Shown here piece after piece: positions 1 through 64,000 of a DNA stretch of 64,000 nucleotides (positions within the stretch are counted from its first letter, which is position 1; each line of letters opens with the position of its first letter). This DNA is from Sunxiuqinia dokdonensis (GTDB lineage Bacteria > Bacteroidota > Bacteroidia > Bacteroidales > Prolixibacteraceae). Position numbers and translations under genes: made by a program. The stretch spans positions 1-64,000 of the forward strand of contig NZ_LGIA01000181.1 of NCBI RefSeq assembly GCF_001270965.1, in the 5' to 3' direction. Under the pieces are notes generated by a model, which ran no database searches, was not told the DNA's origin, and saw nothing but the letters and a program-made list of their open reading frames with translations.

Positions 1-42
1 TTAATTCCCATGCTTCTGGCAGTACCAGCAACCATTTTCAAG

Positions 43-741
43 ATGAGCAGAATTACAAAAAATAAAAAGCTTGCTCAGGAGAAACTCGAAAAGGACAAAT
101 CCTACTCGTTAAGCGAAGCTGCTGCTTTGGTAAAAGAAATTTCATTTACCAAGTTCGATGCCTCGGTTGACATGGATGTCCGTCTTGGAGTAGATCCTCG
201 CAAAGCCAATCAGATGGTTAGAGGCGTTGTATCCTTACCCCACGGAACTGGAAAAGAAGTTCGCGTACTGGCTTTGGTAACTCCCGATAAAGAAGCGGAA
301 GCCAAAGAAGCTGGTGCAGATTTCGTCGGTCTTGATGATTACATTGAAAAAATCAAAGGCGGATGGACAGACTTCGACGTGGTAATTACCATGCCTCCGG
401 TCATGGGAAAGGTTGGCCCGCTAGGTCGGGTTTTAGGACCCCGGGGCTTGATGCCAAATCCAAAAAGCGGTACCGTGACTATGGATGTGGGCAAAGCGGT
501 TGGTGAAGTAAAACAAGGTAAAATTGATTTTAAAGTTGATAAATTCGGAATTATTCACGCTTCGATTGGAAAAGTTTCCTTTTCTGCTGAGAAGATCGTT
601 GATAACGCACACGAGTTCATCAATACCATTATCAAATTGAAACCTACCGCCGCTAAAGGTACCTATGTGAAAAGCATTTACCTGTCAAGCACGATGAGTC
701 CTGGAATTCAAGTTGAACCAAAGTCAGTTACTGACAAGTAA
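43..741 (+). CDS. rplA: 50S ribosomal protein L1
   Basis: Large-subunit protein of the L1 stalk, which binds 23S rRNA and in many bacteria represses its own mRNA. The 232-residue product has the typical opening MSRITKNKK and the conserved [10 protein letters not shown] segment. An in-frame ATG at 10 would add eleven residues unlike the family, so I start at 43. A TAA at 2-4 could be the end of rplK, but too little is visible to say. rplJ follows 11 bases after the stop, as in the usual L11-L1-L10-L7/L12 operon. Confidence 0.95.
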
Positions 742-752
742 AAACTGTAAAG

Positions 753-1271
753 ATGAAAAGATCAGAAAAATTGGAGATTATTGATAATCTGACTGAACAG
801 ATCAACTCTTACAATCATTTTTACCTGGCAGATATCGCTGACCTTAATGCAGAAGACTCTAGTAGTTTAAGGCGCCTATGTTTTACCAAAGACGTAAAAC
901 TGGTTGTAGTTAAGAATACACTATTACGTAAAGCTTTGGAGAATTCTGAAAAGAATACCGAAGAGCTTTATGACTCTCTCAAAGGTAATACCTCGGTTAT
1001 GTTCTGCGAAGTCGGAAATGTACCCGCTAAACTGATCAAAGAATTTTCTAAAAAACGTAAAAAACCGTTGTTAAAAGCAGCCTACGTTGAAGAGTCAGTT
1101 TATGTTGGCGAAAACCAATTAGACGTATTATCAACACTCAAGTCGAAGGACGAACTGCTGGGCGATTTGATCGGCCTGTTACAATCACCAATGAAAACAG
1201 TTATTGGTCAATTGCAATCAGGTGGAAGCAAAATCCACGGTATCCTTCAGACACTTTCAGAAAAAGAATAA
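753..1271 (+). CDS. rplJ: 50S ribosomal protein L10
   Basis: Stalk-base protein that anchors L7/L12 dimers to the ribosome. The 172-residue product has the L10 N-terminal fold (FYLADIADLNAEDSSSLRR), the VVKNTLLRKAL segment and a C-terminal helix for L7/L12 binding. It lies between rplA and rplL in the same transcript, 37 bases before rplL. Length is normal for Bacteroidota. Confidence 0.95.
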   Translation: MKRSEKLEIIDNLTEQINSYNHFYLADIADLNAEDSSSLRRLCFTKDVKLVVVKNTLLRKALENSEKNTEELYDSLKGNTSVMFCEVGNVPAKLIKEFSKKRKKPLLKAAYVEESVYVGENQLDVLSTLKSKDELLGDLIGLLQSPMKTVIGQLQSGGSKIHGILQTLSEKE

Positions 1272-1308
1272 ATTTAGTTACAATTTTATAGCATAAAAAT
1301 TAGAGGAA

Positions 1309-1689
1309 ATGGCAGATTTAAAAGCACTTGCAGAAGAGTTGGTAAACTTGACTGTGAAAGACGTCAATGAATTAGCTGACATTTTAAAAACAGAATACGG
1401 TATTGAACCTGCTGCTGCAGCTGTTGCTGTTGCTGGCCCTGCAGCTGGAGCTGGCGAAGAAGAAGCCGCTGCTGTTCAAACAGAATTCGATGTGATCTTG
1501 AAAGCAGCTGGTGGTTCAAAATTGGCAGTTGTTAAGTTAGTAAAAGAATTGACAGGTTTAGGTCTTAAAGAAGCAAAAGAAGTTGTTGACGGAGCACCTA
1601 AAGCGATCAAAGAAAAAGTTTCGAAAGACGAAGCAGAAGCATTAAAAAGTCAGTTAGAAGAAGCTGGAGCTGAAGTTGAACTTAAATAA
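1309..1689 (+). CDS. rplL: 50S ribosomal protein L7/L12
   Basis: Acidic multi-copy stalk protein that recruits translational GTPases. The 126-residue product has an N-terminal dimerisation domain ([15 protein letters not shown]), an Ala/Gly/Glu-rich hinge at about residues 38-56 and the C-terminal domain with [20 protein letters not shown]. Codon choice is very restricted, as expected of a highly expressed gene. A strong hairpin follows before rpoB. Confidence 0.97.
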
Positions 1690-1726
1690 GAGACTTAAGA
1701 CCTTATTATTAGGTCAGTATTGGTTT

Positions 1727-1770
1727 AGAACCTCGTCCCGAATTTTCGGGATGGGGTTCTAGGCCTTTTT
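1727..1770 (+). terminator. rplL-rpoB intergenic attenuator/terminator
   Basis: A near-continuous 15-bp stem (AGAACC at 1727-1732 pairing GGTTCT at 1755-1760, inner CCCG/CGGG) with a 4-base loop is followed by CCTTTTT. This is a canonical intrinsic-terminator shape. Because rpoB follows in the same direction, I infer partial termination that keeps L7/L12 output above RNA-polymerase output, as in enterobacteria. Confidence 0.75.
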
Positions 1771-1802
1771 GTATATTTATGTATTAAGTTCACTTAATTT
1801 TG
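1768..1802 (+). promoter_or_regulatory. possible promoter immediately before rpoB
   Basis: TAATTTTG at 1795-1802 fits the Bacteroidota -7 element TAnnTTTG. A TTTG at 1768-1771 lies 23 bases upstream, at the long end of accepted spacing. A start 5-8 bases downstream would fall at the rpoB ATG (1810), giving an almost leaderless message. The -33 match overlaps the terminator T-tract, so this is tentative. Confidence 0.35.
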
Positions 1803-1809
1803 TTGATAC

Positions 1810-4800
1810 ATGTCGTTAAATACTGAAAACCAGAGAATTAATTTCTCTTCCACAAAAACTAAATTTGATTATCCTGATTTCCTGGAAGTTCAAGTTAAAT
1901 CGTTCATCGATTTTTTTCAGTTAGTAACAACTCCTGAAAATAGAAAGAGCGAAGGCTTGTACAAAGTCTTCGAAGAAAACTTCCCCATTACGGATACTCG
2001 AAATAACTTCGTTTTAGAATTTCTGGATTACCAGGTTGACCCACCCAGGTATTCCATCGAAGAATGTATCGAGCGAGGTTTGACCTTTAGCGTTCCGCTT
2101 AAGGCAAAATTAAAGCTGTATTGTACGGATCCTGAGCACGAAGATTTTGATACTGTTATTCAGGATGTTTACCTGGGCACTGTTCCTTATATGACTGAAC
2201 GCGGTACGTTCGTTATTAACGGAGCCGAGCGTGTTGTCGTTTCGCAATTGCACCGTTCACCAGGGGTATTCTTCGGACAGAGCTTGCACGCAAACGGGAC
2301 AAAACTTTATTCGGCACGTATTATTCCATTCAAAGGGTCATGGATCGAGTTTGCTACAGACATTAATTCTGTCATGTTTGCATACATCGACCGTAAAAAG
2401 AAATTACCTGTAACAACCTTGTTGCGGGCCATCGGATACGAAAGCGATAAAGATATTCTTGAAATATTTGGATTGGCTGATGAGATTAAAGTATCCAAAT
2501 CCGGTATTAAGAAAGTTGTTGGACGAAAACTGGCCGCCCGTGTATTGAAAACCTGGGTGGAGGACTTTGTGGATGAGGATACCGGTGAAGTCGTTTCAAT
2601 TGAACGTAACGAAGTGGTTATTGACCGCGAAACAGTGATTGAAAACGACCACATTGATGAAATTCTGGACTCGGGCACCAAAACGATTTTGCTGCACAAG
2701 GAAGATCAGAACTTACAAGATTTTGCTATCATATACAATACGCTTCAAAAAGACCCGTGTAACTCGGAAAAAGAAGCCGTATTGCACATTTATCGTCAAT
2801 TGCGTAATGCCGAACCGCCCGATGAAGCCACGGCACGCGATGTGATAGACAAATTATTCTTTTCGGAAAAACGTTACGACTTAGGACAAGTTGGACGTTA
2901 CCGGATCAATAAAAAGTTAGGACTGAATATCGATATGGATACTCAAGTACTAACCAAAGAAGATATCATTGAAATTATCAAATATTTGATCAAGCTGGTC
3001 AACGCAAAAACCGACGTTGATGATATTGACCACTTGAGCAACCGTCGTGTTCGTACGGTAGGCGAGCAGATGTTTAACCAATTTGGCGTTGGTTTGGCGC
3101 GTATGGCACGCACCATTCGCGAACGGATGAACGTGAGAGACAACGAGGTTTTTACACCGATTGATCTGATCAATTCAAAAACCTTATCGTCAGTTATCAA
3201 TTCATTCTTCGGCACCAATGCACTTTCTCAGTTTATGGATCAAACCAATCCGCTGGCTGAGATGACCCACAAACGACGGATGTCAGCTCTTGGGCCTGGC
3301 GGTCTTTCCAGAGAACGCGCTGGTTTCGAGGTTCGTGACGTTCACTTTACCCACTACGGACGTCTTTGTCCGATTGAAACACCGGAAGGTCCAAATATTG
3401 GTTTGATTTCTTCCTTGTGTGTATTTGCCAAAGTAAACGACCTTGGTTTTATTGCGACACCGTACCGAAAAGTTGAAAACGGAAAAGTTGATTTGTCTGA
3501 GGACGGTGTGGTGTACCTGACGGCGGAAGAAGAAGAAGGAAAAGTAATTGCCCAGGCCAATGCCCCGATTGATGAACAAGGTAACTTTGTGAACCAACGG
3601 GTTAAGTCGCGTTTGGAAGGCGATTATCCGGTTGTTGAGCGGGAAGAAGTTCAGCTGATGGATGTTGGTCCAAACCAGATTGCTTCTGTGGCCGCTTCGT
3701 TAATTACCTTCCTGGAGCACGATGATGCCAACCGTGCCTTGATGGGATCAAACATGATGCGCCAGGCAGTGCCACTGCTCAGACCAGAGGCGCCCATTGT
3801 TGGAACCGGCCTGGAAGGTAGCGCCGCTCGCGATTCACGGGTATTGATTTCGGCTACTGGTGATGGTGTGATTGAATATGTTGATGCGGAAGAAATTATT
3901 GTGCGTTACGATATGACTGACGACGAAAAGTTTGTAAGCTTTGAGCCCGAAGTTGTTTCGTACAAATTGCCAAAATACCAAAAAACAAACCAGGGAACGG
4001 TGATGGACCTTAAGCCAATTGTGGTGAAAGGCCAGCGTGTTTCGAAAGGGGAAGTTTTAACGGAAGGATATGCGACACAAGGCGGAGAATTGGCCTTGGG
4101 CCGTAACTTGAAAGTGGCTTTCATGCCTTGGAAAGGTTATAACTATGAGGATGCCATCGTGATCTCGGAACGTGTTGTGCGCGATGACGTGTTGACCTCA
4201 ATTCATATTGATGAGTACTCACTCGAAGTTCGCGATACCAAACGAGGAGTAGAGGAGTTTACTTCAGATATTCCAAACGTAAGCGAAGAAGCTACTCGCA
4301 ACTTGGATGAAGCTGGTTTGATTCGCATTGGAGCCAATGTGAAGCCGGGTGACATCATGATTGGAAAGATTACACCAAAAGGTGAATCGGATCCTTCTCC
4401 GGAAGAAAAACTGCTGCGTGCCATCTTTGGTGACAAGGCCGGTGACGTGAAAGATGCATCCTTAAAAGCGTCTCCATCACTCAAAGGTGTTGTGATCGAT
4501 AAAAAGCTCTTTTCAAGGGTTGTCAAAGATAAAAAAGGCAAAATGGCAACCAAGCCATTGCTGGATCAGATTGATGAAGAATTTGACCGCGCAGCTGCTG
4601 CCGTGCGTGCCAAACTGGAAGACAAGCTTTTTGTTTTGGTGAACGGTAAAACAAGCCAGGGTGTGAAAGACTATTATGGAGGTGACATCATTCCGAAGGG
4701 CGTGAAGTTCACCTTGAAGCAACTGCAGGAAATCGATTACCTGACTGTTAATCCAAGCAAATGGACAACAGATAAGGATAAAAACGACATGATTTTCCGG

Positions 4801-5622
4801 TTGATTGTCAATTACATCCAGAAACATAAAGAGCATGAAGCCGTCGCCCGTCGGAAACGCTACAATGTGACCATTGGAGACGAACTTCCCGCCGGGATTA
4901 TTCAGTTGGCCAAAGTTTATGTGGCCAAAAAGCGTAAGCTTCAAATTGGAGATAAAATGGCCGGCCGTCACGGAAACAAAGGTATTGTTTCGCGTATTGT
5001 GCGCGACGAAGACATGCCATTCCTGGAAGACGGAACACCTGTCGATATCGTGTTGAACCCATTGGGCGTACCATCGCGTATGAACCTGGGCCAGATTTAC
5101 GAAACTGTTTTGGGATGGGCCGGTCAGGAACTGGGATTGAAGTTTGCAACGCCGATTTTTGATGGTGCTAGCCTGGAAGAAGTAACGGAATATACCGATA
5201 AAGCTGGTGTGCCGGCTTATGGCAAGACATACCTTCGCGACGGAGAAACCGGACAGCCTTTTGATCAACCGGCAACGGTGGGTGTGATTTACATGCTGAA
5301 ACTGGGTCACATGATCGAAGACAAGATGCATGCCCGTTCAATCGGACCGTACTCATTGATTACGCAGCAGCCGTTGGGTGGTAAAGCCCAATTTGGTGGT
5401 CAGCGTTTTGGTGAGATGGAGGTTTGGGCACTCGAAGCATTTGGTGCATCGCATATCCTTCAGGAAATTCTGACAGTGAAGTCGGACGACGTACTTGGTC
5501 GTGCAAAAGCGTACGAATCAATTGTAAAAGGAGAACCGATGCCACAAGCCGGAATCCCCGAATCATTGAATGTATTGCTCCACGAATTACGCGGACTTGG
5601 TTTAAGTGTGACTTTGGATTAA
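1810..5622 (+). CDS. rpoB: DNA-directed RNA polymerase subunit beta
   Basis: Catalytic beta subunit of RNA polymerase. The 1270-residue product shows conserved blocks in order: the rifampicin-pocket region ([30 protein letters not shown]), [25 protein letters not shown] and [12 protein letters not shown], and ends in the beta C-terminal region ([28 protein letters not shown]). Length is normal for the phylum. It is separated from rplL by the hairpin at 1727-1770 and from rpoC by 54 bases. In the rifampicin cluster the usual Q, D, H, R and S residues are all present. Confidence 0.98.
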
Positions 5623-5676
5623 TTCCGAAGCAGCAACCAGTCCTATTATTAACTTGATTTAAATATACATCGATAT

Positions 5677-8600
5677 ATGGCATTCAGAAAAGATAATAAA
5701 GTTAAAAGTAATTTTGCCAAAATAGCGATTAGTCTTTCTTCTCCTGAAGAGATTTTAGAACGTTCACACGGAGAAGTGCTGAAACCCGAAACCATCAACT
5801 ACAGAACCTATAAGCCAGAAAGAGACGGCTTGTTCTGCGAGCGGATTTTTGGGCCGGTAAAAGACTATGAGTGTCATTGTGGTAAATACAAGCGTATTCG
5901 TTACAAGGGAATCGTATGTGACCGATGTGGAGTGGAAGTGACCGAAAAGAAAGTGCGCCGTGAGCGTATGGGGCACATTTCGCTGGTGGTTCCGGTAGCA
6001 CACATCTGGTACTTCAAATCGTTACCCAATAAAATTGGTTACTTACTTGGATTGCCAACAAAGAAATTGGATACGATTATCTATTACGAAAGATATGTGG
6101 TTATTCAGCCGGGTATTAAAGGCCAGGATGGAATCAAAAAACTCGATTTCCTCACTGAAGAAGAATACCTGGATATTTTGGATACCCTACCAAAAGAAAA
6201 TCAGTATCTCGACGATGACGATCCAAATAAGTTCATCGCCAAAATGGGTGCTGAAGCACTCTATGGATTGCTCGAACGTATTGAGCTGGATGAACTTTCG
6301 TACGACTTGAGACACAAGGCCGGTACTGAAACGTCACAACAACGGAAAAACGAAGCATTAAAGCGTTTGCAGGTTGTTGAAGCTTTCCGTGCCAGCAAAA
6401 ACATTAACCGTCCGGAATGGATGATTGTGAAGGTTGTTCCCGTTATTCCACCGGATTTACGTCCGTTGGTGCCATTGGATGGTGGACGTTTTGCCACTTC
6501 CGACCTGAATGACTTGTATCGTCGTGTCATCATCCGGAATAACCGGTTAAAACGATTAATAGAAATCAAAGCGCCCGAAGTGATTCTTCGTAACGAGAAG
6601 CGGATGCTTCAGGAAGCTGTCGATTCATTATTTGATAACTCGCGGAAATCCAACGCGGTAAAAACGGAGAATAACCGTGCCCTGAAATCGCTTTCTGATT
6701 CGTTGAAAGGAAAGCAAGGCCGCTTCCGCCAAAACTTGTTGGGTAAACGTGTTGACTACTCTGCACGTTCAGTCATTGTAGTAGGACCTACTCTGAAATT
6801 GCACGAGTGTGGTTTGCCAAAAGACATGGCTGCCGAACTTTACAAGCCATTCGTCATTCGTAAACTGATTGAACGTGGCATTGTAAAAACAGTAAAATCA
6901 GCCAAGAAAATTGTAGATCGCAAAGACCCGGTCGTTTGGGATATTTTGGAAAACGTGCTGAAAGGGCATCCGGTTCTGCTAAACCGGGCACCCACCCTTC
7001 ACCGTCTGTCAATTCAGGCTTTTCAGCCCGTATTGATTGAAGGTAAAGCGATTCAGTTGCACCCGCTGGCCTGTACCGGTTTTAATGCCGACTTTGATGG
7101 TGACCAGATGGCTGTTCACTTGCCATTGGGTAATGCTGCAATTTTGGAGGCGCAGTTGTTGATGCTTGCATCGCACAACTTGCTGAACCCGGCCAACGGT
7201 GCTCCAATCACGGTTCCTTCTCAGGATATGGTTTTGGGACTTTACTACATGACCAAACACCGCGAAGGAGCCCGGGGAGAAGGAATGACTTTCTATTCGC
7301 CCGAAGAGGTGATTATTGCTTATAATGAAGGTGTTCTTGAAAAGCACACCATGGTCAAGGTGAAGGTCGAAGATATGGATGAAAACGGTGAATCGTTCAA
7401 GCATATCGTGGACACGACGGTTGGCCGTGTACTGTTCAACCAGGTAGTTCCCAAAAAAGCGGGTTACATCAATGAGCTGTTGACAAAAAAATCACTTCGA
7501 ACCATTATCTCCGATATCTTCAAGAAAGCGGGAAATGCTGCTACCGTTGCATTCCTCGACGATATGAAAGACATGGGCTACAAGGCTGCATACCAGGGAG
7601 GTTTGTCGTTTAACTTGAGTGACGTAATCATCCCTGAGGACAAAGCAACCATTGTTGAATCCGGTTACCAGGAAGTTGAAGAAGTAATGGCCAACTACAA
7701 CATGGGTTTCATTACCAACAACGAACGATACAACCAGGTCATCGATATCTGGACTCACGCCAACGCGAAGCTGACCAGCTCGGTGATGAAGACGATTAGT
7801 ACCGATAAACAAGGGTTTAACTCTGTTTATATGATGCTTGACTCCGGAGCCCGGGGTTCGAAAGAGCAGATTCGTCAGTTGTGCGGAATGCGTGGATTGA
7901 TGGCGAAGCCACAGAAGTCTGGCTCAACAGGAGCTCAGATTATTGAGAACCCGATTTTGGCAAACTTTAAAGAAGGGTTGTCAGTTCAGGAATACTTTAT
8001 CTCGACCCACGGTGCCCGTAAAGGTTTGGCCGATACGGCTCTGAAAACAGCCGATGCAGGTTACCTGACCCGTCGTTTGGTTGACGTTTCGCAGGATGTG
8101 ATTATCTCGGACGAAGACTGCGGTACCTTGCGTGGTTTGGTTGCTTCGGCAATTAAAAACGACGAAGAAGTTGTTGCTTCCCTTTATGAGCGAATCATCG
8201 GACGGACAACGGTTCACGATGTGTTCCATCCGTTAACCGGCGAGCTGATCGTTGGTACCGGCGAAATGATTACCGATGAAATTGGTAAGAAGATTGAAGA
8301 CTCACCCATTGAGAGCGTTGAAATTCGTTCGGTATTGACCTGCGAGGCCAAAAACGGCGTGTGTAGCAAATGTTACGGACGAAACCTGGCAACAGGAAAC
8401 ATGTCGCAACGAGGTGAAGCCGTTGGTGTAATCGCTGCACAGTCGATTGGAGAGCCCGGAACACAGTTGACCCTGCGTACATTCCACGTGGGTGGTATTG
8501 CCGGTAACATTTCTTCTCAGTCGATGGTTGAATCGCGCTACGATGGTATTGCCGAAATTGAAGAACTTCGCTTTGTTGAAACGAAAGATGAAGTCGGTGA

Positions 8601-9954
8601 GAAAGTTGGCGTTGTTATTGGCCGACTGGCTGAACTGAAAATCATCGATAAGAAAACGAGAATTCCATTATCTACACACAGTATCCCTTACGGGTCAAAA
8701 TTGTACATCGAGAATGGACAAGAAGTGACCAAAGGGCAAAAGATCTGTGAGTGGGACCCTTATAACGGTGTAATTATCTCAGAATTTAAAGGTAAAGTTG
8801 AATTTGATAACCTGATTGATGGGGTGACCTTCCGTGAGGAATCAGATGAACAAACCGGTTATAAAGAGAAGGTAATTATTGAAACCCGTGATAAAACCAA
8901 AAACCCATCGCTGCGTGTGCTTGATGAAAAAGGCGAAGTGATTCGTACTTACAACTTGCCGGTAGGTGGTCACGTTTCGGTTAGCGAAGGCGACACCATT
9001 GTTGCGGGGCAGGTATTGGTGAAAATCCCGCGTGCTTCAGGTAAAGCAGGCGATATCACGGGTGGTTTGCCACGGGTAACCGAGCTGTTCGAGGCCCGTA
9101 ACCCATCGAACCCGGCTGTTGTGTCGGAAATTGATGGTGAGGTTTCGTTTGGTAAAATTAAACGTGGTAACCGCGAAATCATTGTGACCTCACGGGGTGG
9201 TGATGTGAAAAAATACCTGGTGCCACTGTCAAAGCAGATTTTGGTGCAGGAGAACGACTACATTCGCGCGGGCATTTCGCTTTCTGATGGAGCCATTACA
9301 CCTTCAGATATCCTGGGTATTAAAGGACCGACTGCTGTTCAGGATTACATTTTGAATGAAGTGCAGGACGTTTACCGGATGCAGGGTGTGCGAATTAATG
9401 ATAAACACTACGAGGTAATCATCCGCCAGATGATGCGTAAAGTGGAGATTGTTGATTCCGGGGACACCCGTTTCCTCGAAAAGCAAATTGTTGACAAGAA
9501 CGAGTTCACGCATGAGAACGACTGGATTTACAATAAGAAAGTTGTTGTTGATCCGGGTGATTCAGAATTGCGTGCCGGGCAAATTGTAACCGCTCGCCGT
9601 TTGCGCGATGAAAACTCGGTTTTGCGCCGGAAGGACAAAAAGCTGGTTGAGTCGCGTGATGCCATTCCTGCAACATCAAGCCAGATTCTTCAGGGAATCA
9701 CACGTGCAGCCCTGCAAACCAGAAGTTGGTTGTCAGCGGCATCGTTCCAGGAAACAACCAAGGTGTTGAACGAAGCAGCCATTCAGGGTAAAGTGGACTA
9801 TTTGGACGGATTGAAAGAAAACGTCATCTGTGGTCACCTGATTCCTGCCGGTACGGGCTTGAAAGAATACAAAAACCTGGTGGTTGGTTCGCGCGAAGAG
9901 TACGACCGCATGGTGGATGTGAAGGAAACCGAAAGCCAAAACTACGAGGATTAA
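5677..9954 (+). CDS. rpoC: DNA-directed RNA polymerase subunit beta'
   Basis: Catalytic beta' subunit. The 1425-residue product has the N-terminal zinc finger ([24 protein letters not shown]), the active-site NADFDGDQM motif that holds the catalytic magnesium, and the second zinc site [14 protein letters not shown] followed by the bridge-helix/trigger-loop region ([13 protein letters not shown]). Ordinary length, no split or insertion. The DUF3467 gene begins two bases after the stop. Confidence 0.98.
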
Positions 9955-9956
9955 TT

Positions 9957-10277
9957 ATGTCGGAAAATAAGAATCAAAATCAGCTGAATATTGAATTGAG
10001 TGAAGAAGTAGCCCAGGGGACTTACTCGAACCTGGCGATTATTACCCACTCCAGTTCTGAATTCGTTCTCGACTTTGTTCGCATTATGCCGGGGATTCCG
10101 AAGGCCAATGTCAAATCGCGGGTCATTCTGACCCCCGAACATGCCAAACGTCTTTTGATGGCTCTGGAAGACAACGTGAAGAAGTTTGAGAAACAACATG
10201 GCCCGATTAAGGTGAGTGGACCTCAAAACCCCATGATCCCACCAATGAATTTTGGAGGACCAACTGCTGAAGCTTAA
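9957..10277 (+). CDS. DUF3467 family protein
   Basis: Small soluble protein of 106 residues, recognised as DUF3467 from the pattern YSNLAIITHSSSEFVLDFVRIMPGIPKANVKSRVILTPEHAKRLL (described in two parts here: a strand-rich N-half and the TPEHAKRLLMAL helix). It sits two bases after rpoC, a conserved position in Bacteroidota, which suggests a link to transcription, but no biochemical function is known to me. The C-terminus (PMIPPMNFGGPTAEA) looks disordered. Confidence 0.85.
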   Translation: MSENKNQNQLNIELSEEVAQGTYSNLAIITHSSSEFVLDFVRIMPGIPKANVKSRVILTPEHAKRLLMALEDNVKKFEKQHGPIKVSGPQNPMIPPMNFGGPTAEA

Positions 10278-10301
10278 TTCTTACAAGACAGTATAAAATA
10301 G

Positions 10302-10336
10302 AAAAGCCGTTTCATCAACCGATGAAGCGGCTTTTT
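10302..10336 (+). terminator. terminator of the rpoBC operon (bidirectional)
   Basis: AAAGCCG-TTCATC pairs with GATGAA-CGGCTTT around an AACC loop and is followed by a T run. The complementary strand also has a T-rich tract, so the hairpin can end the convergent dodecin transcript. Confidence 0.85.
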
Positions 10337-10356
10337 TCGTTCTTGACTCTTTGGAA

Positions 10357-10572
10357 TTAGTGGTGGCCTTCAAACTTGAAGGAAACTTTTAACTTGGTCC
10401 GATAGCTTTCAATTTTCCCATCGGTAATTTGCATGTCCATGGCCGACACTTCAGCAATACGCAAATCCCGCAAGGATTCGGATGCTTTCGAAATGGCATT
10501 GGCAGCGGCTTTTTCCCACGACTCAGGACTGGTACCGACTAATTCAATCACTTTATAAACGCTGTTTGGCAT
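10357..10572 (-). CDS. dodecin family protein
   Basis: Small flavin-storage protein; dodecins form hollow 12-mers binding FMN, riboflavin or CoA. The 71-residue sequence has the family signature VYKVIELVGTSPESWEKAA and the end GKIESYRTKLKVSFKFE, with the flavin-stacking Trp at residue 19. Full length. It converges on the rpoC operon and lies downstream of the oxidoreductase terminator, so it likely has its own promoter in 10573-10683. Confidence 0.93.
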   Translation of the reverse strand: MPNSVYKVIELVGTSPESWEKAAANAISKASESLRDLRIAEVSAMDMQITDGKIESYRTKLKVSFKFEGHH

Positions 10573-10683
10573 AATGACCTCCTTTTTTAAGTGTTTTATT
10601 CATGGTACTCGAAAAAAGGAATTCGGTTTCGAAAAATGAGCTGCTTGACAATAGGTATTTCGGGTGTGGACTTTTGCTCACAT

Positions 10684-10715
10684 AAAAAAAGCCATCTCCG
10701 GGGAGACAGCTTTTT
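10684..10715 (-). terminator. terminator of the Gfo/Idh/MocA oxidoreductase gene
   Basis: On the minus strand AAAAAGC and GCTTTTT flank the inner pair TCTCC/GGAGA, followed by a run of T. It lies about 20 bases past the stop of the minus-strand gene ending at 10737. Confidence 0.8.
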
Positions 10716-10736
10716 CAGGTTGTATCTTTTTTTTTG

Positions 10737-12071
10737 CTAGAGCAATTTCCAGCCGTCGCGGTACTGGTAGTGGAGTTTAGCGGCAGCTGCCCCATCTTCG
10801 TCGTCCACAAAAGTTTCCGAAATCGGATCCCACTTAATGGTTCTTTGCAGGTCGCAGGCAATGTTCCCCAAGGTACAAACGGTGCACGAGCTATGCCCAA
10901 TTTCAACCGGAACAACCGGATCAACCCGGTTTCTCACCGACTCAATAAAATTGATCTGGTGAGGAATCTTGGTTTCGTAGGGAGTGTCATCGTCGGCACT
11001 GTCCGATTTTGGTGGGAGCAGGGCATCGTCCGAAGCCTTAAAATGTCCACGCGAAACTTCGATCCATCCATTCTCTCCGGAAAACTTCACGCCTTTGGTC
11101 ATCTTCTCGTCAAAGGGTTCTGAGGTCATCACCACACCGTCGGCATAAACAAACTTCATAAACTCGGTGCCATCGCCAATCGGAGAGATTTCAACCGGCC
11201 CACTGCGGTCCATGCCCAATGCCCATTGGGCAATGTCGAACATGTGCGCACCCCAGTCGGTCGTGAAACCGCCGCCCATTTCTTTATACCAACGCCAGGC
11301 ACCCCAAATTTCTTCGTGTTTTACCGGATCAAGCGAGATGGGGGGATTCAGTTCATTGTTGAAATGAATGTTTTCAGGGAGCGGTCCCAACCAAAGATCC
11401 CAGTTCAAGTCGGCAGGAATTTCTTCTTCCGGCAAATTGTAGGGAATCGGTGGAGCGCCAACGTAAGCATTCACCTTTTCAATTTTGCCTAAACGGCCTG
11501 TTTGTACCATTTTAACGGCATGCTGAAAATTCGGGTCCGACCGTTGCTGGCTTCCGATTCCCAAAATCCGGTTCGTTTCGCGCACCACGCGCTTCAATTC
11601 CTGGCCCTCTTTAATGGTGAAGGTCATCGGTTTTTCCAGGTAAACATCTTTGCCGGCTTTACACGCGGCAATGGCAATCATGGCGTGCGCGTGATCCGGA
11701 ACCGCAATCACAACGGCATCAATATCATCGCGTTGAATTAAGTCCTCATATTTTTCGTAAGTGGCTACTTCAACTTCGACCTTGTTCTTGGTGTAGAATT
11801 CGTTCACCCGGTTTTCGAAACGCTGGCGTTTGCGGCCATAGACATCGCAACCGGCAACAACACGCACGCCGGGAATCTGAATGAAGCCGTTCAGCAAAAA
11901 CATGGCTTGTCGTCCCATGCCAATAAATCCAAGCCTGATTTTATCTTCCGTGCTTGTTGCCGGCGATGAGCACGAACTTAATGAAGGTAAAAATGTAATA
12001 CCGGCCATTCCAATGGCAGCAGTACCCAGAAACCGTCTTCGCGACAATTCCATTTTAGTGTGTTTTTTCAT
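10737..12071 (-). CDS. Gfo/Idh/MocA family oxidoreductase, Tat-exported
   Basis: NAD(P)-dependent oxidoreductase of the glucose-fructose oxidoreductase family, 444 residues. The N-terminus carries a twin-arginine signal (SRRRFLG) and a hydrophobic stretch ending SSCSS, so it is probably exported folded and perhaps lipidated. The Rossmann motif GFIGMGRQA lies at about residues 48-56 and the family EKPMT motif follows. The C-terminal domain begins near NAYVGAPP. The substrate is unknown; periplasmic members of this group are common next to glycan genes, but there is no such neighbour here. Confidence 0.85.
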   Translation of the reverse strand: MKKHTKMELSRRRFLGTAAIGMAGITFLPSLSSCSSPATSTEDKIRLGFIGMGRQAMFLLNGFIQIPGVRVVAGCDVYGRKRQRFENRVNEFYTKNKVEVEVATYEKYEDLIQRDDIDAVVIAVPDHAHAMIAIAACKAGKDVYLEKPMTFTIKEGQELKRVVRETNRILGIGSQQRSDPNFQHAVKMVQTGRLGKIEKVNAYVGAPPIPYNLPEEEIPADLNWDLWLGPLPENIHFNNELNPPISLDPVKHEEIWGAWRWYKEMGGGFTTDWGAHMFDIAQWALGMDRSGPVEISPIGDGTEFMKFVYADGVVMTSEPFDEKMTKGVKFSGENGWIEVSRGHFKASDDALLPPKSDSADDDTPYETKIPHQINFIESVRNRVDPVVPVEIGHSSCTVCTLGNIACDLQRTIKWDPISETFVDDEDGAAAAKLHYQYRDGWKLL

Positions 12072-12565
12072 TTTAGTTGACTTAAAAATAGTTTGTTATT
12101 GAATAGACTTGACTGATGAGACGGATTTGATTAATAGGCTAAAAGTAAGGATTAACTTGAAAAAAATAAAACCTTTTGACTTGATAAGCCTGGGTGATCT
12201 ATCACGAATTGTTAGTTGGCGAACGAATAGGGTTGAATTTTGGGTAGATGAAAGAAGCCCTTTTTGTCACCTAAAACGATGATAGATGAGGTGATCATTT
12301 TTTCACAATAAGCGATCTTTAACTCGCAAATGAAAAAGTGCTCGAAATCCGCTGTGTTTGTTTGTTCATCAGTGTTCTGGCCGATATCCCTGATGAACTG
12401 CAAGCAAAAACATATTGATCGATTTCGATTTGATAGAATTCAATGTTAATTAATTGATAATTGTTTTTGGTAACTATTTTTTAACATTTTTGAACGAACA
12501 AAAATTTGGTACTATTGCCTCCGTTCTATAAAATGGGAAAAGTTTTTTTAAAAAAAATTGAAAAG
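12072..12565. other. gene-poor intergenic region
   Basis: AT-rich gap between the divergent oxidoreductase and oadG genes. A 63-codon minus-strand frame at 12212-12403 exists, but it has no recognisable family and no promoter signal, so I do not call it. The right end holds the oadG promoter. I see no repeats or RNA genes. Confidence 0.5.
12489..12517 (+). promoter_or_regulatory. oadG promoter
   Basis: TTTG at 12489-12492, a 17-base spacer, then TACTATTG at 12510-12517, one mismatch from TAnnTTTG. The predicted start near 12522 lies downstream of the first in-frame start at 12506, which supports translation from 12566. Confidence 0.5.
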
Positions 12566-12826
12566 ATGAGTGACTTAGGATTTGCATTACAGTTGATGGG
12601 AATTGGTATGATTACCGTGTTTATTATCCTTTCTCTGGTCGTATTGCTCGGCAATTTGATTATTCGTTTCGTGAATCAATATTTACCTGAAGAAGTTAGT
12701 CGAAAGGTAGAGCAAGTAGCCAATCAAACAAGCGACTTCAATCGGAAAAAGGTAGCCGCCATTGTCTCAGCTGTTAAAACCGTAACCGGTGGGAAAGGGC
12801 ATGTGACCAAAATTGAGAAGCTGTAA
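12566..12826 (+). CDS. OadG-type subunit of sodium-pumping decarboxylase
   Basis: Small gamma (delta) subunit of the biotin-dependent sodium-translocating oxaloacetate/methylmalonyl-CoA decarboxylase. The 86-residue product has one N-terminal membrane helix (ALQLMGIGMITVFIILSLVVLLGNLIIRF) followed by a charged tail, the normal layout. I choose MSDLGFAL over a start at 12506 because the membrane helix then begins at the N-terminus. First gene of a G-A-B operon. Confidence 0.85.
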   Translation: MSDLGFALQLMGIGMITVFIILSLVVLLGNLIIRFVNQYLPEEVSRKVEQVANQTSDFNRKKVAAIVSAVKTVTGGKGHVTKIEKL

Positions 12827-12890
12827 TCTCTGGGTTTTAACTGTCTTCTGAACATTTCTAAAAACCAATATAAAAAATTAACATAGCCTT

Positions 12891-14789
12891 ATGGAAAAGA
12901 GAAAAATCAAATTTTCATTGCTTTATCGTGACATGTGGCAGTCGTCGGGAAAATACCTGCCACGTGTTGATCAGTTAGTTAAAGTTGCACCACACATTGT
13001 AGAGATGGGATGTTTCGCGCGGGTTGAAACCAATGGTGGCGGCTTTGAGCAAATCAACCTGCTTTTTGGAGAAAACCCAAATAATGCGGTTCGCCAATGG
13101 ACCCAGCCTTTTAACGATGCCGGCATTCAGACGCACATGCTAGATCGGTCGTTGAATGGCTTGCGCATGAGTCCGGTGCCTGCCGATGTGCGGAAACTGA
13201 TGTACAAAGTAAAGAAAGCCCAGGGAACCGATATCACCCGTCCGTTCTGTGGCTTGAACGATGCCCGTAATATTCTGGATTCGATCCGTTATGCGAAGGA
13301 TGCCGGAATGATTGCGCAGGCTGCTTTAAGTTTAACCTATTCTGAAGTGCACACCGTAAAATACTATGTGGACCTGGCTGATGAACTGATTAAAGGCGGT
13401 GCCGATGAAATCTGTTTGAAAGATATGGCTGGTATTGGCCGTCCGGTTTGGTTGGGCGAAATCGTGAAAGGAATTAAGAAGTTGCACCCTGATACACCGC
13501 TGCAATATCACTCACACTCAGGTCCTGGTTTTGCCATGGCTTCTATTTTAGAGGTTTGTCGTGCCGGGGTCGAGTATGTTGATGTCGCCATGGAACCACT
13601 CTCATGGGGAACCGGTCATGTTGACCTGTTGGCCGTTCATGCCATGTTGCAAGATGCCGGTTTTGAGGTGCCTGAGATCAATATGGACGCCTACATGAAA
13701 GTGCGCAGCCTGACACAAAGCTTTATCGATGATTTTTTGGGTTATTACATCAACCCTAAAAACCGCTTTATGAACTCGCTGCTCATTGGCCCCGGTTTGC
13801 CCGGCGGTATGATGGGCTCGCTGATGGCCGACCTGGACAGCAACCTCGCCAGCATCAACAAATGGAAACTCAAACACAATCAGCCCGAATTGACACAGGA
13901 CGACCTGCTGGTAAAACTGTTCAACGAAGTGGAGCATATTTGGCCAATGGTTGGTTATCCGCCACTGGTGACGCCATACAGCCAGTACGTGAAGAACCTG
14001 GCCCTGATGAATGTGATGCAACTCGAAAAAGGCAAAGAGCGCTGGAGTATGATTGCCGATAATATTTGGGATATGCTGATGGGCAAAGGCGGTAAACTAC
14101 CTGGGAAACTGGCTCCCGAACTCCAGAAACTAGCGAAGGAAAACGGTAAGGAAGAGTTTACAGCCAATCCGCAAACCCTTTATCCTGACGCTTTGGATAC
14201 TTTCCGCAAGGAGATGGATAAAAATGGATGGGAATACGGACAGGATGATGAAGAATTGTTTGAGCTGGCCATGCATCCTGAACAATACCGTGCCTACAAA
14301 TCGGGCGAGGCGAAGAAAGCCTTTGAAGCTGATTTGGCCAAGAAGCGTGAAGAAGGTGCCGGCCTGCTTGAAGGAACCAAAAAGCCAGAAGCACCAGCTA
14401 CCACAGCGCCTGCCAGTTTCAACCCATCGACCATGATTATCGATGTGGATGGGGAGCAGTTCCGCGTTTCGGTAGCCTATGGCGACAGCCAACCAGCAGA
14501 AGCAACTGCACAGCCAGCCAAAGTTCAGGCAGCTCCGAAGCCGGCTGCCAGCGGGCCAGCCAAAGAGGTTGTGGCCCCGCTCGAAGGCAAGTTTTACCTG
14601 ACCAAAGAAAGTTCTGAAAAACCAATCAAAGTTGGTGATGTCGTTCATGAAGGCGACTTAATTGGCTATGTTGAAGCCATGAAAACCTTCAATGCCATTA
14701 AATCAGATGTGTCGGGAAAAGTGGTTGAGCTGCCCGTAGCAAACGGTTCAGAAGTAGAAGAAGACGACGTTTTAGTAAAAATCCAATAA
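12891..14789 (+). CDS. oadA: oxaloacetate/acyl-CoA decarboxylase alpha subunit with biotin domain
   Basis: Carboxyltransferase plus biotin-carrier subunit, 632 residues. The N-terminal HMGL-like TIM barrel (LLYRDMWQSSGKYLP, DEICLKDMAGIGRP, LQYHSHSGPG) transfers CO2 from the substrate to biotin. The pyruvate-carboxylase-type middle domain follows. An Ala/Pro-rich linker at about 500-560 leads to a biotinyl domain with VEAMKTFN, whose Lys is biotinylated. Together with OadG and OadB it should couple decarboxylation to sodium export. Oxaloacetate is the likely substrate by similarity, but methylmalonyl-type substrates cannot be excluded. Confidence 0.92.
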   Translation: MEKRKIKFSLLYRDMWQSSGKYLPRVDQLVKVAPHIVEMGCFARVETNGGGFEQINLLFGENPNNAVRQWTQPFNDAGIQTHMLDRSLNGLRMSPVPADVRKLMYKVKKAQGTDITRPFCGLNDARNILDSIRYAKDAGMIAQAALSLTYSEVHTVKYYVDLADELIKGGADEICLKDMAGIGRPVWLGEIVKGIKKLHPDTPLQYHSHSGPGFAMASILEVCRAGVEYVDVAMEPLSWGTGHVDLLAVHAMLQDAGFEVPEINMDAYMKVRSLTQSFIDDFLGYYINPKNRFMNSLLIGPGLPGGMMGSLMADLDSNLASINKWKLKHNQPELTQDDLLVKLFNEVEHIWPMVGYPPLVTPYSQYVKNLALMNVMQLEKGKERWSMIADNIWDMLMGKGGKLPGKLAPELQKLAKENGKEEFTANPQTLYPDALDTFRKEMDKNGWEYGQDDEELFELAMHPEQYRAYKSGEAKKAFEADLAKKREEGAGLLEGTKKPEAPATTAPASFNPSTMIIDVDGEQFRVSVAYGDSQPAEATAQPAKVQAAPKPAASGPAKEVVAPLEGKFYLTKESSEKPIKVGDVVHEGDLIGYVEAMKTFNAIKSDVSGKVVELPVANGSEVEEDDVLVKIQ

Positions 14790-14804
14790 CAGAAAATCCT
14801 GCAT

Positions 14805-16016
14805 ATGTCTATTATAGAGAAACTCTATCACATGACTGCCATCCAGGATATTGTTAATGGACCCGGAACGCTGTTGATGTTGGTGATTGGGGGAGTACTT
14901 TTATACTTGGGAATCAAGAAAAAGTATGAGCCGCTCTTGCTGATTCCAATCGCTTTCGGGCTTATTTTAGCGAACCTTCCTGGGGGAGGCATGAGTGTTG
15001 TTCCTTCCGAATTTATTGAATTGGACGGGCATCGGTATAAAAACCTGTTTGAAATTGCGAACGATCATGGAATCATGAATTTCCTGTATTACTCGCTGAT
15101 AAAAACCGGATTCTTACCGCCCATTATTTTTATGGGGGTGGGGGCCTTAACCGATTTTGGTCCCATGTTGCGCAACCTTCGGCTGGCTTTTTTTGGTGCG
15201 GCAGCTCAAATCGGCATTTTTGCCGTGCTGCTTTCTTCCATTGCCCTGGGATTTACCCCTGCTGAGGCTGCTTCGTTGGGGATTATTGGTGGAGCTGATG
15301 GTCCAACGGCCATTTACACCACCATTATGTTGGCGCCACACTTGCTGGGACCCATTGCCATCGCTGCCTATTCGTACATGGCCTTAGTTCCGGTAATTGT
15401 TCCTTTAGTGACCCGCCTGTTGTGTTCCGAAAAGGAATTGAAAATCAACATGAAGGAGATGGATAAATTGTATCCGTCAAAAAATAAGATCAAAAACCTG
15501 AAAGCCGTTAAAATTGCTTTTCCCATCGTGTTGGGAATTGTGGTTTCCATTTTTGTGCCTTCGTCGGTTCCGCTGCTGGGGATGCTGTTCTTCGGCAACC
15601 TTATTAAAGAAGTGGGTGTTACTGTGGCCCGTTTGTCCGACGCGGCTACCGGTTCGATCATGAACACGGCGACCATCTTTTTGGGTTTGACTGTTGGTGC
15701 GACCATGACGTCGGAAGTTTTTCTGAATTCGCGGACGATCATGATTATCGTGGGTGGTTTTATAGCGTTTGCCATTTCCATTGCCGGAGGTATTGCAGCG
15801 GTTAAAGTCTATAATTTGCTGGCCAGGAAAAAGATCAACCCGCTGATTGGAGCGACTGGCCTCAGTGCGGTGCCCATGGCCTCGCGTGTGGCCAATGAGA
15901 TAGCCCTTAAATACGATTCAAAAAATCATGTCCTGCAGTATTGCATGGCTAGTAATATTTCTGGAGTAATTGGTTCGGCCGTTGCTGCCGGGGTACTGAT
16001 TTCGTTCTTGGGATAA
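14805..16016 (+). CDS. oadB: sodium-translocating decarboxylase beta subunit
   Basis: Integral membrane subunit, 403 residues with roughly ten helices, that decarboxylates carboxybiotin and pumps sodium outward. The conserved GIIGGADGPTAIYTT segment carries the functionally essential Asp, and the GSAVAAGVLISFLG end is typical. Fifteen bases after oadA. A strong terminator follows, closing the operon. Confidence 0.93.
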   Translation: MSIIEKLYHMTAIQDIVNGPGTLLMLVIGGVLLYLGIKKKYEPLLLIPIAFGLILANLPGGGMSVVPSEFIELDGHRYKNLFEIANDHGIMNFLYYSLIKTGFLPPIIFMGVGALTDFGPMLRNLRLAFFGAAAQIGIFAVLLSSIALGFTPAEAASLGIIGGADGPTAIYTTIMLAPHLLGPIAIAAYSYMALVPVIVPLVTRLLCSEKELKINMKEMDKLYPSKNKIKNLKAVKIAFPIVLGIVVSIFVPSSVPLLGMLFFGNLIKEVGVTVARLSDAATGSIMNTATIFLGLTVGATMTSEVFLNSRTIMIIVGGFIAFAISIAGGIAAVKVYNLLARKKINPLIGATGLSAVPMASRVANEIALKYDSKNHVLQYCMASNISGVIGSAVAAGVLISFLG

Positions 16017-16036
16017 GCGCCGCATAAACTTTTCTA

Positions 16037-16068
16037 AAAGGCCTCATCCTTTGCGGGTGGGGCTTTTT
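16037..16068 (+). terminator. terminator of the oad operon
   Basis: AGGCCTCATCC pairs imperfectly with GGGTGGGGCTT around TTTGC, followed by seven T. Confidence 0.8.
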
Positions 16069-16118
16069 TTGCTTGGGTTTTATGCTTAGTTTCACAGCCA
16101 GCTTAAAACGAAGTGAAC

Positions 16119-16337
16119 ATGCAAAAAAGAAAGCTCCGCAAACTGATCCGAAATCTGCTGATGGCGCTCACGGTAATCAACTTTTTGGCGCTGGTGGTGG
16201 CCTTAACCAATTTTGTTCCGGATAATCCGCTGGTTGACTACCGCCTGCTATTGGGAATAAGCTTCATCGTAGTTGCCGCCTCGGCACGCCTGGTTTGCAA
16301 CAGTTGCGAAAAGGAGCAGCCAGCCGAAGTGAGTTAA
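16119..16337 (+). CDS. small two-helix membrane protein, unknown
   Basis: A 72-residue basic protein with two hydrophobic segments (LLMALTVINFLALVVALTNF and YRLLLGISFIVVAASARLV) and a short Cys-containing tail (CNSCEKEQ). I use the ATG at 16119 rather than a GTG six bases earlier. No family recognised. It stands alone between the oad terminator and the convergent ppc gene. Confidence 0.6.
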   Translation: MQKRKLRKLIRNLLMALTVINFLALVVALTNFVPDNPLVDYRLLLGISFIVVAASARLVCNSCEKEQPAEVS

Positions 16338-16422
16338 TTGCAAATGGTGATGAACCCACAAGCCCGGAGGTGTATCCCCCGGGCCTGTTGCACATTCCTA
16401 AAAATCGATTACGGTTTGATGA

Positions 16423-19131
16423 TCAACCTGTGTTTTTTAAACCGCTCGATAATGAATTGATCAAACTGAGCAGTTTGGTTAGCATTTTGTCTTTCTCAAT
16501 GCTGTTTTCATCATCGATATTTCTCCATTCTTTGAGGTATTCCCGGTGGAGTTTGTGGAGGATTTTCAATTTCCGGTCTCTCCATTCCAGGTTGTCGTAT
16601 TGCCCTTTCCGTCTGCTGGCCGACGATTCGCCAAAAAGCTCTTCAATCATGGTCAGGCCATTGTTGTAATCGGTCAGTATTTTTTTCATGAACAACGCCC
16701 TTTCTTCGGAATTATCGTCAAGTTGAGCGTAAAGCTCCATGATTTCTGTGTTCGAAAGAATGAGGTTGGTTTCGGTTTGAATCATTAGAAACTTAAAGAA
16801 AGTCCAATCCTTAATCGCCTTTTTAAGTTGACTGTGGGCTTCTGGTTTTTCTGCTTTCAATATTTTCAACGCTTCACCAAGTCCGTACCACCCGGTAATT
16901 GTAATTCGCGAAAGGTTCCAGCTGAATACCCACGGAATGGCACGCAGGTCGTTAAGTGTTCTGGTACCGGTTCTTCTGGCGGGCCTGGAGCCAATTTTAC
17001 TTTTTTCCAGCACGTCGATGCAAGTTACCTGGCTGTAAAAATTGATGAAGCCCGGTGTTTCAATTAAATTCCGGTAATGCTCAAATGATTTTTGAGCTAA
17101 AAACTCCATGGTTTCGTGCGGATAAGTCTCCTCGCTTGCGCTCATCTGGCTTCTGATGGTTTGTTTGGCTACTCCCGAGGTCAATGCATTTAAATTGTAG
17201 GTTGCCGTTAGCGGATTGCCAAATTGCTGAGCAACAGACTCGCCCTGCACCGTAATCTTAATGGTGCCGTTTACCGTATTGGTGGGCATACTTTCCAAAA
17301 ATCGGTGATATTTACCGCCGCCCCTGCTGATGGTTCCACCAGTTCCGTGGAAAAAGAAAACGTCAACTTTATTTTTTCGGCCCACAGCGGAGAGTTCGTT
17401 TTCGGCTTTAAATAAATTCCATTTACTGGCAATCGTTCCGCCATCTTTATTGCTGTCGCTATAGCCCAACATCACTTCTTGTTTATGCGAAATAGTTGAT
17501 TGCCGCTGTTTGGTTATCGGATGTTGCAGGAAGTTGTCCAATATTTTTGGTCCATTCAGCAGGTCTTCAATGGTTTCCAAAAGCGGAACGACGCTGATGT
17601 TGGTATTCAGCAGCTGGGTTTCGCGCATTAAAAGATAAACCACCAGCAAATCGCTCAGATTCCGGGTCATGCTAACAATAAAAGAGCCAATGCCTTCGGA
17701 TCCATATTGGTTGATGTGATGCCGAACTGCCCGGTAGCAGTCCAATACATTGTCTGCTTCCGTTCCGTACGAAATCGTAATGTCCGTGATCAGGGCGTGA
17801 CTTTCGAGTACGCTATTCAAATAACTGACGCGCTTTTCTTCGTCCCAATTTTCGAAATCGTGGTCTTTTTCACCATTCGACTTTAAAATCTGCGAGATGG
17901 CTTTATCATGAAAGGCACTATTTTGCCGGATATCGAGTTTTGCCAGGTGAAAGCCAAAACATTGGACTGCTCTTTCTACCGGGAATAATAAATCTTCGGA
18001 CAGACCTCTCAGCCCATTTTCTGCAAGAACTGTTCTCAGAAATTTCAGATCTTCGGCCAGTGCTTTGCTGGATCGGTAGTGGGCGTTGGCATCGGTGTTT
18101 TTTTCAGAAATTGTATTTTCCAATTGCAGTAAAATCAGGCTCACGTATTGTCGCCAAGGCTCATAAGGATTTCTGCGAACAGCTTTTTCGCCTAACTTGC
18201 CCAATGCGGTCGATTTTTTCTCAATCATTTCGGATAAGAAAAAAGGAACCGGATTGCTAATAGCGGAAACAGAAAGTTTGCTGGCCAAAGTTTTCAATTG
18301 TAACTTAATCAGCGAAAGTGCTTTTTTTCGGTGTAGCAATAAGGTCTCCTGAGTGATACCCGGGGTGACAAACGGGTGTCCGTCCCGGTCGCCGCCCACC
18401 CAACTTCCGAAACTGATTTTCGGAAAGAAATCGGGATTCTTAATCTTATGCGGGTTTAGTCCCATTTCAATCCAGGAGCTTTTTAGTTGCTGGTCACTTT
18501 TCTCCAATGCCACCGGAAAAACTTTGCTTAAATAGTAAATCGTATTGGCTCTTTCATCCCTGATGTCGGGTTTTTCCAGGTAAATTTCGCCAGTTCGCCA
18601 CCATCTTTCCAGCAGATTGATAATCTTTTCTTTTATTTCAATCTGCTCAAGCTTGCTGAGAGATACATTTTCTTTTTTAACCAATAGCAAATACAATTCG
18701 CGGTGAATTTCAATCACCGTAACCCTTTTGGCTTCTGTAGGATGCGCTGTCAGGACAGGAATAACGTTGACCTGTGATATTGCCTTGAGCATTTCATCTT
18801 CATCGACACCTTGATCTTTCCAAATTCTAAACGCCTCGGCCCAAGAACCTCTGATGGAGGTGATACTCTCCTGGTTTCTCATTTTCCTTCGGTACTGCGT
18901 GGCAGCATTTTCTTCTACCAAAGTCATCAGCTGGAAGTAAATACTGAGTGATTGTATCACTTTTTCAACCGAAATATTACCATGGTCGGTTACCGAAAAA
19001 TCTTGTGGATCGCGATCGATTAAAGGGATGATTTCAGATTCATTAATCCTGCGTAACATCTCGGTATAGCAGTCAATAATGAAATGTCTGTCATCGGTTA
19101 TTTTCTGAAATGGACTCTCAATATTCTTCAT
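16423..19131 (-). CDS. ppc: phosphoenolpyruvate carboxylase
   Basis: Carboxylates PEP to oxaloacetate, the anaplerotic reaction. The 902-residue protein has TAHPTEAKR (catalytic His), GYSDSNKDGG, FHGTGGTISRGGG (a variant of the usual FHGRGGSVGRGGG loop: the Arg and one Gly are replaced by Thr and Ile-type residues) and the invariant C-terminal NTG. Full length. It faces the oad operon, whose substrate would be its product. Confidence 0.95.
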   Translation of the reverse strand: MKNIESPFQKITDDRHFIIDCYTEMLRRINESEIIPLIDRDPQDFSVTDHGNISVEKVIQSLSIYFQLMTLVEENAATQYRRKMRNQESITSIRGSWAEAFRIWKDQGVDEDEMLKAISQVNVIPVLTAHPTEAKRVTVIEIHRELYLLLVKKENVSLSKLEQIEIKEKIINLLERWWRTGEIYLEKPDIRDERANTIYYLSKVFPVALEKSDQQLKSSWIEMGLNPHKIKNPDFFPKISFGSWVGGDRDGHPFVTPGITQETLLLHRKKALSLIKLQLKTLASKLSVSAISNPVPFFLSEMIEKKSTALGKLGEKAVRRNPYEPWRQYVSLILLQLENTISEKNTDANAHYRSSKALAEDLKFLRTVLAENGLRGLSEDLLFPVERAVQCFGFHLAKLDIRQNSAFHDKAISQILKSNGEKDHDFENWDEEKRVSYLNSVLESHALITDITISYGTEADNVLDCYRAVRHHINQYGSEGIGSFIVSMTRNLSDLLVVYLLMRETQLLNTNISVVPLLETIEDLLNGPKILDNFLQHPITKQRQSTISHKQEVMLGYSDSNKDGGTIASKWNLFKAENELSAVGRKNKVDVFFFHGTGGTISRGGGKYHRFLESMPTNTVNGTIKITVQGESVAQQFGNPLTATYNLNALTSGVAKQTIRSQMSASEETYPHETMEFLAQKSFEHYRNLIETPGFINFYSQVTCIDVLEKSKIGSRPARRTGTRTLNDLRAIPWVFSWNLSRITITGWYGLGEALKILKAEKPEAHSQLKKAIKDWTFFKFLMIQTETNLILSNTEIMELYAQLDDNSEERALFMKKILTDYNNGLTMIEELFGESSASRRKGQYDNLEWRDRKLKILHKLHREYLKEWRNIDDENSIEKDKMLTKLLSLINSLSSGLKNTG

Positions 19132-19170
19132 ATATTAAAATATTTTGAATGGATGTGGAAAATAATAGCA

Positions 19171-19178
19171 CAAAAATA
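19171..19178 (-). promoter_or_regulatory. -7 element of the ppc promoter
   Basis: Read on the minus strand the sequence is TATTTTTG, a perfect TAnnTTTG, about 40 bases upstream of the ppc ATG. No clear -33 TTTG. Confidence 0.45.
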
Positions 19179-19224
19179 AAAGTAATAATAAGGGTTCGTT
19201 AGGGCAAGTTTGAGGCAGCAAAAC

Positions 19225-19258
19225 AAAAAAGGGAAAAAACCGAAGCTTCTTCCCTTTT
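19225..19258 (-). terminator. terminator downstream of tRNA-Phe
   Basis: On the minus strand AAAAGGGA pairs with TCCCTTTT across a GAAGCTTC-containing loop, with a longer T run on the 3' side. It separates the tRNA transcript from ppc. Confidence 0.7.
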
Positions 19259-19261
19259 GAG

Positions 19262-19334
<73 letters not shown>

Positions 19335-19352
19335 ATTGGTGTTTTGCGCTGG

Positions 19353-19382
19353 CAAATATAAGTCAAAATATTTAACTACAAA
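19353..19382 (-). promoter_or_regulatory. tRNA-Phe promoter
   Basis: On the minus strand TTTG (19379-19382), an 18-base spacer and TATATTTG (19353-19360) match the Bacteroidota consensus. The predicted start lies about 12 bases before the mature tRNA. Confidence 0.75.
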
Positions 19383-19504
19383 ACAAATTTTTGTCCTGAA
19401 ACAGTAAAAAAATCAAGGCTTCTGCAGAACCTTTTCTTTTTCATGGATTTATCAATTGAATTTTCCGCTACCTTTTCTACTTTTGCACTCCAATTCAAGA
19501 GAAC

Positions 19505-20725
19505 GTGAAAATAAATACCCATACATTAAACAATGGGATCCGGCTAATTCACCAGCAAGTGGAGTCGCCGGCTGCTCATTTTGGCATCATTTTAAACACC
19601 GGCTCCCGAGACGAAGCGCCCCATCAACAGGGCATGGCTCATTTTATCGAGCATGTTATTTTTAAGGGGACCAAAAAGCGCAAGGCCTATCACATCCTAA
19701 GCCGGATTGAAGATGTAGGCGGCGAGATCAACGCTTTTACGTCGAAAGAAGAAACGGCTGTTTATGCATCGTTTTTGAATGAACACTATGGCCGGAGTAT
19801 GGAGCTGATCAGCGATATTTTGACGAACAGCACCTTTCCTGTCAGGGAGGTGGAACGCGAAAAGGAGGTGGTGCTCGAAGAAATTAATTCCTACAAGGAT
19901 AGTCCTTCGGAGTTGATTTTTGATGATTTTGATGAATTGCTTTTTGATGGTCACCCGATTGCCCGAAATATTCTGGGAACTCCGGATCATGTTAAGTCGT
20001 TCAGTCGTGACGATATTTTTCAGTTCCTCCAGGATAATTATCACACCGATGAAATGGTGTTGAGCTCGGTGGGCAATATTTCGTTTGAGAAATTTTTGCT
20101 GCTGGCCGAAAAGTACTTTGCCCCGATACCGCCGCGCCTTCGGACAGAGAAACGCCTGGTGTTTAATCATTATACACCGGGCACCCGGCAGGTGAAACGC
20201 GACACGTTTCAAACGCACTGTGTAATTGGTAACATTGCCTACAATGCGCAAGACAAAAAACGCATGGGCATGGTTTTACTCAACAATATTTTGGGCGGAC
20301 AGTCGATGAACTCGCGGCTAAACCTGGCTTTGCGCGAACGAAACGGGATGGCATACAACGTGGAATCGGGTTACACGGCGTATTCAGACACGGGCCAGTT
20401 TAGTGTGTACTTCGGAACCGAACATGAAAACCTGGACCGGGCACTCAGCCTGGTGAATAAGGAATTCAGGTTGCTGAAAAATAAGGAATTGGGGATTTTG
20501 CAACTCAGCAAAGCCAAAAAGCAGTTGATTGGACAAATTGCCCTGTCGAGCGAAAACCGCGACGACCTGATGCTGACCCTCGGCAAAAGTTTTTTGCTTT
20601 ACAACAAAGTGGACAGTTTGCCGCGAATCTACCAGAAAATTGAAGCCATTACCGGACAGCAACTCCTGGAGGTTGCCAATGAAATTTTTGATGAACGGCA
20701 GTTGAGCATTTTAACCTACGAATAA
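19505..20725 (+). CDS. M16 family zinc metalloprotease
   Basis: Pitrilysin/processing-peptidase-like enzyme of 406 residues. The inverted zinc motif HFIEH sits at residues 46-50 (GMAHFIEHVIFKGT) and the second ligand Glu lies in the ETAVYASF segment. The start is a GTG at 19505, followed by the family opening HTLNNGIRLIHQ. There is no signal peptide, so it is probably cytoplasmic. The stop overlaps the next ATG by one base, indicating translational coupling. Confidence 0.9.
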   Translation: MKINTHTLNNGIRLIHQQVESPAAHFGIILNTGSRDEAPHQQGMAHFIEHVIFKGTKKRKAYHILSRIEDVGGEINAFTSKEETAVYASFLNEHYGRSMELISDILTNSTFPVREVEREKEVVLEEINSYKDSPSELIFDDFDELLFDGHPIARNILGTPDHVKSFSRDDIFQFLQDNYHTDEMVLSSVGNISFEKFLLLAEKYFAPIPPRLRTEKRLVFNHYTPGTRQVKRDTFQTHCVIGNIAYNAQDKKRMGMVLLNNILGGQSMNSRLNLALRERNGMAYNVESGYTAYSDTGQFSVYFGTEHENLDRALSLVNKEFRLLKNKELGILQLSKAKKQLIGQIALSSENRDDLMLTLGKSFLLYNKVDSLPRIYQKIEAITGQQLLEVANEIFDERQLSILTYE

Positions 20726-21363
20726 TGGAACAATCGGTTGAACTTGAAAATTATATCTTAGCGCTTCTTGAAGATGAAGACCCGCTGTTGCAGGAGCTGG
20801 CACGCGATACCTTTCTGAATGTGCTTCGACCGCGCATGCTTTCGGGCCATATCCAGGGCAGTGTGCTCACCATGCTGAGCCAGATGGTTCACCCCAAACG
20901 AATTCTGGAAATTGGCACCTACACGGGCTATTCGGCTATTTGCCTGGCCAAAGGGCTTCAGGAGCAGGGGTATTTGCACACCATTGAGATCAACGATGAG
21001 TTGGAAAATATGGCCCGCAAATACTTCGAAAAAGCAGGTTTTGAGCATCAAGTCCTGCAACATATTGGCGATGCCAAAGCGATTATTCCCACTTTGCAGG
21101 AATATTTTGACTTGGTTTTTATTGATGGCGATAAGCGCGATTACGTGGCTTACTTCGATCTGGTGATTGATAAAGTCCCTTCGGGTGGAATTATCATTGC
21201 TGACAATATTTTGTGGAGCGGCAAAGTGGTGGAGATTCCGGATCCGAATGATGAACAGACCCAGGGAATTCTGGCTTTTAACCAAAAGGTGAAAGATGAC
21301 CCGCGCGTGAGTCAAACCATTTTGCCCTTGCGCGATGGATTGATGATCATCCGGAAGAAATAG
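20725..21363 (+). CDS. O-methyltransferase, family 3 (COMT-like)
   Basis: SAM-dependent O-methyltransferase of 212 residues. Motif I is ILEIGTYTGYSAICLAKGL. Metal-site acidic residues occur in LVFIDGDKRDY and IIADNILWSG. The acceptor substrate is unknown. Coupled to the M16 protease gene by a one-base overlap; this pairing recurs in Bacteroidota as far as I recall. Confidence 0.9.
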   Translation: MEQSVELENYILALLEDEDPLLQELARDTFLNVLRPRMLSGHIQGSVLTMLSQMVHPKRILEIGTYTGYSAICLAKGLQEQGYLHTIEINDELENMARKYFEKAGFEHQVLQHIGDAKAIIPTLQEYFDLVFIDGDKRDYVAYFDLVIDKVPSGGIIIADNILWSGKVVEIPDPNDEQTQGILAFNQKVKDDPRVSQTILPLRDGLMIIRKK

Positions 21364-21386
21364 CGTAACTGGGTGCTGAACAAACT

Positions 21387-21436
21387 GATACTGATACTTG
21401 ATGCTTGATACTTGATACTTGATGCTTGATGATTGA
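21387..21436. repeat. degenerate 10-bp tandem repeat
   Basis: About five units of GATACTTGAT / GATGCTTGAT in a row. A related fragment (GATTCTCGATGCTTGACTG) occurs near 23580. It lies in the intergenic gap between the methyltransferase and hydrogenase genes. A hairpin ATTGAG/CTCAAT (21432-21450) follows without a T-tract. Confidence 0.7.
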
Positions 21437-21559
21437 GTCGGTAGCTCAATAACTTGAAAAACTCAGTTCACTTCGACAAGTTAAATTCAGGTGATTCCAT
21501 TGGATAACCAGAAACTCGAAACCCGAAACTCTTTAGGTGGGTCATTGAATTTAGAAGGA

Positions 21560-22993
21560 TTAGACTCCAAACGATCGCATGCCCTGGATAAAATTCTTCT
21601 TGGCTTTAGCCGATCTGACGTTGGCTCCTGGACCGCCAATGCAGCCTCCTTCGCAGGCCATCACTTCATAAAACTGAGCGGTATTTTTTCCTTTCTCCAG
21701 AAGTTTAATTTGTCTGATTGCAGCTTTATCGATGCCATCAATTTGTTCAAAGGTGAAATTTTCGGCCTTTTTCTCCGCCAAAACCGCTTTTAAAACACCA
21801 CCGCTTTGCGCAAATCCGCGCGACTCCATCGTGTAGTTTTCCAGCGGCAGGGGCTCCATTTTGTCAGGTTGAATGTCCATGCCTTCCATCATGGCGTCCA
21901 GCTCTTCGAAACTCAGCACAAAGTCCACTGAACCCAGGTCGCGGGCTTCTTTTCGTTTGGCTACACAGGGGCCGACAAACACCAGCTTGGCTTCGGGATG
22001 CCGTTCGCGCAGTTCTTCGGCCGTGTAGGCCATGGGCGAAGGGGTATGCGATACATTGGCGAGCAATCCGGGCGCGTGTTTTCGTACCGTTTCAACATAC
22101 GAAGGACAACACGAGGTTGTCATAAAGGCTTCGTTTTGCTCAAGTTTCTCTTTCAATTCTTCAGCTTCGTGCCGGGCTGTTTTTTCTGCGCCACGCGCCA
22201 CTTCCACGACCTCAGAAAAACCAATTTTTTTAATGGCGGCCAACACTTTTCCGGGTGCTTCGGCATATTGGGCCAAAATGGCCGGCGCGACCATGGCAAT
22301 CACCTGTTTTTTTTGTTCAATCGCTTTCAGGACGTCAACAATGGCCGACAATTCGAAAATGGCCCCAAACGGACAAGCCGTAATGCATTTGCCACAGTAG
22401 ATACATTTGTCTTCGTTGATTTCTTCGACCCCACTGGCATTTTTACTGATGGCGCCTACCGGGCAGGCTTCTTCGCATGGAATGGGAATGTAAACAATGG
22501 CGTGGTAGGGACAGGCTTTTTGGCACAGTCCGCAATTGACACATTCGTCGGCTTTAATTTCTGTTTGGCCCGATGGGGTAAACCGAATGGCGTTTTTCGG
22601 GCAGTTCATTACGCAGGGACTGGCCACGCAACCCCGGCAGAGATTGGTCACCACGTAGTTGGCTTGCACACAGCTGGTGCATGCTTCATCCACCACGGTC
22701 AGTATATTGTCCGACAAACCTTTGCGTTGCAACGATTTTTCGGCATAATTTTTCAGAGGAACCAAATCAATATCTGCTTCGGGAACTTCAAAGCCCAATA
22801 GCGGCAGCATCTTGTAACGCGTAATGGCTCTTTCCTTATAAATACAACAGCGACCGCGTGCTTCCCTGTTTTTTGGGTACAAGTCCACGGGCATTTGATC
22901 GATTTTTGAGCTGAGCTCACCTTCTTGAAACAGCTTAACCAACCGCGCCATTAGCTCGTGCCGGATGATCATTACGTTGTTTAGATATGCCAT
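21560..22993 (-). CDS. [FeFe] hydrogenase, group B-like
   Basis: Monomeric iron-only hydrogenase-like protein of 477 residues. The N-half carries several 4Fe-4S motifs (CTSCVQ, CRGCVASPCVMNCP, CVNCGLCQKACP, CIYCGKCITACP). The C-half has the three H-cluster signatures TSCCPSY, GPCVAKRKE and MACEGGCIGGPG. The start MAYLNNVMIIRH matches the group B1/B3 family as I recall it; 17 extra upstream codons are rejected. No maturation genes hydE, hydF or hydG are in the window. The role may be hydrogen evolution or sensing in fermentation. Confidence 0.87.
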   Translation of the reverse strand: MAYLNNVMIIRHELMARLVKLFQEGELSSKIDQMPVDLYPKNREARGRCCIYKERAITRYKMLPLLGFEVPEADIDLVPLKNYAEKSLQRKGLSDNILTVVDEACTSCVQANYVVTNLCRGCVASPCVMNCPKNAIRFTPSGQTEIKADECVNCGLCQKACPYHAIVYIPIPCEEACPVGAISKNASGVEEINEDKCIYCGKCITACPFGAIFELSAIVDVLKAIEQKKQVIAMVAPAILAQYAEAPGKVLAAIKKIGFSEVVEVARGAEKTARHEAEELKEKLEQNEAFMTTSCCPSYVETVRKHAPGLLANVSHTPSPMAYTAEELRERHPEAKLVFVGPCVAKRKEARDLGSVDFVLSFEELDAMMEGMDIQPDKMEPLPLENYTMESRGFAQSGGVLKAVLAEKKAENFTFEQIDGIDKAAIRQIKLLEKGKNTAQFYEVMACEGGCIGGPGANVRSAKAKKNFIQGMRSFGV

Positions 22994-23174
22994 TTTTGCC
23001 TTGTTGTTTTCTGGCGGCAAAGGTAGATATTTTTCATGCTGCACAACATGTTTTTTGGTTTTTGTTCGTCATTTAAAAGGAAATTAACACAGCCCAAATG
23101 GTGTGGCTGGTCTTGAAGATGTCCGCATTTTTTTGTTTGCTGAAAAATGAACATTTTTGAGCAAAACAAATGCA

Positions 23175-23561
23175 ATGGAAAGACAAGCCTTTTTAACGCT
23201 GACTAGCAGCTCCCAGTGGATTTTATTTGTAGCTATCGGGCTGATTATTTTTTCGTGGGTAGAAAAAAAGCGGCTGTACCAGCAGCTGGGGCAAGGTGCT
23301 TTTGTTTTGCTGGCTTTGTTTGCATTGTGGATCTTGCTTACTGATCAGATTGTGGTGCCGGCAGTTTTACCCGATCAGGTCGTCCCGGTTGAAGCACGCG
23401 CATTAAGTTATTTTTCAGGACTGGCAATCAACGGTGTCGTTGCAGTGGTCGCCTTTTTTCTGGGTCAGGTGAAACCGCGTTGGGCCCGCTTTTTCAATAT
23501 GGCCCTGGTGGTCATCGGCTTGGTTTTGTTTTTTATGGTTTACCAGTTGCAACGGGTGTAA
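23175..23561 (+). CDS. four-helix membrane protein, unknown
   Basis: A 128-residue hydrophobic protein with about four membrane helices (WILFVAIGLIIFSWV, GAFVLLALFALWILLT, GLAINGVVAVVAFFLG, MALVVIGLVLFFMVY). I use the ATG at 23175 rather than a TTG at 23157. No family recognised. It diverges from the hydrogenase gene and converges on the aminotransferase. Confidence 0.65.
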   Translation: MERQAFLTLTSSSQWILFVAIGLIIFSWVEKKRLYQQLGQGAFVLLALFALWILLTDQIVVPAVLPDQVVPVEARALSYFSGLAINGVVAVVAFFLGQVKPRWARFFNMALVVIGLVLFFMVYQLQRV

Positions 23562-23737
23562 GATGGAGGCTGGAGGCTTGATTCTCGATGCTTGACTGTT
23601 GATTTATAGGAAACTGCGACTTCTTCGTCATCCGGCCATTGATTGTCATTAAGTTGTCATTCGGTAGTCATTTGATTGTCATTCAACGCCGACGGTTGGA
23701 AACTGAATTATTGAAGCTTGCAACTCTAGGGCGACTG

Positions 23738-23769
23738 AAAAAAGGCTGCCCCTTTCGGAACAGCCTTTT
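23738..23769. terminator. bidirectional terminator
   Basis: AAAAGGCTG and CAGCCTTTT form a 9-bp stem, with T-rich sequence on both strands. It lies between the convergent membrane-protein and aminotransferase genes. The stretch 23562-23737 otherwise holds only low-complexity repeats, including ATTGTCATT at 23641 and 23676. Confidence 0.8.
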
Positions 23770-23795
23770 GTTATCTGGTAAAATAAGGAGATCGT

Positions 23796-25088
23796 TTATT
23801 GTTTCGAGTCTTTGCAGGCATTGTAAATGCCTTCAAACAGCTCTTTGGCATCCGACGCGGCCATGGCCGAGAACGCCACACGGATCACATTGTTCAGGTT
23901 AATAATTCCAATGCTGTATTTGTCAATCAGGATTTTCCGAATTTTTTCGCCGTCCAGTCCTTCGGCCAGTTGCACACACATAAAATAGCCCGAATTGTAC
24001 GGCAGCGCAGTGAAGTATTCGCTGTACCTTTCGTCTTTCAAGGCTTCCTTTACGGCGTGATATCGCTTGTTCATAATCTCGAACTTCGCGGCTTTTTGCT
24101 CCTGGTAGTTTTCATTTTCGAAAGCGCTGAGCAGTAGCGACTGCGAAATGTTGGCCGCGTTGGAAATGTTTCCGCGAACCGCCCCGGCAGTTTTCGCTTC
24201 AAGCGCGGTGTACAACTCGGTATCGCCACCTTTAATTCCGTAGGTCATAAAACCAACACGGAAGCCCCACACGTAGTCTTCTTTGGTTGGGCCGTCCACT
24301 TTCAGGGCCAGTACATTTTCATGCAGATCGCAAAGTTGAGCGAAAATGCTTTCCTTTTCAATGCCTTCTTCGTACACCAACCCAAAATAGGCATCGTCGG
24401 AAAATACCACAATTCTGTTTCCTTTTTCGGCCGACTCCTTGATAATGGTCACAATTGCTTGCTGTTCTTCAACAGTTGGCGTGTAGCCCGTTGGGTTATT
24501 GGGAAAGTTCAGAATCAATACTTTTTTTCCGATTCCACCTTCGTCGAGCTTGGCTTTAAACGACTCGAGATCGAATCCACCATCTTTAAAAAGGTTGAAT
24601 TTATTGATTTCAGAACCGTAGGCGTGGTTTAAAATCAGGTTGTAGTTGCCCCAAAATAAGTCGGGAACAATTACTTTTTCGCCTTCGTCAACGAATAGGT
24701 AACCGGCCATGCTCACACCATGCGTTAAGGCATTGGTAACGACGGGCAGACTAATCGTTTTGCCTTTTAATGATGGGTTTTTCGCGTAAATCATACTTTG
24801 CCATTTGGCCCGGATGTCGGGGCGGCCATAGCTTGGCGCGTACGGAAAAACCAGCGAAGGGTCGAGTTTAACATTCGATTCGATACTTCCCAAACGCATC
24901 GGGGTTCCGTTATCTTCAACAGCAGCTCCAATTGTGGCATTGATTCGGGTGCCTTTTGCATCGGCAGTTTGTCCTAATATTCCTTTTTTTGGAAAAAAGA
25001 TGTTCTTTCCTTTTTCCGATAAAAGATCGTAAATAACTGGGCTTTTTGCTTTAATAATTTTGTTGAGTTCCTCAGCTTGTGGATTCAT
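23796..25088 (-). CDS. class I/II aminotransferase, PLP-dependent
   Basis: Fold-type I aminotransferase of 430 residues. It has NFPNNPTGYTP, the SDDAYFG segment that contacts PLP, and a KVDGPTKEDYVWGFRVG region whose Lys should form the internal aldimine. The N-terminal 60 residues are longer than in aspartate aminotransferase. The amino donor and acceptor are not predictable from sequence alone. A pair of palindromes lies upstream (25185-25230). Confidence 0.87.
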   Translation of the reverse strand: MNPQAEELNKIIKAKSPVIYDLLSEKGKNIFFPKKGILGQTADAKGTRINATIGAAVEDNGTPMRLGSIESNVKLDPSLVFPYAPSYGRPDIRAKWQSMIYAKNPSLKGKTISLPVVTNALTHGVSMAGYLFVDEGEKVIVPDLFWGNYNLILNHAYGSEINKFNLFKDGGFDLESFKAKLDEGGIGKKVLILNFPNNPTGYTPTVEEQQAIVTIIKESAEKGNRIVVFSDDAYFGLVYEEGIEKESIFAQLCDLHENVLALKVDGPTKEDYVWGFRVGFMTYGIKGGDTELYTALEAKTAGAVRGNISNAANISQSLLLSAFENENYQEQKAAKFEIMNKRYHAVKEALKDERYSEYFTALPYNSGYFMCVQLAEGLDGEKIRKILIDKYSIGIINLNNVIRVAFSAMAASDAKELFEGIYNACKDSKQ

Positions 25089-25184
25089 ATTTAGTGATTT
25101 AACTGTTTTTAAATGGTTTCATTTTCTTGTTCAGGACAAAAACGCTGCAATTTATTAAAAAAACTTGATTCAGTGGGCTTCTTC

Positions 25185-25230
25185 TTTCAATTTGAAATTC
25201 AAGATTAGGATATTATTTCAATTTGAAATT
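25185..25230. repeat. paired palindrome TTTCAATTTGAAATT
   Basis: The 15-mer occurs at 25185-25199 and 25216-25230, exactly 31 bp apart. Its core TTTCAATTTGAAA is a perfect palindrome around a central T. The pair sits about 100-140 bp upstream of the minus-strand aminotransferase ATG and downstream of the GroES-like gene. Confidence 0.6.
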
Positions 25231-25269
25231 TCCAGATCGATTCCAGCCCAATTTGGCTTCGATTTATAA

Positions 25270-25653
25270 TTACTTCAACAAGTCTTCGTCGCGAATGATC
25301 ATCAAAATCGCTGAGTGCGGAAGAATGATGTATTTTTCTTTGTTGAATTCGATTTCGAAACCGCTTTTTGATAAATAGATAGCCAGGTCGCCGACATTGG
25401 CCTGAAGTGGAATGTATTTAACGTCGTCCTGCTGGTTTTTCCAAGGCTCATTTTCATCGGTCATGGCAGGAATGGGGTAGCCCGGGCCCACCTTGACGAT
25501 GTAGCCGCTTTGCACTTTTTCGTTTTCCTGAACGGTGGGGGGCAGGTATAGGCCGGATTTGGTTTTGTTTTGCGGGCTTTTTGGTTTCACCAGCACGCGG
25601 TCGCCCACCATGATAAACTTCTGCAAATCTTTTTCTTCAATAATCAATGACAT
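25270..25653 (-). CDS. GroES-like co-chaperonin family protein
   Basis: A 127-residue Cpn10-fold protein. The family hallmark is DRVLVKPKSPQNKTKSGLYL, followed by PPTVQE and a YIVKVGPG strand. It is longer than GroES, with an insertion (about residues 60-80) in the middle. No groEL is adjacent, so it is probably a paralogue of the main GroES rather than the housekeeping copy. Confidence 0.82.
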   Translation of the reverse strand: MSLIIEEKDLQKFIMVGDRVLVKPKSPQNKTKSGLYLPPTVQENEKVQSGYIVKVGPGYPIPAMTDENEPWKNQQDDVKYIPLQANVGDLAIYLSKSGFEIEFNKEKYIILPHSAILMIIRDEDLLK

Positions 25654-25732
25654 GTTTTTCCTATTTTTTTAGGAGCAAAGATAAAGTTTTGTTGCCGTTG
25701 TGCCGAAGGATTTTCCTTACTCTGTCAACATA

Positions 25733-27040
25733 TCACTCGACCAGTGGTAGTGTAAAACTCACGGTAGTGCCTTCGTCGGGCACACTTTCGATATAAATTT
25801 GGCCGTCGTTTTTTTGCACAAACTCTTTGGTCAGAATCAGGCCGATTCCGGTTCCTGGTTCCAGCATCGTTCCCGGGTTTGAGAACGACAGCGAGGCGTT
25901 GAAGCGCAACAGGGCTTCGGGGGTCATGCCCACGCCGGTATCGCTGACGGTGATGAGCATTTTATCGTCTTTCTCTTGAGCCGAAATACGGATTTCGCCG
26001 CCGGGATGAGAAAATTTAATGGCGTTGGAAACCAGGTTTCGCAGAATGGCACTGGTCATGTGGTGGTCGGCAAAAATTTCCGAATTGCTTTTCATTTTCA
26101 GAAAAACCAGCAGCTTCTTTTCTTCAATCAACGGATTGAAAAGCTCGATGACCTCGCGGTAGACTTTCTCAAGTTTGAAGGCTTTGGGAGAATAAGGAAT
26201 ATGATCCATCTGAACCGTTGACCAGGTTAGTAAATCGTGCAGTAGTTTGTAGTTGTTTTTCGACACGTTGGCCATGTTTTTAATCAGCTTGAGCCGTTCC
26301 TCCTTGGGCAATTCGTCGTACTGCTCATTCAGCAGCGACGAGATGGCCATGAAACTTCCGACGTGGTCGCTTAAGTCGTGTGAAATAATGGACAGAAATT
26401 TTTCCTTGTTCACGGCTAGGTCTTTGTATTTCTGCTGACTCGACTTGAGCGAAATGGACAGTTTTTCCAGCCGGTTGTAAAGAATTTCGAACACAAACTC
26501 GTTGGCGAAAGCCATAATCGAAATAAACAAAAACACGATGGAGAGCCGGCAAACCAGACTGTAATTGTAGTTGGGGCACCACGGTTGATCGCGCAAAAAG
26601 TAATAAGCCAGGGCATTGCTGATAAAGAACACGGCCAGGGCAACGATGCCACGGCCTTTCCCCAAAATCAAAATAACCGGTAACGGCAGCATCAGCGCAA
26701 AGGCGATGCCCGATTTATTGCTTCCGCCTGTTAAAAAAAAGTAGGTGCTGATGGTGGAAATGATGAGCACAAAAATAAGCGACGGGAGCAAGAGGTCTTT
26801 TTTCTTTTTGAGTAGCCAAAAAGTCAGCCCGCCGGCTGTCAGCGACACGATATTGAAAATGGCCGTTTGGTAGTCTGCTCTATAAATATTGCTGATCACG
26901 AAAAGGCTCAAGGCTATAAAGAACATGTAAAAAAACAAGTTCAGCAGGATGCTTTTTTTCTTCTCTTCCAATCTTTCGTAAGAGGTGTCGTCAGCATTGA
27001 AAATGAACAATTTTAAGTAGTAGTTTAAGAATTCGCTCAC
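25733..27040 (-). CDS. membrane sensor histidine kinase
   Basis: A 435-residue kinase with about six membrane helices in residues 27-180, a short linker coil, then HisKA with the phospho-acceptor His in FLSIISHDLSDH. The HATPase domain shows the N box (LRNLVSNAIKFSHPGG), G1 (VSDTGVGM) and G2 (GTGIGLIL). The start codon is GTG at 27040. No response regulator is adjacent, so this is an orphan kinase with unknown input. Confidence 0.88.
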   Translation of the reverse strand: MSEFLNYYLKLFIFNADDTSYERLEEKKKSILLNLFFYMFFIALSLFVISNIYRADYQTAIFNIVSLTAGGLTFWLLKKKKDLLLPSLIFVLIISTISTYFFLTGGSNKSGIAFALMLPLPVILILGKGRGIVALAVFFISNALAYYFLRDQPWCPNYNYSLVCRLSIVFLFISIMAFANEFVFEILYNRLEKLSISLKSSQQKYKDLAVNKEKFLSIISHDLSDHVGSFMAISSLLNEQYDELPKEERLKLIKNMANVSKNNYKLLHDLLTWSTVQMDHIPYSPKAFKLEKVYREVIELFNPLIEEKKLLVFLKMKSNSEIFADHHMTSAILRNLVSNAIKFSHPGGEIRISAQEKDDKMLITVSDTGVGMTPEALLRFNASLSFSNPGTMLEPGTGIGLILTKEFVQKNDGQIYIESVPDEGTTVSFTLPLVE

Positions 27041-27119
27041 GGGGTTTCAATTTTTACACTAAAGTAGCCAATTCGACAAACTATTACACTACGAAAGAAA
27101 GACGTTTTTAAGCGGGGGC

Positions 27120-27893
27120 TTATTTATATTCCCCCAGCACGTCTGAAAGTACCTCATAGCCGTCGGTTGTCACTAAAATGGTGTGTTCAAATTGAGCTGA
27201 TAATTTTCCGTCGCTGGTGCGGGCTGTCCAGCCGTCGGCTTTGTCCACCCGGGTCGAAGCGCGGCCTTCGTTGATCATGGGTTCGATGGTAAAAGTCATG
27301 CCCGCTTGCATGATGTCGCCGGTGTTTTTGCGCGCAATGTGGTCAACTTGTGGGGCTTCGTGAAATTCGAGCCCGACGCCGTGGCCGCAAAATTCGTACA
27401 CCACGCTGTATTTTTGCGCTTTGGCATACCGGCCAATTACAAAGCCAATGTTTCCAATGTAGTTTCCCGGCCGCACCTGCTGAATGCCCAGGTTGAGGCA
27501 ATGTTTCGCCGTGTCGATAAGCCGGCGGGCTTTGTCCGAAATTTCGCCGGCAGCATACATTCGGCTGGTGTCGCCATAATAGCCATTCAAAATGGTGGTT
27601 ACGTCAATGTTCAGGATGTCGCCGTCTTTCAGAATTTGATCTTTTCCCGGAATTCCGTGGCAGACCACTTCGTTGATTGAAATGCAGGTTGCTTTGGGAT
27701 AACCGTTGTATCCAATGGTGGCGGGTATTGCCCCGTGGCTACGCACAAATTCTTCAATCTTATCATTCAGGAATCCCGTGCTGACACCTGGTTTCACAAA
27801 TTCTTCGATCATCACCAGCGATTGTCCTGCCAGCTGACTGCTCTTTCTGATCCCTTCAATTTGCTCGGGTGTTTTAATTATGATATCGCTCAT
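27120..27893 (-). CDS. map: methionine aminopeptidase, type I
   Basis: Removes initiator Met from nascent proteins. The 257-residue protein has metal ligands in NIDVTTILNGYYGDTS, CGHGVGLEFHEAP, FTIEPMIN and the C-terminal QFEHTILVT. I start at MSDIIIKTPEQIEGIR; the in-frame ATG 22 codons earlier lies in the promoter region and is not family-like. Stand-alone, divergent from the thioesterase. Confidence 0.94.
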   Translation of the reverse strand: MSDIIIKTPEQIEGIRKSSQLAGQSLVMIEEFVKPGVSTGFLNDKIEEFVRSHGAIPATIGYNGYPKATCISINEVVCHGIPGKDQILKDGDILNIDVTTILNGYYGDTSRMYAAGEISDKARRLIDTAKHCLNLGIQQVRPGNYIGNIGFVIGRYAKAQKYSVVYEFCGHGVGLEFHEAPQVDHIARKNTGDIMQAGMTFTIEPMINEGRASTRVDKADGWTARTSDGKLSAQFEHTILVTTDGYEVLSDVLGEYK

Positions 27894-27959
27894 TCTGTTT
27901 TTTGTAGAAAAAATTTTCGCAAAAGTCGCAAAAGGTTCTTTATTTTCAAAACTGAACAA

Positions 27960-27967
27960 TAATTTTG
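27960..27967 (+). promoter_or_regulatory. -7 element of the thioesterase promoter
   Basis: TAATTTTG, a perfect TAnnTTTG, 28 bases before the ATG at 27995. The -33 region is weak (TTTC). Confidence 0.5.
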
Positions 27968-27994
27968 TCCAAAAGTTTAAAAAAAGCCAAATAG

Positions 27995-28735
27995 ATGAAT
28001 AAATATATCCAGGAAATTAACATCGGAGCGTATCATACCAATCAATACGCACAGGCCTCAGTCACTTCGTTGTTCAATATCATGCTCGAAGCCGCCTGGG
28101 CGCATGCCCGGGTGATGGAGTGGGGCTACGATGACCTGAAAGGAAACAACATGTTTTGGGTGCTGTCGCGGGTGTATTTTGAGTTGGAGAAATATCCGTT
28201 GTGGCAAGAGAAAATTACTTTGAATACCTGGTCGGCGGGCACCGATGGCATGTATGCCTACCGCGAGTTTATTCTGGAAAATGAGCAACACGAGGTTTTG
28301 CTCCGGGGAAGCACAGCCTGGCTGATTTTAAACATGGAAACCAAACGCATTTTTAGGTTGCGCGATTTTCGGGACACCTTTCCCCGGCTCGACGGACAAG
28401 ATGTTTGCCGCAATCCGAGACGGATTAAACCCCAAAACCGGTCGGAAAATCTGCAATTTCAACCGGTTCGGTTTAGCGAGTTGGATGTGAATAAGCATTT
28501 TAACAGTGTGAAGTATCTGGAGCGGGTGCTTGATGATTTTGGTATTGAGTTCCTGAATCGGTTTGAATTGGCTGATCTGGAAGTGAACTACCTGAAGGAA
28601 GGAATGGCGGGCGACGCCCTGGCTGTTGATACCAGCCGCATTGATGATACCCGCCACCAGTCGACCATTGTTCGCGAATCAGATGGAGCAGACCTTTGCA
28701 CCATGATTCTGCATTGGCGGGATCGGCGTGCGTGA
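27995..28735 (+). CDS. acyl-ACP thioesterase
   Basis: Double-hotdog thioesterase of the FatA/FatB type (246 residues) that releases fatty acids from acyl-ACP. Conserved features are the N-terminal hotdog with YDDLKGNNMFWVLSRVYFEL, the WSAGTDGMYAYREF segment, and the second hotdog opening SELDVNKHFNSVKYLERVLD, which supplies the catalytic Asn/His region. Soluble. It converges on miaA. Confidence 0.9.
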   Translation: MNKYIQEINIGAYHTNQYAQASVTSLFNIMLEAAWAHARVMEWGYDDLKGNNMFWVLSRVYFELEKYPLWQEKITLNTWSAGTDGMYAYREFILENEQHEVLLRGSTAWLILNMETKRIFRLRDFRDTFPRLDGQDVCRNPRRIKPQNRSENLQFQPVRFSELDVNKHFNSVKYLERVLDDFGIEFLNRFELADLEVNYLKEGMAGDALAVDTSRIDDTRHQSTIVRESDGADLCTMILHWRDRRA

Positions 28736-28792
28736 AGTTCGTGCCCACGGCCTGAGACTTTCCGGTTGCAAACGGCGCTTACGCAGGTCTGT

Positions 28793-29719
28793 TTAGCTTT
28801 CGAGCCACGCTTCAATGTTGGCCATTTTTTCTTCGAGGGGTAAAAAACCGTCGAGCCAATGAATTTTTGTGCCGTGCTTTTCCATTCGCCTGAACCAGGT
28901 CATTTGGCGTTTGGCAAACTGATGAATGGCGATTTCGAGTTTGGCAAACATCTCCTCGTAGCTTAGTTCGCCAATCAAATGCAGGGTCAGGTATTTGTAT
29001 TCCAGCCCATAATAAGTGAGTTGTTCGGGAGTCAGCCCCTTGTTAAGCAGGCGTTGCACTTCATCCAACATGCCATCTTCGAGCCGTTGTTTCAGTCGTT
29101 CGGTGATTCGTTTTCGCCGGTGTTCCCGGTCGTATTTGACGCCCACCACCAGACTGTTAATTTCGGGCATGTTGTTGCTCAGCTCCGGATTTTGTCGCAG
29201 ATAAGTTTCAATTTCGATGGCCCGGACAACCCGTCGGCGATTTTCGGTGTCGGTGGTGTTGTGTTGTTCCGGTTTCATGTCGAGCAGTAGGCGAACCAAC
29301 TCATCCAGACCTTTTTCGTCCAGTATTTTCCGGAGCTCATGATTTTTGGGAACCTGGATTAATTGATAATTATTTAAAACCGCTTCGATATACAAGCCGC
29401 TTCCGCCGCATAAAACCGGAAATTTACCCCGCGCAGTAATGTCGTTGTATGCCTTTAAGAAATCGTTGTGAAACAGGTATACATTGTATTCGAACCCGGC
29501 ATCGGCAATGTCAATTAAGTGATAAGGAATTGCTTGTCCCTCAATTTCGTAATCTTCGTAATCCTTTCCGGTACCCAAATCCATGCCCCGGTAGATCTGA
29601 CGCGAATCGGCTGAAATAATTTCTCCGCCAAGTCGTTTTGCGGCATGAGCAGCCACTGTTGTCTTCCCCGAAGCCGTTGGTCCGAGTATGGTCAGCATGT
29701 GGTATTTTCGTTGTTTCAT
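28793..29719 (-). CDS. miaA: tRNA dimethylallyltransferase
   Basis: Adds a dimethylallyl group to A37 of tRNAs reading UNN codons. The 308-residue protein has the P-loop GPTASGKTT and the DSRQIYRGMDLGTGK substrate motif, then the VVGVKYDREHRRKRI and QRLLNKGLTPEQLTYYGLEYK segments. Complete. It diverges from the Yip1-smpB pair. Confidence 0.95.
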   Translation of the reverse strand: MKQRKYHMLTILGPTASGKTTVAAHAAKRLGGEIISADSRQIYRGMDLGTGKDYEDYEIEGQAIPYHLIDIADAGFEYNVYLFHNDFLKAYNDITARGKFPVLCGGSGLYIEAVLNNYQLIQVPKNHELRKILDEKGLDELVRLLLDMKPEQHNTTDTENRRRVVRAIEIETYLRQNPELSNNMPEINSLVVGVKYDREHRRKRITERLKQRLEDGMLDEVQRLLNKGLTPEQLTYYGLEYKYLTLHLIGELSYEEMFAKLEIAIHQFAKRQMTWFRRMEKHGTKIHWLDGFLPLEEKMANIEAWLES

Positions 29720-29751
29720 TGATATTTCTCCTTAAGGTTTACAAAATAATG

Positions 29752-29759
29752 TATTTTTG
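29752..29759 (+). promoter_or_regulatory. -7 element before the Yip1-like/smpB pair
   Basis: TATTTTTG matches TAnnTTTG and lies 20 bases before the ATG at 29779. Confidence 0.45.
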
Positions 29760-29778
29760 TGACGCAAAACCAGAAATT

Positions 29779-30363
29779 ATGGATTTTAAAGGACGATATC
29801 GGTTGCTTTTTGAAACCTGTGCCAACGTGTTGACGGAGCCGAATAAGTTTTGGAGGGGGGAGAAGGAAGAAGTCAAGCCGGAAGATGTGTTTGCAAACTA
29901 CTTTTTTCCGCTGGTCTTGTTGGTGGGATTGGCAGTTTTCACAGGCGAGCTGATCAAGGGTGGTGAGGCGCTGGTTAGTTACGCGGTGGCCAAGTCGGTT
30001 CGCGAAGTGATCAGTTATATTCTCCAGTTTTATTTGTCCGTTTACTTGCTCAACGAATTGCTGACCAGTGTTGGCGTAGCGAAAAATAAGGTCCTTGTCA
30101 CCCGACTGGTTGCCTATTCTTTTTTACCTTTTCTGGTGGTTTCATTTTTAACCGGCTTGTTTCCTGGTTTGTATATTCTGAATGTGCTCGGTCTTTACGG
30201 CATTTTTCTGTTTGTGCAAGGGGTAAAGGAAAGTCTGCGTATCGCGCCGGAAAATCAGAATCGATATACACTGCTCGCCTTGCTGTTGATTTTTCTTATC
30301 TTCATCCTCTTGAATGTTTTTAGTTGGAAATTATTACAAGCTTTCTACGGTTATGGTGCATAA
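29779..30363 (+). CDS. Yip1-family integral membrane protein
   Basis: A 194-residue protein with about five membrane helices ([81 protein letters not shown]), consistent with the bacterial Yip1 family. I start at MDFKGRY; a longer frame from 29638 overlaps miaA and lacks support. It overlaps smpB by 11 bases. Function unknown. Confidence 0.75.
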
Positions 30364-30811
30364 GAAGCAAAATATCAATATCAAGAATAAGCGGGCCTAT
30401 TTCGATTATGAAATTTTGGAAAAGTTTGTCGCTGGCGTTCAGTTGGTTGGGACCGAGATTAAATCCATACGAAACGGCAAGGCATCGTTGGGTGAAGCCT
30501 ATTGCCGGTTTACCCGCAACGAGTTGTATGTGGTGAATATGAATATTTCGGAATATGATTTTGGGAACATCAATAACCACGAAGCCCGACGTGACCGGAA
30601 AATGTTGCTGAATAGAAAAGAGCTGGAAAAACTTCAAAAGAAAACCAAGGAAAGTGGGTTGACCATTATTCCACTTCGCATGTTTTTAAACGATCGCGGC
30701 CTGGCTAAGCTCGAAATAGGCTTGGCGAAGGGTAAAAAAACACACGATAAACGCGACACCTTAAAAGAAAAAGATGCCAAACGCGACATGGATCGCGCCA
30801 TGAAATTTTAG
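30353..30811 (+). CDS. smpB: SsrA-binding protein SmpB
   Basis: Partner of tmRNA in trans-translation, rescuing stalled ribosomes. The 152-residue protein opens with [23 protein letters not shown], then the conserved [21 protein letters not shown], and ends with a basic [18 protein letters not shown] tail. The start at 30353 is inside the Yip1 gene. No tmRNA gene is seen nearby. Confidence 0.95.
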
Positions 30812-30914
30812 CCCGCAAATAATCAGACTAAAAACTCTTCTTTTCACTTGCATCTGTGCCAGTGATTGTCGTAACTTGTAGCTTCTTAGTTTTTCACGCT
30901 AAAAAAAGAATGCT

Positions 30915-31892
30915 ATGAACAAGTTTTTACCCCCAGTCATGATCCTTTTTTTCTTTTTTGCCGTTTCCGAAACTGCTTCTGCACAAGGGTTTCTCAATAA
31001 ATTGAGTAAGAAAGTGCAGGACAAAATCGAGAACAAAGTAGAAGATAAAGTTGATCAGAAAGTAGACGAAAAAGTAGACGAAAGTCTGGATAAAGTTTTT
31101 GAAGAAGGTGAGGACAGCGCCGATCCTCGCAGTACTTCCGAGAAACAGAATGAGCGCCTTTCAAAAATGATGAAAGGCATGGGCATGTCGGGCGAGCCCG
31201 TACCCATTGAAAACGACTATGTGTTTGACTCCAAGCTCCAAATGCACATTGAGTCGTACAAAAAAAATGGAGAGAAAGACAGCGACGGTGAATTTATTAC
31301 CTACATCAATCCCAACGGAAAAAACTTTGCCTACGAGTTTATCGGGGGCGACATGAAGCAAAAAGGCCAGGGTACATTTATTATGGATTTTGAAAATAAA
31401 GCCATGATCATGCTAACCGAGGAAAAAGGGGAGCGACAGGGTATTGTGTACGGCTTTGACATGGAGGGGATGATGGATGCTGGTTTCGACGCCGAAACGT
31501 ACGAAGGCCTGGAGGATGCCGATATGAGCAATATGGCCATGAGTCCCTATGTTGAAAAGACCGGACGGACAAAGACCGTTGAAGGTTACCGCTGCGAAGA
31601 ATACCGCTACGACAATCCGGAAGACCATACCAAAGCCAGCTTTTGGATTAGTAAGGATGTGAATATTATGACGCGCGATTTTATGAGCACCATGCTCAAA
31701 TCAGCCACCTACTCACACGGCATGCCTTGGGGGTTTGTGATGGAGTCGGAGTCGGAAAACACACGAACTGGCGAACGCTCGGTGATGCGTGTTACTGACA
31801 TTGACAACAAGGCCAACAAACAATTTAGCATGTCAGCTTACCAAATTACCAACCTTGGGTCGATGAAGATTCCAGCGATGGGAGAGGAATAG
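30915..31892 (+). CDS. secreted DUF4412-like protein
   Basis: A 325-residue exported protein. The signal peptide ends SETASAQG. Residues 28-62 are a charged heptad-like repeat (KVQDKIENKVEDKVDQKV and on), probably a coiled coil. The remainder resembles DUF4412 of Bacteroidota, with a strand-rich domain containing GYRCEEYRYDNPEDHTKASFWISKDV. Unknown function; periplasmic or surface location is likely. Confidence 0.75.
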   Translation: MNKFLPPVMILFFFFAVSETASAQGFLNKLSKKVQDKIENKVEDKVDQKVDEKVDESLDKVFEEGEDSADPRSTSEKQNERLSKMMKGMGMSGEPVPIENDYVFDSKLQMHIESYKKNGEKDSDGEFITYINPNGKNFAYEFIGGDMKQKGQGTFIMDFENKAMIMLTEEKGERQGIVYGFDMEGMMDAGFDAETYEGLEDADMSNMAMSPYVEKTGRTKTVEGYRCEEYRYDNPEDHTKASFWISKDVNIMTRDFMSTMLKSATYSHGMPWGFVMESESENTRTGERSVMRVTDIDNKANKQFSMSAYQITNLGSMKIPAMGEE

Positions 31893-31914
31893 GATACTAA
31901 TTAAGTCGGGTATG

Positions 31915-31966
31915 GAATGCCGGAGTCAGTCCAAAAAAAAGGGCGAATTCTGGCATTCATTTTTTT
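31915..31966 (+). terminator. terminator of the DUF4412-like gene
   Basis: GAATGCCGGAGT pairs with a downstream segment ending GGCATTC, loop of about 20 bases, followed by seven T at 31960-31966. Confidence 0.65.
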
Positions 31967-31981
31967 GTCTGCCATTCAAGG

Positions 31982-32704
31982 CTAAGCAATGATCATATTT
32001 TCCATCGGGATAATCGCTTCTCCTTTGTACCGGAGAAGCAAGTTGGCCACGGCCAGCGTGTCTTTTTCGCAATAGCGGATAATTCGGTTCAGGTCGCCGT
32101 CGTCATAGTAAACCTTGGCTACCTGGCTGCCATCAATGTCGTCTTTTGGCGTTGGAATATTGAAAACCGCACAAAGTAAGCTGAGTGAGGTGTAGTTTTT
32201 ATAGTCGCCAAATTTCCACAGTTGCAGCGTGTCTATCAGTTTGTCTTTCAAATCCCAGGGTTTCATGCCGGCAATATCCAGCGATTTGGGCAGTGGCAAG
32301 CCATTAATTAATGTGCGGCGGGCAATGTACGGGTAGTCGAACTCCTGCCCGTTGTGTGCGCAGATCCGTTTTCCGGGATGTGACATAAATTTGTTCAGCA
32401 TATCGTTGAACTGGCTCAGCAATTTCTTCTCATGATCATCATAGAACGACTTGACCCGGTAAAATCGTTCGCCTTGTTTTTGGGTGATGACTCCAGCTGA
32501 GATACAAATGATTTTTCCAAATTCAGCATAAATGCCGGCCCGTTCATACACCTCCTCCGGACCTTGGTCCTCGGTGCGGAAAAAGGTTGATTTCTTGTCC
32601 CACAACTTTTTGAAATCGTCGTTCAACTCACTGAAATCCTGTTGTTGCGGGGCTGTTTCAATGTCAATAAAAAGAATGTCTTCAACGTTTAAATTGCTCA
32701 GCAT
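31982..32704 (-). CDS. predicted 3'-5' exonuclease (PolB-like)
   Basis: A 240-residue DnaQ-fold exonuclease of the PolB-like group. The ExoI motif is FIDIETAPQQ, ExoII is CAHNGQEFDYPYIARR and ExoIII is the CEKDTLAVANLLLRY region. Acidic residues for two-metal catalysis are present. It starts two bases after the udk stop, so the two are likely co-transcribed. The physiological nucleic-acid substrate is unknown. Confidence 0.85.
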   Translation of the reverse strand: MLSNLNVEDILFIDIETAPQQQDFSELNDDFKKLWDKKSTFFRTEDQGPEEVYERAGIYAEFGKIICISAGVITQKQGERFYRVKSFYDDHEKKLLSQFNDMLNKFMSHPGKRICAHNGQEFDYPYIARRTLINGLPLPKSLDIAGMKPWDLKDKLIDTLQLWKFGDYKNYTSLSLLCAVFNIPTPKDDIDGSQVAKVYYDDGDLNRIIRYCEKDTLAVANLLLRYKGEAIIPMENMIIA

Positions 32705-32706
32705 GT

Positions 32707-33312
32707 TTATAAGTGTTGTTTGATGAAATTCGTCAGAATGTTGATGGCGACCGTATTATTTCCACCTTGCGGGATGATGATGTCGGCAAAGCGTTTGGTT
32801 GGTTCTATAAATTGCAGGTGGCTGGGGCGCACGGTTTCTTCGTATCGGGTCAAAACCTGCTGCACATCGCGCCCGCGTTCAATAATGTCGCGCCGGATTA
32901 CCCGCGAAAGCCGCAGGTCGGAGTCGCAATCAACAAACGCTTTGATGTCCAGAAGTTTGCGGAGCGAGGCATTTGACAGTACCAGGATTCCTTCAACAAT
33001 CAATACTGATTTTGGGCTGACTGGTTTGGTTTCGGGCTGGCGGGTGCAGGTCAGGTACGAGTAGCTTGGTTCTTCAATTGATTTGCCGGCTTGCAATTCG
33101 ACAAGATGCTTGGTCAGCAGGCTGAATTCAATCGAATCGGGATGATCGAAGTTGATCTCTTTGCGCTGCTCCATCGGGATGTGGCTGCTGTCGCGGTAGT
33201 ACGAATCCTGCGAAATAACCGCCACTTCATTTGGTGGCAGTTGCTCTATGATTTTGCGCACCACTGTGGTTTTTCCCGAGCCGGTTCCTCCGGCAATTCC
33301 AATAATGATCAT
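32707..33312 (-). CDS. udk: uridine kinase
   Basis: Phosphorylates uridine or cytidine in pyrimidine salvage. The 201-residue protein has the P-loop GIAGGTGSGKTT, the SQDSYYRD motif with the catalytic Asp, the NFDHPDSIEF segment and the RDIIERGRD lid. Full length. Confidence 0.93.
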   Translation of the reverse strand: MIIIGIAGGTGSGKTTVVRKIIEQLPPNEVAVISQDSYYRDSSHIPMEQRKEINFDHPDSIEFSLLTKHLVELQAGKSIEEPSYSYLTCTRQPETKPVSPKSVLIVEGILVLSNASLRKLLDIKAFVDCDSDLRLSRVIRRDIIERGRDVQQVLTRYEETVRPSHLQFIEPTKRFADIIIPQGGNNTVAINILTNFIKQHL

Positions 33313-33446
33313 TCGAATGAAATTTTAAGTAAAGATAAACAAGCCAGCCTGATTTCCATTATTCCTCGACTGTTTTGTGGTTCAGCGGAGGGAAAATGCT
33401 AACTTCGCAGGCGAAAGATAAATCCCAGACTAAAAATTTGCAGACT

Positions 33447-33746
33447 ATGATTAATCACGTGGTTCTTTTTAAATTGAAAGGATATCCTGAAGCTGAAAAA
33501 GTGGCGGTGTTGCGTAAAATAAAAGATGCGCTCGAATCCTTAAAAGATAAGATTGAGCAGCTTAAGTATTTGGAGGTTGGATTAAATTATGAGCTGAACG
33601 CAAAATCGTACGATGTTTGCCTGATCTCGCATTTTGAGTCCATTGCCGATCTGGATATTTACCGAGTGCACCCGGAACACCTGAAAGTGGTGGAGCTTAT
33701 TCAGGAAACAACCGTTGAACGGGCTGCTGTTGATTTTGAATTCTAA
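33447..33746 (+). CDS. Dabb (stress-responsive A/B barrel) protein
   Basis: A 99-residue dimeric alpha/beta-barrel protein. The family pattern is MINHVVLFKLK at the start, VGLNYE in the middle and YRVHPEHLKVVE near the end. I start at the ATG at 33447; upstream in-frame codons show no family similarity. The ligand or reaction is unknown; relatives include small-molecule enzymes and stress proteins. manA follows 23 bases later. Confidence 0.85.
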   Translation: MINHVVLFKLKGYPEAEKVAVLRKIKDALESLKDKIEQLKYLEVGLNYELNAKSYDVCLISHFESIADLDIYRVHPEHLKVVELIQETTVERAAVDFEF

Positions 33747-33769
33747 TTACGCATTGAAAGAAATAACAC

Positions 33770-34750
33770 ATGAAAAGTTTATATCCGTTGAAGTTTAAAG
33801 CTCAGTATTTGGATAAAATATGGGGCGGACACAAAATAAAAACGCACTTGGGAAAAGATTTTGGCAAGCTTCCGAATTGTGGCGAAAGCTGGGAAATCAG
33901 TGGTGTTCAGGATCGGGTTTCGGTCGTTGAAAATGGTTTTTTGGCCGGAAACAATCTGGAGGAGCTGATTGAAATTTACATGGGCGAACTGGTTGGCGAC
34001 CGGGTGTACGAAAAGTTTGGCGTTGAATTTCCGCTGCTAATCAAGTTTATCGATGCCAACGACGACTTGTCGATCCAAGTTCATCCGGACGATAAGCTTT
34101 CGAAAAAGCGCCACCAGGCTTTTGGAAAAACCGAAATGTGGTACGTGCTTCAGGCTGACCCCGGCGCAAAGCTGAATTTGGGTTTCAAGGAAGAATTGAC
34201 CAAAGAACAGTATTTGGAGAAATTCGAGGCGGGACAGTTGATGGACATCCTGAATTTTGAGGAAGTAAAAGCCGGAGACATCCTGTTTATGCCTGCCGGA
34301 CGGGTGCATGCCATTGGGCGTGGAGTTTTGGTAGCCGAAATTCAGCAAACCTCCGATGTCACCTACCGTATCTATGATTTCGACCGAAGAGACTCGGATG
34401 GCAACACCCGTGAGCTGCATACCGAGCTGGCATTGGATGCCATCGATTTCGCCGTTCCGGATTCCTACAAAACAGCATACGAAACAAAGAAGAATGAACC
34501 GGTTGAGGTGGTGAAATGTGATTATTTTACAACCAATGTGCTGGAGCTGAACAAAAAGCTGGAGTGCGACATTCACAAGCTCGACTCTTTCGTGATTTAT
34601 ATTTGTCTGGAAGGAAACTGTGAGCTGGAGTATGCTGAAGGAAGCGTCAGTTTCGGAAAAGGAGAAACGATTCTGGTGCCAGCCGTTCTGGAACAATTTT
34701 TCCTGAATCCGAAAAACGGTGAGCTAAAGCTTTTAGAAGTTCACGTGTAA
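33770..34750 (+). CDS. manA: mannose-6-phosphate isomerase, class I
   Basis: Interconverts mannose-6-phosphate and fructose-6-phosphate. The 326-residue protein is of the short type. Zinc ligands lie in IQVHPDDKLSKKRH and KTEMWYVLQA, then AGRVHAIGRGVLVAEIQQTSDVTYRIYD with the catalytic Arg region. Cupin-like C-terminus. Cytoplasmic. Confidence 0.93.
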   Translation: MKSLYPLKFKAQYLDKIWGGHKIKTHLGKDFGKLPNCGESWEISGVQDRVSVVENGFLAGNNLEELIEIYMGELVGDRVYEKFGVEFPLLIKFIDANDDLSIQVHPDDKLSKKRHQAFGKTEMWYVLQADPGAKLNLGFKEELTKEQYLEKFEAGQLMDILNFEEVKAGDILFMPAGRVHAIGRGVLVAEIQQTSDVTYRIYDFDRRDSDGNTRELHTELALDAIDFAVPDSYKTAYETKKNEPVEVVKCDYFTTNVLELNKKLECDIHKLDSFVIYICLEGNCELEYAEGSVSFGKGETILVPAVLEQFFLNPKNGELKLLEVHV

Positions 34751-34800
34751 CAAATTTAGCCTTCGGTAATTGTTTGATACCAAAACAACACGAAGTGTAA

Positions 34801-34923
34801 GCCTGTTTGCCAACAGGCAGTTGGTCCGCAATTCGCGGAACTTAGAACTTGGAATCCAGACTTCGCCGCGACTCCCTTCGGTCGCTTGGGATTTGAAACC
34901 TGGAATTTGAAACTTGGAATTTA
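34801..34923. repeat. intergenic hairpins and 14-bp tandem repeats
   Basis: Three short hairpins follow one another (GCCTGT/ACAGGC at 34801-34818, TCCGC/GCGGA at 34825-34839, GCGAC/GTCGC near 34868-34885). Then come two and a half copies of GGAATTTGAAACTT (34888-34923). The sequence resembles degenerate intergenic repeats elsewhere in the window, for example the AAACTCGAAACCCGAAACTC stretch near 21511. Confidence 0.65.
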
Positions 34924-34931
34924 TCAACCTT

Positions 34932-35519
34932 ATGGAAATTAAAAATGCCCGCTTTTTAATGAGTAATTCGGATGTGCAAAAATGTCCGGAACCTACCAAG
35001 CCCGAATTTGCTTTTATAGGCCGATCCAATGTGGGCAAATCTTCGTTGATCAACATGTTGACCGGACAGAAAAAGCTGGCCAAAACCTCATCACGACCGG
35101 GGAAGACGCAGCTGATTAACCATTTTTTGATTAATGAAGCGTGGTATCTGGTTGATTTGCCGGGTTATGGTTATGCGAAAGTGTCGAAAAAAAGCAAAGA
35201 AAAATTTCAGGCCTACATTGTTGACTACGTGCTGAAACGCGAAAACCTGTATTGCCTGTTTGTGTTGGTCGATTCACGCCTTGAATTGCAAAAGATTGAC
35301 CTTGAATTTATCAATTGGCTGGGCGAAAAAGAAGTGCCTTTTGCTCTGATTTTTACTAAAGCTGATAAATTGGGAGCCAATAAACTTGGCAAAAACATTT
35401 CCGACTATAAAGACCAGTTGCTCGAATACTGGGCCGAGTTGCCCCCGATATTTGTCAGTTCAGCCGAAGATGGTACCGGCAAGGAAGACATCCTTGAATT
35501 TATTGAAACAAGTAGCTAG
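34932..35519 (+). CDS. engB: ribosome biogenesis GTPase EngB/YsxC
   Basis: GTPase needed for 50S subunit assembly. The 195-residue protein has G1 GRSNVGKSS, the G2 region [12 protein letters not shown]3 [10 protein letters not shown]4 TKADKLG and G5 VSSAEDG. I choose MEIKNARFL at 34932; a TTG 18 bases upstream is in the repeat region. Confidence 0.95.
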
Positions 35520-35523
35520 TCTG

Positions 35524-35550
35524 TTGATGCCGGCTGTGCATCAGTTTTTT
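35524..35550 (+). terminator. terminator of engB
   Basis: TGATGC pairs with GCATCA around a 7-base loop, followed by GTTTTTT. Confidence 0.65.
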
Positions 35551-35629
35551 AACCGATTTAGTTGTTGTGATTTTTATCAATTTTAAATAACTTACAACCG
35601 CTGTGCAAAGGTTATTTTAAAGATTTTTC

Positions 35630-35637
35630 TACCTTTG
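35630..35637 (+). promoter_or_regulatory. -7 element of the prs promoter
   Basis: TACCTTTG, a perfect TAnnTTTG, 37 bases before the prs ATG. No convincing -33 TTTG. Confidence 0.5.
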
Positions 35638-35673
35638 CGCGCATTCCCAAGCTACAAAATTAAAAGAGAGAAC

Positions 35674-36612
35674 ATGTCAAGAAAGGCTCCTTTAAAGATT
35701 TTTACAGGTACAGCAACAAAGTATTTAACCACCGAAATTTGCAAGAGTGTTAATGTTGACCTGGGGAAATCTTCCTGCCCGGTTTTTGCCGATGGCGAGT
35801 TTGAACCCTGTTTCGAAGAAACCATTCGCGGGGCACACGTTTTTATAGTCCAGTCAACCTTTCCAACAGCCGACAATTTGCTCGAGTTGTTGCTAATGAT
35901 TGACGCCGCCAAGCGCGCATCGGCCTACAAAATTATTGCCTGTATTCCGTATTTTGGGTATGCAAGGCAAGACCGGAAGGACAAACCACGTGTATCGATT
36001 GGCGCTAAGCTTATTGCTGATTTGCTGTCGGCCTCAGGAGTGGACCGTATTATAACCATGGATTTACATGCTGACCAAATTCAAGGCTTTTTTGATGTGC
36101 CGGTTGATCATTTGTTTGCATCAGCTCTGTTCATTCCCTTTATTCAAAACATGGGATTGCGCGATATCGTAATTGCATCGCCTGATGTGGGTGGAACCAA
36201 ACGGGCCAATACTTACGCACGGATGCTGGGCACCGATATGGTGATTTGCCACAAATCGCGTGCGAAAGCCAATGTGGTTGGGAACATGACCCTGATTGGT
36301 GATGTGCGCGACAAGGACGTGATCATTGTTGACGACATGATTGATACCGCCGGAACCATTGCCAAGGCTGCCGGCCTGATGGTGAAAGAAGGAGCCAACT
36401 CGGTTCGCGCATTTGCAGCGCACGGTTTATTGTCGGGGCCTGCTTACGAGCGTATTGAGGAGTCGGCTTTGCAGGAAGTTTATTTTACCAACTCCATTCC
36501 ACCTAAAAAAGAATCAACGAAGATTAAGTACATTTCGGCTGCCGGGGCATTTGCTGAGACCATCCAGCGAGTGTATAAAAATGAGTCGATTAGTTCGCTA
36601 TTCTTCAAATAA
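35674..36612 (+). CDS. prs: ribose-phosphate pyrophosphokinase
   Basis: Makes PRPP for nucleotide, His and Trp synthesis. The 312-residue protein has the ATP-binding region with YFGYARQDRKDKPR, the DLHADQIQGFFD motif and the PRPP-binding loop IIVDDMIDTAGT. The start MSRKAPLKIF follows the promoter; an in-frame ATG at 35635 would overlap the -7 element. Confidence 0.95.
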   Translation: MSRKAPLKIFTGTATKYLTTEICKSVNVDLGKSSCPVFADGEFEPCFEETIRGAHVFIVQSTFPTADNLLELLLMIDAAKRASAYKIIACIPYFGYARQDRKDKPRVSIGAKLIADLLSASGVDRIITMDLHADQIQGFFDVPVDHLFASALFIPFIQNMGLRDIVIASPDVGGTKRANTYARMLGTDMVICHKSRAKANVVGNMTLIGDVRDKDVIIVDDMIDTAGTIAKAAGLMVKEGANSVRAFAAHGLLSGPAYERIEESALQEVYFTNSIPPKKESTKIKYISAAGAFAETIQRVYKNESISSLFFK

Positions 36613-36617
36613 TTTAA

Positions 36618-36625
36618 TACATTTG
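36618..36625 (+). promoter_or_regulatory. -7 element of the rplY promoter
   Basis: TACATTTG fits TAnnTTTG, giving a leader of about 90 bases before rplY. Confidence 0.45.
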
Positions 36626-36719
36626 CACCGCTTTTTCCAACGGCATAAGGGTTATGTATGCTGTTTGCCCGAATAAAAAAGGGAGGACTGAGTATCATAA
36701 TGAACTAAAATTTTAAAAG

Positions 36720-37352
36720 ATGAAATCAATTGCAATTAAAGGCCAAATCAGAGAAGGCCTAGGTAAAAAAGAATCAAAAAAGTTAAGAGTTGAAGGTAAA
36801 GTTCCATGCGTATTGTATGGTAACGAAGCGCCTGTACACTTTGTGGCCGATGCCGGCGATTTCCGTCCGTTAATCTACACGCCAAACGTGTATTTGATTG
36901 ATCTGGAAATTGATGGAACAACGTACAAAGCGATTATGCAAGATGTCCAGTTTCACCCGGTTGATGAGCAAATTCTGCACGTTGACTTCTTGAAAACGAC
37001 TGAAGATAAGCCAGTTAAAATCGAAGTACCAATTAAAGTTACCGGTTACGCCAAAGGGATGCGTTCAGGTGGTAAACTGAAAACAAACCTGCGTCGTTTG
37101 CGCGTTAAAGCGTTGGCTAAAGATCTTCCCGATACCATCTCCATTGATATTACAAACCTGGGATTGGGCGATAGTTTCAAAGTGGGACAATTGAAATTGG
37201 ACAACATTGAGTTTCTGAATAGCAAGTCGGTCCCGGTTGTTTCAATTATAATTACCCGTGCTGCCCGTGCTGCTCTTGGAATGGCTCCGCTTCCTGAAGA
37301 TGAAGAGGAAGAAGAAGCTGCCGCAGAAACTGAAGCAACATCTGAAGAATAA
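36720..37352 (+). CDS. rplY: 50S ribosomal protein L25/general stress protein Ctc
   Basis: 5S-rRNA-binding protein, long Ctc form of 210 residues. The L25 N-domain contains GKKESKKLRVEGKVPCVLYG and QFHPVDEQILHVDFL. The C-terminal TL5 domain has KVTGYAKGMRSGGKL. An acidic Glu/Ala tail ends the protein. First of a compact run with pth, the S4-domain gene and the DUF4924 gene. Confidence 0.94.
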   Translation: MKSIAIKGQIREGLGKKESKKLRVEGKVPCVLYGNEAPVHFVADAGDFRPLIYTPNVYLIDLEIDGTTYKAIMQDVQFHPVDEQILHVDFLKTTEDKPVKIEVPIKVTGYAKGMRSGGKLKTNLRRLRVKALAKDLPDTISIDITNLGLGDSFKVGQLKLDNIEFLNSKSVPVVSIIITRAARAALGMAPLPEDEEEEEAAAETEATSEE

Positions 37353-37438
37353 ACTTTCGGAACAACCTGGGCTGGTGTGCCGGCACAGGTCGTTTCATCC
37401 GTATCTTCAGCAATTCATTTTATTAAGGTATTTTACGG

Positions 37439-38005
37439 ATGAAGTATTTAATAGTAGGACTTGGAAATCCGGGAAGCGAATATGCGCATACCCGGCACAA
37501 CATAGGATTTAAAATATTGGACGCTCTTGCTGATGCGTCCAATATTTGTTTTAGTGATAAGCGTTACGGTTACGTGGCCGAGTACAAATTTAAGTCGCGA
37601 ACGTTTATTCTGTTAAAACCAACGACTTACATGAATTTGAGTGGGCGGGCGGTGAATTATTGGTTGCAGAAGGAAAAAATTGCATTTGAAAATCTCTTGA
37701 TTATCACCGACGACCTGGCGCTTCCGTTTGGAACCCTTCGGTTGCGGGCCAAAGGAGGTGATGCCGGACACAATGGTCTGAAGAATATCCAGCAAGTGAC
37801 CGGAAGGAGCGATTATGCACGCCTGCGTTTCGGTATTGGCGACGAATTTCATCCGGGTCAGCAGGTTGACTACGTGTTGTCTGAATGGTCGGATGAGGAA
37901 GAGAAAGAACTGCCCGGAAAAATTGATACCTGCATTGAGATTATTCAAGGCTTTGGAACCATTGGCGTAGCCCGGACGATGAATCAATTCAATAAACGTA
38001 AATAG
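37439..38005 (+). CDS. pth: peptidyl-tRNA hydrolase
   Basis: Releases tRNA from prematurely dropped peptidyl-tRNA. The 188-residue protein has GLGNPGSEYAHTRHNIGF with the catalytic His, KPTTYMNLSGRAV and the DDLALPFGTLRLRAKGGDAGHNGLK segment (given in parts). Cytoplasmic; located 86 bases after rplY, a common pairing. Confidence 0.95.
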   Translation: MKYLIVGLGNPGSEYAHTRHNIGFKILDALADASNICFSDKRYGYVAEYKFKSRTFILLKPTTYMNLSGRAVNYWLQKEKIAFENLLIITDDLALPFGTLRLRAKGGDAGHNGLKNIQQVTGRSDYARLRFGIGDEFHPGQQVDYVLSEWSDEEEKELPGKIDTCIEIIQGFGTIGVARTMNQFNKRK

Positions 38006-38006
38006 T

Positions 38007-38387
38007 ATGAGCGATCCAATTCGCGTGGACAAATGGCTGTGGGCGGTTCGGGTATTTAAAACCCGGAGCATGGCCACCGACGCGGTAAAAAAAGGACGCG
38101 TTTTTATTGATGACATGGCTGTTAAACCGTCACGTGTTGTTAAGATCGGCGATGTTGTCAGGGTGCGAAAAGGTCAGGTAACCTATAGCTACAAGGTTTT
38201 GCAATTGGCAGGTAAAAGAATGGGAGCTAAGTTGGTTGGTGAATACATGGAGGACGTGACTCCGAAGGAAGCGCTTGAAGTGTTGGAGATTCAGAAACAC
38301 ATGGGCTGGTTTCAGCGCGAGCGAGGTGCCGGAAGACCGACCAAGAAAGACCGTCGGGATTTGGATGATTTTTTTGAAAAGGAGTAA
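38007..38387 (+). CDS. S4-domain RNA-binding protein (Hsp15-like)
   Basis: A 126-residue protein with an N-terminal S4 domain (RVDKWLWAVRVFKTRSMA, KKGRVFIDD, VKIGDVVRVRKG), resembling Hsp15/HslR, which binds 50S subunits carrying stalled nascent chains. The C-terminus is basic. It starts two bases after pth, so the two are probably co-transcribed and share a role in ribosome rescue. Confidence 0.88.
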   Translation: MSDPIRVDKWLWAVRVFKTRSMATDAVKKGRVFIDDMAVKPSRVVKIGDVVRVRKGQVTYSYKVLQLAGKRMGAKLVGEYMEDVTPKEALEVLEIQKHMGWFQRERGAGRPTKKDRRDLDDFFEKE

Positions 38388-38389
38388 AT

Positions 38390-38932
38390 ATGCTGATAGC
38401 GAAAGAAAAGCGAAGAACAAATATTGCCGAGTACATTCTTTACTTATGGCAGGTTGAGGATTTACTCAGGGCCCTAAACTTCAATCCGGATCAAATTGGG
38501 AAAACACTGGTTGCCCGGTTCGATGTGGACGATGATACCCGCCTGGAAATCTACGATTGGTATAAAAACCTGTCCAGCATGATGGAAAAGGAACGGGTGA
38601 CGAAAAGCGGCCATTTGCAATTTATTCTGAACTTAATTGACGATCTGAACCAGTTTCACATACAATTGCTTCAGTCGGGAAAAGATCCGCAGTATCCGGC
38701 TTTGTTTCAGTTGGCAAAACCAGTCATCAACGAGTTCAAACAGAAAAGTACAGACAAGGACGAGCACGATATTCGATTGGCTTTTCAGGCACTTTACAGC
38801 ATTATTTTGTTGAGACTACAGAAAAAGGAAATCTTACCTTCAACGCAAACGGCCATCGATCATATCAGCAGAATGATGGGGCACTTGTCGGCTCGCTATT
38901 TGCAGCACGAAAAAGGAACTTTCGAATTTTAA
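38390..38932 (+). CDS. DUF4924 family protein
   Basis: A 180-residue, helix-rich soluble protein recognised as DUF4924, restricted to Bacteroidota as far as I know. It opens MLIAKEKRRTNIAEYILYLW and has RMMGHLSARYLQ near the end. Starts three bases after the S4 gene. Its stop overlaps the convergent DCC gene by four bases. Function unknown. Confidence 0.82.
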   Translation: MLIAKEKRRTNIAEYILYLWQVEDLLRALNFNPDQIGKTLVARFDVDDDTRLEIYDWYKNLSSMMEKERVTKSGHLQFILNLIDDLNQFHIQLLQSGKDPQYPALFQLAKPVINEFKQKSTDKDEHDIRLAFQALYSIILLRLQKKEILPSTQTAIDHISRMMGHLSARYLQHEKGTFEF

Positions 38933-39339
38933 AGAAACCGGTTCGCATCGGTCGGTTTTGGCAACAGGCAGCTGGCTCGTCGACCAAACCAACCGAAGCG
39001 ATTCGTCGCAATTTTCCGGTACAAGCGATCGCGCCAGCTTCGTGGCAGGATCCGGGCAACGAGCAGCAATTTGAAAAATCCACCCAGCCGGTTTGCGATT
39101 TTCAGTACCGCCTCCGATTCAATGTAAAAATGACTGTTTTCAACCAAAATAATTGAATCGATCGCCCCTGAAATGACCAATCGGTCTTTAACTTCCTTGC
39201 CAATTTCACCCGACAAGGGGGCAAACAAAAACTGCTTTTGATGATCAAACTTCAAGATCATTTGAACCGACCAGCTGCACAAGTGGCAATATCCATCAAA
39301 TAAAACCAGGGCTTTATCAGGAGGTATTGGCTGCATCAT
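38929..39339 (-). CDS. DCC-family thiol-disulfide oxidoreductase-like protein
   Basis: A 136-residue thioredoxin-like protein of the DCC (DUF393/YuxK) family. The signature is LVLFDGYCHLCSWSV, with Asp and the CxxC pair intact. No signal peptide, so cytoplasmic. The start region overlaps the stop of the upstream amidase gene by four bases, suggesting coupling; a second ATG at 39336 is equally possible as start. Confidence 0.87.
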   Translation of the reverse strand: MMQPIPPDKALVLFDGYCHLCSWSVQMILKFDHQKQFLFAPLSGEIGKEVKDRLVISGAIDSIILVENSHFYIESEAVLKIANRLGGFFKLLLVARILPRSWRDRLYRKIATNRFGWFGRRASCLLPKPTDANRFL

Positions 39340-40367
39340 TTGTTGTTTTTGAAATCGGTTTGCAAACCTTCGGCCAGCCAGTTGGCCAGCGCTTGCCGGT
39401 TGTTGCTTTGGATAAACCGTTGTTGATCCCGGAAATGGTTAATATTCCCCAGCTCAATGAAAACTGCCGGAGGATAACTGTATTTCAAAACGTACAAATT
39501 CCTGTCCGACACGGTTCCGTGGTAGCCCCGGTTGGGTTGATGCATGTCGTATTTCTTTTTAAATGTTTGTTGCAGATTGTTGGCTAACTTTTTGCCGGTT
39601 TTGGAGCGTTGGTCATGATAAAAAAATACGTCGATATTTTCGCCTTTACTTCGCGAATCAACATGAATGATGACCAATCGTTGAAAGCTTCCCTTGTGCT
39701 TGATCGAGAGTTTATTGACGGCGTCTTTGCGTTGTTGCAGGCGTTTCAGATGATTTCGCGGAATACTCAATTCCGGATAGCAGGTTTCATCTTTGTCGGG
39801 TTCCAGGAAACTGCCGTCCCGTATCCCGTCGTTTTCATCGCGTGTAATCATGTATACCAAGGCACCATGCTCAATCAACCGGCGAGCAAGACGCAGCGTA
39901 ACATCGTAGGCGTATTCATCTTCACAAAGCGTGTGGTTACCGTATCGGCCAACCGCTCCCGGGTCGGGCCCGCCATGTCCGCTCAGCAAATAGTAAACCG
40001 CGCCCTGCAGTGAGTTGTCAATCGGGTTCACCTGTTCGTATGCTTTACCGAAGATTGGATAGATTGCGCCACCACTTGCCGGTGATTGGCTTGCTGACTC
40101 TTGTTGGGGCAGGGTATAGGTTTGCCCGGCAAACAAAGAGTTGTTGCTGCCCAGCTTGCCTTTGTTGAGTTCAATAAAAGTATTTAAATGCTCCGATGGC
40201 GACAAACCATGCCGTTTCAACAGGCTGTAGATTCCTTCACCATTTTTTGCGACTGTCGTTTGATAATCCTGTGCTTGCACGGCGGATACCACAACAAGCA
40301 AGAAAAAAACAAAGGCCGAAAACTTGTATGAAAGTCGCAAAAGAGTGAATGAATGATTGTTCCTCAT
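39336..40367 (-). CDS. LysM-containing N-acetylmuramoyl-L-alanine amidase
   Basis: Peptidoglycan amidase of 343 residues. A signal peptide ends near VSAVQAQD. A LysM domain follows at about residues 36-82 (NGEGIYSLLKRHGLSPSE). The Amidase_3 domain has SGHGGPDPGAVG, an acidic CEDEYAYDV zinc-ligand region, IIHVDSRSKGENID and the catalytic Glu segment VFIELGNINH. Likely periplasmic, acting in cell separation or wall turnover. Confidence 0.88.
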   Translation of the reverse strand: MRNNHSFTLLRLSYKFSAFVFFLLVVVSAVQAQDYQTTVAKNGEGIYSLLKRHGLSPSEHLNTFIELNKGKLGSNNSLFAGQTYTLPQQESASQSPASGGAIYPIFGKAYEQVNPIDNSLQGAVYYLLSGHGGPDPGAVGRYGNHTLCEDEYAYDVTLRLARRLIEHGALVYMITRDENDGIRDGSFLEPDKDETCYPELSIPRNHLKRLQQRKDAVNKLSIKHKGSFQRLVIIHVDSRSKGENIDVFFYHDQRSKTGKKLANNLQQTFKKKYDMHQPNRGYHGTVSDRNLYVLKYSYPPAVFIELGNINHFRDQQRFIQSNNRQALANWLAEGLQTDFKNNK

Positions 40368-40412
40368 GGAGTTAAAACTGTTTTGGTTAAAACGAAATGC
40401 TCGGTTTAATGT

Positions 40413-40442
40413 TTTGTAGTAAATGATGAAAGTGTAATTTTG
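40413..40442 (+). promoter_or_regulatory. promoter of the nucleotidase-lnt operon
   Basis: TTTG at 40413-40416, an 18-base spacer, then TAATTTTG at 40435-40442. Both elements match the Bacteroidota consensus; the transcript start would be near 40448. Confidence 0.65.
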
Positions 40443-40478
40443 AATAAATCTATTTTTTATTTCTGAAATATAAAACGA

Positions 40479-41234
40479 ATGCGCTATCCATTTATCCTCA
40501 TAGCCCTGTTAATAATCTTGTGTTCGTGCAATAATCAGCTGGTTGTCAGTCGTGTGGAGGCGAATAATATTTCCAATGATTCGCTGGTTATGCTGAGTGA
40601 CGCTGATGTTGCGGAGCTAGTTGCTCCCTACCGTGAAAACCTGGAAGGTGATATGTCGCGTGTCATTTCAATATCGAATGATGATTTGGTGCGAGCGAAA
40701 CCCGAAAGTGAATTGACCAACCTGGTTGCCGACATTTTACTTGAGACTGGTGTGGCCTTTTGCCAGTTCGCCAACCACGATTTTATGCCCGATGTGGCCT
40801 ATATGAATTATGGTGGATTACGTGTGGCACTTCCGAAAGGCGAGATAACAGTTGGCCATATTTTTCAGCTGATGCCATTTGAGAACGAAATGGTGCTTTT
40901 GAAAGTGTCCGGTGAAACGATGGAGCAGTTTGTTCAGCAAATTGCATTACGCGGGGGTGACGGAGTCGCTGGCATGCGCCTGGGGATTGTTGACGGTCGA
41001 ATTGGCCATTTGGAAGTGGACGGCAAAGCATTTGACGTTAAAAAGGATTATTGGGTGGTGACGAATGATTATATAGCCGCAGGCGGAGACGACATGAGCA
41101 TGTTGGCTAATCGAAAAAAGTTTATTGAAACAGGGTTGAAAATCAGAGATATAATGATTGAAAGACTGGAGCTGGAACATCAGCGTGGGCGACAAATTCA
41201 GGGAATATTAGATGGAAGGATTTACTATGAATAG
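40479..41234 (+). CDS. 5'-nucleotidase C-terminal-domain lipoprotein
   Basis: A 251-residue lipoprotein (lipobox around ILCSCNN) made only of the UshA-type C-terminal substrate-binding domain, with MNYGGLRVALPKGEITVG, MPFENEMVLLKVSG and NDYIAAGGDDM. The catalytic metallophosphatase domain is encoded by the next gene, which overlaps it by eight bases. Together they should act as a two-protein periplasmic nucleotidase. Confidence 0.87.
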   Translation: MRYPFILIALLIILCSCNNQLVVSRVEANNISNDSLVMLSDADVAELVAPYRENLEGDMSRVISISNDDLVRAKPESELTNLVADILLETGVAFCQFANHDFMPDVAYMNYGGLRVALPKGEITVGHIFQLMPFENEMVLLKVSGETMEQFVQQIALRGGDGVAGMRLGIVDGRIGHLEVDGKAFDVKKDYWVVTNDYIAAGGDDMSMLANRKKFIETGLKIRDIMIERLELEHQRGRQIQGILDGRIYYE

Positions 41235-42150
41235 CCGGAGGAAATTTATTCGCGATTTGGTTGGCGCATCAGCAGGCCTTGGCTTGGTGCACTTGCCCGC
41301 CGATTTGTTGGCAAAACAGGATTTGGTTAGCTTGAGTATTTTGCATACGAACGACATTCATTGTCATATCGATCCGTTTCCGAAAGATCATTCCGTGTAC
41401 CAGGGACGCGGCGGGCTTGCACGTTTGTCCGGATTGATCAACCAAATTAGGAAAACCGAGAAAAATGTACTGCTGTTTGATGCTGGCGACATGTTTCAGG
41501 GAACACCTTATTTTAATTATTATAAGGGCGAATTGATTCTGAAGGTGATGTCGGAAATGGGATACGATGCCGGGATGATTGGGAATCACGAGTTTGACAA
41601 TGGGATGGATGGAATTGAAGAGTCAATCGGTTTCGCCAAGTTCCCGCTCGTGTGCAGCAATTACGATTTTTCAAAAACCCGCCTGTACGATACTTTTCCG
41701 ACCTATAACATTTATCGCAAAAACGGAATCAAAGTTGGTGTTTACGGGCTTGGCGTGGAGCTTGACGGTTTGGTTGGCGCCCAAAACTACCTCGAGACCG
41801 AGTACCTTGATCCGGTGAAAGTGGCGCTTGAAAAAGAACTATTTCTGAAAAAAGAGAAAGGTTGCGACCTGGTCATTTGCCTGTCGCACTTGGGTTTGCA
41901 ATACAAAGAGCAGAAAATATCTGATCGTTTGCTTGCAGCCGAAACGCATTATACCGATTTAATTATTGGCGGGCACACCCACAGTTTTCTCGATTCTCCC
42001 CTGAAACTGAAAAACGCGGATGGAAACCGAATTTTGGTGAATCAGGCTGGCTGGGGCGGTATGGTTTTGGGGCGCATCGACTTTATTTTTGACCGCCATA
42101 AGAAAGAAGACAAGCAGATTTTATCTCAGAATATACCCGTCAGCGAATGA
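41227..42150 (+). CDS. metallophosphatase domain of a split 5'-nucleotidase, Tat-exported
   Basis: A 307-residue metallophosphoesterase. The N-terminus has a twin-arginine signal (SRRKFIRD). Metal motifs are LHTNDIHCHID, FDAGDMFQG, GNHEFDNG and GGHTHSF. It corresponds to the UshA N-domain, while the substrate domain is in the preceding gene, an order opposite to that in single-chain UshA. Start at 41227 is preferred over 41212 because the Arg pair is then near the N-terminus. Confidence 0.88.
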   Translation: MNSRRKFIRDLVGASAGLGLVHLPADLLAKQDLVSLSILHTNDIHCHIDPFPKDHSVYQGRGGLARLSGLINQIRKTEKNVLLFDAGDMFQGTPYFNYYKGELILKVMSEMGYDAGMIGNHEFDNGMDGIEESIGFAKFPLVCSNYDFSKTRLYDTFPTYNIYRKNGIKVGVYGLGVELDGLVGAQNYLETEYLDPVKVALEKELFLKKEKGCDLVICLSHLGLQYKEQKISDRLLAAETHYTDLIIGGHTHSFLDSPLKLKNADGNRILVNQAGWGGMVLGRIDFIFDRHKKEDKQILSQNIPVSE

Positions 42151-43748
42151 AAAAATATCAGCTTGTTTTACTGACTGTATTAAGTGGTGTGTTGTTGAGC
42201 TTACCTTGGCTTGAACTCGTTCCCGCCTGGCTTTTATTCGGCGCTCTGGTGCCTTTGTTGTTCGTCGAAGACCATTTTTTCCGGCAGCGGGCAACATTCC
42301 CGGATGTCAGTTTCCTGCCGTATGCTTTCCTTGGTTTTTTTCTTTGGAATGTTTTGACCTGTTGGTGGATTGCCTATGCTGCTCCTTTTGGCATGGTGGT
42401 CATTGTTGTACTGAATGCCCTTTTCATGGCGGTCGTTTGGTGGCTGTTTCATAAAATGAAACGTAGTTTTCGCAGCAGCCTTGGGCAAATCTCATTGTTG
42501 GCCTTTTGGCTGGCTTTTGAGTATTTGCATTTTAATTGGGATATGGAATGGCCCTGGCTTACTTTGGGCAATGGGTTTGCCAACCAGGTCGAGTTCGTTC
42601 AATGGTACGAATATTCGGGGGTTTTGGGTGGCTCACTTTGGATTTTGGCTGGCAACCTAATCTTGTTTCAGGGATTAAAAATTCTCGTGCACGAACATCA
42701 TTGGAGAGCTGCTGCAATCTATACCAGTTTATTCCTTCTGGTGGTTCTTTTGCCGATGGTGCTGTCCATAAAACGTTACGCTAATTACATCGAAACTGGA
42801 GATGCTTACGAAGTCGTTGTTTTGCAGCCCAATATTGACCCGTATCACGAGAAATTTGCAGCTGGAACGGAGGATCGTCAGCTCAATACCTTGTTGCGTT
42901 TAACCGACTCGCTGATCACTTCTGCTACGGATTTTGTTGTTGGCCCCGAAACAGCGCTGCAGCCGATGGTTGAAAATGAGGACCTACGTCGTAATCCGCA
43001 GCTTCTGCCTTTCTATGAGCGTGTCGAGAGTTACCTTGCACTGAATGTTGTGTTGGGAGCCAATACCCGACGCAACTTTGAGAAGGGAGAGCGGATCTCG
43101 GAGACAGCCCGAAAGGATTCGGAGCAAAACCATTATTACGATCTATACAATTCTGTTTTACTGCTCAACGGTCAATCTCAGATTCAAATTTACCACAAAA
43201 GCAAGTTGGTGAGCGGAACAGAGAAGATGCCCTTCAGTCGTTATTTTTCGTTTATTGAAAAGTATATTGTTGACTTGGGTGGAACAACCGGAAGCCTGGG
43301 GAAGCAGGACAAACCATCAAATTTCAGCAGCGTATCTGGCTTGAAGGTGGCTCCGATTATTTGTTTCGAGTCGGTTTTTGGGCAATACATCGGGGAGTTT
43401 GTGGCACAGGATGCGGGCCTTATTTTTATTCTGACCAATGATGGTTGGTGGAAAGATTCGCCTGGATATCGTCAGCTGTTGGCTTACGCTCGTTTGCGGG
43501 CAGTTGAAACTCGCCGGAGCGTGGCGCGTTCTGCTAATACCGGCGTTTCAGCACTGATTAATCAGCGGGGAGATATCGAAAAATCAACGGAATGGTGGGC
43601 TGAATCGGCATTGAAAGGAGAGCTGAAAGCAAACCAGGAAATTACGTTTTATGTCCAGTATGGTGATTTCATCGGGCGTGTCTGCGCATTTGTTTCAGTT
43701 CTGCTGTTGCTGTCGCTTTTGGTACGAACGAAAACGAAACACATCTAA
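42147..43748 (+). CDS. lnt: apolipoprotein N-acyltransferase
   Basis: Adds the third acyl chain to lipoproteins. The 533-residue protein has about seven N-terminal membrane helices and a nitrilase-fold domain. Catalytic residues are E268 (VGPETALQP), K351 (YHKSKLV) and C406 (IICFESVFG). It overlaps the preceding stop as ATGA. Full length. Confidence 0.93.
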   Translation: MKKYQLVLLTVLSGVLLSLPWLELVPAWLLFGALVPLLFVEDHFFRQRATFPDVSFLPYAFLGFFLWNVLTCWWIAYAAPFGMVVIVVLNALFMAVVWWLFHKMKRSFRSSLGQISLLAFWLAFEYLHFNWDMEWPWLTLGNGFANQVEFVQWYEYSGVLGGSLWILAGNLILFQGLKILVHEHHWRAAAIYTSLFLLVVLLPMVLSIKRYANYIETGDAYEVVVLQPNIDPYHEKFAAGTEDRQLNTLLRLTDSLITSATDFVVGPETALQPMVENEDLRRNPQLLPFYERVESYLALNVVLGANTRRNFEKGERISETARKDSEQNHYYDLYNSVLLLNGQSQIQIYHKSKLVSGTEKMPFSRYFSFIEKYIVDLGGTTGSLGKQDKPSNFSSVSGLKVAPIICFESVFGQYIGEFVAQDAGLIFILTNDGWWKDSPGYRQLLAYARLRAVETRRSVARSANTGVSALINQRGDIEKSTEWWAESALKGELKANQEITFYVQYGDFIGRVCAFVSVLLLLSLLVRTKTKHI

Positions 43749-44214
43749 CAAAATAGACAAAAAAAATCCGCATTAATTCGTTTGCGTAAAATCCCTGATT
43801 AAAAGGATTTGAGTGCCTGTCCGATCAGACTTCCACCGGTAGTAAACTACTCATCCGGCAGTTGCCGGACTACAAGGCCTGTCTTTACGTCCAAAAGCTT
43901 GCTCGGTTCAATGTAAACTGTTGAATTTACCAAATTTGAATTAATGCGGACAATATCTTTGTTAAAGAACGTTTTCTTGCTCCAAATATAGGTTGGGATT
44001 GCAGACTTTCCAAGCAAAATCATTGATTTAATAACATTATCGAAATATCTCATTGATTCATAATGAGATTGAATCAGAAGTTTTTTGTGCCATTAACTTT
44101 CCTGTTTTTTCTGCGTACAAATGCCCGTGAAACCCCGATGGATGCAGTTTTGTCTGGCCGTCAGACTTTTTCATTTCTCTGCTATAAAATCATTGGTATT
44201 TTTGTTGAAATAAT
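43749..44214. other. intergenic region with an inverted repeat pair
   Basis: No convincing gene apart from a doubtful minus-strand frame. TCCGCATTAATTC at 43767-43779 recurs inverted as GAATTAATGCGGA at 43938-43950, with further similarity inward. AAATCC/GGATTT near 43789-43810 could be a weak lnt terminator. Confidence 0.5.
43847..44053 (-). CDS. doubtful 68-codon reading frame
   Basis: The frame encodes a basic 68-residue peptide beginning MRYFDNVIKSM and ending VVRQLPDE. Amino-acid composition is protein-like, but there is no recognised family and no clear promoter. It overlaps one arm of the inverted repeat in this gap. It may be a gene remnant. Confidence 0.25.
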   Translation of the reverse strand: MRYFDNVIKSMILLGKSAIPTYIWSKKTFFNKDIVRINSNLVNSTVYIEPSKLLDVKTGLVVRQLPDE

Positions 44215-44245
44215 TTTGCGAAAGCCAAAAGTAGTTCTATATTTG
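44215..44245 (+). promoter_or_regulatory. promoter of the tRNA-Ser/tRNA-Pro transcript
   Basis: TTTG at 44215-44218, a 19-base spacer, TATATTTG at 44238-44245: a full consensus match. Transcription would begin near 44252, upstream of the decayed tRNA fragment. Confidence 0.7.
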
Positions 44246-44326
44246 CACGCACATTAAAAACGGGCTCGTTCCGTTGAATACATGAGTTCTGTGAGTATTG
44301 CGTTGAAAAAAAGTCACGATATTAAA

Positions 44327-44380
44327 GTAGAGATGGGTGGGTGGCTGATTCTGCAACCGCTGGATGTTTAAACGACGTAC
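44327..44380 (+). pseudogene. decayed tRNA-Ser 5' fragment
   Basis: The first 22 bases match 20 of 22 positions of the intact tRNA-Ser at 44425 (acceptor 5' strand, D-arm). The similarity continues weakly to AAACGACGTAC, which corresponds to AAACCGGCGTAC. The anticodon stem cannot form, and the variable and T-arms are missing; an A/T-rich run follows instead. Confidence 0.65.
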
Positions 44381-44424
44381 TCTTTCTTTTGTAAAAAAAA
44401 ATAATTTTAGGATTTGTCCATTAA

Positions 44425-44514
<90 letters not shown>

Positions 44515-44527
44515 ATCAAAATATTTT

Positions 44528-44602
44528 CGGGATGTAGCGCAGTCCGGTTAGCGCACCTGCTTTGGGAGCAGGGGGTCCCAGGTTCGAATCCTGGTATCCC
44601 GA
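44528..44602 (+). tRNA. tRNA-Pro (TGG)
   Basis: A 75-nt cloverleaf: acceptor CGGGATG/TATCCCG, anticodon stem CTGC/GCAG with loop TTTGGGA (anticodon TGG), T-arm CCAGGTTCGAATCCTGG, discriminator A. CCA not encoded. It lies 14 bases after tRNA-Ser and is the last host gene before the integrase, so it is a candidate attachment locus. Confidence 0.96.
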
Positions 44603-44626
44603 CAGATTGGGAAATCAAACGACATC

Positions 44627-44662
44627 AAAAGCCCGCAAACACCAGTGTTTGCGGGCTTTTTT
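44627..44662 (+). terminator. terminator of the tRNA operon
   Basis: AAAAGCCCGCAAAC pairs with GTTTGCGGGCTTTT, followed by more T. It is intact, so the tRNA transcript ends before the integrase region. Confidence 0.85.
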
Positions 44663-44716
44663 GATTTTTTAACATATCAATTTAGACCATAGAAAACCAG
44701 TTCCCACGTGAACTAT

Positions 44717-44866
44717 AAGGTGACCTAAATATTTTGTTAGATTTAGGTCACCTTTTCTTCTGTATGAATAGTAAATACTGGCATTACAGAAGATTGTGGT
44801 GTGATTCCATTTGACACTTTTTGACATCAAATGGAACTTTTCAGGTGACCTGTTTGGTGACCTTTA
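44717..44866. repeat. GGTGACC repeat cluster and inverted repeats before the integrase
   Basis: AAGGTGACCTAAAT (44717-44730) is repeated inverted at 44741-44754, a perfect 14-bp arm with a 10-base spacer. TTCCATTTGA/TCAAATGGAA (44805-44814, 44827-44836) is a second perfect inverted repeat. Two more direct GGTGACC copies lie at 44844-44850 and 44856-44862, 12 bp apart and just before the integrase ATG. Confidence 0.75.
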
Positions 44867-44888
44867 ATTTGGTTTAATCTAATTTGAT

Positions 44889-46130
44889 ATGAAACGGAAA
44901 ACATTAACTGCCACATTCGGAGTCCATTTCGTCATTCGTAAAGAAAAGGCAAAAGATGGTAAAGCCCCTGTATTTGCAAGGGTTACAGTAAACAATCAGC
45001 GTTGCGAAGTGTCGATCAAAAAATCGGTACCGATTAGAGATTGGGACAGCAGAAAAGGAAAGGTCAAATCGTTGACGGACGAATATAAAAATCTGAATTC
45101 CTTTCTTGAGCAAATACGGACTATTTTGGTTGAGCACTATCAGGATTTGATTGTTGAAAACGAAGAAGTGACACCAGCTGCTGTTAAAAGCCGGTTTTTA
45201 GGCTTGGAGGAATCGAAGTATTCGTTGTTGGAGCTGTTTGACTACCATGACAGCCACAACCAAAAAATATTGAAGTGGGGGACGCTGAAGAATTACCGTA
45301 CGACAAAAAACTACATTGAACGGTTTCTTAAGTCTCACTCAAATAGAAAGGATATTCCGCTTAACCGGCTAAACTATCAATTTATCTGCGATTTCGAGAA
45401 TTTTCTGAGGAACTATCAACCCTTAGATCATCATGCACCTTTGAGCAATAACGGGGTCATGAAGCATTTGGAAAGGCTCCGAAAACTGGCAAACTTAGCT
45501 GTTCGGATGGAGTGGATTAAGAAAAATCCATTTGCAGCCTATCGATTGAAATTTAAAAGAGTTCACCGGGATTGTCTGACTGAAAAGGAACTTGAACTCA
45601 TTGAGAACCAGGATTTAAAAATTGAAAGGCTAAGGTATGTCCGTGACCTTTTTGTTTTCAGTTGTTATACCGGAATTTCCTACGGCGATGTCATGCGCCT
45701 TGCCCCTAGCAATGTCCAACAAGGAATAGATGGAGGTTTATGGATCTTTACTAAACGGGAAAAGACAGATAACCCGGTTCCAATTCCGTTGTTGCCAGAG
45801 GCAGAAAAGATGATTGAAGCATACAGACAGCACCCCAAGGCGGTTTCAAGGGGAACTTTATTCCCTCTGATTTCCAATCAAAATTTGAATGCCTATCTAA
45901 AAGAGATCGCTGATCTTTGCGGTATCAGTAAAAACCTGACTTTTCATTTAGCTCGTCATACCTTTGCGACGACTGTAACACTGAATAATGGTGTCCCTAT
46001 TGAGTCGGTTAGCAAAATGTTAGGGCATTCAAAATTAAGTACGACTCAGATCTATGCCAAAGTTGTCGAGGTGAAATTAAGTCAGGATATGAAGGGGCTC
46101 AAGGAAAAATTTGCAATAAAAAAAAAGTAA
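44889..46130 (+). CDS. tyrosine recombinase/integrase (IntDOT-like)
   Basis: Site-specific recombinase of 413 residues: an N-terminal arm-binding domain, a SAM-like core-binding domain (about residues 105-210) and a catalytic domain. Active-site residues visible are H353-x-x-R356, H380 and nucleophile Y389. The usual first Arg (TGLRxxD) is replaced by S264 in CYTGISYGD, as in IntDOT of CTnDOT. It ends in an A9 tract followed by TAA. Located just behind tRNA-Pro; it should mediate integration of the element that follows. Confidence 0.92.
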   Translation: MKRKTLTATFGVHFVIRKEKAKDGKAPVFARVTVNNQRCEVSIKKSVPIRDWDSRKGKVKSLTDEYKNLNSFLEQIRTILVEHYQDLIVENEEVTPAAVKSRFLGLEESKYSLLELFDYHDSHNQKILKWGTLKNYRTTKNYIERFLKSHSNRKDIPLNRLNYQFICDFENFLRNYQPLDHHAPLSNNGVMKHLERLRKLANLAVRMEWIKKNPFAAYRLKFKRVHRDCLTEKELELIENQDLKIERLRYVRDLFVFSCYTGISYGDVMRLAPSNVQQGIDGGLWIFTKREKTDNPVPIPLLPEAEKMIEAYRQHPKAVSRGTLFPLISNQNLNAYLKEIADLCGISKNLTFHLARHTFATTVTLNNGVPIESVSKMLGHSKLSTTQIYAKVVEVKLSQDMKGLKEKFAIKKK

Positions 46131-46277
46131 GCTGAGTAATGCTGATCTAAAGACTCTGAGATCGAACGAGCTAATGACCTTATCGATCGATTTACGTGTT
46201 GAAGGTTCAAAAATATCAGAAGAACTTACAATACTTAATCAAAATTAATTCTTAAAATTGCATGGCATCAAATCCTA

Positions 46278-46847
46278 ATGGACAACTTCAACTGGAATAA
46301 AATAAAATCAGGAGATAAGCAGGCATTTCGGATGCTTTTTGACGAATATTATTCGTCGCTGTGCTTATACGCGAATTCTGCAATTGGAGACCTGGCTATT
46401 TCGCAGGATATTGTTAGCGACTGCTTTGTAAGAATTTGGGAACGCAAAGAGACGATCGACATTAAATCTTCTGTAAAGAATTACTTATTACTTGCTGTCA
46501 GAAACAACATTTACAGTTATCTGCGCTCGCCGGAAAACAGGAAAACAGATATTGATACAGTAATAAAAGGACTTGAAGATACACCTATTGAAGAATATGA
46601 CCTTGAAAAAGACGAAACGATTCTTCAGGTATATAAATTAATTGAAGAACTTCCCGAACAACGAAAAAAAATTCTAGAACTGGCTGCTTTCAAAGGAATG
46701 AGCTATAAGGAAATTGCTGAAATGCTTGATATCTCAGTCAATACAGTTAAAACACAAATGTCACGTGCTTACCTTTTTTTGCGGGACAGGCTGGGTAATA
46801 ACCACCTTCTTTTGTGGTTATTCTTTAAAAAGAATAAAATAAACTGA
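46278..46847 (+). CDS. ECF RNA polymerase sigma-70 factor
   Basis: A 189-residue extracytoplasmic-function sigma factor of the Bacteroidota-expanded type paired with FecR. Region 2 spans about residues 10-80 (DEYYSSLCLYANSAIGD, ISQDIVSDCFVRIWE) and region 4 about 120-175 (LPEQRKKILELAAFKGMSYKEIAEML, VNTVKTQMSRA). It presumably activates susC and downstream genes once released by FecR. Confidence 0.93.
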   Translation: MDNFNWNKIKSGDKQAFRMLFDEYYSSLCLYANSAIGDLAISQDIVSDCFVRIWERKETIDIKSSVKNYLLLAVRNNIYSYLRSPENRKTDIDTVIKGLEDTPIEEYDLEKDETILQVYKLIEELPEQRKKILELAAFKGMSYKEIAEMLDISVNTVKTQMSRAYLFLRDRLGNNHLLLWLFFKKNKIN

Positions 46848-46899
46848 TTTTCCTGTCACCTTATTGGTGGGTCAGTGCGTCCTTTATATGCAATATTAG

Positions 46900-47913
46900 A
46901 TGCATATGAAAAAAATCGAATACAATGAGATTTGGGAATTAGTTGTCGGAAAGGTGAACAATAGCCTGGATGCGGAAGGTGAAGCAGCATTTGAACGAAT
47001 CAAGGAAACCGATGAGGCAAAAAAGGCATTGCTCCAGGCGAAACAAATTCACCGCAAATCCTCAAACAGCTTTCTTATTCGAAGAATCAACAAAGAGAAA
47101 AATTGGAAATACATCCATAGTCAGATCAGTCATAGCGTTCGGGCAAGAAAACTAATCATTCACTATTCAAGATATGCGGCAATATTCCTGATAGCGCTTC
47201 TCATTGGAATTATGGCTCCAAAGCTGTTCAATTATTCGTCGCAAGAAGTAGCTTATAACAGTATTGAACTGGAATGGGGGCAGATGAGCAAGATGACTTT
47301 ATCTGACAGCTCACAAGTTTGGCTAAACGCCGGAACCACACTTAAATATCCAACAACTTTCGACACGCAGAAAAGAACGGTAATACTGGATGGAGAAGCA
47401 CAATTTAAGGTTGCCCACAATAGTAAGGTTCCATTTGAAGTAAAAACGAAATCAGGGATTATTAAAGTTCATGGCACCACTTTTAATGTTGAGTCGTACA
47501 ATGACGACCCTGAGATGGTGGTAACCCTCATTGAAGGAGAAGTTGCAGTTGAAGACACCCACGGAAACTATTTAGCAACCCTAAACCCATCTGAGCAGAT
47601 TACGGTCAACAAATCAACAGGTAAAGCAAGTCTAAGGCAAGTAAACACCGAATTCTTTAGTAGTTGGATTGATGGAAAAATCCTGCTTGAAGAAACGAAG
47701 CTTTCCGAGCTGGCCGTCATCCTCAAAAGATGGTATAACGTGGATATTGAGCTTGTTGGGGAAGGTACAGACGATATTCAAATTTCAGGAACCATTATCA
47801 AAGGAAAACCACTCGATCTATTCCTGAAAATCCTTGAACGAATGTACGGAATAGAATATGAGCTAATTATAAATTCGAATCAAAAAGACGAAGTAATCAT
47901 TTATAAAAACTAA
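46900..47913 (+). CDS. FecR-type anti-sigma factor
   Basis: A 337-residue inner-membrane regulator. The cytoplasmic N-part binds sigma. One membrane helix lies at about residues 90-110 (YAAIFLIALLIGIMAP). The periplasmic FecR domain follows (LNAGTTLKYPTTF, LDGEAQFKVAHNSKVPFEV, GTTFNVESY, EGEVAVED), then a C-terminal domain resembling STN (LSELAVILKRWYNVDIEL). An alternative ATG lies six bases downstream. It should relay SusC occupancy to the sigma factor. Confidence 0.92.
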   Translation: MHMKKIEYNEIWELVVGKVNNSLDAEGEAAFERIKETDEAKKALLQAKQIHRKSSNSFLIRRINKEKNWKYIHSQISHSVRARKLIIHYSRYAAIFLIALLIGIMAPKLFNYSSQEVAYNSIELEWGQMSKMTLSDSSQVWLNAGTTLKYPTTFDTQKRTVILDGEAQFKVAHNSKVPFEVKTKSGIIKVHGTTFNVESYNDDPEMVVTLIEGEVAVEDTHGNYLATLNPSEQITVNKSTGKASLRQVNTEFFSSWIDGKILLEETKLSELAVILKRWYNVDIELVGEGTDDIQISGTIIKGKPLDLFLKILERMYGIEYELIINSNQKDEVIIYKN

Positions 47914-47952
47914 CTGCTTATGGTTGATTAAATTAGGAACAATGCACAAAAA

Positions 47953-47981
47953 ACGGTGAAAGTGCCCACCACTTCCACCGT
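47953..47981 (+). other. hairpin between fecR and susC
   Basis: ACGGTG-A-AAGT and ACTT-C-CACCGT pair around a seven-base loop, with one A/C mismatch. T-rich sequence follows but no uninterrupted T run. It may attenuate or protect the susC message. Confidence 0.5.
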
Positions 47982-48027
47982 CACACGTTTTAACAAATTT
48001 TTCGAACTATTAAAACATTTCAAATTT

Positions 48028-51000
48028 ATGAAAAAATTTAACGCGAGTTATTGCTTTTGCAGGCAATGGCGAAAACTTTTATTGATAATGAAATTCACAT
48101 GGATTTTTATTCTAGGGGGGATACTCATTGCGAATGCGGAAAGCTACTCGCAAAACACTAAGCTTGACTTAAAAATCGAAAATGCTACGCTTAAGTCTGT
48201 TTTACACCAAATTGAGGAAAAAACAAACTATTACTTCTTTTATAAGAACGAAGAGATTGAAAACCTAAATAGTGTTTCAATCGAAGCGACGCAGGCATCA
48301 ATCTCTGAAGTGCTGGACGTACTACTAAAAAACAATGGTCTTAACTATGAGGTGCATGACCGCTATATTTTACTTCAAAGAACTGGGGGACAGCCCGACA
48401 ATAATTTTACACAGCAGCAAAGAACTATCACTGGCAAAGTAACCGACTCCTCTGGTACTCCTCTTCCTGGTGTCACAATATACGTAAAAGGCACAACAAT
48501 GGGAACCATCACCGATGGAGATGGGAACTACTCGCTTCCAATTGTTTCCGGAGACGCTACCTTGGTATTTTCATTTGTGGGGATGAGATCACAAGAGATC
48601 CAAATTGAAGGGCAGGAGAAAGTTGACATAACTCTTTTAGAGGATGCGATTGGAATTGAGGAAGTAGTTGCTGTTGGTTATGGGTCACAAAGAAAAGCAG
48701 ATCTTACTGGTGCAATTGAGGTTGTAAAAATTGAGTCGATAGAAAATGTCAGTTTGAGTACCGGAAACCCCATGTTAGCACTTCAGGGAAAGGTGCCTGG
48801 TTTATATATTGAACAGACAGGAGACCCGAACGGGGCAAGTAACCGTATTCTTATTCGTGGTGTAAATACACTTGGAAATAATGATCCACTGTATATTATT
48901 GATGGTGTCCCTACAAAAAGAGCGGAAGTTTTTCAGGCATTAAGCCCAAGTTCAATTGTTTCTGTTCAGGTACTTAAAGATGCTTCAGCTTCGTCAATTT
49001 ATGGATCTCGGGCATCAAATGGTGTTATTATTGTAACAACCAAGAACGGATCAAATTCCAAAGGAAAAGTAAAAGTACAGTTTAGCTCAAATTTCTCTGT
49101 TCAAACAGAAAAACCGCAGCGATATGATATGCTTAATGCAGTTGAAAGAGGAGAAGCTCTTTGGCAAGCCTCAATTAACGATAGGGTTGATCCTGCAGCG
49201 GCAAACGGAGAGATCTATGATTTTGACTGGAATGGGGATTTTGATAATCCGGTTTTGAGTAAGGTTACATCTCAGCCCTATGTTGGAAGAGATCCAACTG
49301 TTCCTTCTGCAGATACGGACTGGCAAGATGTTACTTATCAACCAGGTTATGTAATCAGCAATGATCTAACGATTAGTGGTGGTAATGAAAATTCTTCTCT
49401 ACTTGTTAATTTGGGTTACTTTAAAAATACGGGCATGCTAAAATTCACCAATTACGATCGTATGACGGCAAGAATTAATGCCCAAACAAGCATGTTGGAT
49501 AAAAAGATTCGATTTGGAATTAACACTCAAATCGTTTCATCAAACGAAACAATGGTTGCACAGGATATTGGTTTGGCAAATACTCCTGTACTGGCGATCT
49601 TGATGCCGCCTACAATCCCATTGTATACCTCAACAGGTGAATATGGGGGACCATTAGGTTCTGGCTACAATGATCGAAATAATCCTGTGATGATGCAGGA
49701 CATCGACAAATGGGATAATACAAATCGATCTTACCTGTTTGGCAATGTTTATGCCGAATTTGAACCCTTTGAAAACCTTGTTTTTAGGACAAATGTTGGT
49801 GTTGATTATTCAATTTTAAAGGATAAAGACATCGAACTCAGTTTTCAAAATGGATTTGTTTCAAGGACTGTAAATAGCTTAACGTTATATAAAACAGATT
49901 TTACGAGCGTAACTTGGTCGAATACTCTTAATTATAAGTTTGATCTTGGAAAAAGTAAATTTGATTTCTTACTTGGTCTGGAGTCAATCTCAGATAATTT
50001 TAGTTCTTATACTGGTTACAAGGAAGGTTTTTCTGTCCAAACAGAAGATTTCTTTGTTCTGGATGCAGGCACCAGCAATGGAAATAGTTTCGGAACCGGA
50101 ACGGGCAGCCGATTATTTTCTCAGTTTGGAAAAATTGCATACAATTTCGACGAACGCTTTTTAGCTTCTGTAACATTGCGGCGTGATGGTTCATCTCGCT
50201 TCGGGAAAGAAAACCGTTATGGTATGTTCCCGGCAGCGACATTTGGTTGGAGAATAAGTGAAGAATCGTTTATGGAGAGTTTAACTTCTCTAACAAATTT
50301 GAAATTACGAGTGGGTGTGGGGCGAGTTGGTAATCAGGATGTTGGTAATTTTGCAAGTCTAGGTTTGTTTGAGCCAAGGTATGGCGCAACCGCAGATCAG
50401 GTTGATGTAAATGATCATGGTGGTGATTTCTGGAATCAATATCATAATGTTGGATCAGCTTATTCTTTATATGGTACTGATACAGGTAATTTACCTTCTG
50501 GTTTTGTGTCTGTTCAATCAGCGAATCCATTGCTACGGTGGGAGAATACTGACGAAGTAAACATCGGTGTTGATTTTGGTCTTTTTAATAACAAGATTAT
50601 GGGTGCCTTTGATTATTTCACCAGAACAACAAGCGACATCCTTATAAAACCACCAGTCGCTTCAGCATTAGGCGAAGGTCAGCAACAATATTTAAACGGA
50701 GCAACAAAAGAAAATAAGGGATGGGAGTTTTCTTTAAGTTATAGAAAAGAAATTAACCGGGATCTTAATTTTGAAGTTACAGCAGGTACTGGTCATGTTG
50801 CTGATAAAATAACAGAGTTACCAGAGGAAGTTAGGACTGCTTATGCCGGAAACTCTGAGCAAACTATTGTTGGGCATTCAGAATATTCAATTTTTGGATA
50901 TGTTTATGATGGAATCTTTCAAAATCAGGATGAGGTAGATGCAGCAGCTGAACAAGTTGGTGCTGGTCCAGGTAGAATTCGATACAAAGATTTGAACAAT

Positions 51001-51519
51001 GACGGGGTTATTAGTGCTTTGGATCAGAAATTTCTTGGAACGACTTTACCTGATTTAGAATACAGTTTGCGTATTAATGGAAATTACAAAAACTTTGATT
51101 TATCAATTTTCGGATCAGGCGTTGCCGGTAAAATTGGCTTTGATCCCTATCTGGGGTGGAATCGGAACGTTAATGTAGGTACAAACTTTGGACCGGGCGT
51201 GTTCGATGCATGGACCCCAACCAATACAGACACAAAAATCCCTGCTTTGACATTGGCTGATCCTAACAATGAAGGCCGTTCTTCTGACTATTTAAATGTA
51301 AATCTCTCTTATTTCAAAATTCGTAATATTCAGTTGGGCTACAATATTCCTACTAATAATTTAGGTATAAAAATGGAAAGCCTAAGGGTATACTTTATGG
51401 CTGATAATGTTTTCTGGATTAAGAGCAAAGACTATATGGGACCAGATCCCGAAAGATTGAGTGATACCAGGATTCCGGTACCCACAACTTTATCATTTGG
51501 TGTAAATGTTTCATTTTAA
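48028..51519 (+). CDS. SusC-type TonB-dependent transporter with STN domain
   Basis: Outer-membrane glycan importer of 1163 residues. The N-terminus has an extended basic leader and signal peptide ending ANAESYSQ, an STN signalling domain (about 45-100, LKSVLHQIEEKTNYYFFY), a CarboxypepD-like domain (ITGKVTDSSGTPLPGVTIYV), a plug (ILIRGVNTLGNNDPLYIIDG) and a 22-strand barrel ending in Phe. The STN domain fits trans-envelope signalling to FecR. I start at MKKFNASY; a longer frame from 47956 begins inside the hairpin. Confidence 0.93.
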   Translation: MKKFNASYCFCRQWRKLLLIMKFTWIFILGGILIANAESYSQNTKLDLKIENATLKSVLHQIEEKTNYYFFYKNEEIENLNSVSIEATQASISEVLDVLLKNNGLNYEVHDRYILLQRTGGQPDNNFTQQQRTITGKVTDSSGTPLPGVTIYVKGTTMGTITDGDGNYSLPIVSGDATLVFSFVGMRSQEIQIEGQEKVDITLLEDAIGIEEVVAVGYGSQRKADLTGAIEVVKIESIENVSLSTGNPMLALQGKVPGLYIEQTGDPNGASNRILIRGVNTLGNNDPLYIIDGVPTKRAEVFQALSPSSIVSVQVLKDASASSIYGSRASNGVIIVTTKNGSNSKGKVKVQFSSNFSVQTEKPQRYDMLNAVERGEALWQASINDRVDPAAANGEIYDFDWNGDFDNPVLSKVTSQPYVGRDPTVPSADTDWQDVTYQPGYVISNDLTISGGNENSSLLVNLGYFKNTGMLKFTNYDRMTARINAQTSMLDKKIRFGINTQIVSSNETMVAQDIGLANTPVLAILMPPTIPLYTSTGEYGGPLGSGYNDRNNPVMMQDIDKWDNTNRSYLFGNVYAEFEPFENLVFRTNVGVDYSILKDKDIELSFQNGFVSRTVNSLTLYKTDFTSVTWSNTLNYKFDLGKSKFDFLLGLESISDNFSSYTGYKEGFSVQTEDFFVLDAGTSNGNSFGTGTGSRLFSQFGKIAYNFDERFLASVTLRRDGSSRFGKENRYGMFPAATFGWRISEESFMESLTSLTNLKLRVGVGRVGNQDVGNFASLGLFEPRYGATADQVDVNDHGGDFWNQYHNVGSAYSLYGTDTGNLPSGFVSVQSANPLLRWENTDEVNIGVDFGLFNNKIMGAFDYFTRTTSDILIKPPVASALGEGQQQYLNGATKENKGWEFSLSYRKEINRDLNFEVTAGTGHVADKITELPEEVRTAYAGNSEQTIVGHSEYSIFGYVYDGIFQNQDEVDAAAEQVGAGPGRIRYKDLNNDGVISALDQKFLGTTLPDLEYSLRINGNYKNFDLSIFGSGVAGKIGFDPYLGWNRNVNVGTNFGPGVFDAWTPTNTDTKIPALTLADPNNEGRSSDYLNVNLSYFKIRNIQLGYNIPTNNLGIKMESLRVYFMADNVFWIKSKDYMGPDPERLSDTRIPVPTTLSFGVNVSF

Positions 51520-51531
51520 AAAATTACAGTG

Positions 51532-53277
51532 ATGAAATACAATAAAATAAGAATATACATAATAGTCATGATAAGCTTCTTAGCCTTTTCATGTAATGAT
51601 TATTTAGAAATTGAGCCACAAGGATATGTCTCGTCTGGCAGTCCTTCAGCAGAAAGTGCTAATGGATTGGTTACAGCTGCATACGCTGCTGTTGGGAATA
51701 ATGATATGCCAGGTCCTATAGTTAGTATGGTTTGGTATGGTAGCGTTCGTTCTGACGATGCCTATAAAGGTGGAGGAGGTATTGGAGACATGGATCAATT
51801 TAATCTATATGAGCAGTATAATACAGTCCAGCCATCATACTCGTGGGATGCTGGTTTCCCTTGGACTTGGGAGAATTATTATGCATCAATATCCAGGGCG
51901 AATTCTGCTTTGCGAACATTAAATCAGCTTACCGATGAAGATTATGATTTAAGAAAAGTACGAATTGGAGAAGCTCGCTTTTTGCGGGGACATTCTTATT
52001 TCATGTTGAAAATACTTTTCAAGTATATCCCTTACATTGATGAGAATCTTTCGAATGAAGAAATTTTGCAAACGTCAAATCGGAAGTATTCTAATGATGA
52101 ACTTTGGGATAAAATTGCAGAAGATTTTCAATATGCGTTGGATAATTTGCCGGAAACTCAACCAGAAATTGGGCGTGTAAATAAATATTCTGCTGCAGCG
52201 TATTTGGCAAAATTAAGGTTGTATCAAGCCTACGAACAAGATGAAAACCATCAGGTTACTAATATTAGTCAAAGCAGGTTGCAAGAGGTTGTAAATTTGA
52301 CTGAAATGGTTATTAGCTCAGGCAAGTACAGTTTGAATCCTGATTTTGCAACAAACTACTTGCCAGAAGGAGATAATAGCCCCGAAGCTGTTTTTTCAAT
52401 TCAGTTTTCAATCAGCGATGGAACTACTGCCGGCAGACTGAATTTTGAGCCTGGTTTAAGTTATCCTCATGGAGCACCTCAATATGGTTGTTGTGGATTT
52501 CATCAGGCAAGTCAGAACATGGTCAATGCATTTGCGACAGATGCTAATGGATTGCCAGTATTTCAATCTTTTAATGATGTGGAGTTGAGTGCTGCCGATA
52601 TTACCTCCGATGGTGTTACTGTTGATCCGCGAATTGACCATACAGTCGGTATAGATGGCCATCCTTACAAATACCGCAATGAAGATTCTTACATCTACAG
52701 CACTAGTTGGGTAAGGGTTCCAGGTGTTTACGGGAACTTTCACAGTATGAAAGAACAACAGGCTGCCGATTGCTCATGCTATAAAAAAATGGGGCCTTTC
52801 ATTGGGGTTTCGAAAAATGCAGATATCATTCGTTATGCAGACGTTCTTTTGATGCAAGCTGAGGCATACATTGAATTAGGGCAGGAAGCTAGAGCCATGC
52901 CCCTAATCAACCTGATAAGACAAAGAGCCGCTGAAAGTACAGTGCGTACAAGGTTTAAGGATGGTAGTGCTCCTTCAAATTACTTAATTTCTGAATATGA
53001 TGGTGTAAATCTTCCATGGACTCAGGAAAATGCAAGAATGGCATTACGATGGGAAAGACGTATGGAATTTGCAATGGAAGGACCTCGCTTTTTTGACTTG
53101 GTTCGTTGGGGGATTGCAGAATCTACTTTGAATGCATATTTAGAGAATGAAAAACCAAGGAGGGAATATCTTAATAATGCAAAATTTACAGCAGGAAGAG
53201 ATGAATACTTCCCAATTCCTCAAAGAGAAATTGATTTTACAAAAGGCGGATATACTCAGAATATTGGATATAACTAG
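51532..53277 (+). CDS. SusD-type surface glycan-binding lipoprotein
   Basis: A 581-residue RagB/SusD protein that caps SusC. The lipobox is FLAFSCNDY. TPR-like helices include EARFLRGHSYFMLKILF, and the C-terminal signature is MALRWERRMEFAMEGPRFFDL followed by VRWG. Starts 12 bases after susC. A long hairpin lies after its stop. Confidence 0.94.
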   Translation: MKYNKIRIYIIVMISFLAFSCNDYLEIEPQGYVSSGSPSAESANGLVTAAYAAVGNNDMPGPIVSMVWYGSVRSDDAYKGGGGIGDMDQFNLYEQYNTVQPSYSWDAGFPWTWENYYASISRANSALRTLNQLTDEDYDLRKVRIGEARFLRGHSYFMLKILFKYIPYIDENLSNEEILQTSNRKYSNDELWDKIAEDFQYALDNLPETQPEIGRVNKYSAAAYLAKLRLYQAYEQDENHQVTNISQSRLQEVVNLTEMVISSGKYSLNPDFATNYLPEGDNSPEAVFSIQFSISDGTTAGRLNFEPGLSYPHGAPQYGCCGFHQASQNMVNAFATDANGLPVFQSFNDVELSAADITSDGVTVDPRIDHTVGIDGHPYKYRNEDSYIYSTSWVRVPGVYGNFHSMKEQQAADCSCYKKMGPFIGVSKNADIIRYADVLLMQAEAYIELGQEARAMPLINLIRQRAAESTVRTRFKDGSAPSNYLISEYDGVNLPWTQENARMALRWERRMEFAMEGPRFFDLVRWGIAESTLNAYLENEKPRREYLNNAKFTAGRDEYFPIPQREIDFTKGGYTQNIGYN

Positions 53278-53291
53278 TAAAAAAAAGCTTA

Positions 53292-53320
53292 TTCGGGAGC
53301 AGATTTTTTCTGCTCCCGAA
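53292..53320 (+). terminator. hairpin downstream of susD
   Basis: A perfect 12-bp stem (TTCGGGAGCAGA / TCTGCTCCCGAA) with a T5 loop. Only a weak T-rich stretch follows, so partial termination or 3'-end protection of the susCD message is more likely than full termination. Confidence 0.65.
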
Positions 53321-53366
53321 ATTTGAGTTTTCAACTGATGAAGTTATTAGCAAATCATAAATTGTC

Positions 53367-54911
53367 ATGGATTACATAAAGAACGTTGGTTTTTTATTGT
53401 TAATTATTAGTGCTTTCGCGTGTGATAATTCACAAAAAAAATCAAAGAAAGAGTATGGAGTTCATTTTTCAACAGGCGATGCTATGTTAATTGAGCCTGT
53501 GGGTTTGTTATTTTTCAATAAGAGCTACCACTTGTTTTTTGAATATTGTACAAATACGGATACAAAAGTACTCGGGCATGCTCAAAGTACTGATTTATTA
53601 AATTGGCAGGAGGCTCCAATAAAGATCAGTAGTGAATGGAATTATATTAATGGAAGAGGGTGCTTTGTGTTTGACCACGGTAATTCTTCGAGTTTAGGAA
53701 ATGCAAATTCTCCATTGGTTGGTATTTTTGCCTCATTTTCTGATAACAAGACTGAAACTGAAAAAAAGCAACAAGCATTATATCTCGTTTTTAGCACAGA
53801 TTATGGTGTGAACTGGAATGAATATGGACAAGCACAAGTTGATATAGAGAATTTTAATCTTCCGATTAGTAGTATCAAAGTAGTTTGGCACGAAGAAACA
53901 CAGAAGTGGATTATGTTAATTCTATCGGGTTATAATATTAGGTTTTATTTGTCTGATGATTTAATTAACTGGGAATACCTAAGTATGTTTGGTGATGAAG
54001 TTTTCGCAAAAGAAGGTGAATGGACTAAATTGGACTTTTTCCCCTTGGATGTAAAAGAAACAAACGAATCAAAATGGGTTCTATTGGTTAGCGGAGATTC
54101 CGGCTCTCCCAATCAGGGAAGTGGGATACAATATTTTACTGGTGATTTTGATGGATATGTCTTTAAAGCGGACAGAGACAAGCCTAAATGGTTGGATAAT
54201 GGGAGCGATAATTATTTAGGGATTGTTTTGTCCGACTATTTATTAAATGCAAAGGATGCTGTTTTTCTGGGTTCAATCTGTAATTTAAAATACAGGAGGC
54301 AAGGAGACACTGAGAATAGCGCCAATGAACTAACAGTTCCCCGAAGGCTCAATTTATCAAACAGTTTTAATGGCTTGTCAATATTATCAAAACCCTTCGA
54401 TGAGTTAGCTGCTATTGAGAGCGATAAGAAACAGTTAAAAGAAACTCAATTTTCTGGTGAACTTAAGATCAAAGAAACATTTGATATTCCTTTTGAAATC
54501 AATTTATTGGTTGATGGTGATGACAGGCTCTACTTGGATATGGCAAAGGTATTTGGCATTAAATTTTCCAACAATGCGGGAGACCAACTGGTAATTGGAT
54601 ATCACAACCAGCGAGCGTACTTTTTTATCCTTGATCCGACAAAGAATTCGAAGGATATCCAAGAATCAAAAGGGTTTGATTATGCCCCGTATGTAAGCAA
54701 CAAGCAACCAATCGATTTGGAAATCATAGTCGATAAGAATTCTATTGAGTTATTTGCTTTGGATGGTTTGATTTCGTTGACAAGAAAATATTCGTTTGAG
54801 GAAAGCCAATTGGAAGTAACACTTTATACCGAAGAAGGAAATATAACAATCAAGGAAGCAAGCATTTCTTTGCTAAATGGGGTATTGCAAGGATGTGCTG
54901 TTTTGAACTAA
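53367..54911 (+). CDS. GH32-fold lipoprotein lacking catalytic residues
   Basis: A 514-residue lipoprotein (lipobox ISAFAC, Cys19) with a GH32 beta-propeller and C-terminal beta-sandwich. Alignment by eye to the intact GH32 at 58888 is clear (GHAQSTDLLNW against GHAVSTDLIHW; VVWHEETQKWIM against IFWHEASGKWVM). All three catalytic motifs are lost: WxNDPNG reads MLIEPVG (E43 in place of Asp), RDP reads S168-S169-I170, and WEC reads W219-T220-K221. It is therefore probably a binding protein, placed where surface glycan-binding proteins usually follow susD. Confidence 0.82.
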   Translation: MDYIKNVGFLLLIISAFACDNSQKKSKKEYGVHFSTGDAMLIEPVGLLFFNKSYHLFFEYCTNTDTKVLGHAQSTDLLNWQEAPIKISSEWNYINGRGCFVFDHGNSSSLGNANSPLVGIFASFSDNKTETEKKQQALYLVFSTDYGVNWNEYGQAQVDIENFNLPISSIKVVWHEETQKWIMLILSGYNIRFYLSDDLINWEYLSMFGDEVFAKEGEWTKLDFFPLDVKETNESKWVLLVSGDSGSPNQGSGIQYFTGDFDGYVFKADRDKPKWLDNGSDNYLGIVLSDYLLNAKDAVFLGSICNLKYRRQGDTENSANELTVPRRLNLSNSFNGLSILSKPFDELAAIESDKKQLKETQFSGELKIKETFDIPFEINLLVDGDDRLYLDMAKVFGIKFSNNAGDQLVIGYHNQRAYFFILDPTKNSKDIQESKGFDYAPYVSNKQPIDLEIIVDKNSIELFALDGLISLTRKYSFEESQLEVTLYTEEGNITIKEASISLLNGVLQGCAVLN

Positions 54912-54992
54912 AACAATTCATTTACGAATAGTATTGAAAACGGAACAACCCTCAATGTAAAATCAATCAACAACTTAAATATAACTTACCTA

Positions 54993-56606
54993 ATGAAACG
55001 TATATTTTATTTTTTAATTTTCTTATTACTCGCTTCTTGCACGAAGACCAAAGAAAGCCAACGAATTACATTGGAATCACTTCTTCACGAAATGGTTTCG
55101 TTTGATGACGCAACTCGATACCCATCGCCCTTTTATTCATCCCTGCAGGTTAGTAGTTATGATCGCCATTCTATTTCGCCGGATTCGGTAGGATGGTTTG
55201 CGAATAACGATGGGTTTGGTATTGAACGAATTGATACCATTGACGGGCGTATTGAAAAGGTGATGTTTGATCAAAAAGGTCCGGGGGCAATCACCAGAAT
55301 CTGGATAACAACCATAGATAAAAGAGGTACCTGGCGATTTTATTTTGATAATTCGAAGTTACCTGGCTGGATAATCCCAGCGTATGACCTGGTAAAATTT
55401 GGCATTCCGGAACTTGGATTGGGCTTGTTACAACCGCACACCAGTTACACACCAGAAGGAAAAGGTGGAAGCACCTTGTTTTTGCCTATCCCATTTTCAG
55501 AACATTGTAAAATCACTTTTGAAGATGAAAAAGGAGTTGATCCAACTCCAAAGTATTATCATATTAATTACCGCAAATATGAAGAAGGAACTAAGATAGT
55601 AACTTTTTCAAAAGAGGTGGTAAATCGATCAAAACAGGTAATTGCTGAAACAGATAAGCTATTAATGGATGCAGCCTCTCTGAAAGGCGATACCTTGTCT
55701 GTCGTAAATGGAAATTTATCTGCAGGGGATTCCTTAAAGATAAGCTTGCCAGATGGTGAAAATGCAGTCAAATTCATCGAATTTACTATCAATGTTGAGG
55801 ATTCTTCCGATTATGAGCAAACCATGAGAGGACTGATCTTTCAGGCAAGTTTTGACGGCAAACAAACTTGTTGGGTTCCTCTTGGCGATTTCTCCGGTGG
55901 CGGAATGGGTGCTCCCTATGTAAAAAGCTGGTTCTTGTCTTCTAATGGAAAAGGAAAAGTGGTTAGCCGTTGGGAGATGCCTTACCAATCAACGGGGCGA
56001 ATGACTTTAATAAATGCCAATAACAAGTCTGTAGGAGCAAGTGTCAGATTCGGAACATCAACGTACCATTGGGACGAACGGTCACTGTATTTTCATGCAT
56101 CGTGGAAACAGGAAAACGAAATTTCATTGAGCACTAACCCGTCTGATGATAAAAACTGCATGGACTGGAATTTTGCTTCTCTGGAGGGAAAAGGGGTATA
56201 CAAGGGCGATGTTTTGACTTTGTACAATCATGCGCCTGCCTGGTATGGCGAAGGGGATGAAAAAATCTGGGTTGATTCAGACACGTTCCCCTCTCATTTT
56301 GGCACCGGTACCGAAGACTATTACAACAGTTCCTGGGCTCCGGTAGTTCCTTTTCATACCCCATTTGGTGGCGCTCCACGAGCTGACCAGGAGAGCTCGC
56401 ACGGATACAATACGTTTTTCCGAACCCGTAACCTGGATGGAATCCCTTTTTCAGAAAAGTTAGTTTTTGATATTGAAATGCTTGGTTGGCAGCCTGGGAG
56501 CGTTAACTATGCAACAACGGTTTATTGGTATGGAGATTATAATTCTGTAGCAAAAGGGACTTCTGGGATGGAAGAGGCAACAAAGAAATTGATATCAAAA
56601 GAATAA
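54993..56606 (+). CDS. GH172 (DUF2961) family lipoprotein
   Basis: A 537-residue lipoprotein (lipobox LLLASCTK). It carries the DUF2961 fold now classified as GH172, which includes alpha-D-fructofuranosidase/difructose dianhydride I hydrolase and arabinofuranosidases. Conserved WYGEGDEKIWVD and FGTGTEDYY place glutamates at E420 and E441, 21 apart, the spacing I recall for the characterised catalytic pair. In this locus a fructose-containing substrate is the best guess. Confidence 0.82.
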   Translation: MKRIFYFLIFLLLASCTKTKESQRITLESLLHEMVSFDDATRYPSPFYSSLQVSSYDRHSISPDSVGWFANNDGFGIERIDTIDGRIEKVMFDQKGPGAITRIWITTIDKRGTWRFYFDNSKLPGWIIPAYDLVKFGIPELGLGLLQPHTSYTPEGKGGSTLFLPIPFSEHCKITFEDEKGVDPTPKYYHINYRKYEEGTKIVTFSKEVVNRSKQVIAETDKLLMDAASLKGDTLSVVNGNLSAGDSLKISLPDGENAVKFIEFTINVEDSSDYEQTMRGLIFQASFDGKQTCWVPLGDFSGGGMGAPYVKSWFLSSNGKGKVVSRWEMPYQSTGRMTLINANNKSVGASVRFGTSTYHWDERSLYFHASWKQENEISLSTNPSDDKNCMDWNFASLEGKGVYKGDVLTLYNHAPAWYGEGDEKIWVDSDTFPSHFGTGTEDYYNSSWAPVVPFHTPFGGAPRADQESSHGYNTFFRTRNLDGIPFSEKLVFDIEMLGWQPGSVNYATTVYWYGDYNSVAKGTSGMEEATKKLISKE

Positions 56607-56629
56607 TTTAAACGGACTAATTGTAATCT

Positions 56630-57973
56630 ATGAAATCAAAAAACTATTTATACTGGACCACTTTTGTGGCCATCAACGGGGGCCTGCTGTTTGGATTGAA
56701 TATGGCCGGGATTTCCGGGGCTGTGGACATGCTAAAAGGGGAATTTTACCTGACCGATAGCGGACTGGGTACCGTTGCCGCCCTGCTCACCATCGGTTGC
56801 CTGATCGGTGCACTTTTTACCGGCTTCTTCACTGAAAAATATGGCCGTAAGAAAGTCATGCTTGCGACCGCCTTCCTTTACATTATTTCTGCATTGGGAT
56901 GCGCTTTTGCGGGGTCTTCAGCAGTTTTAATTGTTTTTCGGGTTCTGTCAGGTTTGGCTGTTGGAGCAACTTCTGTAGTTGGGCCAATGTACATTTCGGA
57001 AATTTCACCGGCGCATAATCGTGGACGCTTAGTATCGATGAACCAGTTTGCGATTACCATCGGGATTGTATTGGCCTATGTTTTTGATTACCTGTTTTTA
57101 GGGCTAGGAAAGGAAAGCTGGAGATATATGCTGGCTGTACCTGCATTGTTTAGTATGTTTTACCTGATATTCTTGCTGGTATCATTCCCGGAAAGCCCCC
57201 GTTGGCTGGTAGCAAAAGAAAGAAAGGACGAGGCTGCTTCAGTGATGCTTAAAATTGGTGGAGAGGAATTAGTGAATAGTGAGTTGGCTCAAATGGAGAA
57301 GGTGATCTCCGATGAAATTGCTAAAAAGAAAATGGCGTTCTCTGAATTATTTCGGGGAAAAACCGGGAAGGTTGTTTTGATCGGAACCTTGATAGCGGCC
57401 CTGCAACAAATCACCGGGATCAATGCTGTCATTATGTTTGCACCGGAGATATTTAAAGCAGCGGGATCAGCCAAAGGGGATTCAATGATGCAGGCAATGA
57501 TGGTTGGGCTTGTCAATTTCTTAATGACCATTGTTGCATTGTGGTTGGTTGATAAGAAAGGCCGTAAAAACTTGCTTTTGTGGGGAGCAGCGGGCATGAT
57601 CTTATCTCTGACTTACCTGACATGGGAGTTTGTAAAACCTGAACAGTTTGGGATTGGAGTTCTGGCGGCCCTCTTGGTGTACATTTCTTTTTTTGCAGCT
57701 TCATTTGCCCCTGTCATGTGGGTTATTATTTCTGAAATTTATCCAAATAGGATCAAGGGTGTTGCAATGTCATTTTCAACGGCAATCAGCTGGCTTTGTA
57801 CTTTTCTTACCGTCTATTTTGCACCGGTTATCCAGGGGGCATTAGGTTTGGAATACCTGTTTGCCATCTTTGGAGGGTTCAGCATAATTGCTTTTGTTTT
57901 TGTGAAAATATGGATCCCTGAAACCAAAGGAAAATCATTGGAGCAAATTGAAAACGAACTTGGATTGATATAA
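56630..57973 (+). CDS. MFS sugar porter
   Basis: A 447-residue transporter with twelve predicted helices. Sugar-porter signatures are GFFTEKYGRKK, GLAVGATSVVGPMYISEISP, PESPRWLVAKER, QQITGINAVIMFAP and the C-terminal PETKGKSLEQIE. Inner membrane; it should import the monosaccharide (probably fructose) or sucrose released in the periplasm. 23 bases after the GH172 gene and nine before the kinase. Confidence 0.92.
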   Translation: MKSKNYLYWTTFVAINGGLLFGLNMAGISGAVDMLKGEFYLTDSGLGTVAALLTIGCLIGALFTGFFTEKYGRKKVMLATAFLYIISALGCAFAGSSAVLIVFRVLSGLAVGATSVVGPMYISEISPAHNRGRLVSMNQFAITIGIVLAYVFDYLFLGLGKESWRYMLAVPALFSMFYLIFLLVSFPESPRWLVAKERKDEAASVMLKIGGEELVNSELAQMEKVISDEIAKKKMAFSELFRGKTGKVVLIGTLIAALQQITGINAVIMFAPEIFKAAGSAKGDSMMQAMMVGLVNFLMTIVALWLVDKKGRKNLLLWGAAGMILSLTYLTWEFVKPEQFGIGVLAALLVYISFFAASFAPVMWVIISEIYPNRIKGVAMSFSTAISWLCTFLTVYFAPVIQGALGLEYLFAIFGGFSIIAFVFVKIWIPETKGKSLEQIENELGLI

Positions 57974-57981
57974 TTGAAACA

Positions 57982-58857
57982 ATGGAAATTAAATCATTAG
58001 TTATTGGGATTGGGGAGTTGTTATGGGATGTTTTCCCTGATCAAAAGAAAATAGGTGGGGCACCGGTTAATTTTGCCTATCATGTTTCTAAAATGGGGAT
58101 TGATAGTCTGGCAATCAGTGCTATTGGCAACGATGAGCTAGGCAGGGAACTACTGGATGTAATTGACCAGGCCGGAGTGAATTACAATATCGGTAAAAAT
58201 GAATACCCAACGGGTACCGTACAGGTCACCCTTAGCGGTGACGGCGTTCCGCAATACGAAATTTGTGAACCAGTGGCCTGGGACTTCATTCCTTTAAAAC
58301 CGGAATGGGAAGAAAAAGCCAGCGTGGCTTCGGCTATTTGTTTTGGGTCGCTGGCTCAACGGGGCGAAGTCTCACGAAAAAGCATTCGCCGGCTGATCGA
58401 ACTTGCACACCCTGGGGCATTTAAAGTTTTTGACATCAATTTACGTCAGCAGTTTTATTCCGAGGAATTGATTCGGGAATCACTGAGCCTCTGTAATGTG
58501 TTAAAAATTAATGATGAAGAACTTGAGGTGGTGGCAAAATTTTTCGGACTGTCCAGAAGTCAGGATGATCAGTGCCAAACGCTTTTAGGCCAATTTAAGC
58601 TGGAATTACTGGTGCTTACTTGCGGAACCAACGGAAGCTATCTGTATCGCGGAAGTGAAATCACCTTTAAAGAAACCCCAAAAGTAAAAGTTGCCGATAC
58701 TGTTGGTGCAGGAGATTCATTCACTGCAGCAATTGTTTCGGGGCTCTTAAACAAACAAAGTCTTGATGAAATGCATGAATGGGCCGTAAAACTTTCAGCC
58801 TTTGTATGCACCCAAAACGGGGCTATGCCAGACTATCAAAAAGAAGAACTTTTTTAA
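57982..58857 (+). CDS. PfkB-family fructokinase
   Basis: A 291-residue carbohydrate kinase. It opens with GELLWDVFPDQKKIGGAPVNFAYH, carries FDINLRQQFY, and has the ATP/anion-hole motif DTVGAGDSFTAA with the catalytic Asp. Similar in size and layout to bacteroidal fructokinases of levan loci. It should convert fructose to fructose-6-phosphate in the cytoplasm. Confidence 0.9.
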   Translation: MEIKSLVIGIGELLWDVFPDQKKIGGAPVNFAYHVSKMGIDSLAISAIGNDELGRELLDVIDQAGVNYNIGKNEYPTGTVQVTLSGDGVPQYEICEPVAWDFIPLKPEWEEKASVASAICFGSLAQRGEVSRKSIRRLIELAHPGAFKVFDINLRQQFYSEELIRESLSLCNVLKINDEELEVVAKFFGLSRSQDDQCQTLLGQFKLELLVLTCGTNGSYLYRGSEITFKETPKVKVADTVGAGDSFTAAIVSGLLNKQSLDEMHEWAVKLSAFVCTQNGAMPDYQKEELF

Positions 58858-58887
58858 CAATCAATTTAAACCACTAAATAGAAAATC

Positions 58888-60528
58888 ATGAAGCTTAAAA
58901 TGACGGTTTTATTTTTAATGGCTTTTTCGGCCTTGTTTGCACAGGGAGTAAAGAAAGAACTCACGATTACCAAAAAATACCTGAACTTTCCGGTTGAACA
59001 CGCACAGGAAAGGCAACGGATGACCCTAAAACTTCCGGGAACAGACGATCGATCATTTGTGATCCGGTTAAGTGACGGCAAGCCGGACTATTGGGTATTT
59101 AATGATATGTCTGCTTTTATTGGAAAAACTATCGAAATTGAATATCCCCGGAAAGTTAATGGATGGGATAAGATTTATCAGTCGGGCGAAATTAATGGAG
59201 CCGATAGCCTTTATAGTGAAACTAACCGACCACAATTTCATTTTTCTTCCAGAAGGGGGTGGATTAACGATCCAAACGGCTTGGTTTTCTACGATGGAGA
59301 ATACCATCTTTTTTATCAGCATAATCCTTACGAACGCAATTGGGAAAATATGCATTGGGGTCATGCAGTCAGCACGGATTTGATTCACTGGAGCGAACTT
59401 CCAGATGCACTATGCCCAGATGAAATGGGAACTATGTTTTCAGGGTCAGCAATTGTTGACTATGAAAACAAATCGGGTTTTCAAAAGGGTCGTGAACATG
59501 TTATCGTTGCCGCATACACCGCTGACAGTCCGGAGAAGCAAGTTCAATGTATTGCATATAGCAACGATCGCGGCCGAACTTTTCAAAAATATTCTGAAAA
59601 CCCAGTTATCGACAGCAATGAAAAATGGGGAACAAAAGACTTACGGGATCCTAAAATATTTTGGCATGAAGCATCGGGGAAATGGGTGATGGTTCTACAT
59701 GAAAAAACAGGAATGTCATTTTATGGTTCTGATAACCTAAAGGAGTGGACGTTTAAAAGCCATATTCTTGGCTTTTGGGAATGCCCTGAGCTCTTTGAAT
59801 TACCTGTTGATGGAAACTACCTAAATAAAAAGTGGGTATTGTATGGGGCATCTGGCACTTATCTTATTGGTGCATTTGATGGAGAAGCTTTCACTCCGGA
59901 AACCGACAAACTTCGCTACTTTAGAGGAAAGATGTATGCTGCCCAAACCTTTAATAACGTTCCAGAGGAAGACGGGCGTCGCATCCAGATAGGTTGGGGA
60001 CAAATCGAACAACCAGGAATGCCTTTCAACAGCATGATGATGTTTCCAACAGAGATGACTTTACGTTCCACGAGAGAAGGTGTACGAATGTTCTCTGAAC
60101 CCATAAAGGAAATAGAGAACCTTCATAGTAAAACTTATTCCTGGACAAACTTAGATCGAGAACAAGCAAATGAAGAGTTTAAATCTTTGTCAGGAGATGC
60201 TTTTCACATAAGAATGAAAATTAGACTATTGAAAGGAACTGAATTTAGATTAAATTACAATGGAAATTCACTTCTACACTATGACATTAACTGGAACAAC
60301 TTAAATGGTGAATTTTATGGAGGCGATAATATTGAAACCCTGACTTTCTATTATGAGATACTTGTAGACAAGACTAGTGCCGAAATTTTTGCCGACCATG
60401 GAAAATTTAGCTTGATTCTGCCATTAGCTGAGAAAAAATCTAATCATGGTTTCAAATTCGAAAGCAACTGGGGAGATATTGAAATTGAGGAACTGGAAGT
60501 CCATGAAATTAGATCGATCTGGGAATAG
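58888..60528 (+). CDS. GH32 fructan hydrolase, exported
   Basis: A 546-residue exo-acting fructanase/invertase candidate. A Sec signal peptide ends near ALFAQG, with no lipobox, so it is probably periplasmic. An N-terminal accessory domain (residues 20-110) precedes the propeller. The catalytic triad is intact: D128 in GWINDPNG, D254 in LRDPK, E298 in WECPELFEL. C-terminal beta-sandwich from about residue 420. Confidence 0.93.
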   Translation: MKLKMTVLFLMAFSALFAQGVKKELTITKKYLNFPVEHAQERQRMTLKLPGTDDRSFVIRLSDGKPDYWVFNDMSAFIGKTIEIEYPRKVNGWDKIYQSGEINGADSLYSETNRPQFHFSSRRGWINDPNGLVFYDGEYHLFYQHNPYERNWENMHWGHAVSTDLIHWSELPDALCPDEMGTMFSGSAIVDYENKSGFQKGREHVIVAAYTADSPEKQVQCIAYSNDRGRTFQKYSENPVIDSNEKWGTKDLRDPKIFWHEASGKWVMVLHEKTGMSFYGSDNLKEWTFKSHILGFWECPELFELPVDGNYLNKKWVLYGASGTYLIGAFDGEAFTPETDKLRYFRGKMYAAQTFNNVPEEDGRRIQIGWGQIEQPGMPFNSMMMFPTEMTLRSTREGVRMFSEPIKEIENLHSKTYSWTNLDREQANEEFKSLSGDAFHIRMKIRLLKGTEFRLNYNGNSLLHYDINWNNLNGEFYGGDNIETLTFYYEILVDKTSAEIFADHGKFSLILPLAEKKSNHGFKFESNWGDIEIEELEVHEIRSIWE

Positions 60529-60677
60529 TATGTGCTACCAAATGACATGAATACAATATTTCAACAAAAAAGTTTATGCTCAACACAGTGATTGGCTGGT
60601 AACCAAAAAACAACTATCTCGCCTACCTTTTGAAAAATGGTCAAGCGAAGGCAGAAATTCATCAAAAACTTAAAAAC

Positions 60678-61772
60678 ATGACAAAGCTATTCGTTCATTT
60701 GTTGTTAATCGCGATTGTATTTTTGGGGGCTTGCCAAGATAAGACGAAACAAAGCGAACAAACAGCCGCAGATCCGGCAGTTAAAATCTGGACGGTAGAG
60801 CAGGCCGAGGTCTGGGGCGATGAACATGGCTGGCTTCGGGGCTGCAACTTCAACCCCAGCACGGCCATCAACCAGTTGGAAACCTGGCAAGCCGAAACCT
60901 TCGACCCGGAAACCATTGACCGAGAGTTGGGCTGGGCCGAAGAAATTGGTATGAACTGCATGCGGGTGTACCTGCACCATGTTGCTTGGGAAGTTGACAA
61001 AGAAGGCTTCAAAGATCGTATGAACCAGTACCTGGACATTGCCGACAGCCACGGGATTAAAACCATTTTCGTGTTTTTCGATGATTGTTGGAATGCCACT
61101 TACCAGGCTGGCAAGCAACCCGAACCCAAACCGGGCGTTCATAACTCAGGCTGGGTACGTGACCCGGGCGATTTGCTGCATGAGCAACCCGAACTAACAG
61201 AAACCCTCGAAGTGTATGTGAAAGATGTCCTTACAACATTCGAGGACGACAAACGCATTGTGATGTGGGATTTGTACAATGAGCCCGGAAACTCAGGCTA
61301 CGGCAACAAATCCATGCCTCTGCTGAAGCAAGTATTCGAATGGGGCTGGGAGATTCGTCCTTCGCAGCCTTTATCAGTTGGCGTTTGGAATCTTTCCCTG
61401 GCTGATTTGAATAAATTTCAGGTGAAGAATTCGGATATCGTCACCTATCACAACTATGAAGGGCCGGAAAAACACCAGGCTGCTATCGATTCACTGAAAG
61501 CCTACAACCGTCCGATGGTTTGCACCGAATACATGGCCCGTCGCAACAATAGCCTGTTCCAGAATATCATGCCTATTCTGAAGAAGGAAAATATAGGCGC
61601 CATCAACTGGGGCCTTGTTGCCGGAAAATCAAACACAAAATATGCCTGGGACGACCCCATTCCCGATGGTTCGGAACCGCCACTCTGGTTTCACGAAATC
61701 TTTCATCCCGACGGAACACCTTATAGCCAGGACGAGGTTGATTTGATTAAAAGCTTGACATCGGATGAGTAA
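60678..61772 (+). CDS. GH5-like (clan A) glycoside hydrolase lipoprotein
   Basis: A 364-residue lipoprotein (lipobox VFLGACQD). A TIM-barrel cellulase-type fold is suggested by WLRGCNFNPSTAIN, MNCMRVYLHHVAWE, the acid/base E202 in WDLYNEPGN and nucleophile E284 in VCTEYMA. The substrate is uncertain; relatives are often labelled xylanases. The base composition is richer in G+C than the susCD region, so it may have joined the cluster separately. I start at MTKLFVH, not at an upstream ATG at 60630. Confidence 0.8.
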   Translation: MTKLFVHLLLIAIVFLGACQDKTKQSEQTAADPAVKIWTVEQAEVWGDEHGWLRGCNFNPSTAINQLETWQAETFDPETIDRELGWAEEIGMNCMRVYLHHVAWEVDKEGFKDRMNQYLDIADSHGIKTIFVFFDDCWNATYQAGKQPEPKPGVHNSGWVRDPGDLLHEQPELTETLEVYVKDVLTTFEDDKRIVMWDLYNEPGNSGYGNKSMPLLKQVFEWGWEIRPSQPLSVGVWNLSLADLNKFQVKNSDIVTYHNYEGPEKHQAAIDSLKAYNRPMVCTEYMARRNNSLFQNIMPILKKENIGAINWGLVAGKSNTKYAWDDPIPDGSEPPLWFHEIFHPDGTPYSQDEVDLIKSLTSDE

Positions 61773-61898
61773 TTAGATTAAAAATTGCGTGCTAAATTGA
61801 GTTGAGATTGGAGAGAACTTAAACTGCAGAAATTGCCACAACTATTGCGATTCGTTGAAAGGCAAGTTCTTTTATTATTAACAGTTTAATTCATAACC

Positions 61899-62726
61899 AT
61901 GGAAACATATTGTCAGATCGCTACTGACCTTGAGAATGATTTGTCCGGGATGGGTGAAATCTCGGATAAATTCCCGGAGCAAATAGAGTATGCTACCGGG
62001 CGTTGTAAATTGGCGCTGGATCATCTGCATGAGCTGGTGCTAAAAAAGGGATTTCCTGATAAGAAATCTGAAATTCTGTTTTTTAAGAAGATCAAACCAT
62101 CAGTTTGCAGTAAGCTTATTTACTTTCAGGCTGTCTTCGATCTGGAAAGCATTCGTTTGAAGCTTGACAGCGAAAGCGTCAGAAAATATTTTAGACGGGA
62201 GCAGAAAAGGATTCTGAAGTACATGAAAGATCACAAGGTGAAAGTTCAGTACTACCGTTGTGGTCATCGCCACCTTGATGAAAAATATTTTTTGCGGGAT
62301 AATAGTGAGATTCCTCTGGAAGTAAAAGACAGTCACTCACTTCTGGACGAGAATTTCTTTTCTTGGCATGACCACACGTTTTCCACCATCATGGCAAACG
62401 AAATGCTCCTTGAATACATCAAAAATGAAATGAAAAAACTGGACCATTGTCAGGGAGATAATTTGCCACAATCGAACCTCAAATGGACTGGAAACAAAAT
62501 AGACTTGCAGGAACTCCTTTATGCCATCTATTTTGATGGCTCTGTTAATGATGGCAAGGCCACTATCAAAGAATTGGCTGAAGCCTTCGAGTGGATGTTC
62601 AACATTGAACTCCAGGAGCATATTTATGGGACTCCGGAGCAATTAGTTAAGAGAGCTGATCCTGTCAAGTACCTCACTCACTTGATGGCTATCCTGAGAC
62701 GAAGAATGAACAATAAGCTTAAATGA
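61899..62726 (+). CDS. rteC: RteC domain protein
   Basis: A 275-residue regulator of the RteC family, which in CTnDOT activates excision genes. The C-terminal RteC signature is LKWTGNKIDLQELLYAIYFD, then IKELAEAFEWMFNIEL and LMAILRRRMN. Two helical domains are expected. It marks the mobile-element backbone to the right of the sugar cargo. A structured RNA follows it. Confidence 0.9.
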   Translation: METYCQIATDLENDLSGMGEISDKFPEQIEYATGRCKLALDHLHELVLKKGFPDKKSEILFFKKIKPSVCSKLIYFQAVFDLESIRLKLDSESVRKYFRREQKRILKYMKDHKVKVQYYRCGHRHLDEKYFLRDNSEIPLEVKDSHSLLDENFFSWHDHTFSTIMANEMLLEYIKNEMKKLDHCQGDNLPQSNLKWTGNKIDLQELLYAIYFDGSVNDGKATIKELAEAFEWMFNIELQEHIYGTPEQLVKRADPVKYLTHLMAILRRRMNNKLK

Positions 62727-62783
62727 CCGATTAAAAGATTGTTTGAATCTGTAATGCCATTAACCCGATTTAAGGATGTTTAC

Positions 62784-62791
62784 TATCTTTG
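62784..62791 (+). promoter_or_regulatory. -7 element before the structured RNA
   Basis: TATCTTTG matches TAnnTTTG, followed by GCG. The -33 region is poor. The transcript would begin near 62797, just before the first hairpin. Confidence 0.5.
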
Positions 62792-62796
62792 CGAAA

Positions 62797-63013
62797 CATA
62801 CGATCGATAGAATCTCATCGGGATAGGATCCCGATGAATTGACAATATAAAAAGCGTTGGCTTTTTATTCTTGCTTCTAAAACCGCCAAATTTTAAAGCA
62901 CAACAAGAATAATAAGGATAACGCTCACGCCATGGGCGTGGGCATTCCTATTTGTTGTGCGGGTACTTGGCGGTACCTAGAGGCAGTAGGCTATGTTCCA
63001 CGCCTCTTTTTTT
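62797..63013 (+). ncRNA. candidate structured small RNA downstream of rteC
   Basis: About 217 nt with no reading frame. Stems by eye: CATCGGGAT/ATCCCGATG (62816-62836, perfect); ATAAAAAG/CTTTTTAT (62847-62868); and a long foldback 62882-62974 combining ACCGCCAA/TTGGCGGT, GCACAACAA/TTGTTGTGC and GCTCACGCC/GGCGTGGGC. An alternative fold pairs AGCGTT (62853) with AACGCT (62920) and TTATTCTTG (62865) with CAAGAATAA (62904), which excludes part of the foldback. It ends at a terminator. CTnDOT has a small RNA (RteR) next to rteC; homology to it is not shown. Confidence 0.65.
62979..63013 (+). terminator. terminator of the structured RNA
   Basis: AGAGGC (62979-62984) pairs with GCCTCT (63002-63007), followed by seven T. 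The loop of 17 bases is long but can pair internally. Confidence 0.65.
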
Positions 63014-63052
63014 GTTCGAATTCTAATAACTTACCATCCAACAACAAACACC

Positions 63053-63295
63053 ATGTCATCACTTAATACTAAAAAAATCCGCCAGAATGCCGATTTGGCC
63101 AATGCCGTGTCGAAATGCCCGTTTGGAGAGCCAGTTGCTGATTGTCCATTTATCCCCTACTATGAGATGAAAAATGAACGAGAACAAGTGACACAAATCG
63201 AAATAATCCCACAAAAGAAACTGGAAGAACTGCGCGAATTTCACCGGGCATGCTTGCGGGAATTAATGAAAACTCGGAAAGCCAATTTCCTGTAA
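63053..63295 (+). CDS. small CPF-motif protein, unknown
   Basis: An 80-residue charged protein. It contains the double motif CPFGEPVADCPF followed by IPYYEM, then a helical QKKLEELREFHRACLREL tail. Two of its Cys are nine residues apart, suggesting metal binding or a disulfide, but I recognise no family. The ATG at 63053 follows the RNA terminator; a longer frame from 62993 begins inside the terminator and is rejected. Confidence 0.65.
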   Translation: MSSLNTKKIRQNADLANAVSKCPFGEPVADCPFIPYYEMKNEREQVTQIEIIPQKKLEELREFHRACLRELMKTRKANFL

Positions 63296-63324
63296 TCTAT
63301 ATCCGAACTCACCTTATAACTTAA

Positions 63325-63354
63325 CCATATAAAGCCATGCCTCAGTTTATATGG
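63325..63354. repeat. inverted repeat before the excisionase-like gene
   Basis: CCATATAAA and TTTATATGG form a perfect 9-bp inverted repeat with a 12-base spacer, about 70 bases before the ATG at 63424. Possible operator or RNA hairpin. Confidence 0.55.
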
Positions 63355-63423
63355 GTAATAATTCTGCTTGAAAGCTTGCAACTTTGGAGGAATTCAAATT
63401 GAACCATTCAAAGTTAAATTGTT

Positions 63424-63723
63424 ATGCCAGCAGAAATTATTACCACCGATGATCTGCAGAAATTCAAAATTGAAATCCTGCAGGAATTTAAAAAGATGCT
63501 GAAAGAGCACAACGGGCAGCCTGTCAAGAAATGGCTTAAATCGTATGAAGTCCGCAAATTCCTTGGAATCTCCCAGGGTAAACTTCAAAACATGCGGCAC
63601 AACGGGACCCTACCTTACACTCGAATCGGGTCGGTCATCTTCTATGATGTGGAAGACATCCGTAAGATGATGGAAAATAACCAGGAAGAAGCCAGAAATC
63701 CCCGGATTGATTATTCCCGATGA
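63424..63723 (+). CDS. helix-turn-helix excisionase-like protein
   Basis: A 99-residue protein with an N-terminal coil (residues 8-30) and a MerR/excisionase-type HTH_17 domain: KWLKSYEVRKFLGISQGKLQ, then the wing LPYTRIGSVIFYDVEDIRKM. Such proteins are found next to integrative-element replication genes in Bacteroidota and in CTnDOT act in excision. The stop overlaps the next ATG (ATGA). Confidence 0.88.
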   Translation: MPAEIITTDDLQKFKIEILQEFKKMLKEHNGQPVKKWLKSYEVRKFLGISQGKLQNMRHNGTLPYTRIGSVIFYDVEDIRKMMENNQEEARNPRIDYSR

Positions 63724-64000
63724 ACTATATCAAACACCTGAACGGCTTTTTCGAACGGGTTTCGGGCGATGGAAGATTAACAGCCTATCACATCAGTTTA
63801 TACCTGGCTGTTTTTCAACTCTGGAACCTGAACCGCTTTACCGGAAAGTTTCCCATCAACCGTACCGAACTGATGATACTATCCAGGATCGGATCCGTGA
63901 ACACTTACGCCAAATGCATCAAAGAACTTGATCGATGGAAGTACATCCGGTATTTTCCATCAGCCAACCGGCACTGCGGAAGTGAAGTTAGCTGTATCAG
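63720..64000 (+). CDS. mobile-element regulator-like protein, truncated by the window edge
   Basis: The first 93 codons of a gene that runs off the end, opening MNYIKHLNGFFERVSGDGRL and continuing with HISLYLAVFQLWNLNRF, INRTELMILSRIGS and ELDRWKYIRYFPSANR. It resembles winged-helix-type proteins that follow the excisionase-like gene in Bacteroidota elements. Coupled to the upstream gene by an ATGA overlap. Function unknown. Confidence 0.75.
   Translation, partial: MNYIKHLNGFFERVSGDGRLTAYHISLYLAVFQLWNLNRFTGKFPINRTELMILSRIGSVNTYAKCIKELDRWKYIRYFPSANRHCGSEVSCI

Follow-up and report, generated by a model that had tools for sequence, protein, structure and literature searches.

A structured RNA with competing helices between rteC and an apparent transfer operon in Sunxiuqinia dokdonensis, a probable transcription attenuator with relatives across Bacteroidota

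The rteC-orf80 interval and its parts

The window, meaning the whole 64,000-nt stretch analysed here, comprises positions 1-64,000 of the forward strand of contig NZ_LGIA01000181.1 from Sunxiuqinia dokdonensis (GCF_001270965.1). Near its end, an apparently non-coding span of about 217 nt, reckoned from a promoter motif to a U-tract, lies between rteC and the small-protein gene orf80. The genes and the parts of the RNA are given below, with the kind of evidence in brackets.

61899-62726, + strand: rteC, the upstream neighbour (PF09357, E 9.4e-56)
62784-62791, + strand: TAnnTTTG motif, TATCTTTG, which we take to be a Bacteroidota-type -7 promoter motif (sequence)
62814-62837, + strand: clade-specific 5' hairpin CTCATCGGGAT/ATCCCGATGA (MFE structure)
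62834-62842, + strand: mini-ORF ATG AAT TGA in the 5' leader (sequence)
62849-62866, + strand: segment 1 (S1, AAAAAGCGTT), within the small hairpin H0, with segment 2 (A) as its alternative partner (permutation test, pair counts)
62853-62858 and 62920-62925, + strand: AGCGTT and AACGCT, the competing pair S1:A (sequence)
62865-62873, + strand: S2, TTATTCTTG, the alternative partner of S2' (permutation test, pair counts)
62873-62879/62978-62984, + strand: helix P1 (covariation, fold)
62978-62984, + strand: right strand of P1, TAGAGGC
62883-62889/62967-62973, + strand: helix P2, left strand CCGCCAA (covariation, fold)
about 62898-62906/62952-62960, + strand: helix P3, right strand TTGTTGTGC (covariation, fold)
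62904-62912, + strand: S2', CAAGAATAA, common to S2:S2' and the foldback (covariation, fold)
62920-62929, + strand: segment 2 (A), AACGCTCACG, with B (at the foldback apex) or S1 as partner
62935-62943, + strand: segment 3 (B), GGCGTGGGC, with A as partner, or C, which closes a terminator-like stem
62961-62977, + strand: hairpin beta, GGGT...TACC, whose loop holds the right strand of P2 (62967-62973)
62998-63004, + strand: segment 4 (C), CCACGCC (CACGC core near-invariant across the family)
63007-63013, + strand: U7 tract (T7), the terminator-like end
63053-63295, + strand: orf80, the first downstream gene, coding for a small protein (invariant C22, C31-P-F, H64, and C67 in alignment A4 of 18 homologues)
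63424-63723, + strand: gene for an HTH_17 protein, downstream (Pfam)

A sequence-only reading of this DNA had described a structured, non-coding RNA bounded by the TAnnTTTG motif and a T7 end, and the motif, the stems, and CCACGCC followed by T7 are indeed all present at 62784-63013. In fact, the segment 62795-63015 folds at -81.8 kcal/mol, as compared with -51.7 +/- 4.2 kcal/mol for 200 shuffles (z -7.25), none of which folds as well. That the foldback and the alternative pairings share bases, as had also been proposed, is borne out by the coordinates above. Here, we noticed that in this ICE copy the AGAGGC of the right strand of P1 is also complementary to the GCCTCT preceding the U-tract, and this complementarity, read from the letters, is a second predicted way for foldback and terminator to exclude each other. 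Look-alikes of the 5' hairpin, judged by eye, occur in the close rteC-linked relatives.

Downstream of the RNA, every ORF of at least 70 residues in a listing to 81000 is on the same strand. The genes include those for HTH_17, DUF4133/TcpE-like, TraG P-loop, TraM, and DUF4138 (presumably TraN-type) proteins, a coupling protein, MobC, and a relaxase, along with a TraJ-like protein below the Pfam cut-off. Given these same-strand T4SS and mobilisation genes, the leader heads an apparent transfer operon, with which the tra genes would presumably be co-transcribed. No Pfam match was obtained for orf80; its invariant C, C-P-F, H, and C residues look zinc-binding-like. On the upstream side, 127 bases (61772-61899) separate the end of a GH5-like gene from rteC, and so an ICE boundary may be close.

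The small RNA RteR is encoded beside rteC in CTnDOT, and the sequence-only reading had accordingly placed the present RNA in an rteC context. This adjacency is real locally, with rteC upstream and orf80 downstream in 17 of the 30 first-found members, all from the window's taxonomic family. Counting the window copy, 17 loci show the order rteC-RNA-orf80, rteC identity falling as low as about 29%; 14 of these loci continue with the HTH_17 gene on the same strand. It is not general, however, in that orf80-type proteins make up only 18 of the 159 first downstream proteins in the wider set.

Relatives and covariation of the competing helices

When 140 genomes from the taxonomic family of the window were searched at the DNA level, 23 gave matches (E<=0.001), the own genome included. 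Using covariance model R1, which is based on an initial alignment (A1) of 30 members with the chance match L029 removed, we detected 167 carriers among 393 sampled genomes of the order and 64 among 395 of the phylum; strict filters and the scoring of seven candidates per genome make the copy numbers of this survey lower bounds. Among 30 consecutive genomes of the order, 13 were positive, with 1-30 copies (one antisense echo in genome G151 counted), while 20 genomes picked for having matches held 3 to 35 copies each. The S. dokdonensis genome has four, on contigs C181 (the window copy), C151, C146, and C193, and a SusC/SusD pair starts 485 nt downstream of the C193 copy. Named carriers from a pattern scan of 46 stretches include Sunxiuqinia indica, Labilibaculum manganireducens, Soonwooa buanensis, and Aequorivita echinoideorum, and further carriers in that scan are MAGs of Tangfeifania, Paludibacter, and Ignavibacteriales.

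Novelty had earlier been made conditional on Rfam, and Rfam 15 held no match that would remove it. The whole window returned tRNAs only, as did 20 diverse loci; the element itself, at E up to 10, returned SurA as its best match (21.7 bits, E 0.0014, with 100 bits required), and 20 further loci at E up to 0.5 gave three sub-threshold matches, none overlapping the element. Collections of viral contigs and plasmids had 0 matches, and phages gave one unannotated record. A literature search over titles and abstract openings, subscription papers lying largely outside it, brought up no description of the RNA family. In the texts of PMC11109978 and PMC8632094, the words Bacteroid, Porphyromonas, Prevotella, and Flavobacter are absent, as are Bacteroid, Porphyromonas, Flavobacter, and Cytophaga in that of PMC2965389.

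For covariation, 11 antisense or partial rows were removed in alignment A2, and the later alignment A5 comprised 105 rows, 102 of them distinct. In the distinct rows, 96.6% of the foldback cells are paired, 27 of 36 pairs are changed on both sides, and 891 cells carry changes on both sides as opposed to 239 in shuffles. The covariation score of the foldback is 0.69 (0.22 shuffled, <=0.08 slid) in an alignment fitted to the foldback structure. For the alternative set (S1:A, S2:S2', B:C, and beta), to which the alignment was not fitted, 90.3% of the cells are paired, 17 of 26 pairs are changed on both sides, and the score is 0.211 (0.157 shuffled, <=0.083 slid). H0 and alpha together score 0.154 versus 0.101 shuffled, and in two of five measures (both-side-changed pairs and further pair types) they do not rise above shuffles.

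The strand under selection can be read from the same pairs. Rather expectedly for any long inverted repeat, the reverse strand also folds well (z -8.1). Over the 105 aligned copies, the foldback cells divide into 2836 Watson-Crick, 388 G.U, 25 A.C, and 77 other; two columns in which G.U predominates account for about 157 of the G.U cells, and the remainder is still ~9 times the A.C count. This excess of G.U over A.C argues that selection acts on the plus-strand RNA.

Moreover, we compared the pairing of each strand with its own partner and with the partner from another copy, using 100 copies that are <85% identical (5 rows at >=85% removed). In a second form, partners were permuted inside similarity clusters, which stand in for lineages, come from the same alignment, and reach 53 members in the largest. 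The foldback helices gave z values of -38.7 (P1), -17.4 (P2, with changes on both sides in all 7 pairs), -39.3 (P3), and -8.7 (A:B; -5.1 within clusters). Among the competing pairings, TTATTCTTG/CAAGAATAA (S2:S2'), which the sequence-only reading had picked out, covaries clearly, with z -14.5 overall and -8.3 within clusters, 83.4% of its cells paired, and at least one change on both sides in each of its 9 pairs. The other pairing picked out there, AGCGTT/AACGCT (S1:A), holds overall (z -3.7) and not within clusters (p 0.65), and B:C behaves likewise (z -4.6; p 0.08 within clusters), probably because both are nearly invariant and hardly vary there. Single exchanges in S1:A are AGCTAAAT/ATTTAGCT in a copy from genome G312 and AGCAT/ATGCT in locus L069. 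Of the small hairpins, beta has z -4.0 overall and -2.7 within clusters (inner pair U-A in 60 sequences, C-G in 15), H0 has -5.4 in both forms, and alpha has -4.2 within clusters, its overall value being unusable on account of non-pairing energies.

The control pairings S1:P2, S1:P1', P2:C, A:C, S2:B, P3:C, and P1:C were not significant in either form for these 100 copies, and in an earlier sequence set one control, S2:P3', reached p 0.0145. S1:P2 (z 0.1, p 0.54) corresponds to the suggested GTTGGC/GCCAA pairing, which can form in the window copy and is not conserved. A closing stem S1:C, which RNAalifold had predicted and which is part of model R1, was not supported (permutation p 0.18 and 0.63). 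Compensatory change among homologues, the check that had been proposed for the structure, is thus found for the foldback and for S2:S2' alike, and as S2' is common to both, a two-state RNA is the simplest reading.

Leader, downstream gene, and the strand beyond the U-tract

Of 167 deduplicated copies, 108 have a TAnnTTTG motif ahead of S1, at a distance of 10-85 nt, as against 5.4% in shuffles; the 59 copies that lack it may have other promoters or be transcribed from the preceding gene. At the opposite end, a T run of at least 4 is found near the match end in 151 of 169 deduplicated copies and is absent in 18. Between motif and S1, ATG-stop mini-ORFs with at most 3 inner codons are present in 41 of 87 leaders, compared with 20.4 +/- 4.0 in shuffles, and missing from 46, while ATG itself is not enriched in these leaders (59 versus 54.4 +/- 4.5); the counts cover only the region before S1 in leaders with the motif at >=40 nt and are not fully deduplicated. 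A ribosome on the 5' mini-ORF is a candidate regulator, not more. In several lineages (e.g. L207-L218, L017, and L092), GACATA(A) shortly 5' of S1 and a CCTATG-stop motif recur.

The RNA is tied to the gene behind it. In the deduplicated set of 169, 148 of 154 nearest downstream ORFs point the same way as the RNA, as do 87 of 153 nearest upstream ORFs (opposite in 66; p 0.11). Start codons lie <=60 nt from the U-tract in 76 of 155 deduplicated copies and <=100 nt in 108 of 155, the baseline at 815 random positions (a set not fully deduplicated) being 16.7% and 26.5%, respectively; in 47 of the 155, no ORF starts within 100 nt. First downstream genes have signal-peptide-like starts in 79 of 137 cases, versus 92 of 467 other genes at the same loci (Fisher p 9e-17), by an ad hoc rule and not SignalP. 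Pfam matches to 109 of the 159 first downstream proteins spread over 151 families, none in more than 6 proteins, with the T9SS sorting tail commonest and BspA-type repeats, TonB plugs, lectin-like, and TPR domains also present; the set leaves out 18 orf80-type proteins and 32 picked by eye, for the most part short frames and look-alikes. As many of these 32 are TonB-receptor-like, this kind is under-counted.

Conserved pairing also reaches past the U-tract. The segment just before and into the CCA of C pairs with a strand, E, shortly beyond the U-tract (z -11.2; -7.2 within clusters), and the upstream control gives z -0.3. With -8.5 kcal/mol or better taken as strong, this C:E pairing is so in 48 of the 100 copies, most of which have E starting some 25-40 nt ahead of the start codon. 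Among the rteC-linked copies, only one of 12 (L017) has a strong E, and the window copy, at -1.9 kcal/mol, has none. Since C:E is conserved across the U-tract, the read-through RNA is evidently under selection in those relatives, which does not extend to this copy. Many G312 copies have TAACGCTTTTTGGGGAG, or a sequence close to it, in the spacer that follows the U-tract; being complementary to S1, it might possibly be an extra S1 target ahead of the start codon.

The orientation with the downstream gene and the pairing across the U-tract both speak for a cis leader, and it is here that the RteR-like frame of the sequence-only reading is not supported. Taken as RteR-like, the RNA would be a free-standing, trans-acting small RNA of ~217 nt that always ends at U7 and pairs with other mRNAs, for example via S1/S2. 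There is precedent in RteR of CTnDOT, which the excerpted text of PMC7366714 describes as trans-encoded, 90 nt long, and acting on the tra operon, and the promoter motif and U-tract of the element itself, the strong conservation of the S1/S2 region, and a window copy devoid of E all suit such an RNA. Yet orientation and spacing track the downstream gene (148/154), about half of the tested copies conserve C:E, a second TAnnTTTG in gaps of up to 150 nt is no commoner than chance (4 of 133 versus 5.2 expected, not fully deduplicated), and the conservation of S1/S2 is explicable by its alternative partners. We consider a trans-acting RNA unlikely. Going by description only, the likeness to RteR, a regulatory RNA of a Bacteroides conjugative transposon that acts on its tra operon (excerpted text of PMC7366714), ends with length and distribution, since the window RNA is larger, as had been noted earlier, and is phylum-wide, multi-copy, and oriented with its downstream gene.

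Proposed attenuation, rival readings, and known systems

With moderate confidence, we favour a 5' leader that acts in cis on the operon behind it (here orf80, HTH_17, and probably tra genes) through a chain of mutually exclusive helices, and the element is probably a transcription attenuator. Mutually exclusive, covarying helices are present (S2:S2' and the foldback within clusters, with S1:A and B:C weaker), and a GC-rich stem with a U-tract stands before a co-directional gene. As we picture it, strand 1 (S1/S2) would pair with strand 2 (S2'/A), or strand 2 would instead join strand 3 (B and P3') in the foldback. With 1:2 formed, B would be free for C (3:4), and the resulting stem beside the U-tract would act as a terminator, leaving the gene off; in the foldback (2:3, locked by P1, P2, and P3), B would be hidden and RNA polymerase would read on, turning the gene on. 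The fifth strand, E, present in roughly half of the tested relatives, could there pair with C next (4:5), which could form only once polymerase had passed the U-tract; the window copy would do without this step. That the U-tract terminates transcription, with 1:2 plus 3:4 as off and the foldback as on, is what this model supposes, and the released short RNA may be a product too.

RNAfold energies, which leave aside pseudoknots, proteins, and kinetics, give -81.5 kcal/mol for the foldback of 62795-63014 and -68.3 kcal/mol with 1:2 and 3:4 forced; the B-to-C hairpin alone (62934-63005), with the U-tract next to it, has -34.6 kcal/mol. With the foldback 13 kcal/mol better in this copy, termination would need a factor or kinetics. 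In folding of growing prefixes, H0 forms first, 1:2 upon emergence of A (62924-62934), and A:B from 62939; H0 reappears from 62949, and S2'/P3 pairing (from 62964) and P2 (from 62974) both come ahead of C (62998). Given this order and the two energies, we propose the antiterminated foldback as the default, to be diverted to termination, or the reverse if the foldback needs a factor in vivo. The choice would be made by an RNA-binding protein, a ligand, or a ribosome on the 5' mini-ORF, the downstream genes being too varied to point to a particular signal. Moreover, the conserved segments flanking P2 can pair across it (alpha and beta), by which P2 would become a kissing-loop helix.

The same segments could be read as a riboswitch, in which the internal loops or the alpha and beta hairpins around P2 would form a small-molecule pocket choosing between the same helices. 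A pocket of this kind would fit the conserved GAAA/UUU and GG(U)/ACC segments, whose adjoining stems are hypervariable, and the many copies per genome ahead of diverse genes, but the downstream genes show no metabolic theme (the 151 Pfam families over 109 proteins, none in more than 6), and we give this possibility a low weight, much as for the trans-acting RNA. Mainly translational control, with C:E and B:C governing ribosome access and the U-tract an inefficient terminator, seems less likely again. It draws on E lying, in most strong-E copies, some 25-40 nt ahead of the start codon, and on the 18 of 169 ends without a T run of 4. It is at odds with the GC-rich stem partner that most copies have ahead of the U-tract (control of translation does not call for a fixed T-rich end) and with a window copy that has no E. 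An integron-like array was brought to mind by copies lying among short co-directional genes, with neighbours that by eye resemble toxin-antitoxin genes, and by truncated G312 copies, but folded attC-like DNA, or a recombination-site or gene-cassette reading generally, is rejected as the main one in view of the plus-strand bias of G.U over A.C (388 versus 25), the enriched promoter motif, and the unbiased orientation of the upstream gene.

The attenuator that we prefer has a familiar counterpart in trp-type attenuators, which have ordered, mutually exclusive hairpins before a U-tract. The present RNA resembles them in its ordered, mutually exclusive pairings (1:2, 2:3, 3:4) ending at a U-tract, and differs in that no leader peptide with regulatory codons was found in the part scanned, the mini-ORF-enriched region before S1, and in its long multi-helix antiterminator, the frequent fifth strand past the U-tract, and the diverse downstream genes. 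Riboswitches for c-di-GMP (GEMM) can be present many times in one genome, ahead of diverse genes that often relate to the envelope; the likeness lies in the multiple copies and diverse downstream genes, and the difference in the absence of an Rfam match here. Also comparable is HMP2_4205 (Fremin and Bhatt, 2021), a palindromic 132-bp sequence with a predicted terminator, commonly near TPR genes according to the excerpted text of PMC8040213, and, so compared, it could be a fragment of the window RNA family. The Bacteroidetes candidates Bacteroidales-1 and Bacteroides-1 (Weinberg, 2010; excerpted text of PMC2864571) have Rfam numbers, in contrast to the window RNA, which is unmatched in Rfam.

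With relatives across Bacteroidota that usually stand right before a gene, one whose product is often exported, this looks like an undescribed RNA-switch family and not a one-off small RNA. We rate it as a new family of a known device type with an unusual multi-strand relay. A broader reading, which we entertain as possible if somewhat improbable, is that one RNA switch, relaying through as many as five strands (1:2, 2:3, 3:4, 4:5) and having a kissing hairpin pair, runs an exported-protein-rich, multi-gene regulon throughout Bacteroidota, in which up to about 35 leaders in a genome answer one shared signal, and was recruited by conjugative elements to gate their transfer operons. Should the leader reading be right, a large and abundant phylum would use an undescribed leader RNA on up to dozens of genes in each genome, many of which code for exported proteins, and the same leader RNA would also control conjugative transfer operons. 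This would give a phylum with few understood regulatory RNAs a defined one, and with it a handle on the silencing and switching-on of accessory and mobile genes.

Some minor observations concern the arrangement of copies. Full-length and partial copies can stand in a row, as at L133 and L125 of G312, where matches to the 5' half only accompany full copies, each ~100-170 nt before a gene; at L133, two of the genes behind such copies are near-identical. Recombinase-like genes adjoin the RNA at four loci, namely a tyrosine integrase upstream at L026 (Pfam) and L027 (by eye), a serine-resolvase-like gene upstream at L034 (by eye), and an integrase N-terminal domain downstream at L016. Lastly, tandem RNAs ~40-50 nt apart, in the manner of tandem riboswitches, are found at G312:C817:251-638, G285:C7:85097-85458, G285:C22:17820-18181, and G209:C706:8994-9377.
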